This document shows positions 1-64,000 of a stretch of 64,000 nt of DNA, piece after piece (within the stretch, counting starts at the first letter, position 1; each line of letters begins with the position of its first letter). Location: contig NZ_OBQC01000011.1 of the NCBI RefSeq assembly GCF_900220965.1, forward strand, positions 1 to 64,000, written 5' to 3'. The translations under genes were made by a program, and so were the position numbers. The notes beneath the pieces were generated by a model. That model ran no database searches and was not told where the DNA came from. It saw only the letters and a program-made list of their open reading frames with translations. This DNA is from Ureibacillus acetophenoni (lineage in GTDB: Bacteria; Bacillota; Bacilli; Bacillales_A; Planococcaceae).

Positions 1-92
1 GATCCCTCAAAGACGATGAGGTAGATAGGTTCGAGGTGGAAGTGTGGTGACACATGGAGCTGACGAATACTAATCGATCGAGGACTTAACCA
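1..92 (+). rRNA. 23S ribosomal RNA, 3' end (partial)
   Basis: The window opens inside the last part of a 23S rRNA. The sequence through GAGGACTTAACC near position 91 is the usual Bacillales 23S 3' end. The exact mature end is approximate. It is followed by a short spacer and 5S rRNA, as in a normal 16S-23S-5S operon on the plus strand. Confidence 0.93.
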
Positions 93-164
93 AAACAAAC
101 TTGAACGCTTTCAATGTCTTTATCCAGTTTTGAAGGAATGAACTTCTTTCAATACATAAAATAG

Positions 165-280
165 TCTAGTGATGATGGCAAAGAGGTCACACCCGTTCCC
201 ATACCGAACACGGAAGTTAAGCTCTTTAGCGCCAATGGTAGTTGGGGGCTTCCCCCTGTGAGAGTAGGACGTTGCTAGGC
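165..280 (+). rRNA. rrf: 5S ribosomal RNA
   Basis: A 116-nt segment closely matches Bacillus 5S rRNA, including the conserved blocks CACACCCGTTCCCAT, CCGAACACGGAAGTTAAG and GAGAGTAGGACG. The 5' and 3' ends can pair to form helix I. It lies about 70 bp after the 23S end and directly before a terminator. Confidence 0.95.
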
Positions 281-282
281 TC

Positions 283-322
283 AAAAAGTCGTTACTGATT
301 TATCAGTAGTGGCTTTTTTTAT
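283..322 (+). terminator. rRNA operon terminator
   Basis: A hairpin with arms GTCGTTACTG and CAGTAGTGGC is followed by a run of seven T. It lies immediately after 5S rRNA. Confidence 0.8.
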
Positions 323-616
323 ACATTAAAATTCCCAATTATTGATATAAACAATTGTTATTCACTTTGAAAACAAAATATCGATTGAATTGAAATAGAC
401 TTATAAATATTGAAAATTATACAACAGGTATACGAAGATAAAATATTAAGTTTAATTGCTATAGTAGTATAAGGGTGAGTAAAATTAATCATAATAATTA
501 GGGTCAATCATCAATTATATAAATTAGAGAAAAGTTTTAAAAAGTACTTGATTATTTTCCAATTGTGGATATAATTATAAATGTACTTTAAATTAAACAT
601 ATATATATTTAATCGT
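323..616. other. AT-rich spacer between rRNA operon and tRNA cluster
   Basis: This stretch of about 290 bp has no convincing open frame. The only signal seen is a promoter-like pair near 548-575, in front of the tRNAs. Confidence 0.6.
548..575 (+). promoter_or_regulatory. Candidate sigma-A promoter of the tRNA cluster
   Basis: TTGATT (548-553) and a perfect TATAAT (570-575) are separated by 16 bp, about 40 bp upstream of tRNA-Asn. The tRNA cluster could therefore be transcribed separately from the rRNA operon, whose terminator lies upstream. Confidence 0.5.
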
Positions 617-691
617 TCCGAAGTAGCTCAGTGGTAGAGCAACCGGCTGTTAACCGGTTGGTCGTAGGTTCGAATCCTACCTTCGGAGCCA
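617..691 (+). tRNA. tRNA-Asn (GTT)
   Basis: Full cloverleaf with acceptor stem TCCGAAG/CTTCGGA, anticodon loop CTGTTAA giving GTT, the T-arm GGTTCGAATCC and encoded CCA. Confidence 0.96.
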
Positions 692-817
692 TTTTTTTTT
701 GCAGTTTTTACGTAATTATTATGAAATAGTATTATTTCAAAAACAATTGCGAAAAGGGTTGCAATAAGTGTTTATTCATGATATTATTATTCTTGTCTTG
801 TTTAGGACATGCCTAAT

Positions 818-892
818 GGCCCGTTGGTCAAGTGGTTAAGACACCGCCCTTTCACGGCGGTAACACGGGTTCGAATCCCGTACGGGTCACCA
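818..892 (+). tRNA. tRNA-Glu (TTC)
   Basis: The acceptor stem starts GGCCCGT, the anticodon loop CTTTCAC gives TTC, the T-arm is GGGTTCGAATCCC, and CCA is encoded. Confidence 0.95.
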
Positions 893-920
893 TTTAAATA
901 ACAATTGACATTTACTATAT

Positions 921-996
921 GGAGGATTAGCTCAGCTGGGAGAGCACCTGCCTTACAAGCAGGGGGTCGGCGGTTCGAGCCCGTCATCCTCCACCA
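921..996 (+). tRNA. tRNA-Val (TAC)
   Basis: Acceptor stem GGAGGAT/ATCCTCC, D-arm AGCTCAGCTGGGAGAGC, anticodon loop CTTACAA giving TAC, and encoded CCA. Confidence 0.96.
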
Positions 997-1007
997 TAAG
1001 TGTCTAT

Positions 1008-1091
1008 GGAGAGGTAGCGAAGTGGCTAAACGCGGCGGACTGTAAATCCGCTCCTTCGGGTTCGGCGGTTCGAATCCGTCCCTCTCCACCA
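1008..1091 (+). tRNA. tRNA-Tyr (GTA)
   Basis: An 84-nt class II tRNA with acceptor stem GGAGAGG/CCTCTCC, anticodon loop CTGTAAA giving GTA, a long variable arm built on CTCCTTCGGG, and encoded CCA. Confidence 0.95.
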
Positions 1092-1101
1092 TTTTAAACG
1101 T

Positions 1102-1173
1102 TGGGGTATAGCCAAGCGGTAAGGCAGCGGATTTTGATTCCGTCATGCCCAGGTTCGAATCCTGGTACCCCAG
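1102..1173 (+). tRNA. tRNA-Gln (TTG)
   Basis: Acceptor stem TGGGGTA/TACCCCA, anticodon loop TTTTGAT giving TTG, and T-arm GGTTCGAATCC. Unlike the four upstream tRNAs, CCA is not encoded: GCTT follows the acceptor stem. Confidence 0.94.
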
Positions 1174-1187
1174 CTTTTATTTAATAA

Positions 1188-1226
1188 AAATGATCATCCT
1201 TTACTCATCGAGTGAGGGATTTTTTT
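1188..1226 (+). terminator. Terminator of the tRNA cluster
   Basis: A hairpin built from ATCCTTTACTC and AGTGAGGGAT is followed by seven T, just after tRNA-Gln. Confidence 0.75.
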
Positions 1227-1264
1227 ATGTCTAATTTAAAGTGAGAAGAAATTAATTACAAGCA

Positions 1265-1745
1265 TAATGTGAAATTCTGAAGGAATGTCCTTCATAAGGG
1301 TGTGAAGGACATTTGGAAATGAAAATCTGGAGGAAATGTCTTTCATAAGGGTGATGAAGGACATTTGGAAATGAAAATCTGGAGGAAATGTCTTTCATAA
1401 GGGTGATGAAGGACATTTGGATATGAAAATCTGGAGGAAATGTCTTTCATAAAGGTGATAAAGACCACTTTAGTGTGAACCCCCGAAAGAAAAGGTTCTG
1501 ATAAAGTCGATGAAGACTGCTTTAGAGCGAAACCCTAGAAGAAAAGGTCCTGATAAAGTCGATGAAGGTCATTTTAGTGTGAACCCCCGAAAGAAAAGGT
1601 TCTGATAAAGTCGATGAAGAACACTTTAGCGTGAAACTCCAGAAGAAAAGGTCCTGATATAGTCGATGAAGACCACGACATAACGAAACCCCAAAGTAAA
1701 AGGTCCTGATAAAGTCTCAATCCACTTTAGCGCAAACTCCTAGAA
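1265..1745. repeat. Degenerate 52-bp tandem repeat block (about 9 copies)
   Basis: Successive units are 52 bp apart. ATTTGG recurs at 1311, 1363 and 1415, and the block ATAAAGTCGATGAAG or a variant recurs at 1501, 1553, 1605, 1657 and 1709. The first units (to about 1450) and the later ones differ in sequence but keep the same period and align to each other. Early units contain a self-complementary pair, GAAGGACATTT with AAATGTCTTTC. No open frame runs through the block. The region from 1746 to 1940 contains nothing further that is clear except the arginase ribosome binding site. Confidence 0.85.
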
Positions 1746-1940
1746 GAACTGATCTTTTTAATCCGTGATAAGGCCTCTAATAAAATGAATAATATATAGA
1801 ATTACATAATACCTGATATAATGTTTTGTGTTTTAGAGTCCTACATAATTTAACACCTAAAATTGTATAAAAATACAGAAAATTGTTAGGTTGAGCCACC
1901 TATAATTACCAATTAAAATATTGGTAAGGGGGAATAAATT

Positions 1941-2846
1941 ATGCAGAATAAAAACATATCAATTATTGGAGTTCCATCAGATTATGGGCAAAGAAGACGT
2001 GGTGTCGATATGGGACCAAGCGCTATTCGTTATGCAGGTGTAGTAGAACGTCTTGAAGCATTGGGATATGAAGTAGTAGATGAAGGGGATATTCAAGTTA
2101 AAAAAGGTAATTTAATTGTTGAACAAAACAATAAATTGTTAAATATAGATGACATCATTAAAATTAGTACGGAATTAGGAGATCGTGTTGAAAATGTATT
2201 AAATGCAGGTCGTTTTCCACTTGTTTTAGGGGGCGATCATAGTATTGCGATTGGTACATTATCGGGTCTAGCAAAGCATTATAAAAACTTAGGTGTTATT
2301 TGGTATGATGCTCATGCTGATTTGAATTCACCAGAAACTACACCTTCAGGCAATATTCATGGTATGCCTTTAGCTGTATGTCTAGGAATTGGTGATGATC
2401 GATTAACTCAAATACGTGATTTTACTCCAAAAATTAAACCTGAAAATATTATTATCATTGGTGCTAGGTCTGTTGATCCTGGCGAAAAAGAGCTTATTAA
2501 AAAACTAGGCATTAAAGTATATTCAATGCACGAGATTGATCGATTAGGGATGACTAAGGTTATGGAAGAGGCAATTTCCTATTTAATTCAAAAACAAGTA
2601 GATGGAGTACATTTATCCCTAGATTTAGACGCTTTAGACCCTCTATATACACCGGGAGTAGGCACACCTGTACCAGGAGGAATAACATATAGAGAAAGTC
2701 ATTTAGCTATGGAAATGCTAGAAGAAGCAAATATTATTACATCAGCAGAATTTGTTGAAGTAAATCCTATTCTAGATGAGAGAAATAAAACCGCAGATAC
2801 AGCTGTTGCTCTAATGGGATCATTATTTGGTGAAAAATTAGTTTAA
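1941..2846 (+). CDS. rocF: Arginase
   Basis: A 301-residue ureohydrolase that hydrolyses L-arginine to ornithine and urea in the cytoplasm. The binuclear manganese ligands are visible: H100 in GGDHS, D123, H125 and D127 in DAHAD, and D228/D230 in SLDLD. The substrate-loop motif SGNIHGMP and the late motif EVNP are also present. Length is normal for Bacillus arginase. The start follows the AAGGGGG ribosome binding site at ideal spacing. It is a single gene upstream of sigW, the usual Bacillales position. No terminator is obvious after it. Confidence 0.95.
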   Translation: MQNKNISIIGVPSDYGQRRRGVDMGPSAIRYAGVVERLEALGYEVVDEGDIQVKKGNLIVEQNNKLLNIDDIIKISTELGDRVENVLNAGRFPLVLGGDHSIAIGTLSGLAKHYKNLGVIWYDAHADLNSPETTPSGNIHGMPLAVCLGIGDDRLTQIRDFTPKIKPENIIIIGARSVDPGEKELIKKLGIKVYSMHEIDRLGMTKVMEEAISYLIQKQVDGVHLSLDLDALDPLYTPGVGTPVPGGITYRESHLAMEMLEEANIITSAEFVEVNPILDERNKTADTAVALMGSLFGEKLV

Positions 2847-3018
2847 CTTTCTAAAGATCGTTCAAGTATGATGGTACAAGAAAGAACATAAATTTTAGCA
2901 TCAGAATTTTAACAATGGTCTAATAGAAAATAGTTTTTATGAATTAAAATATAATGGAAAAAAAAACTAGTTTATACTTTTTAAGGTTTGAAGAAATTCT
3001 GTTATAATTTAATTAAAA

Positions 3019-3044
3019 TGAAACTTTTTTTAAAGTTATTCGTA
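3019..3044 (+). promoter_or_regulatory. Sigma-W autoregulatory promoter
   Basis: TGAAAC (3019-3024), 16 bp of T-rich spacer, then CGTA (3041-3044). This matches the consensus of sigma-W-type ECF promoters and lies 39 bp before the sigW start codon, so autoregulation is inferred. Confidence 0.8.
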
Positions 3045-3082
3045 AATATTATGGAACCGAAAAGGGTGGAGAAGAAAACAAG

Positions 3083-3646
3083 ATGGATGCGCTAGTGAAC
3101 AAAAGAATAAAGCAAGTGCTTAAAGGTGATCAAAACGCATTTTCTGATATTGTGAGCCTCTACCAGCATAAGTTATATCAAATATGTTATCGAATGTTAG
3201 GTAACAATCATGAAGCAGAAGACATAGCGCAAGAAGCTTTTGTTCGAGCGTATATCAACCTTCATACCTTCGACCAGAAACGAAAGTTTTCAACTTGGTT
3301 GTACAGGATTGCTACTAATTTGTGTATTGATAGGATAAGAAAGAAAAAACCTGACTATTATTTAGATGCAGAAGTTGCTGGTACAGATGGTCTTGATATG
3401 TATTCCCAATTATCTTCAGACAATCAGCTACCAGCTGATGCAGTTGAACAAATGGAGCTTCAAGATCGTATTCAATATGAAATAAGTAGATTACCTGACA
3501 AATATCGTTCAGTTATTGTATTGAAATATATTGAAGAGCTATCACTACAAGAAATAAGTGAAATATTAGATATGCCCCTTGGAACGGTAAAGACTAGAAT
3601 ACACAGAGGGCGAGAGGCTTTAAGAAAGCAATTAAACAATCTGTAG
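3083..3646 (+). CDS. sigW: RNA polymerase ECF sigma factor SigW
   Basis: 187 residues with the two ECF sigma domains: region 2 (about 20-90, with EAEDIAQEAFVRAY and FSTWLYRIATN) and region 4 (about 125-185, with LSLQEISEILDMPLGTVKTR). It directs polymerase to envelope-stress genes. The promoter directly upstream fits the sigma-W consensus, and the next gene encodes an anti-sigma factor 12 bp away, so the two form one autoregulated operon. The neighbourhood is that of Bacillus subtilis sigW. Confidence 0.95.
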   Translation: MDALVNKRIKQVLKGDQNAFSDIVSLYQHKLYQICYRMLGNNHEAEDIAQEAFVRAYINLHTFDQKRKFSTWLYRIATNLCIDRIRKKKPDYYLDAEVAGTDGLDMYSQLSSDNQLPADAVEQMELQDRIQYEISRLPDKYRSVIVLKYIEELSLQEISEILDMPLGTVKTRIHRGREALRKQLNNL

Positions 3647-3658
3647 GAGGTTATATGC

Positions 3659-4267
3659 ATGAGTACGTGTCCTGAGCATATTGTTGACTATATGCACGAG
3701 TACTTAGATGGTGATATAAGCAGAGACCATGAACAACAACTGAAAAAACATTTACAAAACTGCTCACCTTGTAGGCAGCACATGCACGAATTGAGTGACA
3801 CAATAGCTTTTGTAAAAAGTGCAGCACACATAACAGCACCTCCTCATTTTGAAAGCGAGGTTATGAAACGTCTTCCAAAAGGTAAAAGTCGAATAGGTAT
3901 TCAAAATTGGTTTAGACGTCATCCAATCTTAGTTGCTGCCTGCGTGTTCCTCCTATTTATGAGTGCATCGTTAGTTGGAAGTTATCAAAATAATGATTTC
4001 TCTGTTACGAAACAACCAAATTTAATTGTCGATGGTCAAACAGTCATAGTCCCAGAAGGTGAAATCGTTAAGGGAGATATCGTTGTTCGAAATGGTGACT
4101 TAATTGTTGAGGGAGAGGTAGATGGAAATGTAACGGTTATTAATGGTCAATACATGGCTTCTACCGCTGTTGTAACTGGTGAAATTGAAGAAATCGATGA
4201 AGTATTTGAATGGCTTTGGTACGAGTTAAAAACAATGGGAAATAATGTTGTTGAACTTTTTCAATAA
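3659..4267 (+). CDS. rsiW: Anti-sigma-W factor RsiW
   Basis: 202 residues. The N-terminus (1-45) is a zinc-binding anti-sigma domain with the HxxxCxxC pattern (residues 30-37), which would bind SigW in the cytoplasm. One membrane helix follows at about 90-110 (HPILVAACVFLLFMSASLVG). The outer part is about 90 residues, rich in short beta-like repeats (VRNGDLIVEGEVDGNVTV). In this family, regulated proteolysis of the outer part and the membrane segment releases the sigma factor. The start at 3659 follows AGGAGG by 8 nt; an ATG 4 nt earlier is out of frame. Confidence 0.92.
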   Translation: MSTCPEHIVDYMHEYLDGDISRDHEQQLKKHLQNCSPCRQHMHELSDTIAFVKSAAHITAPPHFESEVMKRLPKGKSRIGIQNWFRRHPILVAACVFLLFMSASLVGSYQNNDFSVTKQPNLIVDGQTVIVPEGEIVKGDIVVRNGDLIVEGEVDGNVTVINGQYMASTAVVTGEIEEIDEVFEWLWYELKTMGNNVVELFQ

Positions 4268-4308
4268 ATTAATATATGTAATAAAAATTTCATAAACTTT
4301 AATAACTA

Positions 4309-4336
4309 AAGTCTGCTCGTATGAGTAGGCTTTTTT
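4309..4336 (+). terminator. Terminator after sigW-rsiW
   Basis: A hairpin with arms AGTCTGCTC and GAGTAGGCT and a tail of six T. The following region up to 4654 has no open frame; it contains only the ECF-like promoter described next. Confidence 0.75.
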
Positions 4337-4563
4337 ATTGGAATGACTAAGGTATATAAATTGACCCGATTCGCAAAATAATATGCAACTAATATAGCTT
4401 TTTTGGTAGGCATTTTGACTGTAAAAAAAGGTGTATATAGAAGAAATATGATATACTGTTTTTAACATTTAAGAATTTTATTTCTCTTAAATTATTCGTT
4501 TAAATACTTCCTTTGAAGATGTTTTCAAATTAAAGAACACCTGACATTACCTTAAGTGAACAA

Positions 4564-4590
4564 TGTGAACTTTTAATGTTTTGATGCGTC
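4564..4590 (+). promoter_or_regulatory. Candidate ECF-type promoter upstream of cdaA
   Basis: TGTGAAC (4564-4570), a 16-bp spacer and CGTC (4587-4590) resemble sigma-M/X-class promoters (AAC motif, then CGTC). It lies 65 bp before cdaA. The -35 is imperfect, so this is a suggestion only. Confidence 0.4.
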
Positions 4591-4654
4591 AAATAAATAG
4601 GTTTTAAATAAGATGATTGTTTAGGGTATTAGCTAGAAAAGTGGGGGATGCCAC

Positions 4655-5491
4655 ATGCAGATTATTCAGCAATTTACAGACTTTACACCTGTAAATGTTA
4701 TTGTTAGCTTTTTAGACGTACTACTTGTCTGGTACGTTGTATATAAATTATTAACCCTCATTAAAGGTACGAAGGCTGTTCAATTATTGAAAGGTCTATT
4801 TGTTATTATCTTTTCAAGAATTGCAACAGAAATATTAGGTCTTGATACTTTAGGATGGATGTTGCAACAAGTTATTGACTTCGGATTTATAGCGATAATT
4901 ATTATTTTCACACCTGAAATTCGAAGAGCTTTAGAACAACTTGGGAGAGGAAAGATCTTTCAGCGATCAACAAGTCAAATTGGCGATGAACAAACTCGAT
5001 TAATTGAGGCGATTAAAAAAGCCGTTAGTTACATGGCAAAACGCCGAATTGGAGCACTTATCTCCATTGAAAATGAAACAGGACTTACCGAATATATTGA
5101 AACAGGCATAAAAATGAATGCCGATATAAGCTCGGAATTACTCATAAATATATTTATCCCAAATACACCATTACATGATGGAGCTGTTGTCCTAAAAAAG
5201 ACTAAAATTGAAGCAGCTGCCTGTTATTTACCACTATCAGAAAGCACATTTATTTCTAAAGAGTTAGGTACACGTCACCGTGCAGCTCTTGGTTTAAGTG
5301 AAGTAACCGATGCCATTACCATTATTGTTTCCGAGGAAACAGGAGCGATTAGTTTGGCTAAGAACGGAAATTTAAATAGAAATTTAACAATTGATGAATT
5401 TGAAACGAACCTGAGAAAAATGTGGTTTGGTCCAGAGCAAGATTCGGATCTATCCTCTAAGTGGACTTGGAGGGGGAAAAAGAATGGATAA
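4655..5491 (+). CDS. cdaA: Diadenylate cyclase CdaA (membrane c-di-AMP synthase)
   Basis: 278 residues. Three N-terminal membrane helices (about 12-35, 42-60, 73-88) are followed by a DAC/DisA_N catalytic domain. The two signature motifs of c-di-AMP synthases are intact: DGA (175-177) and RHR (207-209). The enzyme condenses two ATP into cyclic di-AMP, which in Firmicutes controls potassium and osmolyte transport. It is followed by cdaR (overlapping by 8 nt) and glmM, the conserved three-gene module in which CdaR and GlmM modulate the cyclase. The start follows a GGGGG-type ribosome binding site. Confidence 0.95.
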   Translation: MQIIQQFTDFTPVNVIVSFLDVLLVWYVVYKLLTLIKGTKAVQLLKGLFVIIFSRIATEILGLDTLGWMLQQVIDFGFIAIIIIFTPEIRRALEQLGRGKIFQRSTSQIGDEQTRLIEAIKKAVSYMAKRRIGALISIENETGLTEYIETGIKMNADISSELLINIFIPNTPLHDGAVVLKKTKIEAAACYLPLSESTFISKELGTRHRAALGLSEVTDAITIIVSEETGAISLAKNGNLNRNLTIDEFETNLRKMWFGPEQDSDLSSKWTWRGKKNG

Positions 5492-6545
5492 ACTATTTGA
5501 TAGTCCTTGGATATTACGAATTACCGCATTGGTACTTGCGATCTTAATGTTCTTTTATGTTAAATCATTGCTAAATGAAGGGATTACATCGACTTCAAAC
5601 AATCATGTAGATGTTTTAACAGATGTTCCTCTTGAAGCGTATTATGATTCAGATAATTTAATTGTTTCAGGTTTGCCTGATACAGTAGATGTAACGATAG
5701 AAGGACCAATGCCAATCGTACTAAATACAAAGCTGAAAAAGGATTTTAAACTATTTGTTGACTTAAATACATTGTTAATTGGGGAACATGAAGTTAAAAT
5801 ACAGACGGAAGCCTTCTCGGACAAATTATCTGTAAAAGTTAACCCAGAGACTGTAAAAATTTCAATTGAAGAAAAAGTAACAGCTGAACTACCTATAGAA
5901 CCCGAAATGAACTATAACCTTATTAATGAGGCATATGTTCTTGAAAGTATGGTTGCTGAACCAAGCACAGTATTTGTCACTGGTGCAAAAAGTGTTATTG
6001 CTAGTATAAATTACGTAAAAGCAACTGTGACAGGTAATCCTGGCATCGACCGTTCGTTTGAGCAAGATGCTGAAGTTAAAGTCTTGGATAATAAGTTAAA
6101 TAAATTAGACGTTGCCATTGAACCAGCAAAAGTTAAGGTGAAAGTAGAGTTAGCGGAGTATAGTCGTGAAATTCCGATTCGAATTCAGCAAGTAGGTACA
6201 CCGAAGGAAAATGTAACAATTAACCGACTATCAACGCCGACCTCATTTGTCCAAGTATTCGGTCCTAAATCCATTATTGACGGATTGACTGAACTAATCG
6301 TAGAATTTGACGTGACAGAAATTGAAAGCACGGGTCAATATGAAGCGAGCCTATCAGTACCAAATGGTGCAACTAAGCTTTCTACGAGTAGCATCATTGT
6401 ACAAGCAGATGTTACTAAAGAGGAAAGTACTACCTTGGATGATGAAGAATCTTCTAACGAAACAACAAATGAAGAACAAACATCAGAAACTGTAGAAAGT
6501 AATACAATTAATAATTCTGAAAGCAACAATTCCAATGGACAGTGA
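5484..6545 (+). CDS. cdaR: CdaA regulator CdaR (YbbR-domain protein)
   Basis: 353 residues. One N-terminal membrane anchor (about 9-28) is followed by extracytoplasmic YbbR repeats, roughly three of them up to residue 310, then a low-complexity Ser/Asn/Glu/Thr-rich tail. It is shorter than the B. subtilis protein, which has about 480 residues and more repeats. The start at 5484 is chosen because GGAGGGGG precedes it; the frame is open further upstream inside cdaA. The partner cyclase overlaps it and glmM follows 101 bp later. Confidence 0.9.
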   Translation: MDKLFDSPWILRITALVLAILMFFYVKSLLNEGITSTSNNHVDVLTDVPLEAYYDSDNLIVSGLPDTVDVTIEGPMPIVLNTKLKKDFKLFVDLNTLLIGEHEVKIQTEAFSDKLSVKVNPETVKISIEEKVTAELPIEPEMNYNLINEAYVLESMVAEPSTVFVTGAKSVIASINYVKATVTGNPGIDRSFEQDAEVKVLDNKLNKLDVAIEPAKVKVKVELAEYSREIPIRIQQVGTPKENVTINRLSTPTSFVQVFGPKSIIDGLTELIVEFDVTEIESTGQYEASLSVPNGATKLSTSSIIVQADVTKEESTTLDDEESSNETTNEEQTSETVESNTINNSESNNSNGQ

Positions 6546-6646
6546 CAATGACATTTTAAAAGCAATAATATATACAAAGATTATTGTAGAAGCGTTAAAT
6601 GCCTAGCATTAAAAGAATGACTAGCATTGAAGGAGAGAAGAATCAA

Positions 6647-7999
6647 ATGGGAAAATATTTCGGAACCGATGGAGTTCGTGGTATAGCTAATAGCGAGTTA
6701 ACACCTGAATTTGCATTTAAACTAGGACGTGTTGGCGGTTACGTATTAACAAAGCATGCAACAGGTCGTCCCAAAGTAATTATTGGACGTGATACAAGAA
6801 TTTCAGGACATATGTTAGAAGGAGCATTAGTAGCAGGTTTACTATCTATTGGGGTAGAGGTTATGCGACTAGGAATTATAAGTACACCAGGTGTAGCTTA
6901 TCTAACAAGAGTTATGAATGCAGATGCTGGAGTAATGATTTCAGCATCACACAATCCTGTAGCAGATAATGGTATAAAATTCTTTGGGCCAGATGGCTAT
7001 AAACTAACTGATGCACAAGAAGCAGAAATAGAAAGCTATCTTGACCTTGAAGAAGATACATTACCTCGACCAGTTGGGGCTGACTTAGGTACTGTTAGTG
7101 ATTATTTCGAAGGAAATCAAAAATACATTTCATACTTAAAGCAAACTGTTGATGAAGACTTTATGGGAATACATGTAGCTCTAGACTGTGCACATGGTGC
7201 AACTTCATCTTTAGCAACCCATCTATTTGCGGACTTAGAGGCGGATATTTCATCCATAGGTTCTTCTCCAAATGGATTAAACATAAATGATGGTGTTGGG
7301 TCTACACATCCTGAAAAACTAGCAGCATTTGTTGTTGAGCGTGGAGCACATGTAGGTCTAGCATTTGATGGTGATGGAGATCGATTGATTGCTGTTGATG
7401 AAAACGGAAAAATTGTAGATGGTGATCAAATTATGTTCATCATTGCAAAATACTTAAATCTTAAAAGTCGTTTAAAGAAAAATACCGTTGTATCTACGGT
7501 AATGAGTAATATGGGCTTCTATAAAGCACTTGAAGAAAATAATATGACAAGTGTAAAAACTGCAGTTGGTGACCGTTATGTCGTAGAAGAGATGCGCAAA
7601 AATGACTACAACTTAGGTGGCGAACAGTCTGGGCATATTATTCTTCTTGACTATAATACAACTGGTGATGGTTTACTTACAGCGATTCAGTTAGTAAATA
7701 TTATGAAAGTAACTGAAAAACGACTTTCTGAACTTGCATCTGAAATGACAATTTATCCTCAAAAATTAGTAAATGTTAGAGTAACAGATAAGCATGCTGT
7801 TACACAAAACGTGAAAGTAGCAGAGGTTATTTCACAAGTCGAAGGTGAAATGTCAGGTAATGGTCGAGTATTAGTTCGTCCTTCAGGTACAGAACCACTT
7901 GTACGCGTAATGGTAGAGGCTGCAACTGAAGAAGAATGTGAAAGCTATGTTAATCGAATTGCAAATATTGTTAAAGAAGAAATGGGCTTAGCAGAATAA
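6647..7999 (+). CDS. glmM: Phosphoglucosamine mutase
   Basis: 450 residues. It converts glucosamine-6-phosphate to glucosamine-1-phosphate for UDP-GlcNAc and cell wall synthesis. The phosphoserine loop is ISASHNP (catalytic S101), the metal-binding loop is DGDGDR (241-246), the sugar-binding motif is GGEQSGH, and the C-terminal phosphate-binding loop is [12 protein letters not shown]. The start was set at ATG 6647, after GAAGGAG; an upstream in-frame ATG at 6599 lacks a site. It is the third gene of the c-di-AMP module and ends at a strong terminator. Confidence 0.95.
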
Positions 8000-8007
8000 A
8001 ATAAGAA

Positions 8008-8042
8008 CAAAAATCCAGTAGATAACTACTGGATTTTTCTTT
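8008..8042 (+). terminator. Terminator after glmM
   Basis: A hairpin with arms AAATCCAGTAG and CTACTGGATTT and a T-rich tail, 9 bp after the glmM stop. Confidence 0.85.
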
Positions 8043-8109
8043 TATATGCGTTTAATTGCAATTGAAATCGTCAATAGTAGAGATGTACGAAATGATTAGG
8101 AGTGATACT

Positions 8110-8634
8110 ATGGCAAAAATTGCAACGTTAATTACTGATTTATTTGAAGATAGTGAATTCACAAGCCCAAAAGAGGCATTAGAAACTGCTGGACATAAAG
8201 TAGTGACTATTGATAAACATGGGAACAAAGCGATTCGTGGAAAACAGGGAGAGGCAAGAGTAGAAATAGATTATGGTATTTCAGATGTAAATCCAGAAGA
8301 CTTTGATGCATTATTTATTCCAGGTGGATTTTCACCAGACTTACTACGAGATGATGACAGAGTCGTAGCCTTTGCAAAATCCTTTATGAGTGCTATGAAG
8401 CCAGTATTTGCAATTTGCCATGGACCTCAACTATTAATTACTGCAAGATCAATTGAAGGTCGTGATATAACTGGTTATAAGTCTATTAGAGTAGATTTAG
8501 AAAATGCAGGGGCAAAATTCCACGATCAAGAAGTGGTAGTTTGCGGAAAGCAACTTGTAACTAGTAGAACACCAGCAGACCTCCATGCTTTTAATCGTGA
8601 AATTGTAAATTTATTAGAAGAAAAAGGATTGTAA
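8110..8634 (+). CDS. DJ-1/PfpI family protein (type 1 glutamine amidotransferase-like)
   Basis: 174 residues with a single DJ-1/PfpI domain. The nucleophile-elbow motif AICHGPQ contains the conserved Cys, and the glutamate of the acid motif is seen in FIPGGFSP-flanking sequence. It resembles Bacillus general stress proteins of the YfkM/YraA type (about 170 residues), which are linked to protein deglycation or protease activity; the true substrate is not evident. The start at 8110 follows AGGAGTG; the frame is open further upstream without a site. It stands alone between two terminators. Confidence 0.85.
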   Translation: MAKIATLITDLFEDSEFTSPKEALETAGHKVVTIDKHGNKAIRGKQGEARVEIDYGISDVNPEDFDALFIPGGFSPDLLRDDDRVVAFAKSFMSAMKPVFAICHGPQLLITARSIEGRDITGYKSIRVDLENAGAKFHDQEVVVCGKQLVTSRTPADLHAFNREIVNLLEEKGL

Positions 8635-8719
8635 TAAGACACTTGTATTTGTAACATTAGCCCTCCAATGAATAAATTTTTTATTATATTGTAAGAAAAG
8701 AAATAGCATATTCCCCAAA

Positions 8720-8757
8720 GTTTCCACTAGAACGCCGAACCTAGTGGAAATTTTTTC
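8720..8757 (+). terminator. Terminator after the DJ-1 gene
   Basis: Perfect 10-bp arms TTTCCACTAG and CTAGTGGAAA are followed by six T. Confidence 0.88.
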
Positions 8758-8799
8758 AATAACATTATTTCGTTAGTATAGTACATACTACACAACTTA

Positions 8800-8828
8800 T
8801 TGACGGGAAGTTGCATATTCTGTATGAT
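8800..8828 (+). promoter_or_regulatory. Sigma-A promoter of glmS
   Basis: TTGACG (8800-8805) and TATGAT (8823-8828) with ideal 17-bp spacing. Transcription would start near 8835, about 80 nt before the ribozyme cleavage site. Confidence 0.7.
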
Positions 8829-8913
8829 GAAGTAGGTTTGAATTCCAAATGGAAGGAATTTCAAACACAGCGCATAGGAGGGACAATAGCGCGGTTAAAA
8901 GGAAGACAATTAT

Positions 8914-9066
8914 AGCGCCTGAGCTAAGGAAATCGGACGGAAAACTAATCCTTAGTTGACGAGGTGGAGGTTTATCGAAAATTCGGCGGATGCCTCCCGA
9001 TCGAATGCCCGGTCGTTATTTTCGTTTGAAATCATAAAAGCAATTTTATGGACAAAGAAACGAAAT
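8914..9066 (+). ncRNA. glmS ribozyme-riboswitch
   Basis: The sequence matches the glmS self-cleaving ribozyme. Cleavage is expected between A8914 and G8915, before GCGCC. The core blocks TTGACGAGGTGGAGGTTTATCGA, split here as GACGAGG and GGAGGTTTATCGA, plus TTCGGCGGATG and CTCCCG are conserved. A peripheral helix is formed by TTTCGTTT (near 9020) and AAACGAAA (9058-9065). Glucosamine-6-phosphate acts as the cofactor and its cleavage lowers glmS mRNA, giving feedback on the gene at 9374. About 300 nt separate the ribozyme from the gene. Confidence 0.94.
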
Positions 9067-9373
9067 GGCAAATATATAAATGGATAAATGCATCATCAAC
9101 CTACATTGCTTCTACAGGGGAATTAGACAGAATTCCAAAATTGCAAGCAATCCGTAGTTGTTTTTGTATTGCCTTTTAACTTCATTAGCATTCCACAATT
9201 GAATAATGGGATTTTTTCGCGAGGAGATCATTACGAAAAGGTGAAGTTAAGCCACTGACAGAAAGAATAGATGATTCTTTCCGGATCCACTCGGGTAAAT
9301 TCAGGGCACAAATATGTCCTTACGTATTTGAATAAGGCAAAGTTGATGTGCATTCATGAAAGGGATATTAACT
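9067..9373. other. Long leader between ribozyme and glmS
   Basis: There is no convincing gene here. The last 90 bp (about 9281-9337) resemble part of an interspersed element also found at 50765-50860: GGGCACAAATATGTCC...TATTTGAATAAGG here against GGGCGCAAATACGCC...CATTTGATTAAGG there. Confidence 0.55.
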
Positions 9374-11176
9374 ATGTGTGGAATCGTTGGATATAATGGC
9401 GTACTAGACGCGAAGGAAATATTATTAAAAGGTTTAGAAAAACTAGAATACCGTGGCTATGATTCAGCAGGTATTGCTGTTCGTAATGATGATGGTGTAA
9501 CCATCTTTAAAGAAAAAGGTCGTATTGCAGACTTACGTACGGCTGTAAATGATGAAGTAGATGCGAGCATTGGAATTGGTCATACGCGTTGGGCAACTCA
9601 CGGTGTACCAAACAAACTAAATGCTCACCCTCACCAAAGTGAAACTGGACGTTTTACACTTGTGCACAATGGTGTTATTGAAAACTATCATCTATTGCAA
9701 AGAGCTTATTTAAAAGGCATTCAAATGCAATCTGATACAGATACAGAGGTTATTGTACAATTAATCGACTTATTTGCGAGAGAAGGTCTATCAACAGTTG
9801 AAGCTTTCCGTAAAACATTATCATTAGTACATGGTTCATATGCTTTAGCATTACTTGACCAAGAAGATGCTGATACGATTTATGTTGCTAAAAATAAATC
9901 ACCTTTACTAGTAGGTGTTGGCGATGGCTTTAACGTTGTTGCATCTGATGCAATGGCTATGTTACAAGTAACTGATCAATATATTGAACTACGCGATAAA
10001 GAAATCGTTCTCGTTCATAAAGATAAAGTAGAAATTACAACTCTAGATGGTCGTGTTATTAATCGTAAACCATTTAAAGCTGAGCTAGATGCGAGTGATA
10101 TTGAAAAGGGAACATATCCTCACTATATGCTAAAAGAAATTGATGAACAACCAGGTGTGGTTCGTAAAATTATTCAAGAATACAGCGATGCGAATGGTGA
10201 ATTATCGATTGACGAGAATATACTAGCAGCTTTAAAAGAAGCAGACCGCCTTTATATTATCGCTGCAGGAACAAGTTATCATGCTGGATTAATAGGGAAA
10301 CAATACTTCGAAAAAATCGCAGGCATTCCTGTAGAAGTGCACATCTCTAGTGAATTCGGTTATAACATGCCGTTATTATCAAAAAAACCATTGTTTATTT
10401 TCATAACACAATCTGGTGAAACTGCAGATAGCCGTCAAGTGCTAGTAAAAGTGAAGGAAAAAGGTTATCCAGCGTTAACAATTACGAATGTACCAGGGTC
10501 TACACTTTCTCGTGAAGCGGATTTCACGTTATTACTACATGCTGGTCCTGAAATCGCTGTAGCTTCAACAAAAGCATATGTAGCTCAAGTCGCTGTATTA
10601 GCAATCGCATCTTTTGTAACAGCACAATCTTTAGGGAAAGATATTGATTTTGACTTAAAACAAGAGTTAGCTATAACTGCAAACGCGATTCAAACATTGG
10701 TAGATTCAAAAGATGAATTAGAGCAAATTGCCGAAGATTATTTAAAAGTAGCACGTAACGCGTTCTTCATCGGACGTAACATAGACTTCTATGTAAGTTT
10801 AGAAGGCGCTTTAAAGTTAAAAGAGATCTCTTATATCCAAGCAGAAGGTTTTGCAGGTGGAGAACTTAAACACGGTACAATTGCGTTAATTGAGGAAGGT
10901 ACACCAGTATTTGCTTTAGCAACACAAGAGCAGGTGGCTTTAAACATTCGCGGGAATGTAAAAGAAGTAGTAGCGCGCGGAGCGAATGCATGTATTATCG
11001 CTATGGAAGGTATAAACGAAGAAGGAGACCGCTTAGTGTTACCAAAGGTGCACACACTTTTAACACCACTTGTGTCGGTAATTCCTTTACAGTTAATTAG
11101 CTACTATGCAGCATTACACCGTCGTGCAGACGTAGACAAACCACGTAACTTGGCTAAATCGGTGACAGTTGAATAA
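9374..11176 (+). CDS. glmS: Glutamine-fructose-6-phosphate aminotransferase
   Basis: 600 residues. It makes glucosamine-6-phosphate from fructose-6-phosphate and glutamine, the first step to UDP-GlcNAc. The start is set at ATG 9374 because the N-terminal nucleophile Cys must follow the initiator Met (MCGIVGY); an in-frame ATG six codons earlier would bury it. The glutaminase domain covers about 1-240 (GHTRWATHG) and two SIS domains follow (SGETADS, STKAY). The C-terminus [11 protein letters not shown] is the sequence encoded by the Tn7 attachment site, and a Tn7-like element sits 23 bp beyond the stop codon. Confidence 0.97.
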
Positions 11177-11194
11177 CAAAAATAATATAAAAAA

Positions 11195-11199
11195 ACTCG
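11195..11199. repeat. 5-bp target-site duplication (left copy)
   Basis: ACTCG abuts the TGT terminus. An identical copy lies at 27218-27222. A 5-bp duplication is the Tn7 hallmark. Confidence 0.93.
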
Positions 11200-11208
11200 T
11201 GTTGAAAG

Positions 11209-11286
11209 ACAAAAAAGTCGGGAACTGAACAAAAAAGTTGGGAACTGGACAAAAAAGTCGGGTACCAAACAAAAAAGTTGGGAACT
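11209..11286 (+). repeat. glmS-proximal transposon end: four TnsB-type binding sites
   Basis: Four directly repeated 18-bp sites lie at 11209-11226, 11229-11246, 11249-11266 and 11269-11286. The consensus is ACAAAAAAGTYGGGAACT and the period is exactly 20 bp. Close packing of four sites matches the right end of Tn7. Confidence 0.92.
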
Positions 11287-11292
11287 AACATT

Positions 11293-11328
11293 AAAAAGAC
11301 TCGATCCAAAATTAGGGTCGAGCTTTTT
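11293..11328. terminator. Terminator-like hairpin just inside the proximal transposon end
   Basis: Arms AAAGACTCGATCC and GGGTCGAGCTTT flank a short loop, with T and A runs on both sides. It resembles the displaced glmS terminator at 27238-27266 and a third copy at 25884-25917. It may now terminate glmS transcripts that read into the element. Confidence 0.7.
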
Positions 11329-11424
11329 AGTTATTTTAAAAATAGTAAAGGAATTATCCAATTGATTGGAAATTGTGATATTGTAAAATTAATGAAATAA
11401 TGAAGTATGGAGAAAAGTCCATTC

Positions 11425-11466
11425 TTCAACTAACAGAACATAATAGTTGAATTAAAATGTTATAAT
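11425..11466 (+). promoter_or_regulatory. Inverted repeat and -10 element upstream of the CopZ-like gene
   Basis: TTCAACTA (11425-11432) and TAGTTGAA (11444-11451) form a perfect 8-bp inverted repeat. A TATAAT lies at 11461-11466. The placement suggests an operator beside a promoter; no good -35 was found and no regulator is encoded next to it. Confidence 0.4.
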
Positions 11467-11503
11467 TTTCTTATTAATTTGAGGTGGAAGGTCGGTGTAG
11501 TAT

Positions 11504-11971
11504 ATGTCTGATTGTTGTTCAACAAATACAAAAGAAATGGTTTCTGAAACTAGTGTTTCTGAATATTGTCCATCTTGTAAGAAAAAAGGTAAAAAAGTAA
11601 AAATAATTACGTTGAAAGCCATCTTAAAACCATCAGTATTAGATTCTTTAAATCCTAATTCAGAACATTTTTTCTGTAATTTAGAGGGATGTGATGTTGT
11701 GTACTTTGATACAGACAAAAAAACATACTCAATATCGGAAATTAAGGTTCCTGTTTTCCAAAAAGACGATTCTCTTACTGTACCAATTTGCTACTGTTTT
11801 GATTGGACCAGAGAAAAAATAACTCAATACGTGAAAGATGGACTTGCTTCAAAGCCATTAGAACATATTAAACAAAATGTAAAAGAAAATCGTTGTGGTT
11901 GTGAGGTAAACAACCCACAAGGTAGTTGTTGTATGGGGAATGTTACAAAGTTCATTAAACAGTTACCGTAG
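11504..11971 (+). CDS. CopZ-like cysteine-rich putative metallochaperone
   Basis: 155 residues with ten cysteines in pairs. They include an N-terminal CC near residues 4-5, CPSC (about 23-26), a C-x4-C (FFCNLEGC), CYC (about 104) and a C-terminal CGC...CC group. The pattern and the VYFDTD block resemble the zinc/iron-sulphur N-terminal domain of Archaeoglobus-type CopZ copper chaperones. That assignment is by memory of the family, not by search. It is the first cargo gene; the NUDIX gene follows after 9 bp behind AGGAGG, so the two are likely co-transcribed. The start follows GAGGTGG at longer spacing. Confidence 0.65.
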   Translation: MSDCCSTNTKEMVSETSVSEYCPSCKKKGKKVKIITLKAILKPSVLDSLNPNSEHFFCNLEGCDVVYFDTDKKTYSISEIKVPVFQKDDSLTVPICYCFDWTREKITQYVKDGLASKPLEHIKQNVKENRCGCEVNNPQGSCCMGNVTKFIKQLP

Positions 11972-11980
11972 GAGGATTTC

Positions 11981-12430
11981 ATGGATTATTGTGAAACTAT
12001 GAGGGATATAATCGGAAACTCCCCTTTGATAATAGTTAGACCAAGTGTAGCTATCATCAATAATCAAGGTGAAATTTTACTAAATAGATACAAAGGTGGA
12101 ATTTGGGGTCTTCCAGGTGGAATATTGCAGTTAAATGAGTCAGTTGAGGAATGTATTAAAAGAAACGCACAAGTTGATTTAGGGTTAACTATAAAATCAT
12201 TACAATTATTTGGGGTATATTCTGGTCTGGAACTCTATACGAAGCCAGAAGATGGCGAAGATGAGTATCACATTGTCGCAATTGGGTATCTATGTACGGA
12301 CTATGAAGGTGAACTATCTCCAGACGAGAATCAATCCATTGAAGCCAAATTTTTTAAATTTGACCAATTACCAAAAGAAACAGATCCATTTATTAAAAAT
12401 AAGTTGGTTGAATTAAATGGAGAATTTTAA
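11981..12430 (+). CDS. NUDIX-fold protein with a degenerate NUDIX box
   Basis: 149 residues with a NUDIX hydrolase fold: VRPSVAIINNQGEILLNRY, then GGIWGLPGGILQLNES. The box GX5EX7REUXEEXGU reads G-5-E-7-RNAQVDLGL, so the glutamates that bind Mg2+ (REUXEE) are replaced by N, V and D. Catalysis is therefore doubtful; a binding or regulatory role is possible. It lies 9 bp after the CopZ-like gene with its own AGGAGG site. The IS110 element is inserted 36 bp after its stop codon, so the gene itself is intact. Confidence 0.75.
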   Translation: MDYCETMRDIIGNSPLIIVRPSVAIINNQGEILLNRYKGGIWGLPGGILQLNESVEECIKRNAQVDLGLTIKSLQLFGVYSGLELYTKPEDGEDEYHIVAIGYLCTDYEGELSPDENQSIEAKFFKFDQLPKETDPFIKNKLVELNGEF

Positions 12431-12544
12431 AAAGAATTTTTAAAAATATCAGCCTTATTGTGCTAAACCAGCTAATAGTTTGTCAATAATTTTCTATAAA
12501 AAGATTAATAAGCTCATGCTATACTAAAAAAGTGCATGCCAAAT

Positions 12545-12576
12545 AACCTTCCTAATTATTATTGGAAGGTTTTGTT
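12545..12576 (-). terminator. Hairpin in the IS110 right end
   Basis: On the minus strand, AACCTTCC and GGAAGGTT form 8-bp arms followed by ATTT, 22 bp after the transposase stop. It can act as a weak terminator in either direction. Confidence 0.55.
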
Positions 12577-12597
12577 GTATTAACTTAGATATAGTTA

Positions 12598-13836
12598 TTA
12601 AGCTATATCCTGGAACGTAGTTCTGCTTTTTAATAAGGCGTAAATCCAATGTAAGAGCTTATTAACACATGCTATTACGGCGACTCTGAAGGGTTTTCCT
12701 TCTTCACGTTTTTTGTCGTAAAACTCTCTTAGTCTTTTATTTCGTGGAATAATCTCTTCGGTTGTCTTAGATTTTCGTGCATCTCGAATACCGCTCTGAA
12801 CGGCCATATATAAGGCATGGCGAAGCCTATTAGATCCTCGTTTGGTTATTCGGTTAATTGATGCAGTAAATTTTCCTGATGAATATACACTAGGATCTAC
12901 TCCAGCGAATGCAACGAGTTTTTTGGCACTATTAAACCGATCTATCTCTCCAATCTCGGAAATAATCGTTGCAGCGATTTTTTCTCCGATTCCAGGGATA
13001 GATTGGAGTAATTCATATTCTTCAATCTCTTGAGCGAGAGAATCAATCTCATCTGCTAACTTTGATAAATGCTCTTGGTATTGAAGAACAATCTTTATTA
13101 ACATCTCAAGATTAAAAATATGGCTTTCGTAAAGGTTATGTTGAAACGGGTTACGAAGTGCTGCTTCTTTTAATTTTATTGCTCGTTCATTTGCCCATTG
13201 TTCAGATCGACTCGTACATAGTGAAGCTATTTTCTCCGTTAATTCTTCTTCCGTAACACTTAATACTGCCTCAGAAGTAGGGAAGGCTAGTAAAGTATGT
13301 AATGAAACTTTTGAATACAAGCTTCCAAATACCCCTCGATATTCGGGGAAAACCTGATCTAATAAAGAATGGAGCTGTACTTTCGTCTTTGCAGCGATTT
13401 CCGCAATACTCTCTTGTTGCCGCGTAAGGTTACGAAGATTTAAGAGTTGTATTCCTCTTTTTTTATAAGGTTCTAATTCTTCCTTATAAAACAGTTCACA
13501 AAGGTGATAAGCATCAATTGCATCTGTTTTAACCTTTCTAAGACTTGAGCTTTTGGCTCGATGTGAGATAAGTGGATTGATGATAATATAAACATATTTT
13601 TGTTCATCTAAGAATTGAACCACAGGTATATGATAATGCCCCGTAGATTCCATTACGACCGAAGGTTGAACTCCATTAGCAGCTATTTCTACCTCATGAA
13701 GAAACTCTAAAAAAATCTCTAAACCTTTAACATTATGCTCAATACTAAAACTCTTACGATATGGTTTACCTTTATCTAAAAAAGCTTGTACTTGGCTTTC
13801 ACCTTTAGAAACATCCAGGCCAACTACTGGATTCAT
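12598..13836 (-). CDS. IS110-family transposase (RNA-guided recombinase family)
   Basis: 412 residues. The N-terminal RuvC-like DEDD domain starts VVGLDVSKGESQVQAF and contains VMESTGHYH and KTDAIDA. A coiled-coil segment spans about 230-270. The C-terminal transposase_20 domain has the helix-hairpin-helix motif SIPGIGEKIAA, FAGVDP, SSGKF (candidate for the conserved serine) and KRGSNRLRHAL. Length is typical. In this family an RNA from the left end bridges donor and target DNA. The long upstream leader on the minus strand places it in the IS110 rather than the IS1111 subgroup. The start follows GGAGATG closely. Confidence 0.93.
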   Translation of the reverse strand: MNPVVGLDVSKGESQVQAFLDKGKPYRKSFSIEHNVKGLEIFLEFLHEVEIAANGVQPSVVMESTGHYHIPVVQFLDEQKYVYIIINPLISHRAKSSSLRKVKTDAIDAYHLCELFYKEELEPYKKRGIQLLNLRNLTRQQESIAEIAAKTKVQLHSLLDQVFPEYRGVFGSLYSKVSLHTLLAFPTSEAVLSVTEEELTEKIASLCTSRSEQWANERAIKLKEAALRNPFQHNLYESHIFNLEMLIKIVLQYQEHLSKLADEIDSLAQEIEEYELLQSIPGIGEKIAATIISEIGEIDRFNSAKKLVAFAGVDPSVYSSGKFTASINRITKRGSNRLRHALYMAVQSGIRDARKSKTTEEIIPRNKRLREFYDKKREEGKPFRVAVIACVNKLLHWIYALLKSRTTFQDIA

Positions 13837-13863
13837 ATATACATCTCCTTCAATTTATTCGAT

Positions 13864-14018
13864 TAGTCGGTATCCCCTAAGGCTCCTTGTAATGTCATAG
13901 GTTCGCTTGTTAAACGGGATCATGGTCCCAACCAGCCTGAAACATGTTTATACAAGTAGGGGGTGAACAGTTTAGCTAACGGGATCGAGTCCCACGGAGG
14001 CGACGTTCTACCCCGACT
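13864..14018 (-). ncRNA. Candidate IS110 bridge RNA
   Basis: On the minus strand, TAGTCGG (14019-14013) and CCGACTA (13870-13864) can close the RNA. The first stem-loop has outer stem GGGGT/ACCCC, inner hairpin GGGA-CTCGA-TCCC and two 16-nt loop sides. The 5' side contains GCCTCCGT, identical to the left flank plus core, and the 3' side contains GCTAAAC, the complement of core plus right flank. In the second stem-loop (AGGCT/AGCCT outer stem, inner GGGA-CCATGA-TCCC) GCTGGTT matches the right end plus core, and GCGAAC pairs with core plus left end. This is the target-loop/donor-loop layout of IS621-type bridge RNAs. Confidence 0.78.
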
Positions 14019-14024
14019 ACCGTT

Positions 14025-14052
14025 ATAATAAGACCATATAGAAAAAGGTCAA
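14025..14052 (-). promoter_or_regulatory. Promoter for the bridge RNA and transposase
   Basis: On the minus strand TTGACC (14052-14047) and TATTAT (14030-14025) are separated by 16 bp. Transcription would start near 14018, at the first base of the predicted RNA. Confidence 0.6.
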
Positions 14053-14224
14053 CCAGAAATATCTGGCTAACCTTATATTACGAACGGAGGCTTTACTTCA
14101 TTAAGAAGTAAAGCTTATTTGTTCTTTAGTTAACGAGCGAAAATGCTATATGACTTTAAAGGGATTTTATGAAATGATGTAGAAGATAAGAAAGGATTAG
14201 AATCTTTTTCAGAGGGGGATGAAA

Positions 14225-14707
14225 GTGTATATCGAAAATATTAGAAATACCATTAAATTAATGACAGATGATCAGTATAATGAATTTTTAATAAAATTGA
14301 GAAGAAATTTAAAATACAAATTCTCAACCGATATTAAACCCTCTGAGTTAAAGAATCAAGTTGAAAAGTTTATTAATAAAGAAACAGATAAAATATCAAT
14401 TCGGTATCTTGAAGCTTATCTTTTAACATTAAACAATCTTTCAGTGGATGGAGGGATAAAAGCAATCCTTTCAGGGAAAGTTTCTAAAGCTAACACATGG
14501 AGGGACTTGATAATACTTGCCACACAAGATCAACCACTTCCACGTAATGTAAATATTAATGCACTTGATGATGTCATAATTAAGGATATTAAATCGCTAT
14601 TTATCAATGTAGTAAAATACTGTGCAAACGAAAAAAAAGAAGTATTTAGAGATAATATACATATCGTTAATCAGTTTCTGTCTATTCCGAAAGACTTGGA
14701 TAAATAA
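14225..14707 (+). CDS. Uncharacterised cargo protein
   Basis: About 160 residues; family not recognised. It is a predominantly alpha-helical, charged protein with no signal peptide, membrane helix or metal motif. GTG at 14225 is preferred as the start because AGAGGGGG ends 6 nt before it; ATG 14219 is in frame but touches the site. It lies between the IS110 insertion and the transposition genes on the same strand, with a terminator overlapping its stop, so it is its own transcription unit. A role in transposition control or in the cargo cannot be told apart from sequence. Confidence 0.6.
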   Translation: MYIENIRNTIKLMTDDQYNEFLIKLRRNLKYKFSTDIKPSELKNQVEKFINKETDKISIRYLEAYLLTLNNLSVDGGIKAILSGKVSKANTWRDLIILATQDQPLPRNVNINALDDVIIKDIKSLFINVVKYCANEKKEVFRDNIHIVNQFLSIPKDLDK

Positions 14708-14726
14708 CTCCAAGTCTTTTTTTATT
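14689..14726 (+). terminator. Terminator overlapping the end of the unknown gene
   Basis: AAGACTTGGA and TCCAAGTCTT are perfect 10-bp arms with a run of seven T. The stop codon lies in the loop. Confidence 0.88.
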
Positions 14727-14750
14727 GTAAAATTTAGGGAAAGTTTACTT

Positions 14751-14814
14751 TATGTAGTTTGTAATTTACATTTTATGTCCAAAATATATATTAATATGTA
14801 GTTTGTATTTTACG
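14751..14814. promoter_or_regulatory. Direct repeat upstream of tnsA
   Basis: A 19-bp sequence, TATGTAGTTTGTAATTTAC, occurs at 14751-14769 and with one change at 14795-14813. The copies are 44 bp apart, about four helical turns. They do not resemble the terminal TnsB sites, so they are candidate operators of the transposition operon. Confidence 0.45.
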
Positions 14815-14943
14815 TTGAATTGAACAAAAAAATATTTACTTTTAAAAAATTTAATTAGAAATATATTTTTTCATTAATTTGTTTTTTTTGTTAGGGTTTT
14901 TGTTGGGAAAATTTGTGACAAGTATGAATAAGTTTCAGTGCCT

Positions 14944-15792
14944 ATGATAGGAACAGGTATTACCGAACAAGGAGTGATTATTATTACAAAGAGAAAAAAT
15001 GAATTAACAGAAAAGAAAATCTGTGATATGGAAAAAGAGGGTAGGGGGAAAGGGACTGGAGAGCATTATAAGCCATGGATTAACATTCAGGACTTCCCAT
15101 CAAGTGGACTTGCGACAAGAGGTAAAGGTTGGAAAACAAATCGAATCCATCAATTTTTATCCAAATTGGAACGCAGTTATTACTATGTATTGGAATGGAA
15201 TGACTGTGTTGTAGATATTAGAGAGCAATACCCATTAACTCGGGATGATACTTGGATTATTGCGAATGAAAAAGGAATTAAGCATCCAACCGATCCAAAA
15301 TCTCAAATTCCTATTGTCATGACGACTGATTTTCTTATTACGATAAAAGACTCAAAAGGCACTAGACATGTTGCTCGTACAGTAAAACCATCAAAAGATT
15401 TGGAAAACGAGCGGATTATTGAAAAATTTGAGATTGAACGTACCTATTGGGAAAGTCGCGGGATTGATTGGGGGATTATTACGGATAATGAAATTCCCAA
15501 AGATATGGTAGAAAATGTGGAATGGTTGCATTCCTCATATTTTAAAATTGAGGATTTGCCTAGCTCCACGCTTTATACGTATGCCCAACAACTAAAAGCT
15601 TTTATTAAAAAATATAACACTTCCATTATTGAAATAGTGACCCAATTTGATCAAACCTTTCAATTGGAAAGTGGTATGGGACTCGAAATCCTAAAGCATT
15701 TAATTGCTCGAAAAGAAGTGCCTGTTGATATAACCAAGAAGATTTATACCCACCTTTGGGTAGAGGATGTATTCAAATTTGAATCTATTTAA
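14944..15792 (+). CDS. tnsA: Tn7-like transposase subunit TnsA (endonuclease)
   Basis: About 270-282 residues; Tn7 TnsA has 273. It cuts the 5' ends of the transposon, so movement is cut-and-paste. The restriction-endonuclease-fold active site is intact: E in DIREQYP, D in TTDFLI and K in RTVKP, corresponding to E63, D114 and K132 of Tn7 TnsA. A TnsA_C helical region follows. Neither GTG 14938 nor ATG 14944 has a ribosome binding site. A good AAGGAG (14969-14974) instead sits 8 nt before an ATT codon at 14983, where family similarity also begins, so a rare ATT start is possible. It is first in the tns operon, 15 bp before tnsB. Confidence 0.92.
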   Translation: MIGTGITEQGVIIITKRKNELTEKKICDMEKEGRGKGTGEHYKPWINIQDFPSSGLATRGKGWKTNRIHQFLSKLERSYYYVLEWNDCVVDIREQYPLTRDDTWIIANEKGIKHPTDPKSQIPIVMTTDFLITIKDSKGTRHVARTVKPSKDLENERIIEKFEIERTYWESRGIDWGIITDNEIPKDMVENVEWLHSSYFKIEDLPSSTLYTYAQQLKAFIKKYNTSIIEIVTQFDQTFQLESGMGLEILKHLIARKEVPVDITKKIYTHLWVEDVFKFESI

Positions 15793-15807
15793 GAAAGAAG
15801 GAATGGA

Positions 15808-17979
15808 ATGTTTGTAGTCAATGACATAATTCGTATCGAAGAAGCCAGTGGTAAAGAACGATTGGAAAGAATTATTTGGATAGATGAAGGAAATGTCGTC
15901 TGCTATACAATTGATATGGAGAAAGAAAGCACAACCCCTATCAAACGGAAAATCTCTGATTTACAGCAATTGCATAATGAACAATTGTTATCGCTAAATG
16001 TTAGTGATCCTTATGGGTTCATTTATCAAGATGAGGAACAACTATCAGATAAAAGCAAGAAATTACGGGATGAACGGTGGGAGTGCATTAAAGACATGGT
16101 TTCACAAGAGCCAGAAATATTCGAAAGTGACAAACGGGGTCGCCTTATAAAAGCGGCGGTTACTAAAACAGGGAAAACCAAACGACTGTTTTACAAATAT
16201 TTGGTTCAATACTGGCAGAGAGGGAAAGTCAAAAACGCATTGCTTCCTGATTATAAGGAGTCTGGGGGTAAAGGAAAAGAAAAAACCTATAAAGATAGGA
16301 AGAATGGGAGACGCAAAAAGTTTGAAGATATCGTTGGGGAAGGAATCGTCATCACCGATGAAATCAAACAAATCTTTGGGGTCAGTGTTCAAAGATTTTA
16401 TCACACTACCAAAAAAAATCCACTGGCTACGACCTATAAATTAATGCTAGAAACCTTTTTTATAGAGGGTTATCGTTATGATAAAGGGGTAAAAAAACCT
16501 ATTCTCTTTGCTCAAGATAAACTACCTACTTTAAGGCAATTTAAATATTGGTATGAAAAGACCTATAAAGTTGAAGACAAACTTCGCAAAAGAAAAGGAA
16601 ACCGAAAATATGAATTAAACCATCGGGCGGTTTTAGGAACATCTGTTGGTGATTTATACGGACCTGGAACAAAGTATCAAATCGACGCGACGATTGCCGA
16701 TGTTTACTTGATAAGTTCTTTTAACCGAAACTGGATCATTGGACGCCCTGTCATCTATGTTGTAATTGATGTATTTAGCCGTATGGTTGTTGGTCTTTAT
16801 GTAGGTCTTGAAGGACCTTCTTGGTTTGGAGCTATGATGGCTCTTGCCAATACTACAAGTGATAAAGTTTCGTATTGTAAGCAATACGGCATCGAAATAA
16901 CCAAAGAAGAATGGAATTGTCATTACCTTCCTCAAACGCTGTTAGCCGATCGTGGTGAGTTAGAAGGTTACAATGTGGAGCGGCTTATTAATGCTTTCCA
17001 TATGAAAGTAGAAAATACACCGCCTTATCGAGCCGATTGGAAAGGGATTGTGGAGCAACACTTTCGAATTATCAATACAAAGGTAAAACCATTTTTGCCT
17101 GGAACAATTGATACTGATGTCAGGGTGAGAGGAGACAGAGATTATCGACTAGACGCTACATTAACGTTAGAGGAATTTACAAGCGTCATCATTAAATGTG
17201 TCCTTTATCACAACAATCATCATTGGTTAAAAAATTATAACCAAGATGAAATGATGATTGAAGATGAAGTTTCTCTGATTCCTCGTGAGTTATGGAATTG
17301 GGGAATAAAAAATAGGTCAGGAAAACTTCGCTCTTATTCGGAAGATATTGTGAAACTTCATCTCCTTCCGACAGCCAACGCAAGGGTGACTTATAAAGGA
17401 ATCGAATTTAAAAAGATGCGATTCAGCAGCGAGACCGCATTAAAAGAAAATTGGTTCGGGGAAGCAAGAGAAAAAAGCTGGAAAATTCCAATTTGTTATG
17501 ATCCAAGGGATATGTCACACATTTACTTACCAAGTGAAGACGGAAGAAGTTATGAGGTTGCAACCCTATTGGACCATCAAAAGAAGTACAGTGGCAAAAC
17601 CATCGAAGAAGTCGAGCATTATTTTGCGTATGAATTGTTGAAAGAGCAATCATTTGCACACGAAGAGCTTCAGCAAAGTGTGGATTTAGCTAACGATATT
17701 GAACACATTGTTCAAAAAGCGAAAAGATCTTTGGATAAAGAAAAAGTGCAGATGAGCAATAACCAAAAGGTTAAAGGAATTCGCGAGAATCGATTAATGG
17801 AAAAGGAAGCAAGGCGAAAAGAAGAAGCCTTTTTACTAGCAGATGCTATTCCAATCCTTCAGGAAGTTGAAAATAAAGAAAAGGTTGAAGAAGTTACTCC
17901 TATTAAGGGTGTATCGAAAATGGATTTATTACGTCAAAAGCAAAAGGAGAAGTTGAAACATGCAATTAGCAGCAAGTGA
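15808..17979 (+). CDS. tnsB: Tn7-like transposase subunit TnsB (DDE transposase)
   Basis: 723 residues (Tn7 TnsB: 702). N-terminal helix-turn-helix-type DNA-binding regions occupy about 80-270, and an RNase H-fold integrase core lies at about 285-430. The DDE triad is visible at D293 (YQIDAT), D381 (LLADRGE) and E416 (GIVEQHF). A Mu-type beta-barrel domain and a basic C-terminal tail that contacts TnsC follow. It would bind the 18-bp terminal repeats and join the 3' ends to target DNA. The start follows AAGAAGG. The gene overlaps tnsC by 20 bp, indicating translational coupling. Confidence 0.95.
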   Translation: MFVVNDIIRIEEASGKERLERIIWIDEGNVVCYTIDMEKESTTPIKRKISDLQQLHNEQLLSLNVSDPYGFIYQDEEQLSDKSKKLRDERWECIKDMVSQEPEIFESDKRGRLIKAAVTKTGKTKRLFYKYLVQYWQRGKVKNALLPDYKESGGKGKEKTYKDRKNGRRKKFEDIVGEGIVITDEIKQIFGVSVQRFYHTTKKNPLATTYKLMLETFFIEGYRYDKGVKKPILFAQDKLPTLRQFKYWYEKTYKVEDKLRKRKGNRKYELNHRAVLGTSVGDLYGPGTKYQIDATIADVYLISSFNRNWIIGRPVIYVVIDVFSRMVVGLYVGLEGPSWFGAMMALANTTSDKVSYCKQYGIEITKEEWNCHYLPQTLLADRGELEGYNVERLINAFHMKVENTPPYRADWKGIVEQHFRIINTKVKPFLPGTIDTDVRVRGDRDYRLDATLTLEEFTSVIIKCVLYHNNHHWLKNYNQDEMMIEDEVSLIPRELWNWGIKNRSGKLRSYSEDIVKLHLLPTANARVTYKGIEFKKMRFSSETALKENWFGEAREKSWKIPICYDPRDMSHIYLPSEDGRSYEVATLLDHQKKYSGKTIEEVEHYFAYELLKEQSFAHEELQQSVDLANDIEHIVQKAKRSLDKEKVQMSNNQKVKGIRENRLMEKEARRKEEAFLLADAIPILQEVENKEKVEEVTPIKGVSKMDLLRQKQKEKLKHAISSK

Positions 17980-19666
17980 ATCACAAAATATGCATGGGGA
18001 AGAAATGGTAGATGCCATTTATAGTGAACAGATTGTTCAAGATTATGAATCCAATCCTTTGATTGAAGCACTTCCCCCAATTTTTACGGAGGATGACGTC
18101 ATTGAACAAATTTCGATGTTTCCTCCGTTTGATGAAAAAGAACGGACCTTAAATCCGAATTATCGGTTTCATTGTATCCAGAGACTTTTTCAATATTTTC
18201 AACCTTTCGAGAAGCATTTGGATCTTGAACAAAGGATTTCTAGAGCTATTCGACAAGGATATTTGCACCGTAATCCAATGAAAAAAGAAGAAGTGATGCG
18301 AGTTCATGAGAGTTACAAAGCAATTAAAGAGGGTAAATTTTTGAAAAGTTACCAAACAGAAACTAAACGAACTGCTGCTGGCTTTACGATTATTGGTCTA
18401 TCTGGAATTGGAAAATCGACTGCTATCGAAAGAGTGCTATCATTTTATCCGCAATTAATCAAACATCATCAATATAAAGGTAAGCCATTCATTTTTACTC
18501 AGATTAGTTGGATGAAGCTAGAATGTCCCTTTGATGGGTCGTTAAAAGGATTATGTATGAGCTTTTTTTCAGAACTAGATCGATTACTTGGTTCCAACTA
18601 TTTAAACAAATTCGGAACACAAAAAAATACCACCGATTTAATGCTTCAGAGAATGGCACATCTTGCAAGTCTTCATGGCATTGGATTACTTATTATCGAT
18701 GAAATCCAACACCTAAGTTTCAGCAAAAGTGGCGGTTCTGATAAGATGCTTAATTTTTTTGTAACACTTGTGAATACGATTGGTATTCCTGTAATTATGG
18801 TAGGAACCAATAAAGCAATCTCAGTGTTACAGAGTGAGTTTAGACAAGCCAGACGTGGTAGTGGTCAAGGAGATATGGTTTGGTCACAAATGCCACAAGA
18901 CGTATCGTGGGATTTATTTATGGATGGGATGTGGGAGTATCAGTGGACAACCGAATATACACCTCTATCATCTGAACTTAGTGAATTGATTTACGAGGAG
19001 AGCCAAGGAATTCTAGACATTGCAGTGAAACTTTTCATATTATCACAGGTAAGAGCTATTGCAACAGGAGAAGAAAAATTGAGTAAACAAATAATCAAAC
19101 AAGTGGCTAGCGACAGTCTTAGATTGGTAAAGCCTATGTTAGATGCATTAAGGTCAGGAATTCCAAGTGAAATCGCCAAATACGAGGATATTCGACCAAT
19201 TGATATGGATGAGGAAATGGAAAAATATAAAGCCTCCATAGATTTACAGGAGAAGATTCGCATTCAAAAGAAAATCGAAAAACAAAAACGAGTGAAAAAG
19301 GAACAATCCCTTTTAGAAGAAATAACGTTGCAACTATTATCCATGGATTTTGAACCAAAAGAAGTTGAGAGTGCTATTAAAAAGGTGCTTCAGCAATTAG
19401 GGGAAGACATTGAAAAATCAACTGTGCTGAGAGAAGTTGTAAAATTGCTTATTGATAAAGATGGAAAGAAAGCAGAAAACACAGTCAAGAAAAAGAGGGC
19501 AATGTCGGCAAGTGAAAATTATTTAGTCTTCTTAATGCACGAAGCAAGACAGAAGAAGAAATCGGTCCATGAATATTTTTTGGATAAAGGAATCATTAAA
19601 AAACCATTAGATGAGTTATGGGAGGATAAAGAAGATGCTACATTGGTTTCCGACGCCATATCCTGA
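17960..19666 (+). CDS. tnsC: Transposition regulator TnsC (AAA+ ATPase)
   Basis: 568 residues (Tn7 TnsC: 555). The AAA+ core contains Walker A GLSGIGKST (146-154) and Walker B LLIIDEIQ (243-250), followed by a sensor-1-like VGTNKA. TnsC polymerises on DNA and links the targeting protein to TnsA/TnsB. The N-terminal 130 residues and the charged C-terminal tail from about 425 are family-typical contacts to TniQ/TnsD and TnsA/B. The start follows AAGGAG inside the tnsB end. It overlaps the next gene by 32 bp. Confidence 0.93.
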   Translation: MQLAASESQNMHGEEMVDAIYSEQIVQDYESNPLIEALPPIFTEDDVIEQISMFPPFDEKERTLNPNYRFHCIQRLFQYFQPFEKHLDLEQRISRAIRQGYLHRNPMKKEEVMRVHESYKAIKEGKFLKSYQTETKRTAAGFTIIGLSGIGKSTAIERVLSFYPQLIKHHQYKGKPFIFTQISWMKLECPFDGSLKGLCMSFFSELDRLLGSNYLNKFGTQKNTTDLMLQRMAHLASLHGIGLLIIDEIQHLSFSKSGGSDKMLNFFVTLVNTIGIPVIMVGTNKAISVLQSEFRQARRGSGQGDMVWSQMPQDVSWDLFMDGMWEYQWTTEYTPLSSELSELIYEESQGILDIAVKLFILSQVRAIATGEEKLSKQIIKQVASDSLRLVKPMLDALRSGIPSEIAKYEDIRPIDMDEEMEKYKASIDLQEKIRIQKKIEKQKRVKKEQSLLEEITLQLLSMDFEPKEVESAIKKVLQQLGEDIEKSTVLREVVKLLIDKDGKKAENTVKKKRAMSASENYLVFLMHEARQKKKSVHEYFLDKGIIKKPLDELWEDKEDATLVSDAIS

Positions 19667-21521
19667 TGAATTGCTTTACAGTGTTTTAGCAAGATATCAT
19701 GTCAGATCAGGGAATACAAGTCCGAAGATGACGACAGAGGAACTGTTCGGAAAACGAACAGTTCGGTCGGTTTGGGATTTACCTGCGAATTTAAATGCAC
19801 TATTAAAGAATACGGGAGATTACTGGAATGCAGAACAATTAATTTTCAACTATACGATGTACCCTTATTACGCAGCGTTCCTGCTCCCGCTGCAAGCAAA
19901 ACAGGTTAAACTGGCGATGATGAATGATGAGGGAAGTACGATTCATACTCGAATTGGCATGGCAGCCAGCAATGTGAAATTAAAAGAGAACTTTTGGGTG
20001 TGTAGTAATTGTATCAAAGAAGATATGGAAACCTATGGAGAAACGTATTGGCGTCGCATTCATCAATGTCCTGGAGTCTTCTTCTGCCCTCAACACGAGA
20101 TTGAATTGGAAGAAACAATTGCCCCTGTGAGAGATTATAATCAGCATGAATACATCGTCGCAACGCCATCGGTAAACAGAAGAAAGATCGATGTCAGCGA
20201 ATTAAAAAAAGACGAGGTTCAACTGTTAAAGAAAATTTCCCAATCTTCATATACCCTGCTAACGATGAACTATCTTCAAAAAGGCAATAACTCTTTACGC
20301 AATAAATTTTTGGAACTCTTAAAACAAAACGAATATGCAACACCGAACGGAAGAGTTAAACGGGAAAGACTTTACCATAGTTTTAATGTGAAATTTTCAA
20401 CTAGATGTTTGGAACTGTTGCAATCGACAGTTGAATTCGATGAAACAGATTGGTTAACCATGATATTTCAAAAACATCGTAAATCATTCCATCCGATTCG
20501 CCATTTGCTGGTGATGTCGTTTCTTGATACAGACTTGAATCATATATTTGATAAAAACGAATATCATCCTTTTGGAAAAGGTCCATGGCTATGTCTGAAT
20601 GCAATTTGTTCGGATTATAGAAAACGTGTTGTAAAAGATTTGCGGATTACATTGGATTATGATACGAGGAAGCCAGTTGGAACCTTTCAATGCGATTGTG
20701 GCTTTATTTATTCAAGAAAAGGACCCGATCGAAATGAAGAAGATAAATTTCGAATTGGCACAATAAAAGAATATGGTCATGTCTGGAAGCAAAAGCTGAC
20801 CACAGCAGTTAACGAAGGAAAAACGCTTACTGAAATTGCAAGAGAGTTTCAAGCAGACCGTGCAACAATCAAAAAATACGCGGATAAATTGCAGTTAAAT
20901 GTTCCGTGGAAGGCTCCAAAAATTGTAACTAAAATCGTTCAAGATTCGATTGAAGATTTAGAGAAGCAATTACAATTGAGAAAAGAAAAATGGCTGGAAA
21001 TTCAAGAGTTGTATCCCGAGAAATCTAAGACGGAACTCAGAAAATTGGTACCCGATGTTTATGCTTTTTTGTATCGTAACGACCGAGACTGGCTGAATGA
21101 TTTTTCACCAATCAAGAACAAAATTCAGACTCCTAACCACCGAGTTGATTGGAAAAAAAGAGATGAGGAATTGTTGGCATTATTAAAGCAAGCGGTTCAA
21201 AATTGGGATTTTGATGCTGAAAAACCCACAAGAATCACAGCAACATCACTAGGGAAGAAAATCAACAAGCTGTCCGTATTTGAGAAAAAGTCGGAAAAGC
21301 TACCAGAATCAATGAATTTTATCAGTAAAGTTTCAGAAGATTTAGTAGCCTTCCAAAAAAGACGAGTTGAATTCTGCATTAAAAAGTTAAAAGAAGAAGG
21401 GGAACCAATCATCGAATGGCAAATATACAGAAAAGCAGGACTTCGTTCAGATGTATCAAACGAAGTGAAAAGGTTTATTTCGCTTAAAGTAACTCAATAC
21501 GAGAGTCCTAACAATAAATAA
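19635..21521 (+). CDS. tnsD: TniQ/TnsD-family target-selection protein
   Basis: 628 residues, longer than Tn7 TnsD (508). The TniQ domain begins FPTPYPDELLYSVLARY. A zinc-finger set follows: C123xxC126, then CPGVFFCPQH (145-154). A second Cys cluster (CLNAIC ... CDCGF) lies near 310-360, and helix-turn-helix-like segments lie near 400. Because the element sits in the canonical glmS site, this is inferred to be the protein that binds the 3' end of glmS. ATG 19635 was chosen because GGGAGG precedes it; the frame is open 24 bp further upstream. The operon ends here at a terminator. Confidence 0.92.
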   Translation: MLHWFPTPYPDELLYSVLARYHVRSGNTSPKMTTEELFGKRTVRSVWDLPANLNALLKNTGDYWNAEQLIFNYTMYPYYAAFLLPLQAKQVKLAMMNDEGSTIHTRIGMAASNVKLKENFWVCSNCIKEDMETYGETYWRRIHQCPGVFFCPQHEIELEETIAPVRDYNQHEYIVATPSVNRRKIDVSELKKDEVQLLKKISQSSYTLLTMNYLQKGNNSLRNKFLELLKQNEYATPNGRVKRERLYHSFNVKFSTRCLELLQSTVEFDETDWLTMIFQKHRKSFHPIRHLLVMSFLDTDLNHIFDKNEYHPFGKGPWLCLNAICSDYRKRVVKDLRITLDYDTRKPVGTFQCDCGFIYSRKGPDRNEEDKFRIGTIKEYGHVWKQKLTTAVNEGKTLTEIAREFQADRATIKKYADKLQLNVPWKAPKIVTKIVQDSIEDLEKQLQLRKEKWLEIQELYPEKSKTELRKLVPDVYAFLYRNDRDWLNDFSPIKNKIQTPNHRVDWKKRDEELLALLKQAVQNWDFDAEKPTRITATSLGKKINKLSVFEKKSEKLPESMNFISKVSEDLVAFQKRRVEFCIKKLKEEGEPIIEWQIYRKAGLRSDVSNEVKRFISLKVTQYESPNNK

Positions 21522-21523
21522 AA

Positions 21524-21557
21524 ATGAGCTTAGAGTTTTTCTCTAAGCTCATTTGTC
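21524..21557. terminator. Bidirectional terminator after the tns operon
   Basis: Perfect arms AATGAGCTTAGAG and CTCTAAGCTCATT flank a T5 loop. The structure separates transposition genes from the cadmium cassette. Confidence 0.85.
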
Positions 21558-21716
21558 ACTTTCATGATGTTCACTTGGCATTTGTTTTACATTCTCCTTT
21601 CTGGACATCTTCTTTATAAAAACATTTTTTTTCTAATTTGGATTAATTTTTTACGATATTCTCCTTTTCACTAGTGATTTACTTATGGTTGAAAAGTCAT
21701 TATTCATTTGATAGTC

Positions 21717-21780
21717 ATTCAAATAAATGTTTGATTAATAATGAAAAGGGGTTATAATATATTCAAATAAATATTTGAAT
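21717..21780 (+). promoter_or_regulatory. CadC-type promoter/operator 1
   Basis: TTGATT (21731-21736) and TATAAT (21753-21758), 16 bp apart, are flanked by two copies of the cad operator motif: ATTCAAATAAATGTTTGATT (21717-21736, covering the -35) and the perfect palindrome ATTCAAATAAATATTTGAAT (21761-21780). The motif matches the CadC operator known from staphylococcal cad operons. It drives the methyltransferase and cadD. Confidence 0.85.
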
Positions 21781-21797
21781 GAGGGGAGTGGTAATAT

Positions 21798-22403
21798 ATG
21801 GAGTTAAATAAAATTGAGTTTTATATGATGAACAATCCAATAAGACGCTGGTTGCAAAAAAGCATTGAACTTAAAACCTTTAAGGAATTTTTAGATAGGC
21901 ATAATTTTTCCTTAGAGGGAAAGGCAGTATTGGACGCAGGGTGTGGATCAGGATACAGTACAAAGCTGATTCAAGAATTTCGTCCTGCTGAACTTGTAGG
22001 ATTTGATATCATGCCTTCGCAAATTGATAAAGCGAAAAAAGAATATCCCGATTTAAATTTCTTTGTTGGCAGCGTGTTAGAAACACATTTAGATTCCAAT
22101 AAGTTTGATGCTGTTTTTGTTTTCGGAATCCTCCATCATATTCCTCAATGGAAAGATGCAATTATAGAACTTTATCGAGTATTAAAACCAGGTGGGGTAC
22201 TTTTAGTCGAAGATTTGAATAAAGATGCTTCTCATTTTTTTGCCACTTATTTTAAATTAGATCATCCACCAGAAGCCTACTTTACATGGGATGAATTTAC
22301 TCATCAACTGGAGGAAACAGGGTTCGACATTTTAGAACAAAAAAGAATTATTTCAAAGGGTGTCGGGTCTTTCCTTTGTTTAAAGAGTGGAGGGAATAAA
22401 TGA
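21798..22403 (+). CDS. SAM-dependent methyltransferase in the cadmium cassette
   Basis: 201 residues, class I methyltransferase fold. The SAM-binding glycine loop is VLDAGCGSGYS (about 43-53), acidic motif II is VGFDIMP, and post-I motifs DAVFVFGILHH and LKPGGVLLVED follow. The substrate is not evident. It is expressed from a CadC-type promoter and its stop overlaps the cadD start by 4 nt, so it belongs to the cadmium response. A link to metal or metalloid detoxification is possible, but no Cys motif typical of ArsM arsenite methyltransferases was seen. Confidence 0.82.
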   Translation: MELNKIEFYMMNNPIRRWLQKSIELKTFKEFLDRHNFSLEGKAVLDAGCGSGYSTKLIQEFRPAELVGFDIMPSQIDKAKKEYPDLNFFVGSVLETHLDSNKFDAVFVFGILHHIPQWKDAIIELYRVLKPGGVLLVEDLNKDASHFFATYFKLDHPPEAYFTWDEFTHQLEETGFDILEQKRIISKGVGSFLCLKSGGNK

Positions 22404-23017
22404 TAACAACAATACTTACAGCTGCAGCTATTTATGTAGCGACAGGGATTGATTATCTTGTTATTTTAATTCTATTGTTTTCGCAAATAAAAAAAGGACA
22501 GGAAAAACACGTTTGGATTGGAAAGTATTTTGGAACGATTATTGTTATAGGAGCAAGTCTTTTAGTTTCTCTAGGTGTCGCCAACTTGATCCCTCAACAA
22601 TGGGTCATAGGACTTCTTGGGCTTTTACCCATTTATTTAGGAATAAAGGTTTGGATTAAAGGAGAAGAAGATGAAGATGAAAGCAGCATGTTGTCCTTAT
22701 TTTCATCAGGTAGATTTAATCAATTATTTCTAACAGTCACTTTTATTGTATTGTCTTCCAGTGCGGATGACTTTTCCATTTATGTACCGTATTTCACGAC
22801 ATTAAATGGGACCGAGATCATTGTCTCTATTATTGTCTTTTTAATAATGATTGGGGTTTTACTCTACGTTGGCTATCGTTTAGCAAATGTGGAATTCGTA
22901 TCGGAAAAAATAGAAAAGTATGAACGTTGGATTGTTCCAATTGTCTTTATAGGATTAGGAGTCTATATCATGTATGAAAATGGGACATTCAATGCTTTGT
23001 TCTCATTCCTATTTTAA
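22400..23017 (+). CDS. cadD: Cadmium resistance transporter CadD family
   Basis: 205 residues, about six membrane helices in two halves joined by an acidic segment (GEEDEDESS near 93-102). The DY in the first helix (TGIDYLVIL) and the SADDFSIY motif in the second half are typical of CadD/LysE-superfamily cadmium exporters of staphylococcal plasmids. It would export Cd2+ from the cytoplasm. It overlaps the methyltransferase and ends at a strong terminator. Confidence 0.88.
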   Translation: MITTILTAAAIYVATGIDYLVILILLFSQIKKGQEKHVWIGKYFGTIIVIGASLLVSLGVANLIPQQWVIGLLGLLPIYLGIKVWIKGEEDEDESSMLSLFSSGRFNQLFLTVTFIVLSSSADDFSIYVPYFTTLNGTEIIVSIIVFLIMIGVLLYVGYRLANVEFVSEKIEKYERWIVPIVFIGLGVYIMYENGTFNALFSFLF

Positions 23018-23018
23018 T

Positions 23019-23052
23019 TAAAACGCTTGGATTTATTATCCAAGCGTTTTTG
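23019..23052 (+). terminator. Terminator after cadD
   Basis: Arms AAAACGCTTGGAT and ATCCAAGCGTTTT with a T-rich tail. Confidence 0.85.
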
Positions 23053-23057
23053 ATTTC

Positions 23058-23121
23058 ATTCAAATAAATGTTTGAATAATAATGAAAAAGGGTTATAATA
23101 TATTCAAATGAATATTTGAAT
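23058..23121 (+). promoter_or_regulatory. CadC-type promoter/operator 2
   Basis: ATTCAAATAAATGTTTGAAT (23058-23077) covers the -35 TTGAAT. TATAAT lies at 23094-23099 (16-bp spacer). A second palindrome, ATTCAAATGAATATTTGAAT, lies at 23102-23121. The layout is the same as operator 1 and gives an autoregulated cadC-cadA promoter. Confidence 0.87.
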
Positions 23122-23138
23122 AACAAGGAGGGATATTA

Positions 23139-23507
23139 ATGAGTAAGAAAGATTCTTGTGAGGTTTATTGTTATGACGAGGAAAAAGTCAATCGAATACA
23201 AGGGGAATTAGAAAAAGAAGACCTTTCTAGTGTTGCCCAATTGTTTAAAGCACTTGCAGATGAAAATAGAGCAAAAATTTCCTATGCTTTATGTCAAGAT
23301 GATGAGTTATGTGTATGTGATGTTGCTAATGTTATTGGTTCTTCTGTTGCAACGGCTTCTCATCATTTAAGGACATTAAATAAACAAGGGATTGTAAAGT
23401 ATCGAAAAGAAGGAAAATTAGCGTTTTATTCACTGGATGATGAACATGTCAAACAGTTAATCGTAATTGCTTTAGCACATCAGAAAGAGGTGAAAGCAAA
23501 TGTCTGA
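23139..23507 (+). CDS. cadC: Cadmium-responsive ArsR/SmtB repressor CadC
   Basis: 122 residues, winged helix. The metal-sensing cysteines C7, C11, C58 and C60 are all present at the positions known for staphylococcal CadC, with ELCVCDV as the alpha-3 metal box. The DNA recognition helix is [12 protein letters not shown]. It would repress both cad promoters and release on binding Cd2+, Pb2+ or Zn2+. The gene overlaps cadA by 8 nt. The start follows AAGGAGG. Confidence 0.95.
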
Positions 23508-25629
23508 AAAACAAGTAAAACTATCTGAAGAAGAAATGAAAACCTATCGTGTTCAAGGGTTTACTTGTACAAATTGTGCAGCCATTTTTGAAAATAACGT
23601 TAAAGATTTGCCAGGTGTCCAGGATGCAAAGGTCAATTTTGGTGCATCTAAAGTGTATGTGAAAGGCAATGCAACGATTGAGGAACTAGAAAAAGCGGGA
23701 GCATTTGAAAATTTAAAGATTCGGGACGAGAAAGAGCAAAAAGTGGAACGCGAACCATTTTGGAAGCAAAAAGAGAATATTAAGGTCTATATTTCAGCGA
23801 TATTGCTTGTGATTAGTTGGTTTTTAGGGGAGCAATACGGAGAAGAACATATCCTTCCAACAATCGGTTATGCAGCGTCTATTTTAATTGGTGGCTATTC
23901 ACTTTTCATTAAAGGGCTTAAAAATCTAAGTAGATTAAAGTTTGATATGAATACACTTATGACAATTGCCATAATAGGAGCTGCCATCATCGGTGAATGG
24001 GGCGAAGGGGCAACCGTTGTAATTCTATTTGCGATCAGTGAAGCATTAGAGCGTTATTCAATGGATAAGGCTCGTCAATCGATTGAATCGTTGATGGATA
24101 TTGCTCCAAAAGAAGCATTAATTCGCCGTGGAAAAGAAGAAATGATGATTCATGTTGACGACATTCAAGTTAATGACATTATGATCGTAAAACCTGGTCA
24201 AAAGTTAGCGATGGACGGAATCGTTATCAAAGGAACGTCCACATTAAATCAGGCGGCAATTACGGGAGAAAGTGTTCCTGTAACAAAAACAGTTGATGAT
24301 GAGGTATTCGCTGGAACACTGAATGAAGAAGGATTGCTTGAAGTTAAAGTAACAAAACGAGTAGAAGATACAACACTATCAAAAATCATTCATTTAGTGG
24401 AAGAAGCACAGGCAGAACGAGCACCTTCTCAAGCGTTTGTTGATAAATTTGCAAAATACTACACACCAGCTATTGTAATTTTAGCGTTATTAATTGCGGT
24501 TATTCCTCCATTATTCGGTGGAGATTGGAGCCAGTGGATCTATCAAGGGTTAGCAGTATTAGTCGTTGGTTGTCCTTGTGCGTTAGTTGTTTCAACCCCA
24601 GTTGCCGTTGTAACTGCAATCGGAAATGCAGCAAAAAATGGCGTGTTAATTAAAGGTGGCATTCATTTAGAAGAAGCAGGACACTTAAAAGCGATTGCGT
24701 TTGATAAAACTGGAACATTAACAAAAGGTATTCCTGCTGTAACAGATATTGTGACATATGGCGGAAATGAAAATGAATTAATGATCATAACGGCAGCGAT
24801 TGAAAAAGGATCGCAACATCCACTTGCTTCTGCCATTATCAGAAAAGCAGAAGAAAAAAGATTGGATATTAATGGTGTATCGGTTGAAGACTTCCAATCG
24901 ATTACAGGCAAAGGTGTAAAAGCGAAAGTAAATGACCAAATGTATTATGTCGGAAGTCCAAATCTGTTTGAAGAATTGCACAAAACAATTGAAAGCAACA
25001 TCAAAGAAAATATTACTCGTATGCAAACAGAAGGAAAAACGGTTATGGTGTTAGGGACCGAGAAAGAAATACTTTCATTAATCGCCGTAGCAGATGAAAT
25101 GAGAGAAACATCAAAAGAAGTTATTAATAAATTGAATCATATTGGAATCGAAACAGTCATGCTGACAGGTGATAACGAGAGAACCGCAAAAGCAATCGGA
25201 AAACAAGTCGGTGTTTCAGATATTCAAGCAGATTTACTTCCAGAAGATAAATTAAACTTTATTAAAAAACTTCGTGAAAAACATCAAAGTGTCGCAATGG
25301 TTGGAGATGGGGTAAACGATGCACCTGCACTTGCAGCGGCTTCAGTTGGGGTTGCAATGGGTGGTGCAGGTACAGATACGGCACTCGAAACGGCTGATAT
25401 TGCGTTAATGTCGGATGATTTAAGCAAATTGCCATATACGATCAAATTAAGCCGTAAGGCATTAATGATTATTAAGCAAAATATTACCTTCTCTTTAGCG
25501 ATTAAATTAGTTGCATTGCTATTAGTGATACCTGGATGGCTTACATTGTGGATAGCAATCTTTGCTGATATGGGAGCAACACTGATCGTTGTACTAAATA
25601 GTTTGAGATTATTGAGAGTTAAAGAGTAG
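23500..25629 (+). CDS. cadA: Cadmium-translocating P1B-type ATPase CadA
   Basis: 709 residues. An N-terminal heavy-metal-associated domain has the CTNC metal site (C23, C26). Eight membrane helices, the transmembrane metal motif CPC (358-360), actuator TGES, phosphorylation site D402 in DKTGTLT, the HP locus (SQHPLAS) and hinge GDGVNDAP are intact. It pumps Cd2+/Zn2+/Pb2+ out using ATP. It is co-transcribed with and overlaps cadC. Confidence 0.95.
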
Positions 25630-25883
25630 TAAAAAATAAACCAAGATAGTTCTCATTAATATTGGCTAGCTTAGATTATTTAATGGAAGTTCCTTGTTTC
25701 GTCATCCAAGCGGTTATAACTCATTGTGAAGTTAGATTCTAGAATTTCCTCAATTTTTGCATGTAAAAAATTAAATATTTATTTTGTTTTATCTTGCGTT
25801 ATATCTCTCCTTGTCTCACTTGATTCCAATAACAAGGATATAAAAAGTCGAGTACCAGGTTGTCTAGTTGAAGAATATAAAAC

Positions 25884-25917
25884 AAAAATGCTCGGTCTAT
25901 TAGGATCGAGCATTTTT
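25884..25917. terminator. Bidirectional terminator after the cad cassette
   Basis: Arms AAAAATGCTCG and CGAGCATTTTT. It resembles the glmS terminator now displaced to 27238. About 40 bp upstream, ATAAAAAGTCGAGTACC (near 25838-25854) looks like a degraded TnsB-type site. The rest of 25630-26013 holds no convincing gene. Confidence 0.75.
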
Positions 25918-26013
25918 GTTGTCACAGAAAATAGGAAAATGAGAAAGAAATATATGCGTATTAACTATTTTCAATTATAATAAATGATGGGAATTAAAGG
26001 GAGGAAAAACATC

Positions 26014-26589
26014 TTGTCGAAAAGAGAGTATGAAAAGGAAGCAATAATTGATGAGAAAGATCAAGATAAATTAATTAACGAGCTAAATAGTATCTTTCCT
26101 GAAATAAAAAAGCCTTTCTTTAAAAAAACGATTGATTTAATTAAGAATATTCCATTGTTGATAAAGCTTCATTATAATTCAAAGGAAAACAAACGTCTTC
26201 AGTCGTTGGATAAAAACAAACTTAAACAACACCCAATTCGACCAACAAGAGGACAAATTTTTAACGCTGAAATAGGCGAAAATATTGGAAGTGAATTGAG
26301 TGGAAACCACCTTGTTATCATAATGCAAAATGACCAAGGGAATAAATTGGCGGAAAAGGTTAACGTATTACCAATTGAAGGTGATGGGAACAAAGGGAAA
26401 AGACCAATTTATGAAAAGTTAACTAATGACGATTTAGAATGGGGAAAGATTGATAAAGACCCATCACGAATTGTTATAACAAATATCATGACCCTTGATA
26501 AAGCACGTCTAGGGATAAGAATTGGAAAAGTTAAAAAAACAAAAATGAACGAAATAAGCCGTTTGTTAAAAGGACAATTAGGGTTATAA
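26014..26589 (+). CDS. PemK/MazF-like toxin-domain protein
   Basis: About 191 residues. The C-terminal half (from about 75) matches the PemK/MazF endoribonuclease fold: RPTRGQIFNAEIGENIGSE, HLVIIMQND and VNVLPIE. It then ends VITNIMTLDKARLG. The N-terminal 70 residues are a charged helical extension not found in ordinary 110-residue MazF. TTG 26014 is preferred as the start because GGGAGG precedes it by 9 nt; ATG 25984 is in frame but lacks a site. No antitoxin gene lies upstream or downstream, so it is either an orphan or acts outside a classical toxin-antitoxin pair. Confidence 0.72.
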   Translation: MSKREYEKEAIIDEKDQDKLINELNSIFPEIKKPFFKKTIDLIKNIPLLIKLHYNSKENKRLQSLDKNKLKQHPIRPTRGQIFNAEIGENIGSELSGNHLVIIMQNDQGNKLAEKVNVLPIEGDGNKGKRPIYEKLTNDDLEWGKIDKDPSRIVITNIMTLDKARLGIRIGKVKKTKMNEISRLLKGQLGL

Positions 26590-26646
26590 TCTCTAACAAT
26601 TGCTTTACATATGAACGGAAACATGTTATTCTGTTTATGAAGATAT

Positions 26647-26701
26647 TTATCCAGCCTCTGTTAGATGGGGCATCGGCTCTTAATAGAGCTTTTCCAGAGG
26701 T
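26647..26701. ncRNA. Structured repeat motif, copy 1
   Basis: Contains TTATCCAGCCT (26647-26657), GGCATCGGCTC (26669-26679) and TTTTCCAGAGG (ending 26700). CCTCTG pairs with CAGAGG to close a structure that holds the inner hairpin GCTCT-TAATA-GAGC. The same three blocks recur in copy 2, 118 bp away. The family is unrecognised and the coding strand is unknown. Confidence 0.5.
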
Positions 26702-26764
26702 TGCTTTTTATAGCAGTCTCTTTTATTTATGTATCAATTAATAATAGCAAACATATACTATGTA

Positions 26765-26850
26765 TTATCCAGCCTAGATTTTTAGGCATCGGCTCAGGGT
26801 TCAATCCCCCTGATGCTTCTTCCAGGGTTCTCCAATTGGAGAACCCTTTG
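26765..26850. ncRNA. Structured repeat motif, copy 2, with a terminal hairpin
   Basis: The blocks TTATCCAGCCT (26765-26775), GGCATCGGCTC (26785-26795) and TTCTTCCAGGG (ending 26826) repeat copy 1. The inner stem changes to CAGGG/CCCTG. A strong hairpin, GGGTTCTCC-AATT-GGAGAACCC, then a T run (26825-26849) follows as in a terminator on the plus strand. The motif ends at a transposon-end-like sequence. Confidence 0.5.
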
Positions 26851-26875
26851 TTGAATGACAAAAAAGTCGTGTACT
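26849..26875 (+). repeat. Internal transposon-end-like sequence
   Basis: TGTTGAATG (26849-26857) is followed directly by ACAAAAAAGTCGTGTACT (26858-26875). It has the same 9 + 18 bp layout and orientation as the element's own proximal terminus (TGTTGAAAG + ACAAAAAAGTCGGGAACT). No 5-bp duplication partner was found. Confidence 0.7.
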
Positions 26876-27089
26876 TGAGCAACAGCGTACAAAAGTAAAT
26901 TCTCAATAAATCTATACGAATAGATTCGCCCCATTTTATTGTATTGGGTCTATTTATATGTTGTAAGTATGGTTTTTATAATGCGAAGTAGTTTTTATTT
27001 ATAACAAATATTTTATCATGTTAATTTGGATAAAGTCTTTTTGTTATTGCAAGATCATAGTCGATGGTAACATTGGATTGAACATTCGC
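26876..27089. other. Non-coding DNA before the distal transposon end
   Basis: No gene is seen. It contains a small inverted repeat, CTATACGAATAG (near 26910), and AT-rich sequence only. Confidence 0.5.
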
Positions 27090-27208
27090 AGTTCCCGACT
27101 TTTTTGTACAGTAGAAAAAAACACGGTTCCCGACTTTTATTTTTGTGAATGCTTTCACATAACGTAAGAATGCAGGTTTTAGCAGTTCAGAGTTCCCGAC
27201 TTTTTTGT
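27090..27208 (-). repeat. Distal transposon end: three TnsB-type binding sites
   Basis: Inverted copies of the 18-bp site lie at 27090-27107 (exact), 27125-27142 (degenerate, GGTTCCCGACTTTTAT) and 27191-27208 (exact). They are widely spaced, as in the left end of Tn7. The terminal 9 bp ATTAAAACA follow. Confidence 0.9.
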
Positions 27209-27217
27209 ATTAAAACA

Positions 27218-27222
27218 ACTCG
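27218..27222. repeat. 5-bp target-site duplication (right copy)
   Basis: ACTCG directly after the ACA terminus, identical to 11195-11199. Confidence 0.93.
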
Positions 27223-27237
27223 AATAAAAGTAATAAT

Positions 27238-27266
27238 GCTCGATTCCTTTGGGGATCGAGTTTTTT
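27238..27266 (+). terminator. Original glmS terminator, displaced by the transposon
   Basis: Arms CTCGAT and ATCGAG with six T. It lies 16 bp beyond the target duplication, so before insertion it would have lain about 40 bp after the glmS stop. Confidence 0.75.
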
Positions 27267-27306
27267 AGTTATTCCATTAAGTGTTTAAGAAACTTTTTTC
27301 TAAGAT

Positions 27307-27355
27307 AACAAAAAACCCTTGATACACTTAATGAGTGATCAAGGGCTTTTTGTTT
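27307..27355. terminator. Bidirectional terminator
   Basis: Long arms AAAAAACCCTTGAT and ATCAAGGGCTTTTT. It serves the minus-strand peptide-binding protein gene and stops plus-strand readthrough. Confidence 0.85.
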
Positions 27356-27388
27356 ATAAGCTAGTAATCAAATTATATATTACTAGAA

Positions 27389-28987
27389 TTATTTAAATGT
27401 AACGTCTTTAAAGAATGGAGTTCCACTGAAGTTTACGAACAATCCTTCAATTCCGTTCATACCATGAACGAAGTCTGGATGTTGAAGGTAAACCATTGGT
27501 ACTTCTTCTACTAAAATTTCAGAGATTTCTTTGTATGCTTCGTTACGTTTTTCTTGGTCAGATTCTGAACGAGCGTAGTCAAGAAGCTCGTCAACTCTTT
27601 CGTTCTTATAGAAAGAACGGTTACCAGGAGAACCGAATTGAGATGAATGGAATAAAGCATATAAACCGTAGTCAGCATCAGCTGTTACAGTAGTCCATCC
27701 TAAGATGAACATTTCGTGGTCACCAGCAGCAGTTTGCTCTAAGAATGCACCCCACTCAATTACTTCGATTTTTACATCGATACCAATTTGAGCTAAATGA
27801 GCTTGAGTTAATTCAGCGATATCAGCACGTTCTTGGCTTCCATCGTTTACATAAAGTGTTGTTTCAAAGCCATCTGGGTAACCAGCTTCAGCTAATAATG
27901 CTTTAGCTGCTTCCACATCATACTCAAGTGGAGTTAAACCTTGGTAGTTACCAACAACTGTCGGAGCAAGAGGACCAACAGCAGCAACACCTTGACCATC
28001 TAAAATACCATTTACAACATCGTCTTTATTAATCGCCATTGCAATTGCTTGACGTACTTTCACATTATCAAATGGAGCTTTTGTTACGTTAAAACCAACA
28101 TAGTCCATACGTGTACCTCTAACACGGTCGATTTCAACGGAATCCATTGCTTCAACACGAGCAACGTCAGAAGCACCAACTAACATTACGTTAGCTTCAC
28201 CAGTTTCAAGCATAGCTACACGAGTAGATTGTTCTGGTACAACAACGATTTTCACGCCGTCAACCTTTGCAGGCTCGCCCCAGTAATCATTATTTTTCTC
28301 TAATAAAATTTCAGCACCGCGGTTCCAGTTTTTAAGTTTGAATGGACCAGTACCTATTGGGTTCTCATCTACAGTTTTACCGCCATTGTTTTCTTCTTCA
28401 ATTGCAGAAGGAGCGATAATTGAACCAGCATTATGAGCTAAGTGAGCTGGTAGTGGAGCAAATGGTGAAGAAGTTTTTAAATGAACTGTATAGTCATCTA
28501 CAATAACTACTTCTTCAATTGTGTTAAGAATGAAAGCTTTTGGAGAAGCAAACTCAGGGTCTGTAATTCTTTCAATGTTTACTTTTACAGCTTCAGCATT
28601 GAAGTCAGTACCGTCGTGGAACTTAACTCCTTCGCGTAATTTGAATTCCCAAGTTGTTTCATCAAGAGCACTAAATTCAGTAGCTAATAACGGAACAATT
28701 GAACCGTCTGCAGCATAATCCACTAAACGCTCATAAATTTGTGTAGTCGCGTTATTAGAAGCAGTGTCATTTACACCGTGTGGATCTAGTGTTGGAGCAT
28801 CAGAAGGAGTAACAAATACTAACTCTCCACCGCCACTAGTTGTTGTTTCTTCTGTAGTTGTAGTAGTACTACCTTCTTCTTTATCAGAAGATGTGTCTTT
28901 CGTATCCGTACTACCTTGGTTTGTACTACACGCAGCTAACACTAGAATAAGTGTTAACAATAGTAGTTGAAACAAACGCTTACTCAT
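27389..28987 (-). CDS. Peptide ABC transporter substrate-binding lipoprotein
   Basis: 532 residues. Signal peptide with lipobox LAAC (Cys near residue 20) is followed by a Ser/Thr/Glu-rich linker and a family 5 solute-binding domain (FVTPSDAPTLDPH ... YERLVDY ... FKLREGVKFHDG ... VRQAIAMAINK). It is an outer-leaflet lipoprotein that captures di- or oligopeptides. The start at 28987 gives a proper signal sequence after a GGGGGG site; upstream in-frame codons do not. It is transcribed divergently from the permease-ATPase operon at 29287, with which it presumably works. Confidence 0.9.
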   Translation of the reverse strand: MSKRLFQLLLLTLILVLAACSTNQGSTDTKDTSSDKEEGSTTTTTEETTTSGGGELVFVTPSDAPTLDPHGVNDTASNNATTQIYERLVDYAADGSIVPLLATEFSALDETTWEFKLREGVKFHDGTDFNAEAVKVNIERITDPEFASPKAFILNTIEEVVIVDDYTVHLKTSSPFAPLPAHLAHNAGSIIAPSAIEEENNGGKTVDENPIGTGPFKLKNWNRGAEILLEKNNDYWGEPAKVDGVKIVVVPEQSTRVAMLETGEANVMLVGASDVARVEAMDSVEIDRVRGTRMDYVGFNVTKAPFDNVKVRQAIAMAINKDDVVNGILDGQGVAAVGPLAPTVVGNYQGLTPLEYDVEAAKALLAEAGYPDGFETTLYVNDGSQERADIAELTQAHLAQIGIDVKIEVIEWGAFLEQTAAGDHEMFILGWTTVTADADYGLYALFHSSQFGSPGNRSFYKNERVDELLDYARSESDQEKRNEAYKEISEILVEEVPMVYLQHPDFVHGMNGIEGLFVNFSGTPFFKDVTFK

Positions 28988-29056
28988 TTTTAATATACCC
29001 CCCAATTTTTTATCTTTGGTAATTGTGATATACACGAAATTAATACGTGTATTTTT

Positions 29057-29085
29057 ATAATAGTTAAAAAATTATGAAAAAACAA
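29057..29085 (-). promoter_or_regulatory. Candidate promoter of the binding-protein gene
   Basis: On the minus strand TTGTTT (29085-29080) and TATTAT (29062-29057) with a 17-bp spacer, 70 bp before the start codon. Confidence 0.45.
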
Positions 29086-29108
29086 CTATTTTTAGAAGTT
29101 TTGTAAAA

Positions 29109-29137
29109 TTGATGTAAAGTTGACAAAAGTATATAAA
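29109..29137 (+). promoter_or_regulatory. Candidate promoter of the permease-ATPase operon
   Basis: TTGATG (29109-29114) and TATAAA (29132-29137) with a 17-bp spacer. The divergent promoter lies only 24 bp away, so shared control is possible. Confidence 0.4.
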
Positions 29138-29286
29138 AACTTACAGTATTATATAAGTTTTGTAAAATTATTCTAATATTATGTTTTAAAAGGCGTAGAA
29201 ATATTGTAAAATTTTGAGGAGTCGCTATTTTTTAAAAAGACTGAAAAGTACGTCATTAGAAGATTGATAGAAAGGATGATTAGAAA

Positions 29287-30186
29287 TTGGGACAACAACA
29301 GTTACAGCCAAATATTAACATTTCTCTAACAGAGAAGCCTGTAAAGAAATCCCGTTGGTTAGCTTTTATGAAAAAGCTCGCTAAAAATAAAGCTGCCATT
29401 GCTGGTGCAATAGTAGTTTTAACAGTGTTTATTTTAGCAATTCTTGCTCCCTGGATTGCACCTTATGACCCAACTCATATTGAAATGAGTAAAAAATTCC
29501 AAGGTCCTTCGGCTGAGCACTGGCTGGGCACAGATGATAAAGGAAGAGATATTTTAAGCCGACTTTTATATGGATCGCGTATTTCTTTAACTGTCGGTAT
29601 ATTATCAACGTTATTAGGAGCAATTGTTGGAGTAGTTTTGGGTATTGTAGCAGGATATTACGGAAAATGGATAGATTCATTGATTATGAGATTTTGTGAT
29701 GTCCTTTTGGCATTCCCAGGAATCCTTTTAGCGTTAGCAATTATCAGTATATTAGGTCCAAGTACAGCAAACACAATCATCGCAATAGCAATTTTTGCTG
29801 TACCAACATTTGCAAGGATTGTTCGTGGATCTACCTTAGGTGTGAAGAAACTCGAATATGTTGATGCGATACGGGCAATGGGTTCACGTGATTCACGTAT
29901 TATATTCAAACATATACTTCCGAATATTACTTCACCAATTATTGTACAAGCGACTCTTTATATAGCATCTGCAATTATTACAGCAAGTGCTTTATCATTC
30001 CTTGGTCTAGGTACACAACCGCCTACTCCTGAGTGGGGGACAATGTTAGCAAATGGACGTTCGTATCTTGCCCAAGCTCCACATATAACGCTATTCCCAG
30101 GATTAGTCATATTGTTAGTTGTTGTTGGTTTTAACTTATTCGGTGATGGTCTACGTGATGCTCTAGATCCGAAAACTAAAAAGTAA
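29287..30186 (+). CDS. Dipeptide/oligopeptide ABC permease (DppC/OppC family)
   Basis: 299 residues with six membrane helices. The N-terminal motif LAPWIAPYDPTHI and HWLGTDDKGRDILSRLLYG are typical of DppC/OppC. The EAA loop (YVDAIRAMGSRDSRIIFKHILPN) contacts the ATPase. The start codon is TTG, preceded by GAAAGGA. First gene of a four-gene operon (C-B-D-F); the order C before B is less usual than B-C. Confidence 0.9.
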   Translation: MGQQQLQPNINISLTEKPVKKSRWLAFMKKLAKNKAAIAGAIVVLTVFILAILAPWIAPYDPTHIEMSKKFQGPSAEHWLGTDDKGRDILSRLLYGSRISLTVGILSTLLGAIVGVVLGIVAGYYGKWIDSLIMRFCDVLLAFPGILLALAIISILGPSTANTIIAIAIFAVPTFARIVRGSTLGVKKLEYVDAIRAMGSRDSRIIFKHILPNITSPIIVQATLYIASAIITASALSFLGLGTQPPTPEWGTMLANGRSYLAQAPHITLFPGLVILLVVVGFNLFGDGLRDALDPKTKK

Positions 30187-30203
30187 TGAAGGAAGGTGAG
30201 TAG

Positions 30204-31127
30204 ATGCTTACATTTATTATAAGACGGTTTCTTCAAATCATTCCGGTAATGATTGGTGTTACGTTAGCAGTATTTTTAATGATGCACTTAATTCCTGGAG
30301 ACCCAGCTCAAATTATGGCCGGAGAAAGAGCGGATGAAGCACAAGTCGAGCAAATGAGGGAAAACTTGGGGTTGAATGACCCTTTACATGAACAATATTT
30401 GCGTTATGTTGGTAACGCAATTCAAGGCGATCTAGGTACTTCCATTCGTACGAATCGCCCGGTTGTAAATGAGATTTTTGATAGTCGTATATGGATTACA
30501 ATTGAACTGGCATTTTGGGGAACTGTGCTAGCAGTTATATTTGGCCTTATAGCTGGGATTATTTCTGCGACAAGAAAATATTCTTTTGCGGATGTATCCC
30601 TTATGATTGTTGCTTTATTTGGGATGTCGATGCCTAACTTCTGGCTAGGAATTATGTTAATCTATTTCTTCTCAGTAAATTTAGGTTGGTTCCCAATTGT
30701 AGGGTGGGAATCGTGGAAACATATGGTGTTGCCGGTCATTACAATTGGGTCCGGTGGGGCAGCTATTATCGCTCGTATGACACGTTCAAGTATGCTAGAA
30801 GTTCTTGATAATGACTACATTCGAACTGCCCACGCAAAAGGGGTAAGTGAAAGATTAGTAGTCTATAAGCATGCACTACGTAATGCATTAATTCCAGTTG
30901 TAACTGTGGTAGGGCTTCAATTCGGTACATTACTAGGTGGTGCTGTTATTACAGAAACAGTTTTTGCAGTAAATGGTATTGGTCGTTTAGTAGTCGACGC
31001 GATTAAAGCGCGAGATTTCCCAATGGTGCAGGGTGCAATATTAGTCTGTGCAGTAGCCTTTGTATTAGTGAATTTCCTTGTAGATATTGCATACCGATTA
31101 ATAAACAAACGAATTGACTTGAACTAA
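30204..31127 (+). CDS. Dipeptide/oligopeptide ABC permease (DppB/OppB family)
   Basis: 307 residues, six membrane helices. It starts MLTFIIRRFLQIIPVMIGVT, has the loop HLIPGDPAQIMAG and the EAA motif DYIRTAHAKGVSERLVVYKHALRNA. It pairs with the preceding DppC-type subunit to form the channel. The start follows GAAGGTGAG; 17 bp separate the genes. Confidence 0.92.
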   Translation: MLTFIIRRFLQIIPVMIGVTLAVFLMMHLIPGDPAQIMAGERADEAQVEQMRENLGLNDPLHEQYLRYVGNAIQGDLGTSIRTNRPVVNEIFDSRIWITIELAFWGTVLAVIFGLIAGIISATRKYSFADVSLMIVALFGMSMPNFWLGIMLIYFFSVNLGWFPIVGWESWKHMVLPVITIGSGGAAIIARMTRSSMLEVLDNDYIRTAHAKGVSERLVVYKHALRNALIPVVTVVGLQFGTLLGGAVITETVFAVNGIGRLVVDAIKARDFPMVQGAILVCAVAFVLVNFLVDIAYRLINKRIDLN

Positions 31128-31141
31128 GGGCGGTGAAAAGG

Positions 31142-32164
31142 ATGTCTAAATCAAATAATAATATTTTAGAAGTGAAGAATCTCTGTACGTCCTTCTTCAC
31201 TGATGAAGGAGAAGTTAAAGCTGTTGATGGTGTCGATTTCTTTATAGAAAAAGGAAAAACAGTAGGAATAGTTGGTGAGTCTGGATCTGGAAAGAGTATT
31301 ACCTCTCTATCAATCTTAAGACTTATCCAAGAACCGGCTGGCAAAATTGTAAACGGTGAGATTATTTTTAAAGGTGAAAACCTTCTTGAAAAGTCAAAGA
31401 AGGAAATGAGAGCAATTCGGGGAAATAATATTTCAATGATTTTCCAAGAGCCAATGACCTCTCTAAATCCGACGATGACATGTGGAGAGCAAATAGCTGA
31501 ATCAATAAGAATTCATCAAAAGTTAAGCAGGAAAGAAGCTAAAGAAAAAGCGATTGAAATGCTAAAGCTTGTTGGAATTCCTTCCCCTGAAAAGCGTGTA
31601 AAACAGTATCCATTTGAGCTTTCAGGTGGTATGAGGCAGCGTGTTATGATTGCCATTGCACTTGCGTGTAATCCTGAATTATTAATTGCTGACGAACCAA
31701 CAACAGCATTGGATGTTACGATACAAGCTCAAATTCTTGACCTAATTCGAAAACTCCAAAAAGAATTGGGTACATCGCTCATGATCATTACCCATGATCT
31801 TGGGGTAGTAGCCGAGATGTGTGAAACAGTGGCCGTAATGTATTGCGGGAAAATCGTTGAGTACGCGGATGTAAAGACGATTCTTACGAATCCGAAACAT
31901 CCTTATACAATTGGATTGTTAAATTCTGTTCCAAGGCATGATCAGCATTATGAAGGAGATCTTCCTGTTATTAAAGGTTCCGTACCAAGTCCGTTCAATT
32001 TACCTAAAGGATGTCGATTTGCAACTCGTTGTCCTCATGCGAGAGATATCTGTCATAACCAGTTACCGGAATTGAAAACAATGGACGATGGAAATCAGGT
32101 CCGCTGTTGGATACATACGGATGTATGGGAGAAGCAAGAAGAGGAGGTGGCATCAAACTCATGA
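31142..32164 (+). CDS. Dipeptide ABC transporter ATP-binding protein (DppD family)
   Basis: 340 residues. Walker A GESGSGKS, Q-loop MIFQEPMTSLNP, signature LSGGMRQR, Walker B LLIADEPTTALD, H-loop ITHDL, and the C-terminal oligopeptide-specific Cys motif CRFATRCPHARDIC. ATG 31142 follows GGTGAAAAGG. It overlaps dppF by 4 nt (ATGA). Confidence 0.93.
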   Translation: MSKSNNNILEVKNLCTSFFTDEGEVKAVDGVDFFIEKGKTVGIVGESGSGKSITSLSILRLIQEPAGKIVNGEIIFKGENLLEKSKKEMRAIRGNNISMIFQEPMTSLNPTMTCGEQIAESIRIHQKLSRKEAKEKAIEMLKLVGIPSPEKRVKQYPFELSGGMRQRVMIAIALACNPELLIADEPTTALDVTIQAQILDLIRKLQKELGTSLMIITHDLGVVAEMCETVAVMYCGKIVEYADVKTILTNPKHPYTIGLLNSVPRHDQHYEGDLPVIKGSVPSPFNLPKGCRFATRCPHARDICHNQLPELKTMDDGNQVRCWIHTDVWEKQEEEVASNS

Positions 32165-33177
32165 GTAAACAGCCACTATTAGAAGTTAAAAATCTTAAAC
32201 AATACTTCCCTATTAAGGGAGGAGTCCTTGGCAGAACAGTAAACCATGTTAAGGCTGTTGATGATATTAGTTTTGAAGTTTACGAGGGTGAGACAGTTAG
32301 TATCGTGGGAGAATCAGGATGTGGAAAATCTACTACTGGTAGAGCTATCCTTCGACTTGATGAACCGACAGCTGGTGAGGTTAATTTTGATGGAGAGGAT
32401 CTACTTTCTTTAAATAAGTCTAAGATGCGTGAAAAAAGAAAGGATTTACAGATTATTTTCCAAGACCCATATGCTTCTTTAAATCCTCGTCAAACAGTTG
32501 GTCAAATTATTGAGGAAGTATTAAAAATACAGAATATAGGAACAAGCAGTAAAGATCGTCGTGAGAAAATCATTTCACTTCTTGAAACTGTTGGGATTGG
32601 CGCTCATCAGGTTGATCGATACCCACACGAATTTAGTGGCGGTCAGCGTCAACGAATTGGAATTGCACGTGCATTATCTGTTAATCCAAAGCTAATTATT
32701 TGTGATGAGGCAGTTTCCGCTCTCGACGTGTCCATCCAGGCACAGGTTCTAAATCTATTGAAAGAGCTTCAACGAAAGTTTCAATTAACATACTTGTTCA
32801 TTTCCCATGATCTAGGGGTAGTAAGACATATTTCGGATCGAATAATTGTAATGTACTTAGGGAAGGTTGTGGAAATTAGTGATACGCAATCTCTATTTGA
32901 AAATCCACAACATCCATATACGAGAGCATTGTTATCTGCTATTCCAAGCATGAATTTTGAAGAAGAAAAGAGAGAAAGAATTATTCTTACAGGGGATGTT
33001 CCATCGCCTATTGATCCACCAAAGGGGTGTCGATTCCATACACGTTGTCCTTACAAAATGGAACGTTGCGCAATAGAGGAGCCTGTTTTAAATTCAGTCT
33101 CCGACGGTCAAAGAGTAGCTTGTCATTTAGTTGAAAAAGGTGCAGTTGATTATACAAAAATCCCAGTAAATAGCTAA
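32161..33177 (+). CDS. Dipeptide ABC transporter ATP-binding protein (DppF family)
   Basis: 338 residues. Walker A GESGCGKST, Q-loop IIFQDPYASLNP, signature FSGGQRQR, Walker B LIICDEAVSALD, H-loop ISHDL and the CRFHTRCPYKMERC motif. Start ATG 32161 follows GGAGGTGG and overlaps the dppD stop. The frame is open upstream inside dppD, but without a site. It is the last gene of the operon. Confidence 0.93.
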   Translation: MSKQPLLEVKNLKQYFPIKGGVLGRTVNHVKAVDDISFEVYEGETVSIVGESGCGKSTTGRAILRLDEPTAGEVNFDGEDLLSLNKSKMREKRKDLQIIFQDPYASLNPRQTVGQIIEEVLKIQNIGTSSKDRREKIISLLETVGIGAHQVDRYPHEFSGGQRQRIGIARALSVNPKLIICDEAVSALDVSIQAQVLNLLKELQRKFQLTYLFISHDLGVVRHISDRIIVMYLGKVVEISDTQSLFENPQHPYTRALLSAIPSMNFEEEKRERIILTGDVPSPIDPPKGCRFHTRCPYKMERCAIEEPVLNSVSDGQRVACHLVEKGAVDYTKIPVNS

Positions 33178-33180
33178 TAT

Positions 33181-33242
33181 TAGTGCCGGCACTCATTCGA
33201 TTCTGAACGATCAGAATTGTTTGGGTGACTGGCTCTTTTAAT
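33181..33242 (+). terminator. Possible terminator after the dipeptide operon
   Basis: A palindrome AGTGCCGGCACT is followed by an imperfect larger stem ending GGTGACTGGCTCTTTT. It is a plausible but irregular terminator. Confidence 0.4.
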
Positions 33243-33399
33243 CTAGAGGAAAAGTTTTGATTATTAATCTGCTCAAAGTGAAAGGAAATCCTTTAATAAG
33301 AGGGGATTAAGAAGCGTTGACAATGTTTTTATTTGCTTATGGAAATATGATATGGTTTTTATAGTTAAATCCTATTTTAAAGAAAAAGGAGTAGCAATA

Positions 33400-33966
33400 A
33401 TGACTGAGAATACTAAACTATTATCCGAAGAACAACGTGAAGAATTACTTAGCACATTGAAAGAACGATTTGAGAAAAACATGAACCGCCACGAAGGAAT
33501 TGAATGGGCAAAAGTTAAAGAAAAATTAGATGCAAATCCTGAAAAACTGTGGTCACTCAATGAAATGGAAATCACAGGTGGAGAACCGGATGTTGTTGGC
33601 TATGATCAAGAAACAGATGAATATGTTTTTTATGATTGTTCACCAGAAACACCGAAAGGCCGTAGAAGCATTTGTTATGACCGTGAGGCATTGGAGGCAA
33701 GAAAAAAGCATAAACCAGAAAACTCTGCGATGGATATGGCAAATGAAATGGGTATTGAAATGCTAACGGAAGAGGAATACCGAGAGCTACAAACACTTGG
33801 AGAATTCGATAAGAAAACATCTAGCTGGGTTCAAACAACAGCTAACATTAGAAAGCTCGGTGGCGCTATTTTTTGTGATCGTCGCTATGATACTGTTTTT
33901 ACGTATCATAACGGAGCGGACTCTTACTATGGTGTTAGAGGATTCCGTGGTTCGCTAAGAGTTTAA
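33400..33966 (+). CDS. DUF4256 family protein
   Basis: 188 residues, soluble. The family is recognised from its conserved blocks: NMNRHEGIEWAKV, MEITGGEPDVV, YVFYDCSPETPKGRRSICYD and the end TTANIRKLGGAIFCDRRYD. Function is unknown in general. It is often found alone in Bacilli and other bacteria. Start ATG 33400 follows AAAAGGAG. A methyltransferase gene follows after 26 bp and may be co-transcribed. Confidence 0.8.
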   Translation: MTENTKLLSEEQREELLSTLKERFEKNMNRHEGIEWAKVKEKLDANPEKLWSLNEMEITGGEPDVVGYDQETDEYVFYDCSPETPKGRRSICYDREALEARKKHKPENSAMDMANEMGIEMLTEEEYRELQTLGEFDKKTSSWVQTTANIRKLGGAIFCDRRYDTVFTYHNGADSYYGVRGFRGSLRV

Positions 33967-33992
33967 ATTTATTTTTGAGGGAGACTTGGCAG

Positions 33993-34748
33993 ATGAGCAA
34001 TAAATATACAGAAATCAATTCAAAAACAATCGATCAATGGGTAGAAGAAGGTTGGGAGTGGGGGCAACCAATTAGCCATGAAACTTTCGTAAAAGCAAAA
34101 AGTGGTGATTGGTCTGTTGTACTTACACCTACTAAAGAAGTACCAAAAGAATGGTTTTGTGAAATGAACGGCGCGAAAGTGTTAGGTTTAGCTTCTGGTG
34201 GTGGTCAACAGATGCCTATCTTTACTGCCTTAGGTGCAGATTGCACGGTATTAGATTACTCTGAAAAGCAATTGTTAAGTGAAAAAGAAGTAGCAGAAAG
34301 AGAAGGTTATGACATTAATCTAGTAAAAGCTGATATGACAAAACCGTTACCATTTGAAGATGAATCCTTTGATTTAATTTTCCATCCTGTTTCTAATTGC
34401 TATGTTGAAGATGTTCTTCCAATATGGAAAGAATGTTATAGAGTGTTAAAGAAAGGTGGGATACTACTATCTGGATTAGATAATGGAATCAACTACCTGT
34501 TTGGTGAAGATGAAACAACATTAACGTACAAACTCCCCTTCAACCCTTTAAAAGACAAGCAAATTTATGACGATTGCGTAAAAAACGATTGGGGAATCCA
34601 ATTTTCTCATACTATTGAGGAACAAATTGGAGGACAATTAAAGGCAGGTTTTATCCTTACAGATATCATTCATGATACTAACGGTAGTGGTAAACTACAC
34701 GAGCATAATGTACCAACCTTTTATGCTACAAGATCCGTAAAGTTATAA
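33993..34748 (+). CDS. Class I SAM-dependent methyltransferase
   Basis: 251 residues. SAM motif I is VLGLASGGGQQMPIF, motif II CTVLDYSEKQL, and DMTKPLPFEDESFDLIFHPVS and LKKGGILLSG follow. The N-terminus (TIDQWVEEGWEWGQPISHE) is typical of a Firmicutes subgroup whose substrate I cannot name. ATG 33993 follows GAGGGAG and is preferred over the upstream in-frame ATG 33975. Confidence 0.82.
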   Translation: MSNKYTEINSKTIDQWVEEGWEWGQPISHETFVKAKSGDWSVVLTPTKEVPKEWFCEMNGAKVLGLASGGGQQMPIFTALGADCTVLDYSEKQLLSEKEVAEREGYDINLVKADMTKPLPFEDESFDLIFHPVSNCYVEDVLPIWKECYRVLKKGGILLSGLDNGINYLFGEDETTLTYKLPFNPLKDKQIYDDCVKNDWGIQFSHTIEEQIGGQLKAGFILTDIIHDTNGSGKLHEHNVPTFYATRSVKL

Positions 34749-34756
34749 ATAAAAAT

Positions 34757-34797
34757 CAAAGGGCGCTATAAAAAGTTACTTTTTATAACGCCCTTAA
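34757..34797. terminator. Bidirectional terminator
   Basis: Long arms AGGGCGCTATAAAAAGT and ACTTTTTATAACGCCCT between convergent genes. Confidence 0.88.
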
Positions 34798-34805
34798 ATT
34801 ATAGT

Positions 34806-36518
34806 TTATTGATATTGAATATGGTGTAGATTTGCAAAAATTCCTTTAGCTGCAACCAGTTCATTGTACGTACCTTGCTCTTCAATACCCTTCGGTGTGA
34901 TGACTAGTACTTGGTCAGCATCACGAATTGTTGATAGACGATGAGCAATGATTAATGTTGTTCGATTTTGAGCAAGTTCGTTTAATGATGTTTGGATAAT
35001 TTTCTCTGTTTCTGTATCTAATGCAGAGGTTGCTTCATCCAGAATTAGAATAGGTGGATTCTTTAAAAACATACGAGCAATTGCTAGTCGTTGCTTTTGC
35101 CCACCTGATAATTTTAAGCCACGTTCCCCGATTTCTGTTTCATAACCATCCGGTAACCCTTCTATAAACTCTTTTAAGTGAGCTTTTTCAGCTGCACTTT
35201 TAATATCTTCAAAACTTGCATCTAGCTGACCGTATGCAATGTTTTCACGAATAGTACCAGTGAATAAAAAGACATCTTGTTGAACAACTCCAATTTGTTT
35301 ACGTAAAGAGTGCTGAGTCATTTCACGAAGATCAATACCATCTATTGAAATGGAACCACTTTCGACGTCATAAAAGCGCGGAATAAGCGAGCAAATGGTT
35401 GTTTTACCAGCACCAGATGGCCCAACAAGAGCAACAGTTTCTCCAGCTTTCACCTCAAAGGTAATATTGTCTAATACTTTCTTATTCCCTTCGTAGCTAA
35501 ATGACACCTTATCAAATGTAATATCCCCGTTTAACTTTGACACAGCAATAGCGTTTGGCTTGTCGGCAACTTCGGGCATAGTATCTAACATTTCAGTAAA
35601 TCGTTTAAAACCAGCCATACCTTTAGGATATAGCTCTAACAATGCACTAATTTTATCGATTGGTTTAATTAGAACATTAGTAAATAAAACAAAACTTACA
35701 AATTCTCCGTATGAAAGTTGCCCGTTGTAACTTAGCCACGCACCAACTACTAAAACAATAAGTGTTAAAAGGCGAGTCATCATATAAATACTAGAGTGGG
35801 TACCTGCCATTATTTTATATGCGTATAGCTTTGCTTGACGGAAAAATCCATTTTGTTTACTGAAACGTTTTGTTTCAAAATCTTCATTTGTAAATGATTT
35901 GACTACGCGAATCCCAGAAATACTATCTTCCACTCGTCCATTCACATCGGCAATTTTACTGTACATATCCTTCCAAGCGTGATTCATTTTCTTGTTACAG
36001 AATGTAATTAACCAAATTAGGAATGGCACCATTACAAGAATGATTAGGGCGAGCGTTGGATTGATTGTGAACATAATTGAAAATGCACCAATGAAGGTCA
36101 TAATGGCAATGAAGAAATCTTCAGGACCATGGTGTGCAAATTCCCCAATGTCGAATAAATCGTTTGTAATTCGGCTCATCACATGTCCAGTTTTCATATT
36201 ATCGAAAAATGAAAAGGATTGTTTTTGAAAATGGTTAAAAAGCTGTTGGCGCATATCAGTTTCAATATTAATTCCCAGCTTATGACCTAAATAGTTAACG
36301 ATGAAATTTAATACCGTGCTAAGAACATACGTAAGTAGTAATAAAATACTCACCTTCACGATTGTATCCCATTCTCCAGTAGGAAGAAGATCATCGATAA
36401 ACCATTGTACCGCTACTGGGAAGGCAAGTTCTAAAATAGCTACGATAATTGCACTACTAAAATCGATAATAAATAACCGTTTATGTGGTTTGTAGTAAGA
36501 GAAAAATCGTAAAATCAT
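34806..36518 (-). CDS. ABC exporter, fused membrane and ATPase domains
   Basis: 570 residues, half-transporter of the Sav1866/MsbA type. Six membrane helices (1-300) with FFDNMKTGHVMSRITND, then the ATPase domain: Walker A GPSGAGKTT, Q-loop QQDVFLF, signature LSGGQKQR, Walker B ILILDEATSALD, H-loop AHRLST. It would work as a homodimer that exports lipids or drugs; the substrate is not evident. It stands alone, convergent to the methyltransferase. Confidence 0.9.
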   Translation of the reverse strand: MILRFFSYYKPHKRLFIIDFSSAIIVAILELAFPVAVQWFIDDLLPTGEWDTIVKVSILLLLTYVLSTVLNFIVNYLGHKLGINIETDMRQQLFNHFQKQSFSFFDNMKTGHVMSRITNDLFDIGEFAHHGPEDFFIAIMTFIGAFSIMFTINPTLALIILVMVPFLIWLITFCNKKMNHAWKDMYSKIADVNGRVEDSISGIRVVKSFTNEDFETKRFSKQNGFFRQAKLYAYKIMAGTHSSIYMMTRLLTLIVLVVGAWLSYNGQLSYGEFVSFVLFTNVLIKPIDKISALLELYPKGMAGFKRFTEMLDTMPEVADKPNAIAVSKLNGDITFDKVSFSYEGNKKVLDNITFEVKAGETVALVGPSGAGKTTICSLIPRFYDVESGSISIDGIDLREMTQHSLRKQIGVVQQDVFLFTGTIRENIAYGQLDASFEDIKSAAEKAHLKEFIEGLPDGYETEIGERGLKLSGGQKQRLAIARMFLKNPPILILDEATSALDTETEKIIQTSLNELAQNRTTLIIAHRLSTIRDADQVLVITPKGIEEQGTYNELVAAKGIFANLHHIQYQ

Positions 36519-36759
36519 GCAGTTACCTCGTATTCTTTCTTATTTAAATAGATTTAGAAACAACATATTGTCTTCTCTAAGATGATTAATATTCTAACCT
36601 ATCAAACTATGGAGTTCAAATATTGGGAAAAAAGAAGTTAAACTTGATAGCATTCGCTACTTATTACAGCCAGCGTATTTCTTCTTTCATAAAATAGGAG
36701 TACAATAGCTATTAAAATGTTTTGAATTTAAGAGATTTCATATTGAAAGAAGGATCACT

Positions 36760-37737
36760 ATGTTAAAGAGTCTCAATAGTTGGCTTCAAAGGTATATGCC
36801 AATACTTACACCACTTTCTTTAATTGTTGGTGTGTTTATTGCTGATATTGGAAATCAACTACTATTTTTAGTACCTTGGATATTTGCCATAATGACTTTT
36901 CTAAGTAGCTTAAGTTTAAATTTTAAAGGTTTAACTAGTTTTACAAAGTATCCGTGGGTCATTTTATTTACAATAGCTTTTTTACATATAATTATGCCTT
37001 TCTGGGCTTATTTTGTATCAACTTTAGTATTCCATGATCATTTATTAACAATTGGGTTTGTATTATCTGTTGCAATTCCAACTGGGGTCACAAGTTTTAT
37101 ATGGGTCAGTTTTTGTAAGGGACATCTTGCTCTTGGACTATCAATTATATTAATAGATACATTAATTGCTCCATTTGTTGTACCAACATTATTACATTTT
37201 GTAGTCGGAGAAGCAGTTTCTATTAATACTACTTCTATCATGATTGATTTGTTATGGATGATAGTATTACCTTCCATTGCAGGTGTAGTCCTTAATGAAC
37301 TGACTAAGGGGAAAGTTGTAGATAAAATTGGTAAACCACTGGCACCATTCCAGAAGATTTGCCTATTCCTTATCATTATGATTAATAGTAGTGCCATTGC
37401 GCCTTATTTTGAGCATATGTCCTGGGAAATTTTATGGATCATTGTAGTTGTATTTGTACTAGCGGTATCAGGTTATGCATTGTGTCTATTAATAGGTCAT
37501 TTTCTTTGGAAAGACATTAGTATTATAACAACCTTTATTTTCACAGGTGGTATGAGAAATATAGCTGTTGGTGTTGTCATTGCTACAACGTATTTCCCGT
37601 CAAAAGTAGTTATGCCAGTTGTGTTTGGGATGCTATTCCAACAAGTGTTAGCAGCCCAATTTAGTAAAATACTAGAGAAGTATAAAGAAAAGTATAAAGA
37701 GAAGGTACTCCCTCAAATGGTTGAAAATAATAGTTAA
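36760..37737 (+). CDS. Bile acid:sodium symporter family (BASS) protein
   Basis: 325 residues with about nine or ten hydrophobic helices. SVAIPTGVTSFIW and FTGGMRNIAVGVVIATTYFP match the two conserved crossover regions of BASS/SBF proteins. Bacterial members take up organic acids with sodium; the substrate here is unknown. The start follows GAAGGAT. The gene is single and is followed by a hairpin repeat block. Confidence 0.85.
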   Translation: MLKSLNSWLQRYMPILTPLSLIVGVFIADIGNQLLFLVPWIFAIMTFLSSLSLNFKGLTSFTKYPWVILFTIAFLHIIMPFWAYFVSTLVFHDHLLTIGFVLSVAIPTGVTSFIWVSFCKGHLALGLSIILIDTLIAPFVVPTLLHFVVGEAVSINTTSIMIDLLWMIVLPSIAGVVLNELTKGKVVDKIGKPLAPFQKICLFLIIMINSSAIAPYFEHMSWEILWIIVVVFVLAVSGYALCLLIGHFLWKDISIITTFIFTGGMRNIAVGVVIATTYFPSKVVMPVVFGMLFQQVLAAQFSKILEKYKEKYKEKVLPQMVENNS

Positions 37738-37756
37738 ACGTTGAGGGAAGGTTGAA

Positions 37757-37976
37757 TCGGCAGACCAATAGAGAGTTCTCGAGGACAGAAATCTGAAAAA
37801 GTCGCTGATATTGTCCACGAGAATGGGTATCGAGGACGAAATCGGAAAAAAATGAAGAAACTGTCCACGAGAGTGGTTCTCGAGGACAGAAATTCGAAAA
37901 AAGTGAAGAAATTGTCCACGAGAGTGGTTCTCGAGGACAGAAATTCGAAAAAAACGAAGAATCTGTCCTTGAGCAC
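37757..37976. repeat. 50-51-bp tandem hairpin repeats
   Basis: Units begin (C/T)TGTCC at 37811, 37861, 37912 and 37963, with a partial one before. Each full unit holds the inverted repeat TGTCC-A-CGAGA ... TCTCG-A-GGACA. Repeat units open in both strands but have no ribosome binding sites and are not considered coding. Confidence 0.85.
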
Positions 37977-37998
37977 TCGATTATATGAAATGATTACT

Positions 37999-38724
37999 TT
38001 AGGATCGCATTCTCTTCCGAAAAATCACAATAGCAATCCCCATAATCACAACTGTATACCCAATGACTACAAATAAAGATCCCCATATGTCATGAATATT
38101 CCCTGCAAAGGCTGCTTTTGCTGCATCAACGGCATGTGCAAAGGGTAGAAGGTAGCAGATCGTTTTAAAAGTTCCGCCAATTAAATCCAAACTGAACCAA
38201 ATACCACTTAAAAAGGCAGTTACATTTACAAATAAGGCGAAGATTCCACCGACTTGTTTATCGGTAAATAGTGTTCCAAATAATAAACCAAAGCTAATAA
38301 ATAGAATAGAAATAAGTAATAGTACAATGATCGCGAGTAAACTATTTGAATTAAACGGGAGTCCAAGGAGGCTTGCTGCTACTAAACAGACAATGATTTG
38401 TAACAAAGCAATCGGTAGCATCGGAAGAAGGTAACCAATAATATAATCTTTCGCACTAAGGGGTGAAGCAAATAAACGCATTAAAAATGAACTTCCACGA
38501 TCTTTCCCTAACAACATTCCAGAAAACAGAGTTAAAAATGAAAAACCAAATACGATAATGCCAGGGGCTAAATGCTCAATCTGAAATAAACCATAAGGCA
38601 AATTTTTCTGCATGATGGAAAACAAAAATAAAAGTACAATGGGTAAACCAAATCCAAAGACTAATGAAAGTGGGTCGCGGAGTATTTCCTTTTGATTTCT
38701 TGAAGCAAAATGTAGTGAACTCAT
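37999..38724 (-). CDS. ABC-2 type transporter permease
   Basis: 241 residues with six membrane helices and the ABC-2 motif (GIIVFGFSFLTLFSGMLLGKD, SPLSAKDYIIGYLLP). It works with the ATPase gene immediately upstream on the same strand, which it overlaps by 4 nt. The LytTR-DUF3021 pair at the head of the operon suggests autoregulated expression. The exported substrate is unknown. Confidence 0.88.
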   Translation of the reverse strand: MSSLHFASRNQKEILRDPLSLVFGFGLPIVLLFLFSIMQKNLPYGLFQIEHLAPGIIVFGFSFLTLFSGMLLGKDRGSSFLMRLFASPLSAKDYIIGYLLPMLPIALLQIIVCLVAASLLGLPFNSNSLLAIIVLLLISILFISFGLLFGTLFTDKQVGGIFALFVNVTAFLSGIWFSLDLIGGTFKTICYLLPFAHAVDAAKAAFAGNIHDIWGSLFVVIGYTVVIMGIAIVIFRKRMRS

Positions 38725-39449
38725 ACCAATACCTCCATTTCTTCAGTAACAGAAAGAAAGACTTCTTCTAAAGAGTTTTTATTATATTGCTCTTTCAAAT
38801 CATCAACCGTACCAAGCGCGCATAACTTTCCATGATGCATAATTCCAACTCGATCCGCTAAAGCCTCAACTTCCTCTAAATAATGTGTCGTTAAAATAAT
38901 TGTCATTTGACCTTTTAGCCCGAGCAAAATATTCCACAGGTCTCTTCTTGCACGAACATCTAATCCTAGTGTAGGTTCATCAAGAAAGACGATGCGCGGG
39001 TTTGAAATCATTGCCATTGCAATACTTAATCTTCGTTGCAACCCACCAGACAATGTCTTAGCCTTCGCTTTTGCACGATCCGTTAAGCTAAATTTCTCCA
39101 TCATTTCTCCAGCTCTTATGATTGCTTCATTTTTATCAAAACCATAAATTTTAGCTGTAAATTCGAGATTTTCTTTTACGGACAAATTTGGTGCAACAGC
39201 AGTTTCTTGAGGTGAAATATTCATCAGTTGTTTGGATTGTTGTAGATTTGAAAAAATGGACATGCCATCAATGATGATATCTCCATTCGTCGGAGTTTGA
39301 AGTCCACTTATCATCTTAATCGTTGTCGTTTTACCCGCTCCATTTGAACCTAGCAGTGCAAAAAATTCACCTTTTTCAATGGATAACGATAGATGATCGA
39401 CAGCTACACGTTCACCAAATGATTTCGTTAATTCTCGAATCTCAATCAT
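38721..39449 (-). CDS. ABC transporter ATP-binding protein
   Basis: 242 residues. Walker A GSNGAGKTT, signature LSGGLQRRL, Walker B IVFLDEPTLGLD and H-loop TTHYLEE identify a DRR/CcmA-type ATPase of an ABC-2 exporter. It overlaps both neighbours by 4-8 nt, indicating translational coupling in the four-gene operon. Confidence 0.92.
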   Translation of the reverse strand: MIEIRELTKSFGERVAVDHLSLSIEKGEFFALLGSNGAGKTTTIKMISGLQTPTNGDIIIDGMSIFSNLQQSKQLMNISPQETAVAPNLSVKENLEFTAKIYGFDKNEAIIRAGEMMEKFSLTDRAKAKAKTLSGGLQRRLSIAMAMISNPRIVFLDEPTLGLDVRARRDLWNILLGLKGQMTIILTTHYLEEVEALADRVGIMHHGKLCALGTVDDLKEQYNKNSLEEVFLSVTEEMEVLV

Positions 39450-39915
39450 TTACTTTCAGTCCTTTCTTATGATTTTGAATCAATGCATTAATCTGTTCGA
39501 TATCTCGTTTAGAAACTCTATATTGAATTGACCAGGTAATGACATAAGGTACCATAAAATTGAAAATTAGTATTAAGATATTCCAAATGGATTGTGGGGG
39601 CCAAATGATAAAGACAATCGGTATCCACACAACGCTCGTAACTCCAATATGCATAGAATATTGTCTCAACATACTCCATCGAGCGATTTCAAAAAATAGA
39701 CCACAAAGAGCAAACGTAATACCAATTAAAGCAAAACCAACATTTTGTAAAATGAAAGCTAGTACTTCGTGATTAATTAACTTTTCGAAACTAGGTGATA
39801 CAGCAATAAATCTCCCATTCCCAATACCTAGTGAAATAAAAATCAATACAATTTGACATGTGAGTAGTCCACTAAATCCACCAACGCCAATTCGCTTCAA
39901 AATTTCCTTTTTCAT
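39442..39915 (-). CDS. DUF3021 family membrane protein
   Basis: 157 residues with four membrane helices. DUF3021 proteins are membrane partners of LytTR regulators and are thought to restrain them (LytTR regulatory systems). Here the LytTR gene lies 10 bp upstream. ATG 39915 is preferred because GAGGTG precedes it; a GTG nine bases earlier is also in frame. Confidence 0.85.
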   Translation of the reverse strand: MKKEILKRIGVGGFSGLLTCQIVLIFISLGIGNGRFIAVSPSFEKLINHEVLAFILQNVGFALIGITFALCGLFFEIARWSMLRQYSMHIGVTSVVWIPIVFIIWPPQSIWNILILIFNFMVPYVITWSIQYRVSKRDIEQINALIQNHKKGLKVND

Positions 39916-39925
39916 CTTAAACACC

Positions 39926-40366
39926 TCACAATCCTAACTGTTTTTTTATTTTTGAAACATAACGTCTTGAGGCGTAGGTGTGTATATTGCCACTAAGTGT
40001 TACGCCAATTGTTCCGGTTTTACTAATATCCATATTGGTAATTTCATTGATATTAACAATTTCAGAGTTTGAGATACGTACAAATTGTTTTGGATTTAAC
40101 TTTTCTTCTAGTTTGTACAAACGTAGCTTCACTTCCGCCACCCCATTTGCTGTTTGTATGAGTACCTTTTTATTTTCTGTATAAATTCTAATGATGTTTT
40201 GAATTTCAACGATTTTAACTCCTCGATGTGTATAGGCGGAAACTCGGTCTAATGAATCTGGGGAAAGAATTCTCATGAGTTCAGTAATTTCATCTGTTAC
40301 TTCATTTGTTATAATTAAAATTTTTGGTTCTTTACAGGTTGGATCTATAGATAGCTCAATTTTCAT
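39926..40366 (-). CDS. LytTR-domain transcriptional regulator
   Basis: 146 residues. The C-terminal LytTR DNA-binding domain (about 45-146) has LNPKQFVRISNSEIVNINEI and the end RRYVSKIKKQLGL. The short N-terminus is not a response-regulator receiver. Such one-piece regulators are coupled with DUF3021 membrane proteins, as here, and usually activate their own operon. The start follows AGGAGGTC. Confidence 0.9.
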   Translation of the reverse strand: MKIELSIDPTCKEPKILIITNEVTDEITELMRILSPDSLDRVSAYTHRGVKIVEIQNIIRIYTENKKVLIQTANGVAEVKLRLYKLEEKLNPKQFVRISNSEIVNINEITNMDISKTGTIGVTLSGNIHTYASRRYVSKIKKQLGL

Positions 40367-40471
40367 CGCGATGACCTCCTATGAGTCAACTATAGAATAA
40401 GAAATATATGGAAGTAAATGAAATCAAGATAAGTGGTTCAAAATAGCAGATAAGTGGTCAGGTAGTGTTTG

Positions 40472-40528
40472 TTGACATAACACCATTTGGTTATATATAA
40501 TAATACGTAACACCAAAAGGTTATATAT
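40472..40528 (+). promoter_or_regulatory. Promoter and ArsR-type operator of the SRPBCC-ArsR operon
   Basis: TTGACA (40472-40477) and TATAAT (40496-40501), 18-bp spacer. TAACACC-N4-GGTTATATAT occurs inside the spacer (40478-40498) and again at 40508-40528, 30 bp apart. The placement suggests binding of the regulator encoded by the second gene. Confidence 0.65.
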
Positions 40529-40550
40529 TAAGCTAAAGGAGCCAATTTTA

Positions 40551-40979
40551 ATGACAAACAATCAAAATACATTACCTGACATAGTACAATCGATTTTTGT
40601 ACAAGCACCGATTCAAAAAGTTTGGAATTATATTTCAACCGCTGAAGGAATTGCAGAATGGTTTATGCCTAGCGACTTTAAGGCAGAAGAAGGATTTGAA
40701 TTTACAATTCAATCGCCATTTGGGCCATCACCTTGTAAAGTAATTGAAGTGGACGAACCTAATACGATAAAATTTATGTGGGATACAGATGGATGGATCG
40801 CTACGTTTCAATTAAAAGAAGTTGAAAACGGAACTGAATTTACCGTGATCCACGGTGGATGGAAAGAAGCAGAAACGATCGTGCCTAAAGCTAAAGCACC
40901 ACAATCTGCTATTCGTGACACAATGAATAACGGATGGGCAGGAATTGTTAAGAAATTTAAACAAGTGGTTGAAGGGTAA
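40551..40979 (+). CDS. SRPBCC (AHSA1-type) domain protein
   Basis: 142 residues forming a START/Bet v1-like ligand-binding fold: IFVQAPIQKVWNYISTAEGIAEWFMP at the N-terminus and GWAGIVKKFKQVV at the C-terminal helix. Ligand and activity are unknown. Its stop overlaps the ArsR start (TAATG), a pairing common in Bacilli. The start follows AAAGGAG. Confidence 0.85.
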   Translation: MTNNQNTLPDIVQSIFVQAPIQKVWNYISTAEGIAEWFMPSDFKAEEGFEFTIQSPFGPSPCKVIEVDEPNTIKFMWDTDGWIATFQLKEVENGTEFTVIHGGWKEAETIVPKAKAPQSAIRDTMNNGWAGIVKKFKQVVEG

Positions 40980-41314
40980 TGAATGCTGAGCAACAAAAAT
41001 ATGATGTTTTTCAGGCAATTGCAGATCCCTCAAGGAGAAAAGTACTTCAATTACTATCGAATAAAAATCAATCTATTGCTGAACTAGCTTCACATTTTGA
41101 CATAAGCAGAACGGCTGTAGTAAAACATATAAATATATTAGCAGAAGCAGGTCTTATTTCTGGAAAAAAACAAGGGAAAGAAAAAATTTATGAGTTACAA
41201 CCGGAATCATTAAAAGAGCTAAAAGATTGGTTAGCTTACTTCGAACAATTCTGGCATAACAAACTTACTAAGTTCAAATACGTTGTAGAAAACGACACCT
41301 TAAATAATAAGTAA
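40979..41314 (+). CDS. ArsR-family transcriptional regulator
   Basis: 111 residues, winged helix-turn-helix: FQAIADPSRRKVLQLLS, then recognition helix FDISRTAVVKHINILAEAGL. No metal-binding cysteines, so it is not a metal sensor. It is likely to regulate its own operon through the repeats at 40478-40528. A terminator follows. Confidence 0.87.
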   Translation: MNAEQQKYDVFQAIADPSRRKVLQLLSNKNQSIAELASHFDISRTAVVKHINILAEAGLISGKKQGKEKIYELQPESLKELKDWLAYFEQFWHNKLTKFKYVVENDTLNNK

Positions 41315-41317
41315 ATA

Positions 41318-41368
41318 AATAACCATCTCAACCTTTCTATACTTGGTTGAGATGGTCATTTTTTATTA
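41318..41368 (+). terminator. Terminator after the ArsR gene
   Basis: Arms ACCATCTCAACC and GGTTGAGATGGT with a T-rich tail. Confidence 0.85.
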
Positions 41369-41492
41369 CACAAATAAAAATAATTCATGATCCAAATTGA
41401 ATGCCCGCTTAAAATAGCACCTTCTTGTTAACAATGAAATTACAAAGAGTATCAAAAATGAGAATGTTAATAAAAAGAAAGGTATTGCGGCA

Positions 41493-42455
41493 ATGATTTA
41501 CTTCATTGGTATTACGAATGATCTTCATCTTGAAAAGAATAATTCAATTGAGAACGTAGATTTACTTTCTTTTAAATGGTACTGGGTTGATTTTAGCGAA
41601 GCAACCGAAGATGAAATTAAACATTTATCAAAAACGTTTCATTTTCATCCATTAGCCATAGAAGATTGCGTTCAAGAGTTTCAACGGTCAAAACTAGATT
41701 ATTATCGGGAATATACATTTTATGTAACCCATGCTGTTCGTGAAGAAGAAAATGAAATTAAAAAAGATGAAGTTGATTTTTTTATAAGTGAGAATTATAT
41801 CGTAACGTTTCATAAAAAACCTTCCTTGGAAATTACGAAGGTTTGGAATTTACTATTAGCCCAAGATAATTTGGAGAAGTGGGATCCATATTATGTATTT
41901 TATGAGATTTTAGATAAAATTGTCGATAACTATTTCCCTATTGTATACAAAATTGAAGATGAGCTTGAATCAATGATTAAAAAAACGGAAATAAAATCGA
42001 TGGATCAGTTAATGGATGACCTTTTTGAAACGAGAAACATGCTATTAAACCTACTCCATATTGTAAATCCGATGCGTGACTTACTATATCGTATGTTAAA
42101 TTCGCATCACTTAAATTTAAATAGAGTGGAAGAAAGAAGAGAATATTTTAACGATATTTATGATCATCTATTAAAACTTTCAGAAATGGTTATGACAAAT
42201 AGAGAAGTGACAGCCGACATTCGTGATAGTTATTTGTCATTAAATTCTCACCAAACAAACAAAGTAATGAAAACACTCACAATCATTACTTCAATTTTCG
42301 CACCATTAACATTTATTGCAGGGATTTATGGCATGAATTTTAAACATATTCCTGAACTTACTTGGGATTATGGGTACTTTATTTCATTAGGGATGATGGT
42401 AGTCATCGGCGTACTCATGCTTGTTTGGTTCTGGTGGAGAGGCTGGTTTAAATAG
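41493..42455 (+). CDS. corA: CorA-family magnesium/metal channel
   Basis: 320 residues. The long cytoplasmic alpha/beta domain (1-255) is followed by two C-terminal membrane helices and the selectivity motif YGMNF between them. It would form a pentamer that takes up Mg2+. The C-terminal VWFWWRGWFK is basic. Start ATG 41493 follows AAAGGTA. Single gene. Confidence 0.92.
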   Translation: MIYFIGITNDLHLEKNNSIENVDLLSFKWYWVDFSEATEDEIKHLSKTFHFHPLAIEDCVQEFQRSKLDYYREYTFYVTHAVREEENEIKKDEVDFFISENYIVTFHKKPSLEITKVWNLLLAQDNLEKWDPYYVFYEILDKIVDNYFPIVYKIEDELESMIKKTEIKSMDQLMDDLFETRNMLLNLLHIVNPMRDLLYRMLNSHHLNLNRVEERREYFNDIYDHLLKLSEMVMTNREVTADIRDSYLSLNSHQTNKVMKTLTIITSIFAPLTFIAGIYGMNFKHIPELTWDYGYFISLGMMVVIGVLMLVWFWWRGWFK

Positions 42456-42507
42456 AACTAGATATAGTTGATTAGTTTAAAAGTTTCTATTTATCTTGCC
42501 AGGCCAT

Positions 42508-42771
42508 TTATTTCATTCGCATACTAATTAAGATTAATGCGATACCTGTCATTAAGAGAATAATTTTACCTAGAGATATCCGATCACCTAACCCTGATAT
42601 TCCGATACCTGTAGTAATAATCATTATAGTTGGTCCAACTAGAGCGAGCATTGTATTAACTGTTAACGCTTTTTCAAGGTCATTTAACTTATACATTAGC
42701 CCTGCAGCAGTAATTTCAACACTACCTGAAAAAATACGCAATAAAACCATATAAAGAAGTGCACTTTCCAA
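42508..42771 (-). CDS. yqhV: YqhV-type small membrane protein (DUF2619)
   Basis: 87 residues with three membrane helices. The block RIFSGSVEITAAGLMYKLND followed by NTMLALVGPTIMI resembles B. subtilis YqhV (93 residues). Function unknown. The start follows GGAGATG on the minus strand. Confidence 0.8.
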   Translation of the reverse strand: MESALLYMVLLRIFSGSVEITAAGLMYKLNDLEKALTVNTMLALVGPTIMIITTGIGISGLGDRISLGKIILLMTGIALILISMRMK

Positions 42772-42901
42772 AGGGTCATCTCCTAATTGTAATAATCGAA
42801 ACTAATGAAATTGTATGTTTGTCCAAAGAGAAATATTTGTCCAATTTTCAGGGATTTTTATCTCAAACTTACTCAAACTAAGTTGAAAAGGAGATGATAA
42901 G

Positions 42902-43129
42902 ATGAAGGAAAAGGACCCGAAAAAACAATTAGAAGCTGTAGAAGCAAACTTAAAATTAAATGAGGAAATGAATAGTGTTTACGAATTACATACAGATGAA
43001 GTAAACACAACAACTGAGGTAAATATGAAGTTGGATGAAGAGTTTGCTGGAACTCAAGATGATACAAACTTTGTTCCCACATTTTTATACAATAACACTC
43101 CACCAATTAGAATAACAGGGGAAGAGTAA
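42902..43129 (+). CDS. Small acidic hypothetical protein
   Basis: 75 residues, rich in Glu, Asn and Thr, without hydrophobic segments, and not recognised. It has a good start context (AAAGGAG) and ends directly before a terminator, which supports it being a real gene. Confidence 0.6.
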   Translation: MKEKDPKKQLEAVEANLKLNEEMNSVYELHTDEVNTTTEVNMKLDEEFAGTQDDTNFVPTFLYNNTPPIRITGEE

Positions 43130-43131
43130 GC

Positions 43132-43166
43132 AAGGAGGTGGCATTTCAATGCACCTCCTTATTCTA
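43132..43166. terminator. Bidirectional terminator
   Basis: Arms AAGGAGGTGGCATT and AATGCACCTCCTT. Confidence 0.85.
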
Positions 43167-43177
43167 TTTCAAAATTA

Positions 43178-43744
43178 CTAATTAAGCGTTTTAGATTGGA
43201 TTAACTGTTTAATCTGTTGATTCATCAGTTCAGCTTGAGACAATGCCACATTGTCTTTCAATATCTCTTGTGGTCTACTGGCTTTACCAATGACGTAACC
43301 AGTGAAAGTCATTTTTAAAAAATCGAATGTATATTTAAATTGTTGGATTAACGGGAGCCCTTTAATTCTTGGGTTATCCCCTCCAACTGCAACTACATAG
43401 TTTTCTACCTTTTGTAAATGTTCCTTTAAATTCGGATAGCGCTCGTCTCGAATCGCTTGGCTAAAACGATCAATTAAATTTTTCATTAAGCCGGATGTGC
43501 TATACCAATAGATTGGTGTTGAAAATACAAGAATATCACTTTCTAAAATTGCCTCAATGATGGAGTCGTGGTCATCATCTACAACAGAAAAACCCTCTTC
43601 TGTATGACGCATATCTTCTATGGGTTTCACTAATATATCCTTTAAATATATTTTCCGATAATCAAGACCTTCTAATAGCACATCGGTTAAATATTCCGTA
43701 TTTCCATTGACCCTTGAGCTACCAATAAATGCAACAATCTTCAT
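43178..43744 (-). CDS. NADPH-dependent FMN reductase family (flavodoxin-like)
   Basis: 188 residues. IVAFIGSSRVNGNTEYLTD is the FMN-phosphate loop, and LVFSTPIYWYSTSGLMKNLIDR the second flavin-binding motif. It is an FMN-dependent oxidoreductase; the substrate is not evident. The start follows GAGGGG on the minus strand. Confidence 0.85.
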   Translation of the reverse strand: MKIVAFIGSSRVNGNTEYLTDVLLEGLDYRKIYLKDILVKPIEDMRHTEEGFSVVDDDHDSIIEAILESDILVFSTPIYWYSTSGLMKNLIDRFSQAIRDERYPNLKEHLQKVENYVVAVGGDNPRIKGLPLIQQFKYTFDFLKMTFTGYVIGKASRPQEILKDNVALSQAELMNQQIKQLIQSKTLN

Positions 43745-43776
43745 ATGCCCCTCCTCAATGAATCATTTTTAAAATA

Positions 43777-43812
43777 AAAAAGACGTACATAATGAAATCT
43801 ATGTACGTCTTG
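43777..43812 (-). terminator. Terminator of the 75-residue minus-strand gene
   Basis: Arms AAGACGTACATA and TATGTACGTCTT followed on the minus strand by six T. Confidence 0.83.
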
Positions 43813-43827
43813 GAGAATTAAGTAATA

Positions 43828-44055
43828 TTAAATTCTGTTTAGTAAAGCGTGAATTGTTTCTTTTAGTTCGTCATCGTGATCAGCAAGTTCAATTAAGTTA
43901 GCTACGCGCTCTTTTAAAATGTGCTTTTCTAGAATTTGTTTTTCATCTAGGACACTAATGATAATTTGTAAAATTAAACGATCACGTTCTAATAAACCTT
44001 CTTCCACTCGTTCAGGAGTGACTTTTGCATCTAATCTTTGTACTTTACTTCCCAT
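43828..44055 (-). CDS. Small helical hypothetical protein
   Basis: 75 residues, charged and helical (LLERDRLILQIIISVLDEKQ, RVANLIELADHDDELKETIH). Not recognised. The ribosome binding site AGGGGGTAA precedes the start and a terminator follows, so it is likely a real single gene. Confidence 0.6.
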   Translation of the reverse strand: MGSKVQRLDAKVTPERVEEGLLERDRLILQIIISVLDEKQILEKHILKERVANLIELADHDDELKETIHALLNRI

Positions 44056-44213
44056 TAACCTTACCCCCTACAACAATGAATTCCAAGTTTATATTACCAT
44101 AATTAATTGATTTACGAAATATCATCAACCAACAAATGTAAATGAAAAATTTTGCCGAAATTAGAGGAAAATAAACATGTATTTCGAATATATATTTATG
44201 AAGGGAGATGGGG

Positions 44214-44717
44214 ATGTTGAAAGGAATAATAAATAATAAAAAAAGAGAAATATCAGCAGAAGATACTGAACATTTATTAAAGGTAGGTAAAGTTGCGCAT
44301 GTAGCAACAGTTGGGGAAGATGGATACCCTTATGTCATACCTTTTGTCTACGTTTATGAAGGTGGAAATAAACTTTATATCCATATAGGAAATTTACGAG
44401 AAAGTCATTTTTGGTCAAATGTTAAAGCAAATCAACAAGTATCTATTGAAGTAAGTGAAATGGGGCAAGTGATTCCAGGTAAGAAATATGCTTGTCACTC
44501 CGCATTAGCATATTCAAGTGTAGTACTATTTGGAAAAATTCAGCATATAATAGATGATGTAAAAAAAGAATGGTTTTACGATCAACTTTGGAAAAAATAT
44601 GGGGACCCAAATTGGAAATTTGAAAAAGAAGGTTACCCGGCTCTTCCGAAGACAGAACTATTTGAAGTAGAGATTGAAAAAATGACTGGAAAACTTAGTG
44701 AAGCATTAAGTCATTAG
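44214..44717 (+). CDS. Pyridoxamine 5'-phosphate oxidase-like (FMN-binding split barrel) protein
   Basis: 167 residues. VGKVAHVATVGEDGYPYVIPFVY is the start of the split-barrel flavin-binding fold, and LYIHIGNLRESHFW follows. Members of this group bind FMN or haem-like ligands, and many resemble NimA nitroimidazole reductases. Exact activity is unknown. ATG 44214 is preferred since GAAGGGAG ends 6 nt before it. A terminator-like hairpin (AAAGAGTGTA/TACACTCTTT) follows at 44731-44774. Confidence 0.8.
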   Translation: MLKGIINNKKREISAEDTEHLLKVGKVAHVATVGEDGYPYVIPFVYVYEGGNKLYIHIGNLRESHFWSNVKANQQVSIEVSEMGQVIPGKKYACHSALAYSSVVLFGKIQHIIDDVKKEWFYDQLWKKYGDPNWKFEKEGYPALPKTELFEVEIEKMTGKLSEALSH

Positions 44718-44774
44718 TCATAATATAAAGAGTGTAAGGGTCGTTAAAAAATAATGATTCTACACTCTTTTTGT

Positions 44775-45078
44775 AATTTTTGTAAAATATAGTCCCAAAA
44801 TATACATTTTGATATTTTTTACAATATAGTATAATATCAGATACCAAGAAAAAATTTAAGAATGAAATCGACATAGTTAGGTGATACACTTAAGATTAAG
44901 AAATTCGCCTACTCAAACTGATGTCACATATAATAATAGATTTAATTTACCTAAACCATGCAATTTAGGGGGTAGATCAGCATATATTATTAATCTTAAT
45001 AGTTTTTTTATAACTGGTTAATAATTTCGATGTATCCTTAATTTATATATATTTTAACTTTAACGAAGGTGATAAAAG
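44775..45078. other. Intergenic region upstream of ugtP
   Basis: No gene seen. It contains a small hairpin CCTAAA-TTTAGG near 44950-44970 and AT-rich sequence that could hold the ugtP promoter. Confidence 0.5.
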
Positions 45079-45087
45079 GTGACAAAA

Positions 45088-46233
45088 ATGACATGCAACC
45101 CTAAGATTTTAATATTAACAGGTAGCTATGGCAATGGTCATTTAAAGGTAACTAAGACTTTAAAGGATATGTTCTTGAAACAAGGGGTGTCGCAAGATAA
45201 TATCGTTGAATCTGATTTATTTTTAGATTCACATCCAATTTTAACGAAAGCATCAAAATATTTATATATAAAGAGTTTTACTTATGGACAAAAAATTTAT
45301 GGATTTCTCTACTATGGTGGAAGCAAGAAAAAAAGAATCCTATCTTATGATTTTTTAAATAAATACGGGATGTCGACTTTGAAGAATTTAGTAGAAGAAG
45401 TAAAGCCGGATATTATTGTAAATACTTTCCCAATGCCTGTTGTACCTGAATTTAGAAAAAAGACGGGTGCTCAAATTCCGATAGTTCATGTAGTAACGGA
45501 TTACTATGCACATAAAAACTGGATTCACGAAGAAGTTGACAGATATTATGTAGCATCTAAAACATTAAAAAATGATTTGATGAAATTAGGATTCTCTAGT
45601 GATCGTATTAAAGTTTCAGGAATTCCTATAGATCCTATTTTTGAAGTTGAATATGATAAAAAGGCTCTTTTTGAAAAATATCAACTTGATATAAATCGCC
45701 CTGTTGTGTTAATTGCAGCTGGTGCGTTTGGGGTTTTAAAAGATATCGATGAAATGTTGAGTAAGATTCTTTCCGTAAATAACAATCAAGTTATCGTTGT
45801 CTGTGGAAAAAACGAAGAGCTAAAAAATTCATTATCAGCAAAGTTTAATGGAAATAACAATGCGCTTATTCTTGGCTTTACGAATAAAATGGACGAATTA
45901 ATGAAAATGGCTACACTAATGGTGACAAAACCTGGTGGTATTACGATTAGTGAAGCTTTAGCAGTTCAGGTACCATTAATTTTATATCGCCCTGTGCCGG
46001 GTCAAGAGAAAGAAAATGCGATATTCTTTGAAAGTAAAGGAGCGGCTGTTCAAGTCACTCGATCAAATAAATTGCTTGATAGTATTCTAAGTTTACTACA
46101 AGATGAAAAACTTCGTATGAACATGAAAAAAAATATGAAGGAACTTTATAATGCGCATGCAGCAGAAGTTATCTGTGAAGATGTTATGTACTTGCATGCT
46201 GCCAAAGAAAAAATGAATAGGATTATCGTATAA
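45088..46233 (+). CDS. ugtP: Processive diacylglycerol beta-glucosyltransferase UgtP
   Basis: 381 residues, GT28/MGDG-synthase family. The N-terminal ILTGSYGNGHLKVTKTL and C-terminal TKPGGITISEALA with PVPGQEKENA are hallmark motifs. It transfers glucose from UDP-glucose to diacylglycerol, making diglucosyl-diacylglycerol, the membrane anchor of lipoteichoic acid. ATG 45088 follows AAAGGTG; GTG 45079, with its own GAAGGTG, is an equally plausible start. The next gene follows after 3 bp and encodes the LtaA-like flippase. Confidence 0.93.
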   Translation: MTCNPKILILTGSYGNGHLKVTKTLKDMFLKQGVSQDNIVESDLFLDSHPILTKASKYLYIKSFTYGQKIYGFLYYGGSKKKRILSYDFLNKYGMSTLKNLVEEVKPDIIVNTFPMPVVPEFRKKTGAQIPIVHVVTDYYAHKNWIHEEVDRYYVASKTLKNDLMKLGFSSDRIKVSGIPIDPIFEVEYDKKALFEKYQLDINRPVVLIAAGAFGVLKDIDEMLSKILSVNNNQVIVVCGKNEELKNSLSAKFNGNNNALILGFTNKMDELMKMATLMVTKPGGITISEALAVQVPLILYRPVPGQEKENAIFFESKGAAVQVTRSNKLLDSILSLLQDEKLRMNMKKNMKELYNAHAAEVICEDVMYLHAAKEKMNRIIV

Positions 46234-46236
46234 ATT

Positions 46237-47409
46237 ATGAAATCTACTAAATATGAATTTTATCTACTAATTATTCCTTTAGTAATAGTAGAATTTGTTA
46301 GAGGAGCTTTTATTATAAGCTATCTTCCAAGTCTTTATATAAATCCTATAGGTATTTCCTTAGCAATTGTTGGTGTAGCCGTTTCAATTCACTTTATTGG
46401 AGATACATTTGCGAATTTCATCATGGGGTATATTATTGAAAATTTAGGAAGCAATAAGGTCTTGCATTTAAGCTTTGTAGTGATGACACTAAGCTTATCT
46501 GTATTTATTATCTGGCCTAATAGTTTTACCTTAATTATCAGTACTCTATTTACAGGGATAACAGTTTGTCCTATATGGATTTATCTACTTACTAAGGCAG
46601 CGGGCGACAAACGAGGTCAAAGAATCAGTATTGTTTATCTTGGATGGTTATTGGGATTAGGCGCAGGTTATGTTGCAATGAATTATTTAATTCAGTTTAA
46701 TATAGAGAATTTATTATGGTTTCTTCCAAGTTTAACGATTATTGCTTGGATTGTGTATACTATTGTGAATACTGGAAATATCTGTGTTGAAAAAGTAGAT
46801 ATAAAAAAACAATGGGGTATCACAAAAGAATTAGTAATAAGTAGTAAAGTTGTAGTACCCGGAATCCTTTTCCAAGGTATAGGAATGGGGATGCTAATAC
46901 CGATCCTTCCAGTGTTTGCAATGCAGGATCTACACTTATCAACTAACCAATACACACTAATAATACTAATTGGTGGAGCTAGTCTCGTATTAGCACTTAT
47001 TCCCCTCGGGAAATTGGTAGATAATGTGAAAAACAAAATTATTTTATGTATTATAGGGTTTATAATATTTGCCTCTGCACTTTTTGCGCTAGGGTCAAAA
47101 CCTAATCTTGTAGTGACAATAATGGTCGTTATTGTGTTAGGAGTATTTTATGCACTATTCTTACCAGCGTGGAATTCCTTTATTGCAGGATATATTCCGG
47201 AATCACTAAAGGCTGTTGGATGGGGTATATTCTCTAGTTTACAAGGATTAGGAGTAATGATTGGTCCAGCAATTGGTGGAGTTTTAGCTGAATCATATCA
47301 AACGATGACAACAATTCAAGGAAGTGCAGTCATATTTGGCATAGCAGCTATATTCTATTTCTTCTATGCTATAAGAAAACAAAAACAAAATTTAAAAACT
47401 GATGGATGA
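46237..47409 (+). CDS. ltaA: LtaA-like glycolipid flippase (MFS)
   Basis: 390 residues with twelve membrane helices of the major facilitator superfamily. Its size and its position 3 bp after ugtP match the staphylococcal ypfP-ltaA operon, in which LtaA moves the glycolipid anchor to the outer leaflet. The flippase assignment rests on this context and length. It has a weak ribosome binding site of its own, so translation is probably coupled to ugtP. Confidence 0.78.
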   Translation: MKSTKYEFYLLIIPLVIVEFVRGAFIISYLPSLYINPIGISLAIVGVAVSIHFIGDTFANFIMGYIIENLGSNKVLHLSFVVMTLSLSVFIIWPNSFTLIISTLFTGITVCPIWIYLLTKAAGDKRGQRISIVYLGWLLGLGAGYVAMNYLIQFNIENLLWFLPSLTIIAWIVYTIVNTGNICVEKVDIKKQWGITKELVISSKVVVPGILFQGIGMGMLIPILPVFAMQDLHLSTNQYTLIILIGGASLVLALIPLGKLVDNVKNKIILCIIGFIIFASALFALGSKPNLVVTIMVVIVLGVFYALFLPAWNSFIAGYIPESLKAVGWGIFSSLQGLGVMIGPAIGGVLAESYQTMTTIQGSAVIFGIAAIFYFFYAIRKQKQNLKTDG

Positions 47410-47410
47410 A

Positions 47411-47453
47411 AAAAACAGCTTGTTATTTTTATTACAGGCTGTTTTTTTTTTGT
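47411..47453 (+). terminator. Terminator after ugtP-ltaA
   Basis: Arms AAACAGCTTG and CAGGCTGTTT with nine T. Confidence 0.85.
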
Positions 47454-47542
47454 GTAAAAAGTTATATCTCTTTTAGTTATTTATAATGGAACATTAACGT
47501 TCTGAATATTCAAATGTTCTAATTTTTTTCTAAAGTATTTTG

Positions 47543-47572
47543 AGTATAAATGAACATACAGTTCTCATACTA
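47543..47572 (+). promoter_or_regulatory. Candidate sigma-G-type (forespore) promoter
   Basis: The -10 CATACTA (47566-47572) equals the sigma-G consensus. AGTATA (47543-47548), 17 bp upstream, is an acceptable -35. It lies about 48 bp before a small basic-protein gene. Confidence 0.4.
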
Positions 47573-47619
47573 ATTACGATTTCGCAATAGAAATCCAAAA
47601 TGATGATGAGAGGTGAGCG

Positions 47620-47775
47620 GTGTTGAGTGGTCCAGGGCATTTTAATCCTAGAGCTCATGAACGTGGCCGAAATTATCAAAAGCCACGAAAGCAAAAGTCT
47701 CTTATAAATGGTCGAACAGAGGTTTCTCTGTCAAACCAAATTTTGAGAAGTAATGCGAAAGCACATCACTGGTAA
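47620..47775 (+). CDS. Small basic protein, possibly sporulation-related
   Basis: 50-51 residues, starting GTG 47620 or TTG 47623, both close behind GAGAGGTGAG. It begins LSGPGHFNPRAHERGRN and ends LRSNAKAHHW. It is basic, hydrophilic and lacks Cys. The composition and the sigma-G-like promoter suggest a minor spore protein, perhaps YpzG-like; this is inference. A 14-codon frame with an AGGAGGG site (47836-47880) follows, before a terminator. Confidence 0.5.
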   Translation: MLSGPGHFNPRAHERGRNYQKPRKQKSLINGRTEVSLSNQILRSNAKAHHW

Positions 47776-48074
47776 CATCATTTAGGATTTTGTGAATCAC
47801 ATTCACTGTATCCGAAATGACTAGGAGGGATTGTCATGAACAAACCGCCAAGTCACCTTCAAAAAAGCATATTTCGCTAATTCAAAACGAATGACGTGAT
47901 TATTGCAAAAATGAGGGTGAGGAATCATGGAGGATGAGTGAGAAAGGCCCGGAATTTTTATTCCGGGCTTTTTTATATGGTTTAAAAGCACTGAAAATAA
48001 AATAAAGAAGGAATTAAAATTAATATAGAGAAATAGATATAGTAGAGACACAATTCCATTAGGAGCTGAAAATT
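47776..48074. other. Intergenic region with a tiny open frame and terminator
   Basis: The 14-codon frame at 47836-47880 has a strong ribosome binding site but no other support. A terminator (GCCCGGAAT/ATTCCGGGC with six T) lies at 47947-47975. Confidence 0.55.
47947..47975 (+). terminator. Terminator
   Basis: Arms GCCCGGAAT and ATTCCGGGC followed by six T. Confidence 0.85.
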
Positions 48075-48548
48075 TTGCATAAAAACAAAGAGGACATATT
48101 AATTCATTTAGAGTACTCCATTGATTTTGTGAAAAAGTTATTAGAGGTATCCGAAGAAAATTGGCGAACACCCATTTCAAAAGATAAATGGACTGTTGCA
48201 GAAGTGGTAGGTCATCTAGCACCTTGGGATGAATTTCTGTTGAATGATCGTCTTCCCTACTTATTGGATAATACACCACTACCAATAGGACCAGACGTAG
48301 ACGAATTAAATCGTCAATCAGCTGAGATAAGTAGAAGTAAAAGTAAAGAAGAAATTATTTCAAATTTCATAAACGTAAGAAGAAATTTAATAATTACGAT
48401 TAATAATTTGGATGACGAATTGTGGGATAGAAACCTAAATCTCGGTGAAACGAGCTTAACACTAGATGAATATCTAAAAGGTTTCAAAGACCACGATTTA
48501 CATCATATCAATCAAATAAACAAAGTTGTTAATGTAGCATCTCTTTAA
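48075..48548 (+). CDS. DinB-family protein
   Basis: 157 residues, four-helix DinB/YfiT-like fold. KWTVAEVVGHLAPWDEF supplies the first metal-binding His, and the C-terminal DHDLHHINQI the other two. Such proteins often act as metal-dependent thiol (bacillithiol) transferases; the activity here is unknown. The start is TTG 48075, 8 nt after AGGAGC. A second DinB-superfamily gene follows 42 bp later. Confidence 0.83.
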   Translation: MHKNKEDILIHLEYSIDFVKKLLEVSEENWRTPISKDKWTVAEVVGHLAPWDEFLLNDRLPYLLDNTPLPIGPDVDELNRQSAEISRSKSKEEIISNFINVRRNLIITINNLDDELWDRNLNLGETSLTLDEYLKGFKDHDLHHINQINKVVNVASL

Positions 48549-48590
48549 ATAAAAGAGATCGTTTAATTATATAAGAAAAGGGGAATAAAA

Positions 48591-49100
48591 ATGGATGTAA
48601 GATTTCCTATTGGAGAATTAGAAGTACCAGAAAAAGTGACATTGGAAAATGTTAAGGAATGGTTAAATAAAATAGAAACATATACAACTAGATTGAGAGA
48701 CACAGTAGATTCTTTAAATGAAGAACAATTAAATAAAACTTACCGTGAGGGTGCTTGGAATGTTCGTCAACTTGTGCATCATATTGCAGATTCGCAATTG
48801 AACATGTACCAACGTTTGAAATTAGCGTTAACGGATGAAAATCCAACGGTTCCAGGGTTTGATGAAGAAAAATGGGCTGTTCAACCTGATACGAAACTTC
48901 CTATTGAGAGCTCTATTAAAATGCTAGAGGGCATCAATGAACGTATCGTTTCTCTAGGACAAAGCCTCACAGAAGAACAGCTAGATCGTGTTTTCACTCA
49001 TCAAACAAACGGTGAAATTAAAGTTAGCAAAAAAGTTGCCAAACTAGCTTGGCATGAAGAACATCATTTAGAGCATATAAAAATAGCATTATCAAAATAG
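48591..49100 (+). CDS. yfiT: YfiT-type putative metal-dependent hydrolase / bacillithiol transferase
   Basis: 169 residues. It begins RFPIGELEVPEKVT, has WNVRQLVHHIADSQLNMYQR (metal-binding His) and ends WHEEHHLEHI (two further His). Overall layout equals B. subtilis YfiT/BstA, which binds Ni/Zn and is linked to bacillithiol transfer. The start follows AAAAGGGG. It shares the DinB fold with the preceding gene, so the two may be an ancient duplication. Confidence 0.87.
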   Translation: MDVRFPIGELEVPEKVTLENVKEWLNKIETYTTRLRDTVDSLNEEQLNKTYREGAWNVRQLVHHIADSQLNMYQRLKLALTDENPTVPGFDEEKWAVQPDTKLPIESSIKMLEGINERIVSLGQSLTEEQLDRVFTHQTNGEIKVSKKVAKLAWHEEHHLEHIKIALSK

Positions 49101-49184
49101 ATTCTACCTTCAACTATGAATGACTTGTCGATTAAGATAAGTCATTTTTATTTGAATACAAAAAAATACTTGAGGGGGGAAAGG

Positions 49185-50708
49185 ATGGAAAGATCCATTG
49201 CATATTGGATACGTAAAAGGGCGAATATTACACCAAATCGAGTGGCTTTAATAGGGGAAAATAGAGAATTTACTTACCAGGATTTATTTTCTGAAGTAAA
49301 TAGAGTATCCGCATTTCTTCAACAAAAGTTACACCTTAAAAAAGGTGAGCGATTTGCAATACTATCACAAAATCGGGTGGAGTATTTAATTACCTATTTT
49401 GCAGCTGCTCAGTTAGGTTTCGTTGCTGTTCCATTAAATATTCGACTAAGCGCTTCTGAATTAGCCTATCAAATTCAGGATAGTGGTGCTAAAGCAATTC
49501 TATATGAAAGCGAACTAAAGTCTTTGTTTGATGAATTACATCAATTAGTTTCTTTTGAAAGTGCACATACATTTGAAGAGGGTTATGCAGTATTTCCAAT
49601 GGATAACATACAGCATGACTTTAGTGAAGGTATTCCAAACGATCCTTATATTATTTGTTATACGTCTGGTACTACAGGAAAGCCAAAAGGCGCAGTTTTA
49701 ACCCAAGAGAATATGTTTTGGAATGCACTTAATAACCAATATGCACTCGATCTTACATCTTCCGATAAATGCCTAGTAATACTCCCCTTATTCCATATTG
49801 GAGGAATTGGTTTATTTGCATTTCCTACCTTCCTTTCGGGTGGAACTGTTATCGTTCCAGGGAAGTTCCATCCTAAAAATGTATTGAAAATTATAGAAGA
49901 TTTACAGGTAACAGTAATGATGGGTGTACCAACAATTTTTAACACATTAAAAAACGAAGAATCATTCCATCAAACAGATTTCAAATCTGTACGAGTGTTT
50001 TGTAGTGGTGGTGCACCATGTCCAGTGGAACTAATAGAAGATTATCATAAAAAGGGTATTCCTCTATATCAAGGCTTTGGAATGACAGAAACTTCACCAA
50101 CTGTATTTATGCTTTCGAAAGAAGACTTTCAAAGAAAAGTAGGGTCGATTGGCAAGCCAGTAATGTTTTGTGAAATTGACCTTGTTGATGATCTTGGGAA
50201 GTCAGTTAAGCAAGGTGAGGTAGGAGAGTTAATTATTAAAGGTGGTAATGTCTTTAAAGAATATTGGGGTTTACCTGAAAAAACAGCCGAAGCGATTATT
50301 GATGGATGGTTTTATACTGGAGACCTCGCCTATAAAGATGAGGAAGGCTATATCTACATTGCAGGTCGGAAAAAGGACATGATTATTTCTGGAGGAGAAA
50401 ACATCTATCCATTGGAAATAGAGCAAGTAATTGGTGAACTTAAGGAAGTTAATGAAGTGGCAGTCATAGGAATTCAGGATGAAAAGTGGGGCGAAGTGCC
50501 GATTGCCATTGTATCGCTAAAGGAAAATGAAAGTCTACTGGAAGAACAAGTTCAAAATTACTGTAGTAGAAAGCTTGCAAAATATAAAGTTCCAAAACAA
50601 GTGGTTTTTTTAGATGATTTACCTAAAAATGCAACAGGGAAATTAGATAAAAAAGTAATGCAACAAAATTATAACTTCATTCATCTCGCTTCCAAAAATG
50701 TAAAATGA
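49185..50708 (+). CDS. Acyl-CoA ligase (AMP-binding enzyme)
   Basis: 507 residues of the ANL superfamily. The P-loop is YTSGTTGKPKGAV, the second core motif is YQGFGMTETSP, and then come GWFYTGD, GRKKDMIISGGENIYP and the catalytic Lys in KNATGKLDKK. It activates a carboxylic acid as acyl-AMP and then acyl-CoA. The substrate could be a fatty acid or o-succinylbenzoate; no menaquinone gene is nearby, so a fatty acid is more likely. ATG 49185 follows GAGGGGGGAAAGG. A KAS III-like gene follows after an interspersed repeat. Confidence 0.88.
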   Translation: MERSIAYWIRKRANITPNRVALIGENREFTYQDLFSEVNRVSAFLQQKLHLKKGERFAILSQNRVEYLITYFAAAQLGFVAVPLNIRLSASELAYQIQDSGAKAILYESELKSLFDELHQLVSFESAHTFEEGYAVFPMDNIQHDFSEGIPNDPYIICYTSGTTGKPKGAVLTQENMFWNALNNQYALDLTSSDKCLVILPLFHIGGIGLFAFPTFLSGGTVIVPGKFHPKNVLKIIEDLQVTVMMGVPTIFNTLKNEESFHQTDFKSVRVFCSGGAPCPVELIEDYHKKGIPLYQGFGMTETSPTVFMLSKEDFQRKVGSIGKPVMFCEIDLVDDLGKSVKQGEVGELIIKGGNVFKEYWGLPEKTAEAIIDGWFYTGDLAYKDEEGYIYIAGRKKDMIISGGENIYPLEIEQVIGELKEVNEVAVIGIQDEKWGEVPIAIVSLKENESLLEEQVQNYCSRKLAKYKVPKQVVFLDDLPKNATGKLDKKVMQQNYNFIHLASKNVK

Positions 50709-50764
50709 ATGCAAATAGTTAATCGATTTAAGTTGGGTCCAGCATACGACTGAATGAAGTTATA

Positions 50765-50860
50765 GCCTCCGGCGGATGCCACAGATTTTTAATGGTGATT
50801 TATCGAGCGAGCTCGATAAAATCTGGGCGCAAATACGCCAAGGCGCATTTGATTAAGGGA
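50765..50860. repeat. Interspersed repeat-like element
   Basis: It contains CTCCGGCGGATGCCACAG, the inverted pair TTTATCGAGC/GCTCGATAAA, GGGCGCAAATACGCC and GCGCATTTGATTAAGGG. A diverged, shortened relative lies just before glmS at 9285-9337. It supplies sequence right up to the ribosome binding site of the next gene. Confidence 0.55.
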
Positions 50861-50873
50861 AGGTGGAGCGCAA

Positions 50874-51875
50874 ATGATAGGGGTCGAACAAACAAGTATA
50901 TATGAACCTGAGATAATTGTACGTGCAAAAGATCTTGAGCAACTAACAGGTATCCCTGAAAATGTTATTTATGATAAATTCGGGTTAACTGAAAAAAGAA
51001 TAGCACCTGAATCAGTTCACGCATCGGATTTAGCTGTTTTAGCAGCTAAAAATATTTTGAAAACGGTTGATCCTAAAAGTATAGATGTAGTGATTTATTT
51101 TGGGAGTCCATATAAAGATTATCAAGTATGGACAGCATCCTCGAAAATTCAATATGAATTGGAAACTACAAATGCTTATGCTTTTGAGTTAATGAATGTT
51201 AGCTCGAGCTTTCCAATCGCCCTTAAAGTTGCAAAAGATATGCTCGTTTCTGATAACAGCATACAAAACATCTTACTAGTTGGTGGATCAAAAGAATCCC
51301 AGCTGATCAATTATGATAATCCTAGATCTAGATTTATGTTTAATTTTGCGGACGGTGGTGCTGCAGCTTTAGTTACAAGGAACGCAACTAAATCTAGAAT
51401 ACTAGATTCATTTGTTATGACGGATGGTTCATTTTCAAAAGATGTTTTAGTTCCAGGTGGGGGGTCTGTGCATCCCGTAAGTGAAGAAGTTGTTAAGGAG
51501 AAAATGCATTATTTAGATGTTCCTGATCCGTTAAGCATGAAAGAAAGACTCGATCCTGTATCAATGCCGAATTTTATAAAAGTAATTACGAAATCCATAG
51601 AAAAGAGCGGTAAGAAGTTGGAGGATATTAAGATGCTTTTACCCCTTCATACAAAACGCTCAATGTATTTAGAATTACTTACAAGTTTAGGGTTAACAGA
51701 AGAGCAATCAATTTATTTACATCAATATGGTCACATGTCTTCTCTAGACCCTTGCTATGGATTATTTTTAGCCGAAAAGGAACAACAGTTACAAAAAGGC
51801 GATATCATTGTAACTGTTTCAGCGGGTACAGGTTATACTTGGGCCGCAACTGTTATAGAATGGTTAAAAGAGTAA
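50874..51875 (+). CDS. KAS III-like (FabH-superfamily) protein with altered active site
   Basis: 333 residues with the thiolase fold of 3-oxoacyl-ACP synthase III. At the position of the catalytic Cys (AACSGF in FabH) it has Ser110 (NVSSSF). The His is kept (H259 in LLPLHTKR). The catalytic Asn position (YGN) is His287 (QYGHMSS). The C-terminal glycine motif SAGTGYTWAA is normal. Typical FabH activity is therefore doubtful; Ser-nucleophile KAS III relatives such as DpsC exist in polyketide pathways. The preceding acyl-CoA ligase could supply its acyl substrate. The start follows GGTGGAG. Confidence 0.8.
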   Translation: MIGVEQTSIYEPEIIVRAKDLEQLTGIPENVIYDKFGLTEKRIAPESVHASDLAVLAAKNILKTVDPKSIDVVIYFGSPYKDYQVWTASSKIQYELETTNAYAFELMNVSSSFPIALKVAKDMLVSDNSIQNILLVGGSKESQLINYDNPRSRFMFNFADGGAAALVTRNATKSRILDSFVMTDGSFSKDVLVPGGGSVHPVSEEVVKEKMHYLDVPDPLSMKERLDPVSMPNFIKVITKSIEKSGKKLEDIKMLLPLHTKRSMYLELLTSLGLTEEQSIYLHQYGHMSSLDPCYGLFLAEKEQQLQKGDIIVTVSAGTGYTWAATVIEWLKE

Positions 51876-51936
51876 ACTTCACGACTAAAAGTGAATATGT
51901 TAAACTGTAACTAATTAATGAATGAAGGGAAGATGG

Positions 51937-51975
51937 ATGGACAATGGACAAATAATCTTATTTTTGCGTATTTGA
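51937..51975 (+). CDS. Leader peptide of the ABC-F gene
   Basis: A 12-codon frame (MDNGQIILFLRI) 7 nt after AAGGG. An overlapping 15-codon frame at 51933-51980 starts 4 nt earlier with poorer spacing. The coding region forms the 5' arm of a long stem with 51987-52018, so ribosome stalling here would refold the leader. Such peptides control vml/vga-type ABC-F genes. Confidence 0.55.
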   Translation: MDNGQIILFLRI

Positions 51976-52085
51976 AATAGAAAAAATTATTTCAAACAAA
52001 AAATAGGATTAGTCTGCCCATTTTCTATATTTACAAAGTTATCTTCCGCTAGAAGATAGCTTTATTTATCATGAAATCAACGACT

Positions 52086-52115
52086 AATCCTTCCGAAAAA
52101 CGGGAGGATTTTTTT
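52086..52115 (+). terminator. Attenuator (intrinsic terminator) in the ABC-F leader
   Basis: AATCCTTCCG and CGGGAGGATT flank an A-rich loop, followed by seven T. It lies before the likely start codon at 52140 and after the leader peptide. A second hairpin, AGTTATCTTC/GAAGATAGCT, lies at 52038-52062. Confidence 0.75.
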
Positions 52116-52139
52116 CTCCCTAAGAAGGGATTGAAAGAT

Positions 52140-53780
52140 TTGAAAGAGTTATTAAAAGTACATGAGCTTCAATTTGATGTAAATGATTTAATACTATTTG
52201 AACAGTTTACAGGTACAGTCCATCAAGGTGATATTATCGGGATTATTGGAAAAAACGGTGCTGGAAAGTCAACGTTATTGAAGATATTATCCGGGGAATT
52301 GCAACCTACAAAGGGCTCATTAAATTGGGTACAGGATAATATTAAAATTTCGTATGTTGAGCAAGAGACAGAGGCATATGATTATTCGGAAGTCTCATCT
52401 TCTGAAGCTACACTATTATCAAAGTGGCATGTGCCTACAAATGAATACCATCAACTAAGTGGTGGCGAAAAGTTGAAAGCAAGGCTTGCCAATGGCTTTG
52501 CTTCACCTTCCAATCTTTTATTATTAGATGAGCCTACAAACCACTTAGATGAGGAGAGTACTGAATTATTAATTGATCAAATTAAGCATTATAAAGGGAC
52601 AATTATACTTGTATCCCACGACAGATATTTTTTAGATAAAGTTGTATCTAAAATATGGTCCATTGAAAACAAGAAACTAATTGAACATTACGGTAATTAT
52701 ACGGACTATATGAAAGAAAGAGAAAAGAGAAGATTATCACAACAAAGAGCTTATGAAAAACAACAAAAAATGATTGAAACAATCGAATCACAAATAAATA
52801 ATCTTTCAAACTGGTCGCAAAAAGCTCATGCGGAATCAACCAAAAAAGAAGGTTTTAAAGAGTATTATCGCGTGAAGGCAAAAAGAACGGACGCCCAAAT
52901 AAAGTCAAAAAAGAAACGCCTCGAAAAGGAATTAGAGAAATCTAAAGTAGAACCTGTAAAAGAAGATTACGAGGTTGAATTTACGTTAAGCACCAACAAG
53001 AAGCGTGGGAAACGATTTTTAGAAGTGAAGCAATTATCAAAGACCTTTAATAGTGAAGCTTTATTTGAAAATGCGAATTTTACCATACTACATGGTGAAA
53101 AAATTGCGCTAGTTGGTCCTAATGGCAGTGGAAAAACAACACTAGTAAAAATAATTATGGGTGAGGAAAAGGGAGAGGGGGAAATTTGGGTTTCTCCTTC
53201 AGCAAATATAGGTTACTTAACTCAAGATGTATTTGATTTGCCCCTAGAAAAAACACCTGAGCAATTATTTTACCGTGAATCTTATGAGGAAAAAGGAAAA
53301 GTTCGAAATTTAATGAAGCACCTAGGTTTTGAAAAGGCTGCTTGGACTTTACCTATACATTCTATGAGTATGGGAGAACGGGTTAAATGTAAATTGATGG
53401 CTTTCATTTTAGATGAAAAAGATGTTTTAATTTTAGATGAGCCTACAAATCACTTGGATTTACCATCCCGAGAACAGCTAGAAGAAACATTAATGCATTA
53501 TAACGGTACTTTATTAATTGTTTCTCACGATCGTTATTTTATTGAGAAGATCACTAATAGCAAACTGGAAATTCATAATGGCAAGATAAAAAAGGCTATT
53601 CGGAAGTCATCCGACTTAAGCTCAACCAGTGATTCGAAGGAATTGCTATTAAAACTTGAAACGGAACGTCAAGAAGTGTTAGGCAAACTTAGTTTCATGA
53701 CACCTAGTGATGCACAATATTTTGAGTTAGATCAAAAGTTTCATGAGCTTACAAAGCAGATTAAACAGTTAAAAGATTAA
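52140..53780 (+). CDS. ABC-F ribosome-protection protein (Vml/Vga/ExpZ type)
   Basis: About 546 residues, no membrane helices. Two ATPase domains: GKNGAGKST ... LSGGEKLKARLA ... LLLLDEPTNHLD, and GPNGSGKTT ... MSMGERVKCKLM ... LILDEPTNHLD. They are joined by a charged linker of about 90 residues, the antibiotic-resistance domain that reaches into the ribosome. These proteins displace PTC-binding drugs. TTG 52140 is preferred: AAGAAGGGA precedes it by 9 nt and the length then equals VmlR. ATG 52071, in frame, lies upstream of a terminator. The leader suggests drug-induced attenuation. Confidence 0.87.
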   Translation: MKELLKVHELQFDVNDLILFEQFTGTVHQGDIIGIIGKNGAGKSTLLKILSGELQPTKGSLNWVQDNIKISYVEQETEAYDYSEVSSSEATLLSKWHVPTNEYHQLSGGEKLKARLANGFASPSNLLLLDEPTNHLDEESTELLIDQIKHYKGTIILVSHDRYFLDKVVSKIWSIENKKLIEHYGNYTDYMKEREKRRLSQQRAYEKQQKMIETIESQINNLSNWSQKAHAESTKKEGFKEYYRVKAKRTDAQIKSKKKRLEKELEKSKVEPVKEDYEVEFTLSTNKKRGKRFLEVKQLSKTFNSEALFENANFTILHGEKIALVGPNGSGKTTLVKIIMGEEKGEGEIWVSPSANIGYLTQDVFDLPLEKTPEQLFYRESYEEKGKVRNLMKHLGFEKAAWTLPIHSMSMGERVKCKLMAFILDEKDVLILDEPTNHLDLPSREQLEETLMHYNGTLLIVSHDRYFIEKITNSKLEIHNGKIKKAIRKSSDLSSTSDSKELLLKLETERQEVLGKLSFMTPSDAQYFELDQKFHELTKQIKQLKD

Positions 53781-53787
53781 TAATGAT

Positions 53788-53823
53788 AAATCCTTGAAGT
53801 GTTTACCTTCGAGGATTTTTTTG
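53788..53823 (+). terminator. Terminator after the ABC-F gene
   Basis: Arms AAATCCTTGAAG and CTTCGAGGATTT with seven T. Confidence 0.85.
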
Positions 53824-53954
53824 TCCAACATATTGAAAGGAAATTGAAATAAGTGAATACAATAGTTCATTTACAAAGGTTAATGAAAAATTAATATCGA
53901 GTTAATAAAGTAAAACTAAAATAGGAAATAATCCCTTTAAACTAAGGAGAAATT

Positions 53955-54809
53955 ATGAAGTCAGTCCTATTTAGTAGTGTAAACACACTTAATCTATTTT
54001 CCTATTTTAAGCATAGAATCCAACGTAAGCATGAAGATTTAATTTACTTTAGAAGGTATAAAGAATTACTAAAAATTATTAAAAATGAATCACTGCAAAC
54101 TTACTTTCAACCAATTGTTAACATTCAAAATGGTGATACTTTTGCATTTGAAGCTTTAAATCGCCCATTACAATCCGTACTTTTCGAAAATACTGATCAC
54201 TTTTATGAATTCGTAGGACAAACAAACATTGTTTTTCCCTTTGAACAATTTTGTAGAAACATATCATTAAAAAGATTTACTGAACGTCTCACTTTTCAAA
54301 AAGATCAAAATTTTAATTTATTTATTAACATACATCCACATGTTTTGTTAGATAAAAACTATCATAGTGGTGAAACATTTAAGTTTATTAAAGAATTAGG
54401 GATTCAGCCGGAACAAGTTGTTTTTGAATTAACTGAGAGAAGTGCAGTTACTGATTTTAACGAATTTAAAAGAGTTCTATCGCACTATCGAAAACAAGGA
54501 TATCGTATTGCAATTGACGATGTAGGATCAGGGTACAACAGTTTAAAGACATTAATTTATTTAAAACCAGAGTTTATAAAGTTAGATCGATCACTTATTC
54601 AAAATATTGACCTGAATGAAGCTGGACAAAGTTTAGTTTCGTTAATACATGACTATGCAGAACAATCACAAACAAAAATTATTGCTGAGGGGATTGAACG
54701 ATTAGAGGAACTAAACTATCTTCAATCTGTAGGTATTCAATATGCTCAAGGATATGCATTAGGTAGACCAAACCAAGAGATAAAACTCGGGAGTATTCCA
54801 AAATTTTGA
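53955..54809 (+). CDS. EAL-domain c-di-GMP phosphodiesterase
   Basis: 284 residues, cytoplasmic. The EAL domain covers about 45-280. The full catalytic set is visible: E66 (EALNR), N125, E158 (ELTER), D188 and D189 (DDVGSGYNS), K209 (IKLDRS), E245 (AEGIE). It should hydrolyse c-di-GMP to pGpG. The next gene, 28 bp on, encodes a CBS-like and GGDEF protein; together they have the order of fused EAL-CBS-GGDEF proteins known elsewhere. The start follows AAGGAG. Confidence 0.92.
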   Translation: MKSVLFSSVNTLNLFSYFKHRIQRKHEDLIYFRRYKELLKIIKNESLQTYFQPIVNIQNGDTFAFEALNRPLQSVLFENTDHFYEFVGQTNIVFPFEQFCRNISLKRFTERLTFQKDQNFNLFINIHPHVLLDKNYHSGETFKFIKELGIQPEQVVFELTERSAVTDFNEFKRVLSHYRKQGYRIAIDDVGSGYNSLKTLIYLKPEFIKLDRSLIQNIDLNEAGQSLVSLIHDYAEQSQTKIIAEGIERLEELNYLQSVGIQYAQGYALGRPNQEIKLGSIPKF

Positions 54810-54837
54810 AAAATATACCGGTAAAAAAGGTGAGAAA

Positions 54838-55815
54838 ATGGTTACGAACATAGGTGAGGTAACAACAAATATAGGTGGAATCGTAAAGAAAGTTCCGTTT
54901 ATTAATCCTTTTGTGAAAAACAAAGAAGTAGACAAACTTTTTACGGACAATCCTAATATTCGGGGCTTAGTTGTCGTACATCATGAAAAACCAGTTGCGC
55001 ATATTACAAGAACTCATTTTTATCAAAAAATTGGTACCTTATATGGATATAACCTGTATATGGGGAGAGAGAGTAAACTCCTTGCAAAAAACGATCCCCT
55101 TATCGTTGACTACTATCAATCAATAACTGAAGTTAGTCGGCTAGCGATGGAACGTGAAGAAGAAGACCTATACGATGATGTCATTGTCACTAAAGAAGAG
55201 AAGTTTATGGGTGTTGTTAGTATCCGTGCGCTATTAATGAAATTCGTCGAAATACAAGTTGAATTTGCTAGTTTTCTAAATCCATTAAGTAATTTACCTG
55301 GAAACCACTTGATCAATCAAACGCTTGCAAAGGCTGTTTCAATGGAACAGTTCAGTTTACTGTATTTTGATTTAGATTACTTTAAAACATATAATGATTT
55401 ATATGGATTCAATAAAGGCGATCAAATTCTCTTACATTTAACGGATTTATTAAAAAGACATGTTCTCCATAATGGGGATTTTCTAGGACATATTGGTGGG
55501 GATGACTTTATGGCTCTAGTTCCGCATTACAATATTGAACCTATCTGTGAAGACATCATTACAGAATTTGATGAAACGATAGCTGACTTCTACAATCCGA
55601 AACACTTATCTGATTCCAAGTTGAAAATTAAAGGAAGATTAGGTGAAATGGAAAACCTCTCAATTATGTCATTGTCGATTGCGGTTTTAACTAACAAACA
55701 TCGCCAATTTGAAAAAGTAGAGGATATTTCTAATGAAGTCGCTGCAATCAAACGATACTGTAAAAAAATTAAAGGAAGTTGTTACATTATTGATAATAGC
55801 GATAGTTTTTCATAA
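54838..55815 (+). CDS. CBS-like and GGDEF-domain protein
   Basis: 325 residues. The N-terminal part (about 15-140) looks like a CBS-pair sensor (NIRGLVVVHHEKPVAHITR, then FMGVVSIRALL). The GGDEF domain (145-320) has FDLDYFKTYND (metal site) and GGDDF (220-224) in place of GGDEF/GGEEF. The conservative E-to-D change makes cyclase activity uncertain. It is co-directional with the EAL gene. The start follows AAAAGGTGAG. Confidence 0.85.
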   Translation: MVTNIGEVTTNIGGIVKKVPFINPFVKNKEVDKLFTDNPNIRGLVVVHHEKPVAHITRTHFYQKIGTLYGYNLYMGRESKLLAKNDPLIVDYYQSITEVSRLAMEREEEDLYDDVIVTKEEKFMGVVSIRALLMKFVEIQVEFASFLNPLSNLPGNHLINQTLAKAVSMEQFSLLYFDLDYFKTYNDLYGFNKGDQILLHLTDLLKRHVLHNGDFLGHIGGDDFMALVPHYNIEPICEDIITEFDETIADFYNPKHLSDSKLKIKGRLGEMENLSIMSLSIAVLTNKHRQFEKVEDISNEVAAIKRYCKKIKGSCYIIDNSDSFS

Positions 55816-55872
55816 AATAAGATTTGGTAATGTTACGCATTATGAAGAATCGCTTTAGAAGGATGTGATGAC

Positions 55873-55956
55873 ATGGCTCATAAATCCAATATGCCATCTA
55901 CTGAAAAAACTCATGCAAAGCCTATGAATAATATGGCGATACTTTGTATGAGATAA
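55873..55956 (+). CDS. Possible small protein
   Basis: 27 codons (MAHKSNMPSTEKTHAKPMNN...), with AGAAGGATG upstream. The hydrophilic, Lys/His/Thr-rich composition would fit a small spore or regulatory peptide, but nothing else supports it. Confidence 0.3.
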   Translation: MAHKSNMPSTEKTHAKPMNNMAILCMR

Positions 55957-56040
55957 GAAACTTTAATCATCGCCAGTAAACGTCTATTATTCATGAACGC
56001 TTTGCCCTTAACTTAACTAATTAAGTAAAGGAGAGTTCCA

Positions 56041-56304
56041 ATGCGTTACGTGAATGCAAATGATATTTTACCGAAACATCTTCTTGAAGAACTACAAACG
56101 TATGTACAAGGAGATTTAATTTATATTCCAAAACCAGAAGAACAAAGAGTAAGATGGGGAGTAGCTTCTGGTGAACGTAAAAGATTAGATGAACGAAATA
56201 AAACAATGAAAAAATTGTATAAAAATGGTACTTCTTTAGAAAAACTATCAATAGATTTTTGTTTATCAATTGAGACGATTAAAAAAATTGTTTATAAGAA
56301 ATGA
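56041..56304 (+). CDS. CD3324-family helix-turn-helix protein
   Basis: 87 residues. NANDILPKHLLEELQTYVQGDLIYIPKP at the N-terminus and the C-terminal helix-turn-helix (GTSLEKLSIDFCLSIETIKKIV) match the small Mor-like CD3324 family of Firmicutes. A DNA-binding role is inferred. The start follows AAAGGAGAG and a terminator follows. Confidence 0.78.
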   Translation: MRYVNANDILPKHLLEELQTYVQGDLIYIPKPEEQRVRWGVASGERKRLDERNKTMKKLYKNGTSLEKLSIDFCLSIETIKKIVYKK

Positions 56305-56335
56305 GAAGGTTGGTCAATATCCAACCTTCTTTTTA
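56304..56335 (+). terminator. Terminator after the CD3324-type gene
   Basis: Arms AGAAGGTTGG and CCAACCTTCT with a T run. Confidence 0.83.
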
Positions 56336-56429
56336 CCTCTGATGGAATATGGCAAGTTTATTTATAAAAGAAGTAGCCATTGAACAGCATTTACCTTTTC
56401 TGTACTCTATAACAGAAGGAGTGTTCGTT

Positions 56430-57062
56430 ATGAAATTTATGACTGTAGAACAATATCAACTCGTGAAAAATCAAGCAAAAAAGATTTTAAATACAGTTAC
56501 CACATCAAAAGATCAAAATGTAATTCAAGCAGTTCAAGCTTTAGTACAAGAAGAAATTGATGCTAAATTAACATTTCAAGATATTGAAGAGCAACTTATA
56601 CTTCAACCTATTTTTACTATCCAGTCAAAGGAACAATTAGAACTATTTTTAGAATCTATAAAACAATATGTGGAACCTTTTAAAGTTCCAACTGACAATC
56701 AAATTAAAAAGTTGTTTCCTAAAGACAAAAAAGTAAAACTCCCTAAACTAGATGGAATGGATTTTAGAGAGGTTACTTATTTAAGTTGGTTTGATGCTGG
56801 GACAAATAGAAAGTATATTGTTTTTTATGAGGATGGAGTTCTTAAGGGTGTGCGCGGAGTATTTGATCACACAGAAAAGAAGGGTATTTGTACGGTATGT
56901 AATCGTCATTCGAAAGTTGGGTTATTGTTAGTCTCAAAAAATGGTACACAACTGGGGACATATACAAAAAAAGGGAACTATATATGCGAAAATAGCGAAA
57001 TTTGCAACGAAGAACTAACTGATATTAATCGACTTAAAGAATTCGTAGATAATTTACGATGA
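56430..57062 (+). CDS. FusB/FusC-family elongation factor G-binding protein
   Basis: 210 residues (FusB: 213). A helical N-terminal part precedes a C-terminal four-Cys zinc-binding domain (CTVCNRHSKVGLL, then GNYICENSEICNEEL). Family members bind EF-G and release it from drug-stalled ribosomes, giving fusidic acid resistance; chromosomal Bacillales homologues (FBP family) are common, and resistance by this copy is not shown. ATG 56430 follows AGAAGGAG; the frame is open upstream without a site. Confidence 0.87.
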   Translation: MKFMTVEQYQLVKNQAKKILNTVTTSKDQNVIQAVQALVQEEIDAKLTFQDIEEQLILQPIFTIQSKEQLELFLESIKQYVEPFKVPTDNQIKKLFPKDKKVKLPKLDGMDFREVTYLSWFDAGTNRKYIVFYEDGVLKGVRGVFDHTEKKGICTVCNRHSKVGLLLVSKNGTQLGTYTKKGNYICENSEICNEELTDINRLKEFVDNLR

Positions 57063-57089
57063 GCCCTTATAAGGAGGGGAAAAGCACAA

Positions 57090-57113
57090 ATGATGATGCT
57101 ATTATTTTATTAA
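57090..57113 (+). CDS. Leader peptide of the Mef-like pump gene
   Basis: Seven codons (MMMLLFY) behind a strong AAGGAGGGG. The coding sequence CTATTATTTTATTAA (57099-57113) can pair with TTAAAATAAATAG (57125-57137), close to the next ribosome binding site, suggesting attenuation as in mef/erm leaders. Confidence 0.45.
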   Translation: MMMLLFY

Positions 57114-57166
57114 TTTATTTCCTGTTAAAATAAATAGATTAAATGAATAATGAGGGAATAATTAAT

Positions 57167-58420
57167 ATGACAGGAACATCAAATGATCCAACAGCTCAAA
57201 GTTGGAAGAAAGATATTACACTATTTTTAAGTAGCCAAACAATATCTTTATTTGGCTCATCATTAGTACAATATGCGATTATGTGGTACATTACACTATC
57301 CACACAATCTGGTATTATGATGACTATTTATATACTATGTGGATTTATTCCGACGTTTTTACTCTCACCATTTGCAGGTGTTTGGGCTGACCGATACAAT
57401 CGGAAACTTTTAATGATCATATCAGACTCCATGATTGCCGTAGCTACTTTAATTTTAGCAATTGTTTTTATGATGGGTTATGACGCAATGTGGTTATTAT
57501 TTTTAGTCGCTGCAATACGTGCACTAGGAACTGGTGTACAAACACCGGCAGTAGGGGCAGTACTACCACAAATTGTCCCTGAGGAACATCTAGTTAAAAT
57601 TAATGGGATTAACGGTTCAATTCAAGCAATAATAATGTTCATTTCACCAATGGTGAGTGCTGCATTAATTTCAACTACTTCAATGGAAATTATACTTTTT
57701 GTTGATGTTGTGACAGCAGCCATTGCTGTAGGAATTTTGTTATTATTCTTACGTATTCCAACCCATAATAAGGCTGCGCAAACTCAAAATACCGGTTACT
57801 TTACGGACTTTAAAGCAGGATTAGTTTATATTAAACACCATAGTTTTCTAAAGGTTTTAATGACTATGTTTGCTGTTTTCTTCGTGTTAATGGCACCTGC
57901 ATCGTTTTTAACACCGTTACAGGTAACTCGTAGTTTTGGTGAGGATGAGTGGAGACTCGCAGCGATTGAAGTAGCCTTTTCAATTGGAATGATGGTTGGT
58001 GGGGGACTTATTGCTGCTTGGGGAGGATTTAAGAACAAGATTTATACAATGGCATTTGCCGGACTCATTATGGGTCTATGTACTGTTGCTCTTGGGATTG
58101 TTCCTTCTTTCTGGATCTACCTATTATTCTTCGGGATATTCGGAGTAGCGATGCCTATTTTTAATACGCCAACAATGACTTTAATCCAAGAAAAAGTGGA
58201 TGGAGATTATTTAGGTAGAGTGTTCGGTGTGTTTGGAATGATTTCAACTTCGATGATGCCAATTGGAATGTTAATCTTTGGTCCTATAGCTGACTTTGTC
58301 GATATTGAATGGCTTTTAATTGGAACTGGTGTGGCTATGACATTACTTTTAGTCCTTCTAGTTAAAAGCAAAGCGTTACTTGAAGCAGGTAAACCGAAAG
58401 AACAAGTTTCGGCTGAATAA
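57167..58420 (+). CDS. Mef-like MFS efflux transporter
   Basis: 417 residues, twelve membrane helices. FLSSQTISLFGSSLVQYAI, PFAGVWADRYNRKLLMI, GVQTPAVGAVLPQIVPEE and DYLGRVFGVFGMI match the macrolide-efflux (Mef) type of MFS pumps. It would export drugs using the proton gradient; specificity is unknown. ATG 57167 follows GAGGG; ATG 57143 in frame overlaps that site. The leader peptide at 57090 and the neighbouring FusB and ABC-F genes support a role in handling ribosome-targeting compounds. Confidence 0.83.
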   Translation: MTGTSNDPTAQSWKKDITLFLSSQTISLFGSSLVQYAIMWYITLSTQSGIMMTIYILCGFIPTFLLSPFAGVWADRYNRKLLMIISDSMIAVATLILAIVFMMGYDAMWLLFLVAAIRALGTGVQTPAVGAVLPQIVPEEHLVKINGINGSIQAIIMFISPMVSAALISTTSMEIILFVDVVTAAIAVGILLLFLRIPTHNKAAQTQNTGYFTDFKAGLVYIKHHSFLKVLMTMFAVFFVLMAPASFLTPLQVTRSFGEDEWRLAAIEVAFSIGMMVGGGLIAAWGGFKNKIYTMAFAGLIMGLCTVALGIVPSFWIYLLFFGIFGVAMPIFNTPTMTLIQEKVDGDYLGRVFGVFGMISTSMMPIGMLIFGPIADFVDIEWLLIGTGVAMTLLLVLLVKSKALLEAGKPKEQVSAE

Positions 58421-58426
58421 TTAAAT

Positions 58427-58473
58427 AAACAGGTTTCTGGAGTGAAGCTCTTCAGAAACCTGTCTTTTTTTAT
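58427..58473. terminator. Bidirectional terminator
   Basis: Arms ACAGGTTTCTGGAG and CTTCAGAAACCTGT with eight T; it separates convergent genes. Confidence 0.87.
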
Positions 58474-59241
58474 TTAGAAGAAATAATCATATGTATTTTT
58501 TGCTAGTAACAATATCGTTACGACAATGAATAATCCTCTAACATAGCCACTACCACGTTTTATAGCATATTTTGATCCGCAAATGGCTCCTAATACTTGA
58601 GCGATCCCCATGATAAATCCGTAGGTATAATTGATTTGGCCTAAAGCCATGAACATTAATAATGCCCCGATATTACTACCGAAATTTAGAAACTTCGCAT
58701 TACCAGCTGCTTTTAAAAAGTCAAAACCAATCATAAGAAAAGCAAAAATTAAAAAAGAACCAGTCCCTGGTCCAAGAAAACCGTCATAAAAACCGATGGC
58801 AAAAATTAAAATTAAAAACCCGATAAACTTTAAAGTAGACAGTTTACTATACGTAGAGATGCTTCCCCAATCTTTTTTCAACAATGTATATACTAATACA
58901 CCTGCAAGCATGAGTAACATTAATGGTTTTAATACAGATGGATCCATTAAATGAACAATCCATGCACCTATACCTGCGGCAATAAAAACGATAGGAAATA
59001 GTTTCATAATCGTTTTTAATTCAAGTTTCCCAGAACGGTAAAATGTGATCGTACTTGTTAAAGATCCCATTGTTCCAGCCAGTTTATTTGTCGCAACTGC
59101 AGCAGAGGGACTTAACCCGGTAAACATTAAAGCTGGAAGTGATATAATCCCCCCACCACCAACTACTGAATCAATAAAGGCTGCTAAAAATCCAAATAAA
59201 AATAATAACAAAATCGTAGTTATATCGATGTCCAATAGCAT
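58474..59241 (-). CDS. TSUP-family permease (TauE/SafE)
   Basis: 255 residues with eight membrane helices in two related halves: FGFLAAFIDSVVGGGGIISLPAL and GFYDGFLGPGTGSFLIFAF. The family exports or imports sulphite, sulphonates or similar anions. The start at 59241 follows AGAGGG on the minus strand; the frame is open for 47 more codons upstream, without a site. Confidence 0.88.
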   Translation of the reverse strand: MLLDIDITTILLLFLFGFLAAFIDSVVGGGGIISLPALMFTGLSPSAAVATNKLAGTMGSLTSTITFYRSGKLELKTIMKLFPIVFIAAGIGAWIVHLMDPSVLKPLMLLMLAGVLVYTLLKKDWGSISTYSKLSTLKFIGFLILIFAIGFYDGFLGPGTGSFLIFAFLMIGFDFLKAAGNAKFLNFGSNIGALLMFMALGQINYTYGFIMGIAQVLGAICGSKYAIKRGSGYVRGLFIVVTILLLAKNTYDYFF

Positions 59242-59387
59242 GAGTAGCCCTCTTTTCTTATTTCTACAACAAACAAATAGTATCTGAAACGTGTATTCAA
59301 GTAAATAAAAAATTACATAGTGCAAATTCTTGTTAATTTGTTCAGAAAATGAAAATAAAAAGAATATTATTATTGTTTTCAAAATAC

Positions 59388-59412
59388 TGTATCATATATA
59401 CTGTATGATACA
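59388..59412. promoter_or_regulatory. PadR-type operator
   Basis: Perfect 9-bp arms TGTATCATA and TATGATACA with a 7-bp spacer, 32 bp before the padR start. ATGTAT-N8-ATACAT-like palindromes are typical of PadR binding sites. It would give autoregulation. Confidence 0.7.
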
Positions 59413-59443
59413 TAGTATGTAATGAACAGTATGGAGGTGTACT

Positions 59444-59791
59444 ATGAGCAATCTACTGGATTCATTATCGACAGAATTAAGGAGAGGAACGCTGACATTG
59501 GCTGTTTTAAGTCAGTTGCAAACAAAGCAATATGGTTATTCCCTTGCCCAATTATTGGAGGATTCTGGCATAACAATTGAACAAAGTACGTTATATCCAT
59601 TACTACGCAGATTGGAAAAACAAGAGCTAGTGGAGAGTATTTGGGATAAGACGGAGTCTAGGCCTCGGAAATACTACAAGTTAACTGATTTTGGTGCGGA
59701 GATTTATGAGAAGTTGAAAACGGAATGGCTTGTTAATTCAAAACAGCTTTATGAACTATTGAAAGGAGAGAATGAGGATGAATCTGATTGA
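59444..59791 (+). CDS. PadR-family transcriptional regulator
   Basis: 115 residues. The PadR winged helix is LTLAVLSQLQTKQYGYSLAQLL and ITIEQSTLYPLLRRLEKQELV, then SRPRKYYKLTDFG, with a C-terminal dimerisation helix. The start follows GGAGGTG. It overlaps the next gene by 14 nt, and a perfect palindrome lies upstream. Confidence 0.93.
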   Translation: MSNLLDSLSTELRRGTLTLAVLSQLQTKQYGYSLAQLLEDSGITIEQSTLYPLLRRLEKQELVESIWDKTESRPRKYYKLTDFGAEIYEKLKTEWLVNSKQLYELLKGENEDESD

Positions 59792-60779
59792 TGTCTATAT
59801 ACATGAGGTAACCCGTCGCTTGCCTGAAAAAAATCGTGATGATATTGCTCTTGAATTAAGGTCTACCATTGAAGATATGTTAGCTGATGATTTTACCGAA
59901 CAAGATGTCAAGGAAGTGTTAAGTGAACTCGGTAATCCGGCAGTTTTAGCTAGTAACTATAGTGAAAAACCGATGCATCTAATAGGACCACGTTATTTCG
60001 ACGTATATGTTTCTTTGTTAAAAATGATCATTCCAATTGCAGCAGTTGTAGCGCTCATTTCAGTAATGGCGAAATATATTTTTAATTATGATGAAAATCA
60101 GGCGATACTAAATATGGGCTTACTTATTCTTGGAGAGGGAATTTGGGTCATTATCGAGGTTTTCATACAAACATTCTTTTGGTTAACAATTGTTTTTGCA
60201 TTTATTGAACGTGTAGATAACACAAAAGATCATAGTCCATTATCCATTAACGGGAAAAAGTGGACGCCTGATGATCTGAAAAATGTAGCTTATATTCCAA
60301 GAAAAAAAGCTATATCAAGTGTATATGTATTTCTTGGCTTACTTTGGACAGCGATTTGGGTTACAGTTTATTTTAATGCAGATCAATTGGTAGGTATTTA
60401 TCATAAAGGGGAGAATGGTCTTCAATTTGTTATGCCTGCCTTAAACCAAACAGTGTTAAACTCCTATTGGCCACTTGTAATTATTAGTGTCGGTTTAGAA
60501 GTAGCCTTGGCACTTTATATGCTGTTAAAAAAACAATGGACGAAAAATGTTGCTCATCTAAATGTAGTAAAAGAAATCGTTGGAACAATAAGTGTCATCG
60601 TGATTATTACGAACGTTGCCATTTATAATCATGACTTTCTTATCTACATGAGTAACTTACTTAATTTTAGTGAAAGTACTATATTGGGCTTTATACAAAG
60701 GATAACAATTATTTTATATCCAATCTTTGCGATTTGGAATTGTATTGATGGATATTTAAAAGCGAAAATTAGGAAATAA
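59778..60779 (+). CDS. HAAS-domain membrane protein
   Basis: 333 residues. The N-terminal HAAS domain (1-60: EVTRRLPEKNRDDIALELRST and LGNPAVLASNY) is followed by about six membrane helices. HAAS proteins regularly sit beside PadR regulators and are thought to be membrane sensors. ATG 59778 is preferred on spacing from AAAGGAG; ATG 59772 is in frame. A terminator follows. Confidence 0.83.
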   Translation: MNLIDVYIHEVTRRLPEKNRDDIALELRSTIEDMLADDFTEQDVKEVLSELGNPAVLASNYSEKPMHLIGPRYFDVYVSLLKMIIPIAAVVALISVMAKYIFNYDENQAILNMGLLILGEGIWVIIEVFIQTFFWLTIVFAFIERVDNTKDHSPLSINGKKWTPDDLKNVAYIPRKKAISSVYVFLGLLWTAIWVTVYFNADQLVGIYHKGENGLQFVMPALNQTVLNSYWPLVIISVGLEVALALYMLLKKQWTKNVAHLNVVKEIVGTISVIVIITNVAIYNHDFLIYMSNLLNFSESTILGFIQRITIILYPIFAIWNCIDGYLKAKIRK

Positions 60780-60785
60780 TATGAC

Positions 60786-60834
60786 CGCAAAAGATACCAG
60801 AGAGAGTTTAAACTTTCCAAGGTATCTTTTTTAA
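60786..60834 (+). terminator. Terminator after padR-HAAS
   Basis: Arms AAAAGATACC and GGTATCTTTT with a long loop and T tail. From here to 61169 there is no gene; only the promoter below was seen. Confidence 0.65.
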
Positions 60835-61067
60835 TTTATACATTAAAAAAGTTGTTACATAAAAGTATATTCAAATAAAAAATCCAAACAATAAATAATG
60901 ATATATTAGAAAAACAACTTGATGGAATGTTCCGCAAATTCCAAAAATAAAGAAGAGTCGAAAAATAATAAAAATTCAACATAATTTAAAATGGGGGCGT
61001 TTACATGATAGAAATTTTTTAAAATTTCAAAAAGAATAGAAGTTTTTAATAATATGATATAATTATA

Positions 61068-61096
61068 TTGTTAAAACTATAAAATTCTGATAATAT
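61068..61096 (+). promoter_or_regulatory. Candidate promoter of the oligopeptide operon
   Basis: TTGTTA (61068-61073) and TAATAT (61091-61096), 17-bp spacer, 74 bp before the oppA start. Confidence 0.5.
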
Positions 61097-61169
61097 ATCA
61101 AATGCTACTTCACTTAATATTTTCAGAAAAATTGGAAATATAAAACAACATAGATTGGGGGATTTCAAC

Positions 61170-62801
61170 ATGAAAAAGAACAGTTTATTACTATTAAGCA
61201 TGTTATTAGTATTATCTGCTGTTTTAGCTGCTTGTAACTTTGGCGGCGAAGAAACAACATCAAATGAAAATGGTGATGGTACAACTGCTAAAGAATTAAA
61301 TTTAGTAATTGCATCTGAACCACCATCATTACACCCTGGATTAGCTACTGATAGTACATCAGGTGTAATTTTACAAAACGTTTTTGAAGGTTTAACAACA
61401 TTAAAAGATGGTGAAGTAGTAAACGCGGTAGCAGAAGATGTACAAGTAAGTGATGATTTATTAACTTATACATTCACTTTAAAAGATACAACTTGGTCTA
61501 ATGGTGACCCAGTTACTGCAGAAGATTTTGAATATGCATGGAAATGGGCATTAAACCCTGAAAATGCATCTGAATACGCTTCAATCCTTTATCCAATTAA
61601 AGGCGCTCAAGCTTATAACTCTGGTGAAGGTGCAGAAGAAGATTTAGGTATTAATGTAGTAGATGAAAAAACATTAGAAGTTACATTGGAAAATCCAACT
61701 CCATACTTCTTAGAATTAACTGCATTTAAAACTTATTTCCCAATTCACAAAGCAACAGCTGAAGCTAACCCAGAGTGGTACACTGATGCTGGTGAAGATT
61801 ACGTAACAAATGGTCCATTCTTATTATCTGAATGGAAACATAGTGATTCAATCACTTTAGTGAAAAACGATAAGTATTGGGATGCTGAAAATGTTGCTTT
61901 AGATAAAGTAAGCATTGGCATGGTAGAAAATGAAACAACAGCAGTAACAATGTTTGATGCTGGTGAAATTGATTTCCTTGGTGCACCTTTCCAAACAGTA
62001 GCACTAGATGCAATTGACCGTTACAAAGGTGAAGGAATTCTAAATATTGAAGATTACGCAGCAATTTACTGGTACAAATTCAACACAACAGGTGAATTTA
62101 CTAAAAACGCTAATATCCGTAAAGCATTAACACTTGCTATTAACCGTCAAGAGTTAATCGACAATATCTTAAAAGGTGAACAATCACCTGCTTTAGGTAT
62201 GGTTCCAGGAGCTATTAAAGGATTTGAAGAAGACCGTGGATACTTCAAAGATAACGATATCGAAGAAGCAAAAGCGGCTTTAGAATTAGGTATGCAAGAA
62301 CTTGGAATTACTGATCCAAGCGAAATTAAAATTGGATTATCAATGAACACAAGTGAAGCACACGCAGTTATTGCACAATTTGTTCAAGAAGGTTGGACTA
62401 AAAACTTAGGTATCGAAGTAACACTTGATAACTCTGAGTGGCAAGTTTACTTAGATAAATTAAACATGTTAGACTTTGATGTTGCACGTATGGGTTGGAT
62501 TGCTGACTACAACGATGCATATTCATTCCTAGAGCAATATGACTCTGCAGAAAATGGTAATAACGATACTGGTTGGGAAAATGCTCAATATGCTGACCTA
62601 TTAAGTCAATCAATTGTTGAGACAGATCCAGAAGCACGTATTGCATTACTTAAACAAGCAGAAGCAGTTGCAATGAGTGAGTTCCCAGTTGCACCAGTTT
62701 ACAACTACTCAAATCTTCATGTTAAAAAAGATTATGTAAAAAATATGGCACCTGATGGACTAGGTAACGTCTATTTAAAATATGTAGATATTAACAAATA
62801 A
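61170..62801 (+). CDS. oppA: Oligopeptide ABC transporter substrate-binding lipoprotein (OppA family)
   Basis: 543 residues. Signal peptide with lipobox LAAC, then a family 5 binding domain: LNLVIASEPPSLHPGLATD, VFEGLTT, FTLKDTTWSNGDPVTAEDF and IRKALTLAINR. It is a lipoprotein that delivers oligopeptides to the permease encoded downstream. ATG 61170 follows TTGGGGG. Codon use is strongly biased to A/T-ending codons typical of highly expressed genes in such genomes. Confidence 0.92.
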   Translation: MKKNSLLLLSMLLVLSAVLAACNFGGEETTSNENGDGTTAKELNLVIASEPPSLHPGLATDSTSGVILQNVFEGLTTLKDGEVVNAVAEDVQVSDDLLTYTFTLKDTTWSNGDPVTAEDFEYAWKWALNPENASEYASILYPIKGAQAYNSGEGAEEDLGINVVDEKTLEVTLENPTPYFLELTAFKTYFPIHKATAEANPEWYTDAGEDYVTNGPFLLSEWKHSDSITLVKNDKYWDAENVALDKVSIGMVENETTAVTMFDAGEIDFLGAPFQTVALDAIDRYKGEGILNIEDYAAIYWYKFNTTGEFTKNANIRKALTLAINRQELIDNILKGEQSPALGMVPGAIKGFEEDRGYFKDNDIEEAKAALELGMQELGITDPSEIKIGLSMNTSEAHAVIAQFVQEGWTKNLGIEVTLDNSEWQVYLDKLNMLDFDVARMGWIADYNDAYSFLEQYDSAENGNNDTGWENAQYADLLSQSIVETDPEARIALLKQAEAVAMSEFPVAPVYNYSNLHVKKDYVKNMAPDGLGNVYLKYVDINK

Positions 62802-62821
62802 TAATTTAATTATTTAAAGTT

Positions 62822-62894
62822 ACTATTTACATTGATGGTAATAGTACAAGGGCTGTTTTAATCGACTTTCGATGACAAGCAGCCTTTGTTTTAT
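62822..62894 (+). terminator. Hairpins between oppA and oppB
   Basis: GTACTATT/AATAGTAC (62822-62847), then AAGGGCTG/CAGCCTTT with a T-rich tail (62850-62894). Partial termination here would give excess binding protein over permease, usual for opp operons. Confidence 0.65.
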
Positions 62895-63005
62895 TTAACG
62901 GGAAAATAGCATATGTTTTACATATTTTCTAAAAAAAGACAACGGTTTACCGCTGATTAAACTGTGTCTTTTAATTTTCTATTAAAGAAAAAGGAGGGAC
63001 AAGGT

Positions 63006-63935
63006 ATGGTAAAGTACATTTTAAATAGATTAATCTATATTCTGATTGCGTTATTTATTATAGTTAGTGCGACATTTTTCTTAATGAGACTTGCGCCAGG
63101 GAGCCCATTTGCAAGTGAACGTGAACTCCCACCGAAGATTGAAGAGCAATTGAATGCTAAATATGGATTAGATAATCCTTGGTACATTCAATATAAGGAT
63201 TATTTAATCGATACTGTTACGTTTGATTTTGGTGAATCAATGAAGTATAAGGGGCGCTCTACTAATGATATCATTGCAGAAAGTTTCCCGGTTTCATTAA
63301 CTTTAGGGTTACAGGCGATGTTTTTAGCAGTAGGGTTGGGAATATTATTTGGTGTAATTGCTGCTCTTTATCATAATCGTTTCCCTGATTATGTAGCATC
63401 AACAATTGCAGTTTTAGGTATTTCTGTACCTTCATTTATTTTAGCGGGATTAATGCAGTACTTTTTATCTTACAAATTAGGTCTTTTCCCTGTAAGTGGG
63501 TGGAAAGGATTTGCTTATAGTATTTTACCGGCGTTTGCGATAGCGATTACACATATGGGATTCATAGCGAAATTAACTCGTTCTAGTATGTTAGAACAAA
63601 ATAATAGTGATTATGTGAAAATGGCTCGTGCAAAAGGGCTTGGTAAGTGGACTACTGTGTTTAAACATTCACTAAGAAATGCTCTACTACCAGTTCTTAC
63701 TTACTTAGGGCCACTAACAGCAGGGGTAGTTACAGGTAGTTTCATTATTGAACAAATTTTTGCTATCCCGGGATTAGGGAAACACTTTGTAACAAGTATA
63801 ACTAACCGTGATTACACAGTTATTATGGGTACTACTGTTTTCTATGCAATCATTCTGTTGTTTGCGGTATTAATAGTAGATATTCTGTACAGTATTGTTG
63901 ATCCACGAATTAAATTGAAAGGAGCGAAAAAATAA
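63006..63935 (+). CDS. oppB: Oligopeptide ABC permease OppB
   Basis: 309 residues, six membrane helices. It starts [19 protein letters not shown], has [15 protein letters not shown], and the EAA loop [24 protein letters not shown]. It forms the channel with OppC. ATG 63006 follows AAAGGAGGG; the upstream in-frame ATG 62964 has no site. Its stop overlaps the oppC start (TAATG). Confidence 0.93.
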
Positions 63936-64000
63936 TGACAAAACAGAACGAACATATTGAAAATCTGTCACCCGAGATGTTTAAAGTTGTCGGTGGACGT
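63935..64000 (+). CDS. oppC: Oligopeptide ABC permease OppC, N-terminal fragment (window edge)
   Basis: 22 codons before the window ends. [20 protein letters not shown] matches the N-terminus of Firmicutes OppC proteins. GAAAGGAG lies 9 nt upstream. Truncation is due only to the window edge. Confidence 0.8.
   Translation, partial: MTKQNEHIENLSPEMFKVVGGR

Follow-up and report, generated by a model that had tools for sequence, protein, structure and literature searches.

A putative bridge RNA matches both junctions of an IS110-group element in Ureibacillus acetophenoni

Introduction

A 64,000-nt stretch of Ureibacillus acetophenoni DNA (contig NZ_OBQC01000011.1, positions 1 to 64,000; hereafter the window) contains an insertion sequence whose non-coding left end carries short strings matching the DNA at both junctions of the element. 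The locus raises the question of whether these strings are the guides of a bridge RNA that directed the insertion, and at which bases the strands were exchanged. An account made earlier from the letters of the window (the sequence-only reading) had proposed an IS110 element with a two-loop bridge RNA, four guides and a GT core. Bridge RNAs, guide-target covariation and natural re-direction have already been published, as passages of PMC11208160 and PMC11187229 attest. We conclude, with a probability of about 0.93, that this is an intact IS110-group element moving by bridge-RNA-guided recombination, and that its exchange core is TT (sometimes AT) rather than GT.

Results

The element and its transposase

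The boundaries of the element (Table 1) were taken from the ends of homology with full relatives together with placement of the core by unoccupied sites. Whether other copies share these ends had been named as a check by the sequence-only reading; they do, as homology to full relatives in 25 genomes of the genus, its own included, stopped at about 14087 and 12465. Matches to the element were found in 12 of these 25 genomes, and the window's genome contained one full copy and two short partial matches. In the TT frame 246 nt of non-coding DNA precede the start codon and 131 nt follow the stop codon, the left end being the longer.

Both DEDD_Tnp_IS110 and Transposase_20 scored above their cut-offs in the transposase, and NF033542 scored 260 bits (cut-off 140). 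The protein shows sequence similarity to IS621 and ISCro4, whose structures are solved (8wt6, E 5.9e-22). When matched by eye, its residues D8, E63, D105, D108 and S320 align with D11, E60, D102, D105 and S241 of IS621, the catalytic residues as numbered in a passage of PMC11208158. At the donor junction we found, by eye, a short subterminal inverted repeat of 5 bp (TATTA..TAATA). Elements of the IS1111 type are marked by an RNA downstream of the gene and subterminal inverted repeats of 7-17 bp; here the RNA lies upstream and the repeat is only that of 5 bp. No Rfam family matched the element at gathering cut-offs. Judged by sequence, the element belongs to the IS110 group and is IS621-like, a kind that is already known.

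Table 1. Coordinates of the element, its RNA, guides and junctions in the window
Feature	Position	Strand	Remarks
IS110-group insertion sequence, intact	12465-14084	minus	
Element between both TT cores	12467..14082	minus	1616 bp; 1618 bp with one core
Transposase gene, intact	12598..13836	minus	412 aa; PF01548 and PF02371
Bridge RNA region, modelled	13862..14025	minus	164 nt; comparative fold; upstream of transposase gene
Left-end hairpin AAGGTTAGCCAG..CTGGTTGACCTT with T run	14042..14074	minus	fold
Putative promoter boxes TTGACC and TATTAT	14052-14047 and 14030-14025	minus	read toward bridge RNA; by eye
Left target guide GCCTCCG and core base T	13994..14001	minus	same letters as left target 14091-14084
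Right target guide GCTAA	13972..13976	minus	complement of core TT and AGC
Putative handshake guide AC of target loop	13970..13971	minus	complementary to donor positions 6-7 (GT)
Left donor guide GGCTGGT and core base T	13930..13937	minus	6/7 against right end AGCTGGT 12473-12467
Right donor guide GCGAA	13902..13906	minus	pairs with core TT and CGT, one wobble
Left target GCCTCCG	14085..14091	minus	equals left target guide
Left core copy TT, from target	14083..14084	minus	
Right core copy TT, from donor	12465..12466	minus	
Right target AGCACAATAAG	12454..12464	minus	same letters after unoccupied CCTCCGTT in window's genome

The surroundings of the element were also inspected. Directly after glmS, at 11195-11290, lie four repeats of the type gacaaaaaagtcgggaac, which we take to be the likely end of a Tn7-like element, TnsA/B/C-like genes being recognised from near 14938. 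At 11420-11455, in the Tn7-like cargo, is TTCAACTAACAGAACATAATAGTTGAATTAA, a degenerate copy of the palindrome described below as the target repeat.

Structure of the bridge RNA

The 66 usable copies of the element (see below) gave 54 distinct sequences, of which 38 were aligned with MAFFT and folded comparatively. The fold comprises an outer stem and two loops, each with an inner hairpin of the GGGA..TCCC kind; in the window each pair of guides brackets such a hairpin. Eleven of the 42 pairs had changed on both sides, a number reached in none of 500 shuffles, and 99.3% of the cells were paired, compared with 34.5-43.5% when the partners were slid. Four of five measures exceeded all 500 shuffles, and the fifth, further pair types, was not above shuffled values (423/500 as high). 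The single-sequence fold was not significant (z -1.09). When 200,000 Markov-shuffled copies of the RNA were searched with a pattern of the loop geometry that had been fixed after the sequence was seen, the first loop turned up twice and the second in 50 cases, and the two never arose in the same copy. Domains, similarity to IS621 and the comparative fold thus bear out the proposal of an IS110 element with a bridge RNA, and the covariation supports both of the stem-loops with inner hairpins that the sequence-only reading had drawn.

Guides and junctions in the window

On the minus strand GCCTCCGT is present at 14001-13994 and again as the left flank at 14091-14084, and the right junction reads AGCTGGTTTAGC at 12473-12462. 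The remaining guide strings proposed earlier were found where they had been placed, GCTAAAC at 13976-13970, GCTGGTT at 13936-13930 and GCGAAC at 13906-13901, and all four guides match the junctions of the element. The further proposal that these matches define both ends and the target held in part: the guides do match the junctions, and the GT core that went with it shifts the ends and adds a T to the empty site. With TT as the core, the donor is AGCTGGT-TT-CGTAAT and the target GCCTCCG-TT-AGCAC. C13901, next to the right donor guide, can pair with target position 7 (G).

Guide-flank matching among relatives

We examined 86 sequences, namely 80 loci, 5 from a search of the genus and the window. 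From these, 74 rows were parsed, each holding the guides and flanks of one copy; 6 were dropped because they were cut or masked and 2 as duplicates, leaving 66 usable rows. Fifteen loci yielded no row. The extraction pattern missed L061, L062 and the outer copy in L064, in which guide and flank (GCGCCC) visibly agree; the left end is truncated in L040, L049, L058, L100 and L114 and interrupted in L050; L065 and L085 start only at the gene; the right end has changed in L098 and L106; the assembly of L088 is duplicated; and L060 is inserted at a site that looks like its own right end. The row pattern fixes the right end as TTAGCTGGT, so that invariance of the right end is by construction.

Positions 1-7 of the left target matched the left target guide at 5.42 of 7 positions on average, compared with 4.03 after shuffling, and positions 10-14 of the right target matched their guide at 3.30 of 5 compared with 2.65; neither value was equalled in 5000 shuffles of the 66 rows, a significance that is overstated as the shuffles ignore kinship of the rows. 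Matching of the right target was modest, with observed and expected frequencies per position of 0.89/0.69, 0.83/0.64, 0.50/0.39, 0.73/0.65 and 0.35/0.28. On the left, guide and flank agreed at 7/7 in 31 rows (shuffled mean 5.7, maximum 13 in 2000) and at 6/7 in 12. The check proposed by the sequence-only reading, in which the flanks of other copies are compared with their own target loops, therefore came out in its favour, with 43/66 rows at 6/7 or better ungapped. The other 23 rows agreed at 5/7 or less ungapped, and 13 of these reached 7/7 when one extra target base was allowed (shuffled mean 3.6, maximum 9), the commonest case (3/13) being CTGCCCCG against the guide CTGCCCG. In L099 and L105 the left match was poor with or without the extra base.

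Seventeen left target guides occurred among the 66 rows, and the transposase tree requires no fewer than 24 changes between them (shuffled mean 40.5). This tree was made by a quick method (LG+G4) from 65 sequences, 54 of them different, L045 being too short to include. The nearest relatives of the window carry GCTCCCG and GCACCCG, and the window itself has GCCTCCG in both guide and flank. Rare guides, present in one or two rows, matched 7/7 in the window, L043, L071 and L086, which argues that guide and target have really changed together. Other one-off guides matched less well (6/7 in the second copy of L033 and 3/7 in L099) or only with an extra base (L063, L067 and L069). In G005, of the same genus, two contig ends carry GCGCCCG as the flank and a guide of which GCGCC remains, the contig breaking off within it. 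For the second loop, the first regular expression matched no row and was replaced, and the automatic column for the left donor guide often caught the wrong stretch; donor-guide matching rests on sequences read by eye.

Some copies showed irregularities at their ends. Upstream of 3001 in L100 there is a AAGCCCCCGT-to-AAGCCCCCGT deletion, the guide serving as a direct repeat of the target. At L060:2742-2760 the left end adjoins CTATTAGCTGGT, a sequence similar to the right end of the element itself, as in an insertion into a right-end-like site. Two right-end-like sequences lie tens of bases apart beside the element in L115, L116, L128 and L181, with a spacing of 34 bp in L128 and 76 bp in L115 and L116. 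The left end and bridge RNA are present twice in tandem in L064, L088 and L108, joined near GGTCTGGA and with N in two of them; these tandem ends are probably an assembly artefact. L076 and L077, records of two species, have the same right flank and different left flanks, which on the sequences compared is a rearrangement at the element.

Handshake bases

The AC of the target loop is complementary to donor positions 6-7 in all 66 rows and to its own target in 1, and is putatively the handshake guide. Because both sides are constant, this agreement is consistency, not covariation. In the second loop the corresponding base forms a Watson-Crick pair with target position 7 in 32/66 rows; with its own donor it does so in 0/66, a wobble being possible in 38/66. 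For IS621, passages of PMC11208158 describe bases past the core part of each right guide that pair with the other DNA after exchange.

The core is TT

Empty sites were rebuilt from both junctions of each copy and sought as 13-mers, the TT frame giving a site one T shorter than the GT frame. In the TT frame the rebuilt site was found unoccupied for 27 of 66 rows, the window included, whereas in the GT frame it was found for 3 (L041, L075 and L092). The sequence-only reading had set the core at GT, one base off, and had suggested a search for the empty site; its site, GCCTCCGTTTAG, had 0 matches in the window's genome because of this shift, whereas the TT form was found. The same genome contains four unoccupied CCTCCGTTAGNNNAA sites (reversed control 0), and exact unoccupied GCCTCCGTTAG occurs there at least three times, at two of these four sites and at L146. 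A loose half-site search did no better than its reversed control (43 vs 69 matches). A further site of the window's genome, L249, agrees with the rebuilt site of the window over 20 bases (CCTCCGTTAGCACAATAAGG) and has A for G at guide position 1. Raw counts on both strands of the loci from L182 onward gave 210 for GCACCCGTTAG and 114 for CTGCCCCGTTAG, against 0 and 1 for the GTTTAG forms, and the flanks of the named loci contain GCACCCGTTAGTT once, GCACCCTTTAGTT seven times and GCACCCGTTTAGTT not at all.

The left core was TT in 54 rows, AT in 11 and CT in 1, and the right core was TT in 65/66. The second core T was present at 66/66 left and 65/66 right junctions, left ends having been picked by a pattern that starts with this T. 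Among the matches listed for sites of the form GCCCNNTT..TTGAATAA in the genus, 29 of 58 read GCCC-GA-TT. AT left cores are explained by the frequency of such sites, since the left junction would keep the target's core. In IS621 the second core T is likewise nearly invariant and the cut falls directly after the core, according to passages of PMC11208158.

Alternative explanations

With GT as the core, the target would be GCCTCC-GT-TTAGC and the donor AGCTG-GT-TCGT, and the right-hand guides would match over a greater length. Both 3′ guides are indeed also complementary to GT (7 and 6 pairs), the right junctions read GTTT in 65/66 rows, and rare GTTTAG sites exist, two among the matches listed and one CTGCCCCGTTTAG. 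The counts of unoccupied sites given above, in the rows, in the window's own genome and at the loci from L182 onward, all speak for TT instead, and all rows among the matches listed have one base, not two, between G and TAG. The seeming extra pairs are accounted for by the handshake guide, in the sense described in passages of PMC11208158: the match reaches to GT because the AC would pair there with the other DNA. We consider a GT core very unlikely.

Two further explanations leave the core aside and question the role of the guides. A flank copied into the guide after insertion, by gene conversion or local recombination, would mean that the guide did not choose the site. Each matched copy does contain guide and left flank as a direct repeat, and the left end of L100 was deleted exactly between the AAGCCCCCGT of the flank and that of the guide. 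Rows sharing one guide, in contrast, have different outer flanks and matching left targets (GCACCCG in 19 rows, CTGCCCG in 17), the right side matches separately and in complementary orientation, and the same sites are present empty elsewhere; we regard copying as even less likely than a GT core. Least likely of all is that the hairpin shape of a repeat was recognised rather than the letters of the guide. Many rebuilt flanks are palindromic repeats, as this would require, but within the palindrome family a change of left guide goes with a change of flank, some rebuilt sites have no clear stem by eye, and the solved complex of IS621 shows its guides paired to both strands of the DNA (a passage of PMC11208158). 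Insertion directed by the guides of the bridge RNA is the reading that we retain.

The target repeat and cassette-like modules

The joined flanks of rebuilt insertion sites were often palindromic. Of 200 family genomes, 63 contained the palindrome CAACTAA..TTTAGTTGAA, frequently in numerous copies, compared with 13 matches in 12 genomes for the reversed control, and GCACCCGN{1,2}TAGTTGAA in 47 of 200, compared with 0 for the control. Two loop types that are prominent among the matches listed, GCACCCG and CTGCCCCG, correspond to the two commonest guide classes (19/66 and 17/66 rows). In three array regions the repeats lie between small genes, co-oriented and often every 0.5-1 kb. Co-oriented palindrome arrays with small genes between were seen at L212, L213, L214, L215 and L290-L299 (dense in L212, L213 and L291), and resemble integron cassette arrays without a canonical integrase. 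The array of L212 also contains, at 4890-6167, what we take from its look to be a different IS110-like transposase gene of 425 aa; near-identical copies of this element are present at six further places of that genome.

When a 12.6-kb array stretch was compared with nine genomes of the same genus, many matches of single genes were obtained. In selected pairs (L290/L291, L212/L330, L212/L268, L212/L331, L212/L332 and L212/L259) modules of 481-1258 bp with 93-99.5% identity end at palindromes and have unrelated flanks. A palindrome was present at one end only in L212 compared with L260 and L251, and in a match of 395 bp between L290 and L291. One mark of an integron is that modules of a single gene, with folded sites as their borders, recur in unrelated contexts, and the selected pairs are of this kind. 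No canonical integron integrase (TIGR02249) scored above cut-off in any of 12 genomes searched.

A Xer-like tyrosine recombinase of about 280 aa, with NF040815 above cut-off, is itself a recurring module (for example L291:7941-8780, minus strand, and L292:5041-5886, plus strand). The module has sharp ends: its left end reads ..CTGCNNCG|TT[A/T].. in 16 of 22 upstream sequences and its right end ..CTAAAGCACCCG|TTAGTT or a close variant in 16 of 25. The recombinase was found in 58 of 200 family genomes (E 1e-60) and falls into a closer set, with identity of at least about 80%, and a second set at about 62-68%. Recombinase and palindrome occurred together in 37 of the 200 genomes, recombinase only in 21, palindrome only in 26 and neither in 116 (Fisher p about 1e-9, from a table made by hand and with kinship ignored). 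The exact AACTAA..TTAGTT palindrome was present within 1.5-kb flanks at 16 of 30 recombinase loci and at 0 of 10 Xer-type controls, and a second, looser pattern at 12 of 30 and 2 of 10. G091 is repeat-rich yet contained no such recombinase at the cut-off used, and the five loci fetched for the second set (L325-L329) had no downstream site. In G197 (L307) the downstream site of the recombinase module itself holds an end like those of the IS110 clade, and in G003 and G011 no more than about 1.5 kb separates the IS110 copy from a second-set recombinase gene.

There is, in our estimate, an even chance that the target palindromes are recombination sites of an undescribed integron-like cassette system of Bacillales, with the Xer-like protein possibly the cassette recombinase and the bridge RNA clade specialised on both left halves (CTGCCCCG and GCACCCG), its TT core falling at the module boundary. 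The proposed cassettes would be single-gene modules that start with TTAG.., end with ..ACTAAAGCACCCG, form co-oriented arrays and move between unrelated contexts, a description that we hold to be equally balanced between right and wrong. Homologous exchange between repeats could be another way of shuffling modules. We found no report of the target repeat in the open-access library searched, whether by its letters or as integron sites of Bacillales. A review (PMC8618304) counts Firmicutes among the phyla with integrons, and according to passages of PMC9024848 complete integrons are extremely rare there, with one case and a few clusters without integrase.

Discussion

The anatomy of the element, the comparative structure of its RNA, the matching of guides to flanks and the unoccupied sites are observed; the course of transposition, from transcription through circle formation and cleavage to strand exchange, can be proposed by homology to IS621. 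The element would leave as a circle with the expected junction AGCTGGT-TT-CGTAAT. Transposase and bridge RNA would then bring together this junction, bound by the second loop, and the target GCCTCCG-TT-AGC, bound by the first. The top strands would be cut directly after the TT core and exchanged, so that the core would be that of the target at the left junction and that of the donor at the right. Only once the strands had been exchanged would the target-loop AC pair with the donor GT. The differing target guides of relatives would track their own insertion sites, mostly loops of the family-wide palindromic repeat.

The known IS1111-attC group (ISKpn4, ISPst6) is reportedly the subject of work by Tetu and Holmes in 2008 and by Post and Hall in 2009. 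Its members, according to passages of PMC11187229, are also RNA-guided and aimed at the folded recombination sites of cassettes, here of cassette-like modules; unlike the present element, they belong to the IS1111 type, carry the RNA on the downstream side of the gene and have integron attC as their target. The element described here is of the IS110 type, and its palindromes are candidate sites rather than established attC. The joint change of target guides and targets among relatives is like the natural re-direction of ISEc11 and ISXne4 described in part of PMC11187229, with the difference that here many guide changes (24 on the tree) fall within one set of relatives.

With IS621 the element shares a DEDD and a Tnp domain with a conserved serine, a long non-coding left end and a two-loop RNA (passages of PMC11208160 and PMC11208158), left guides that equal the top strand and right guides that are complementary, a core whose second T hardly varies, handshake bases in the target loop that complement donor positions 6-7 (PMC11208158, in part) and insertion into chromosomal repeats, REP in the case of IS621. 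It differs in its core, TT or AT rather than CT, in its target repeat, in the length of its transposase, 412 aa compared with 328 for the IS621 chain in the structure match, and in that 13 of 66 natural insertions need one extra target base for a full match to the guide.

The cassette-like target system is the part of these findings that may be new. One set of relatives, spread over many hosts and carrying 17 target guides, provides a clean natural case of bridge-RNA retargeting, in which empty sites fix the core to the base and the handshake guide is complementary to the donor in every row. These copies also offer ready-made test pairs for a Gram-positive TT-core bridge recombinase, some of them with sites that are longer by one base. 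Should the palindromes at the targets prove to be cassette sites, they would point to integron-like gene shuffling in a group where complete integrons are, by the account in PMC9024848, reported to be extremely rare.
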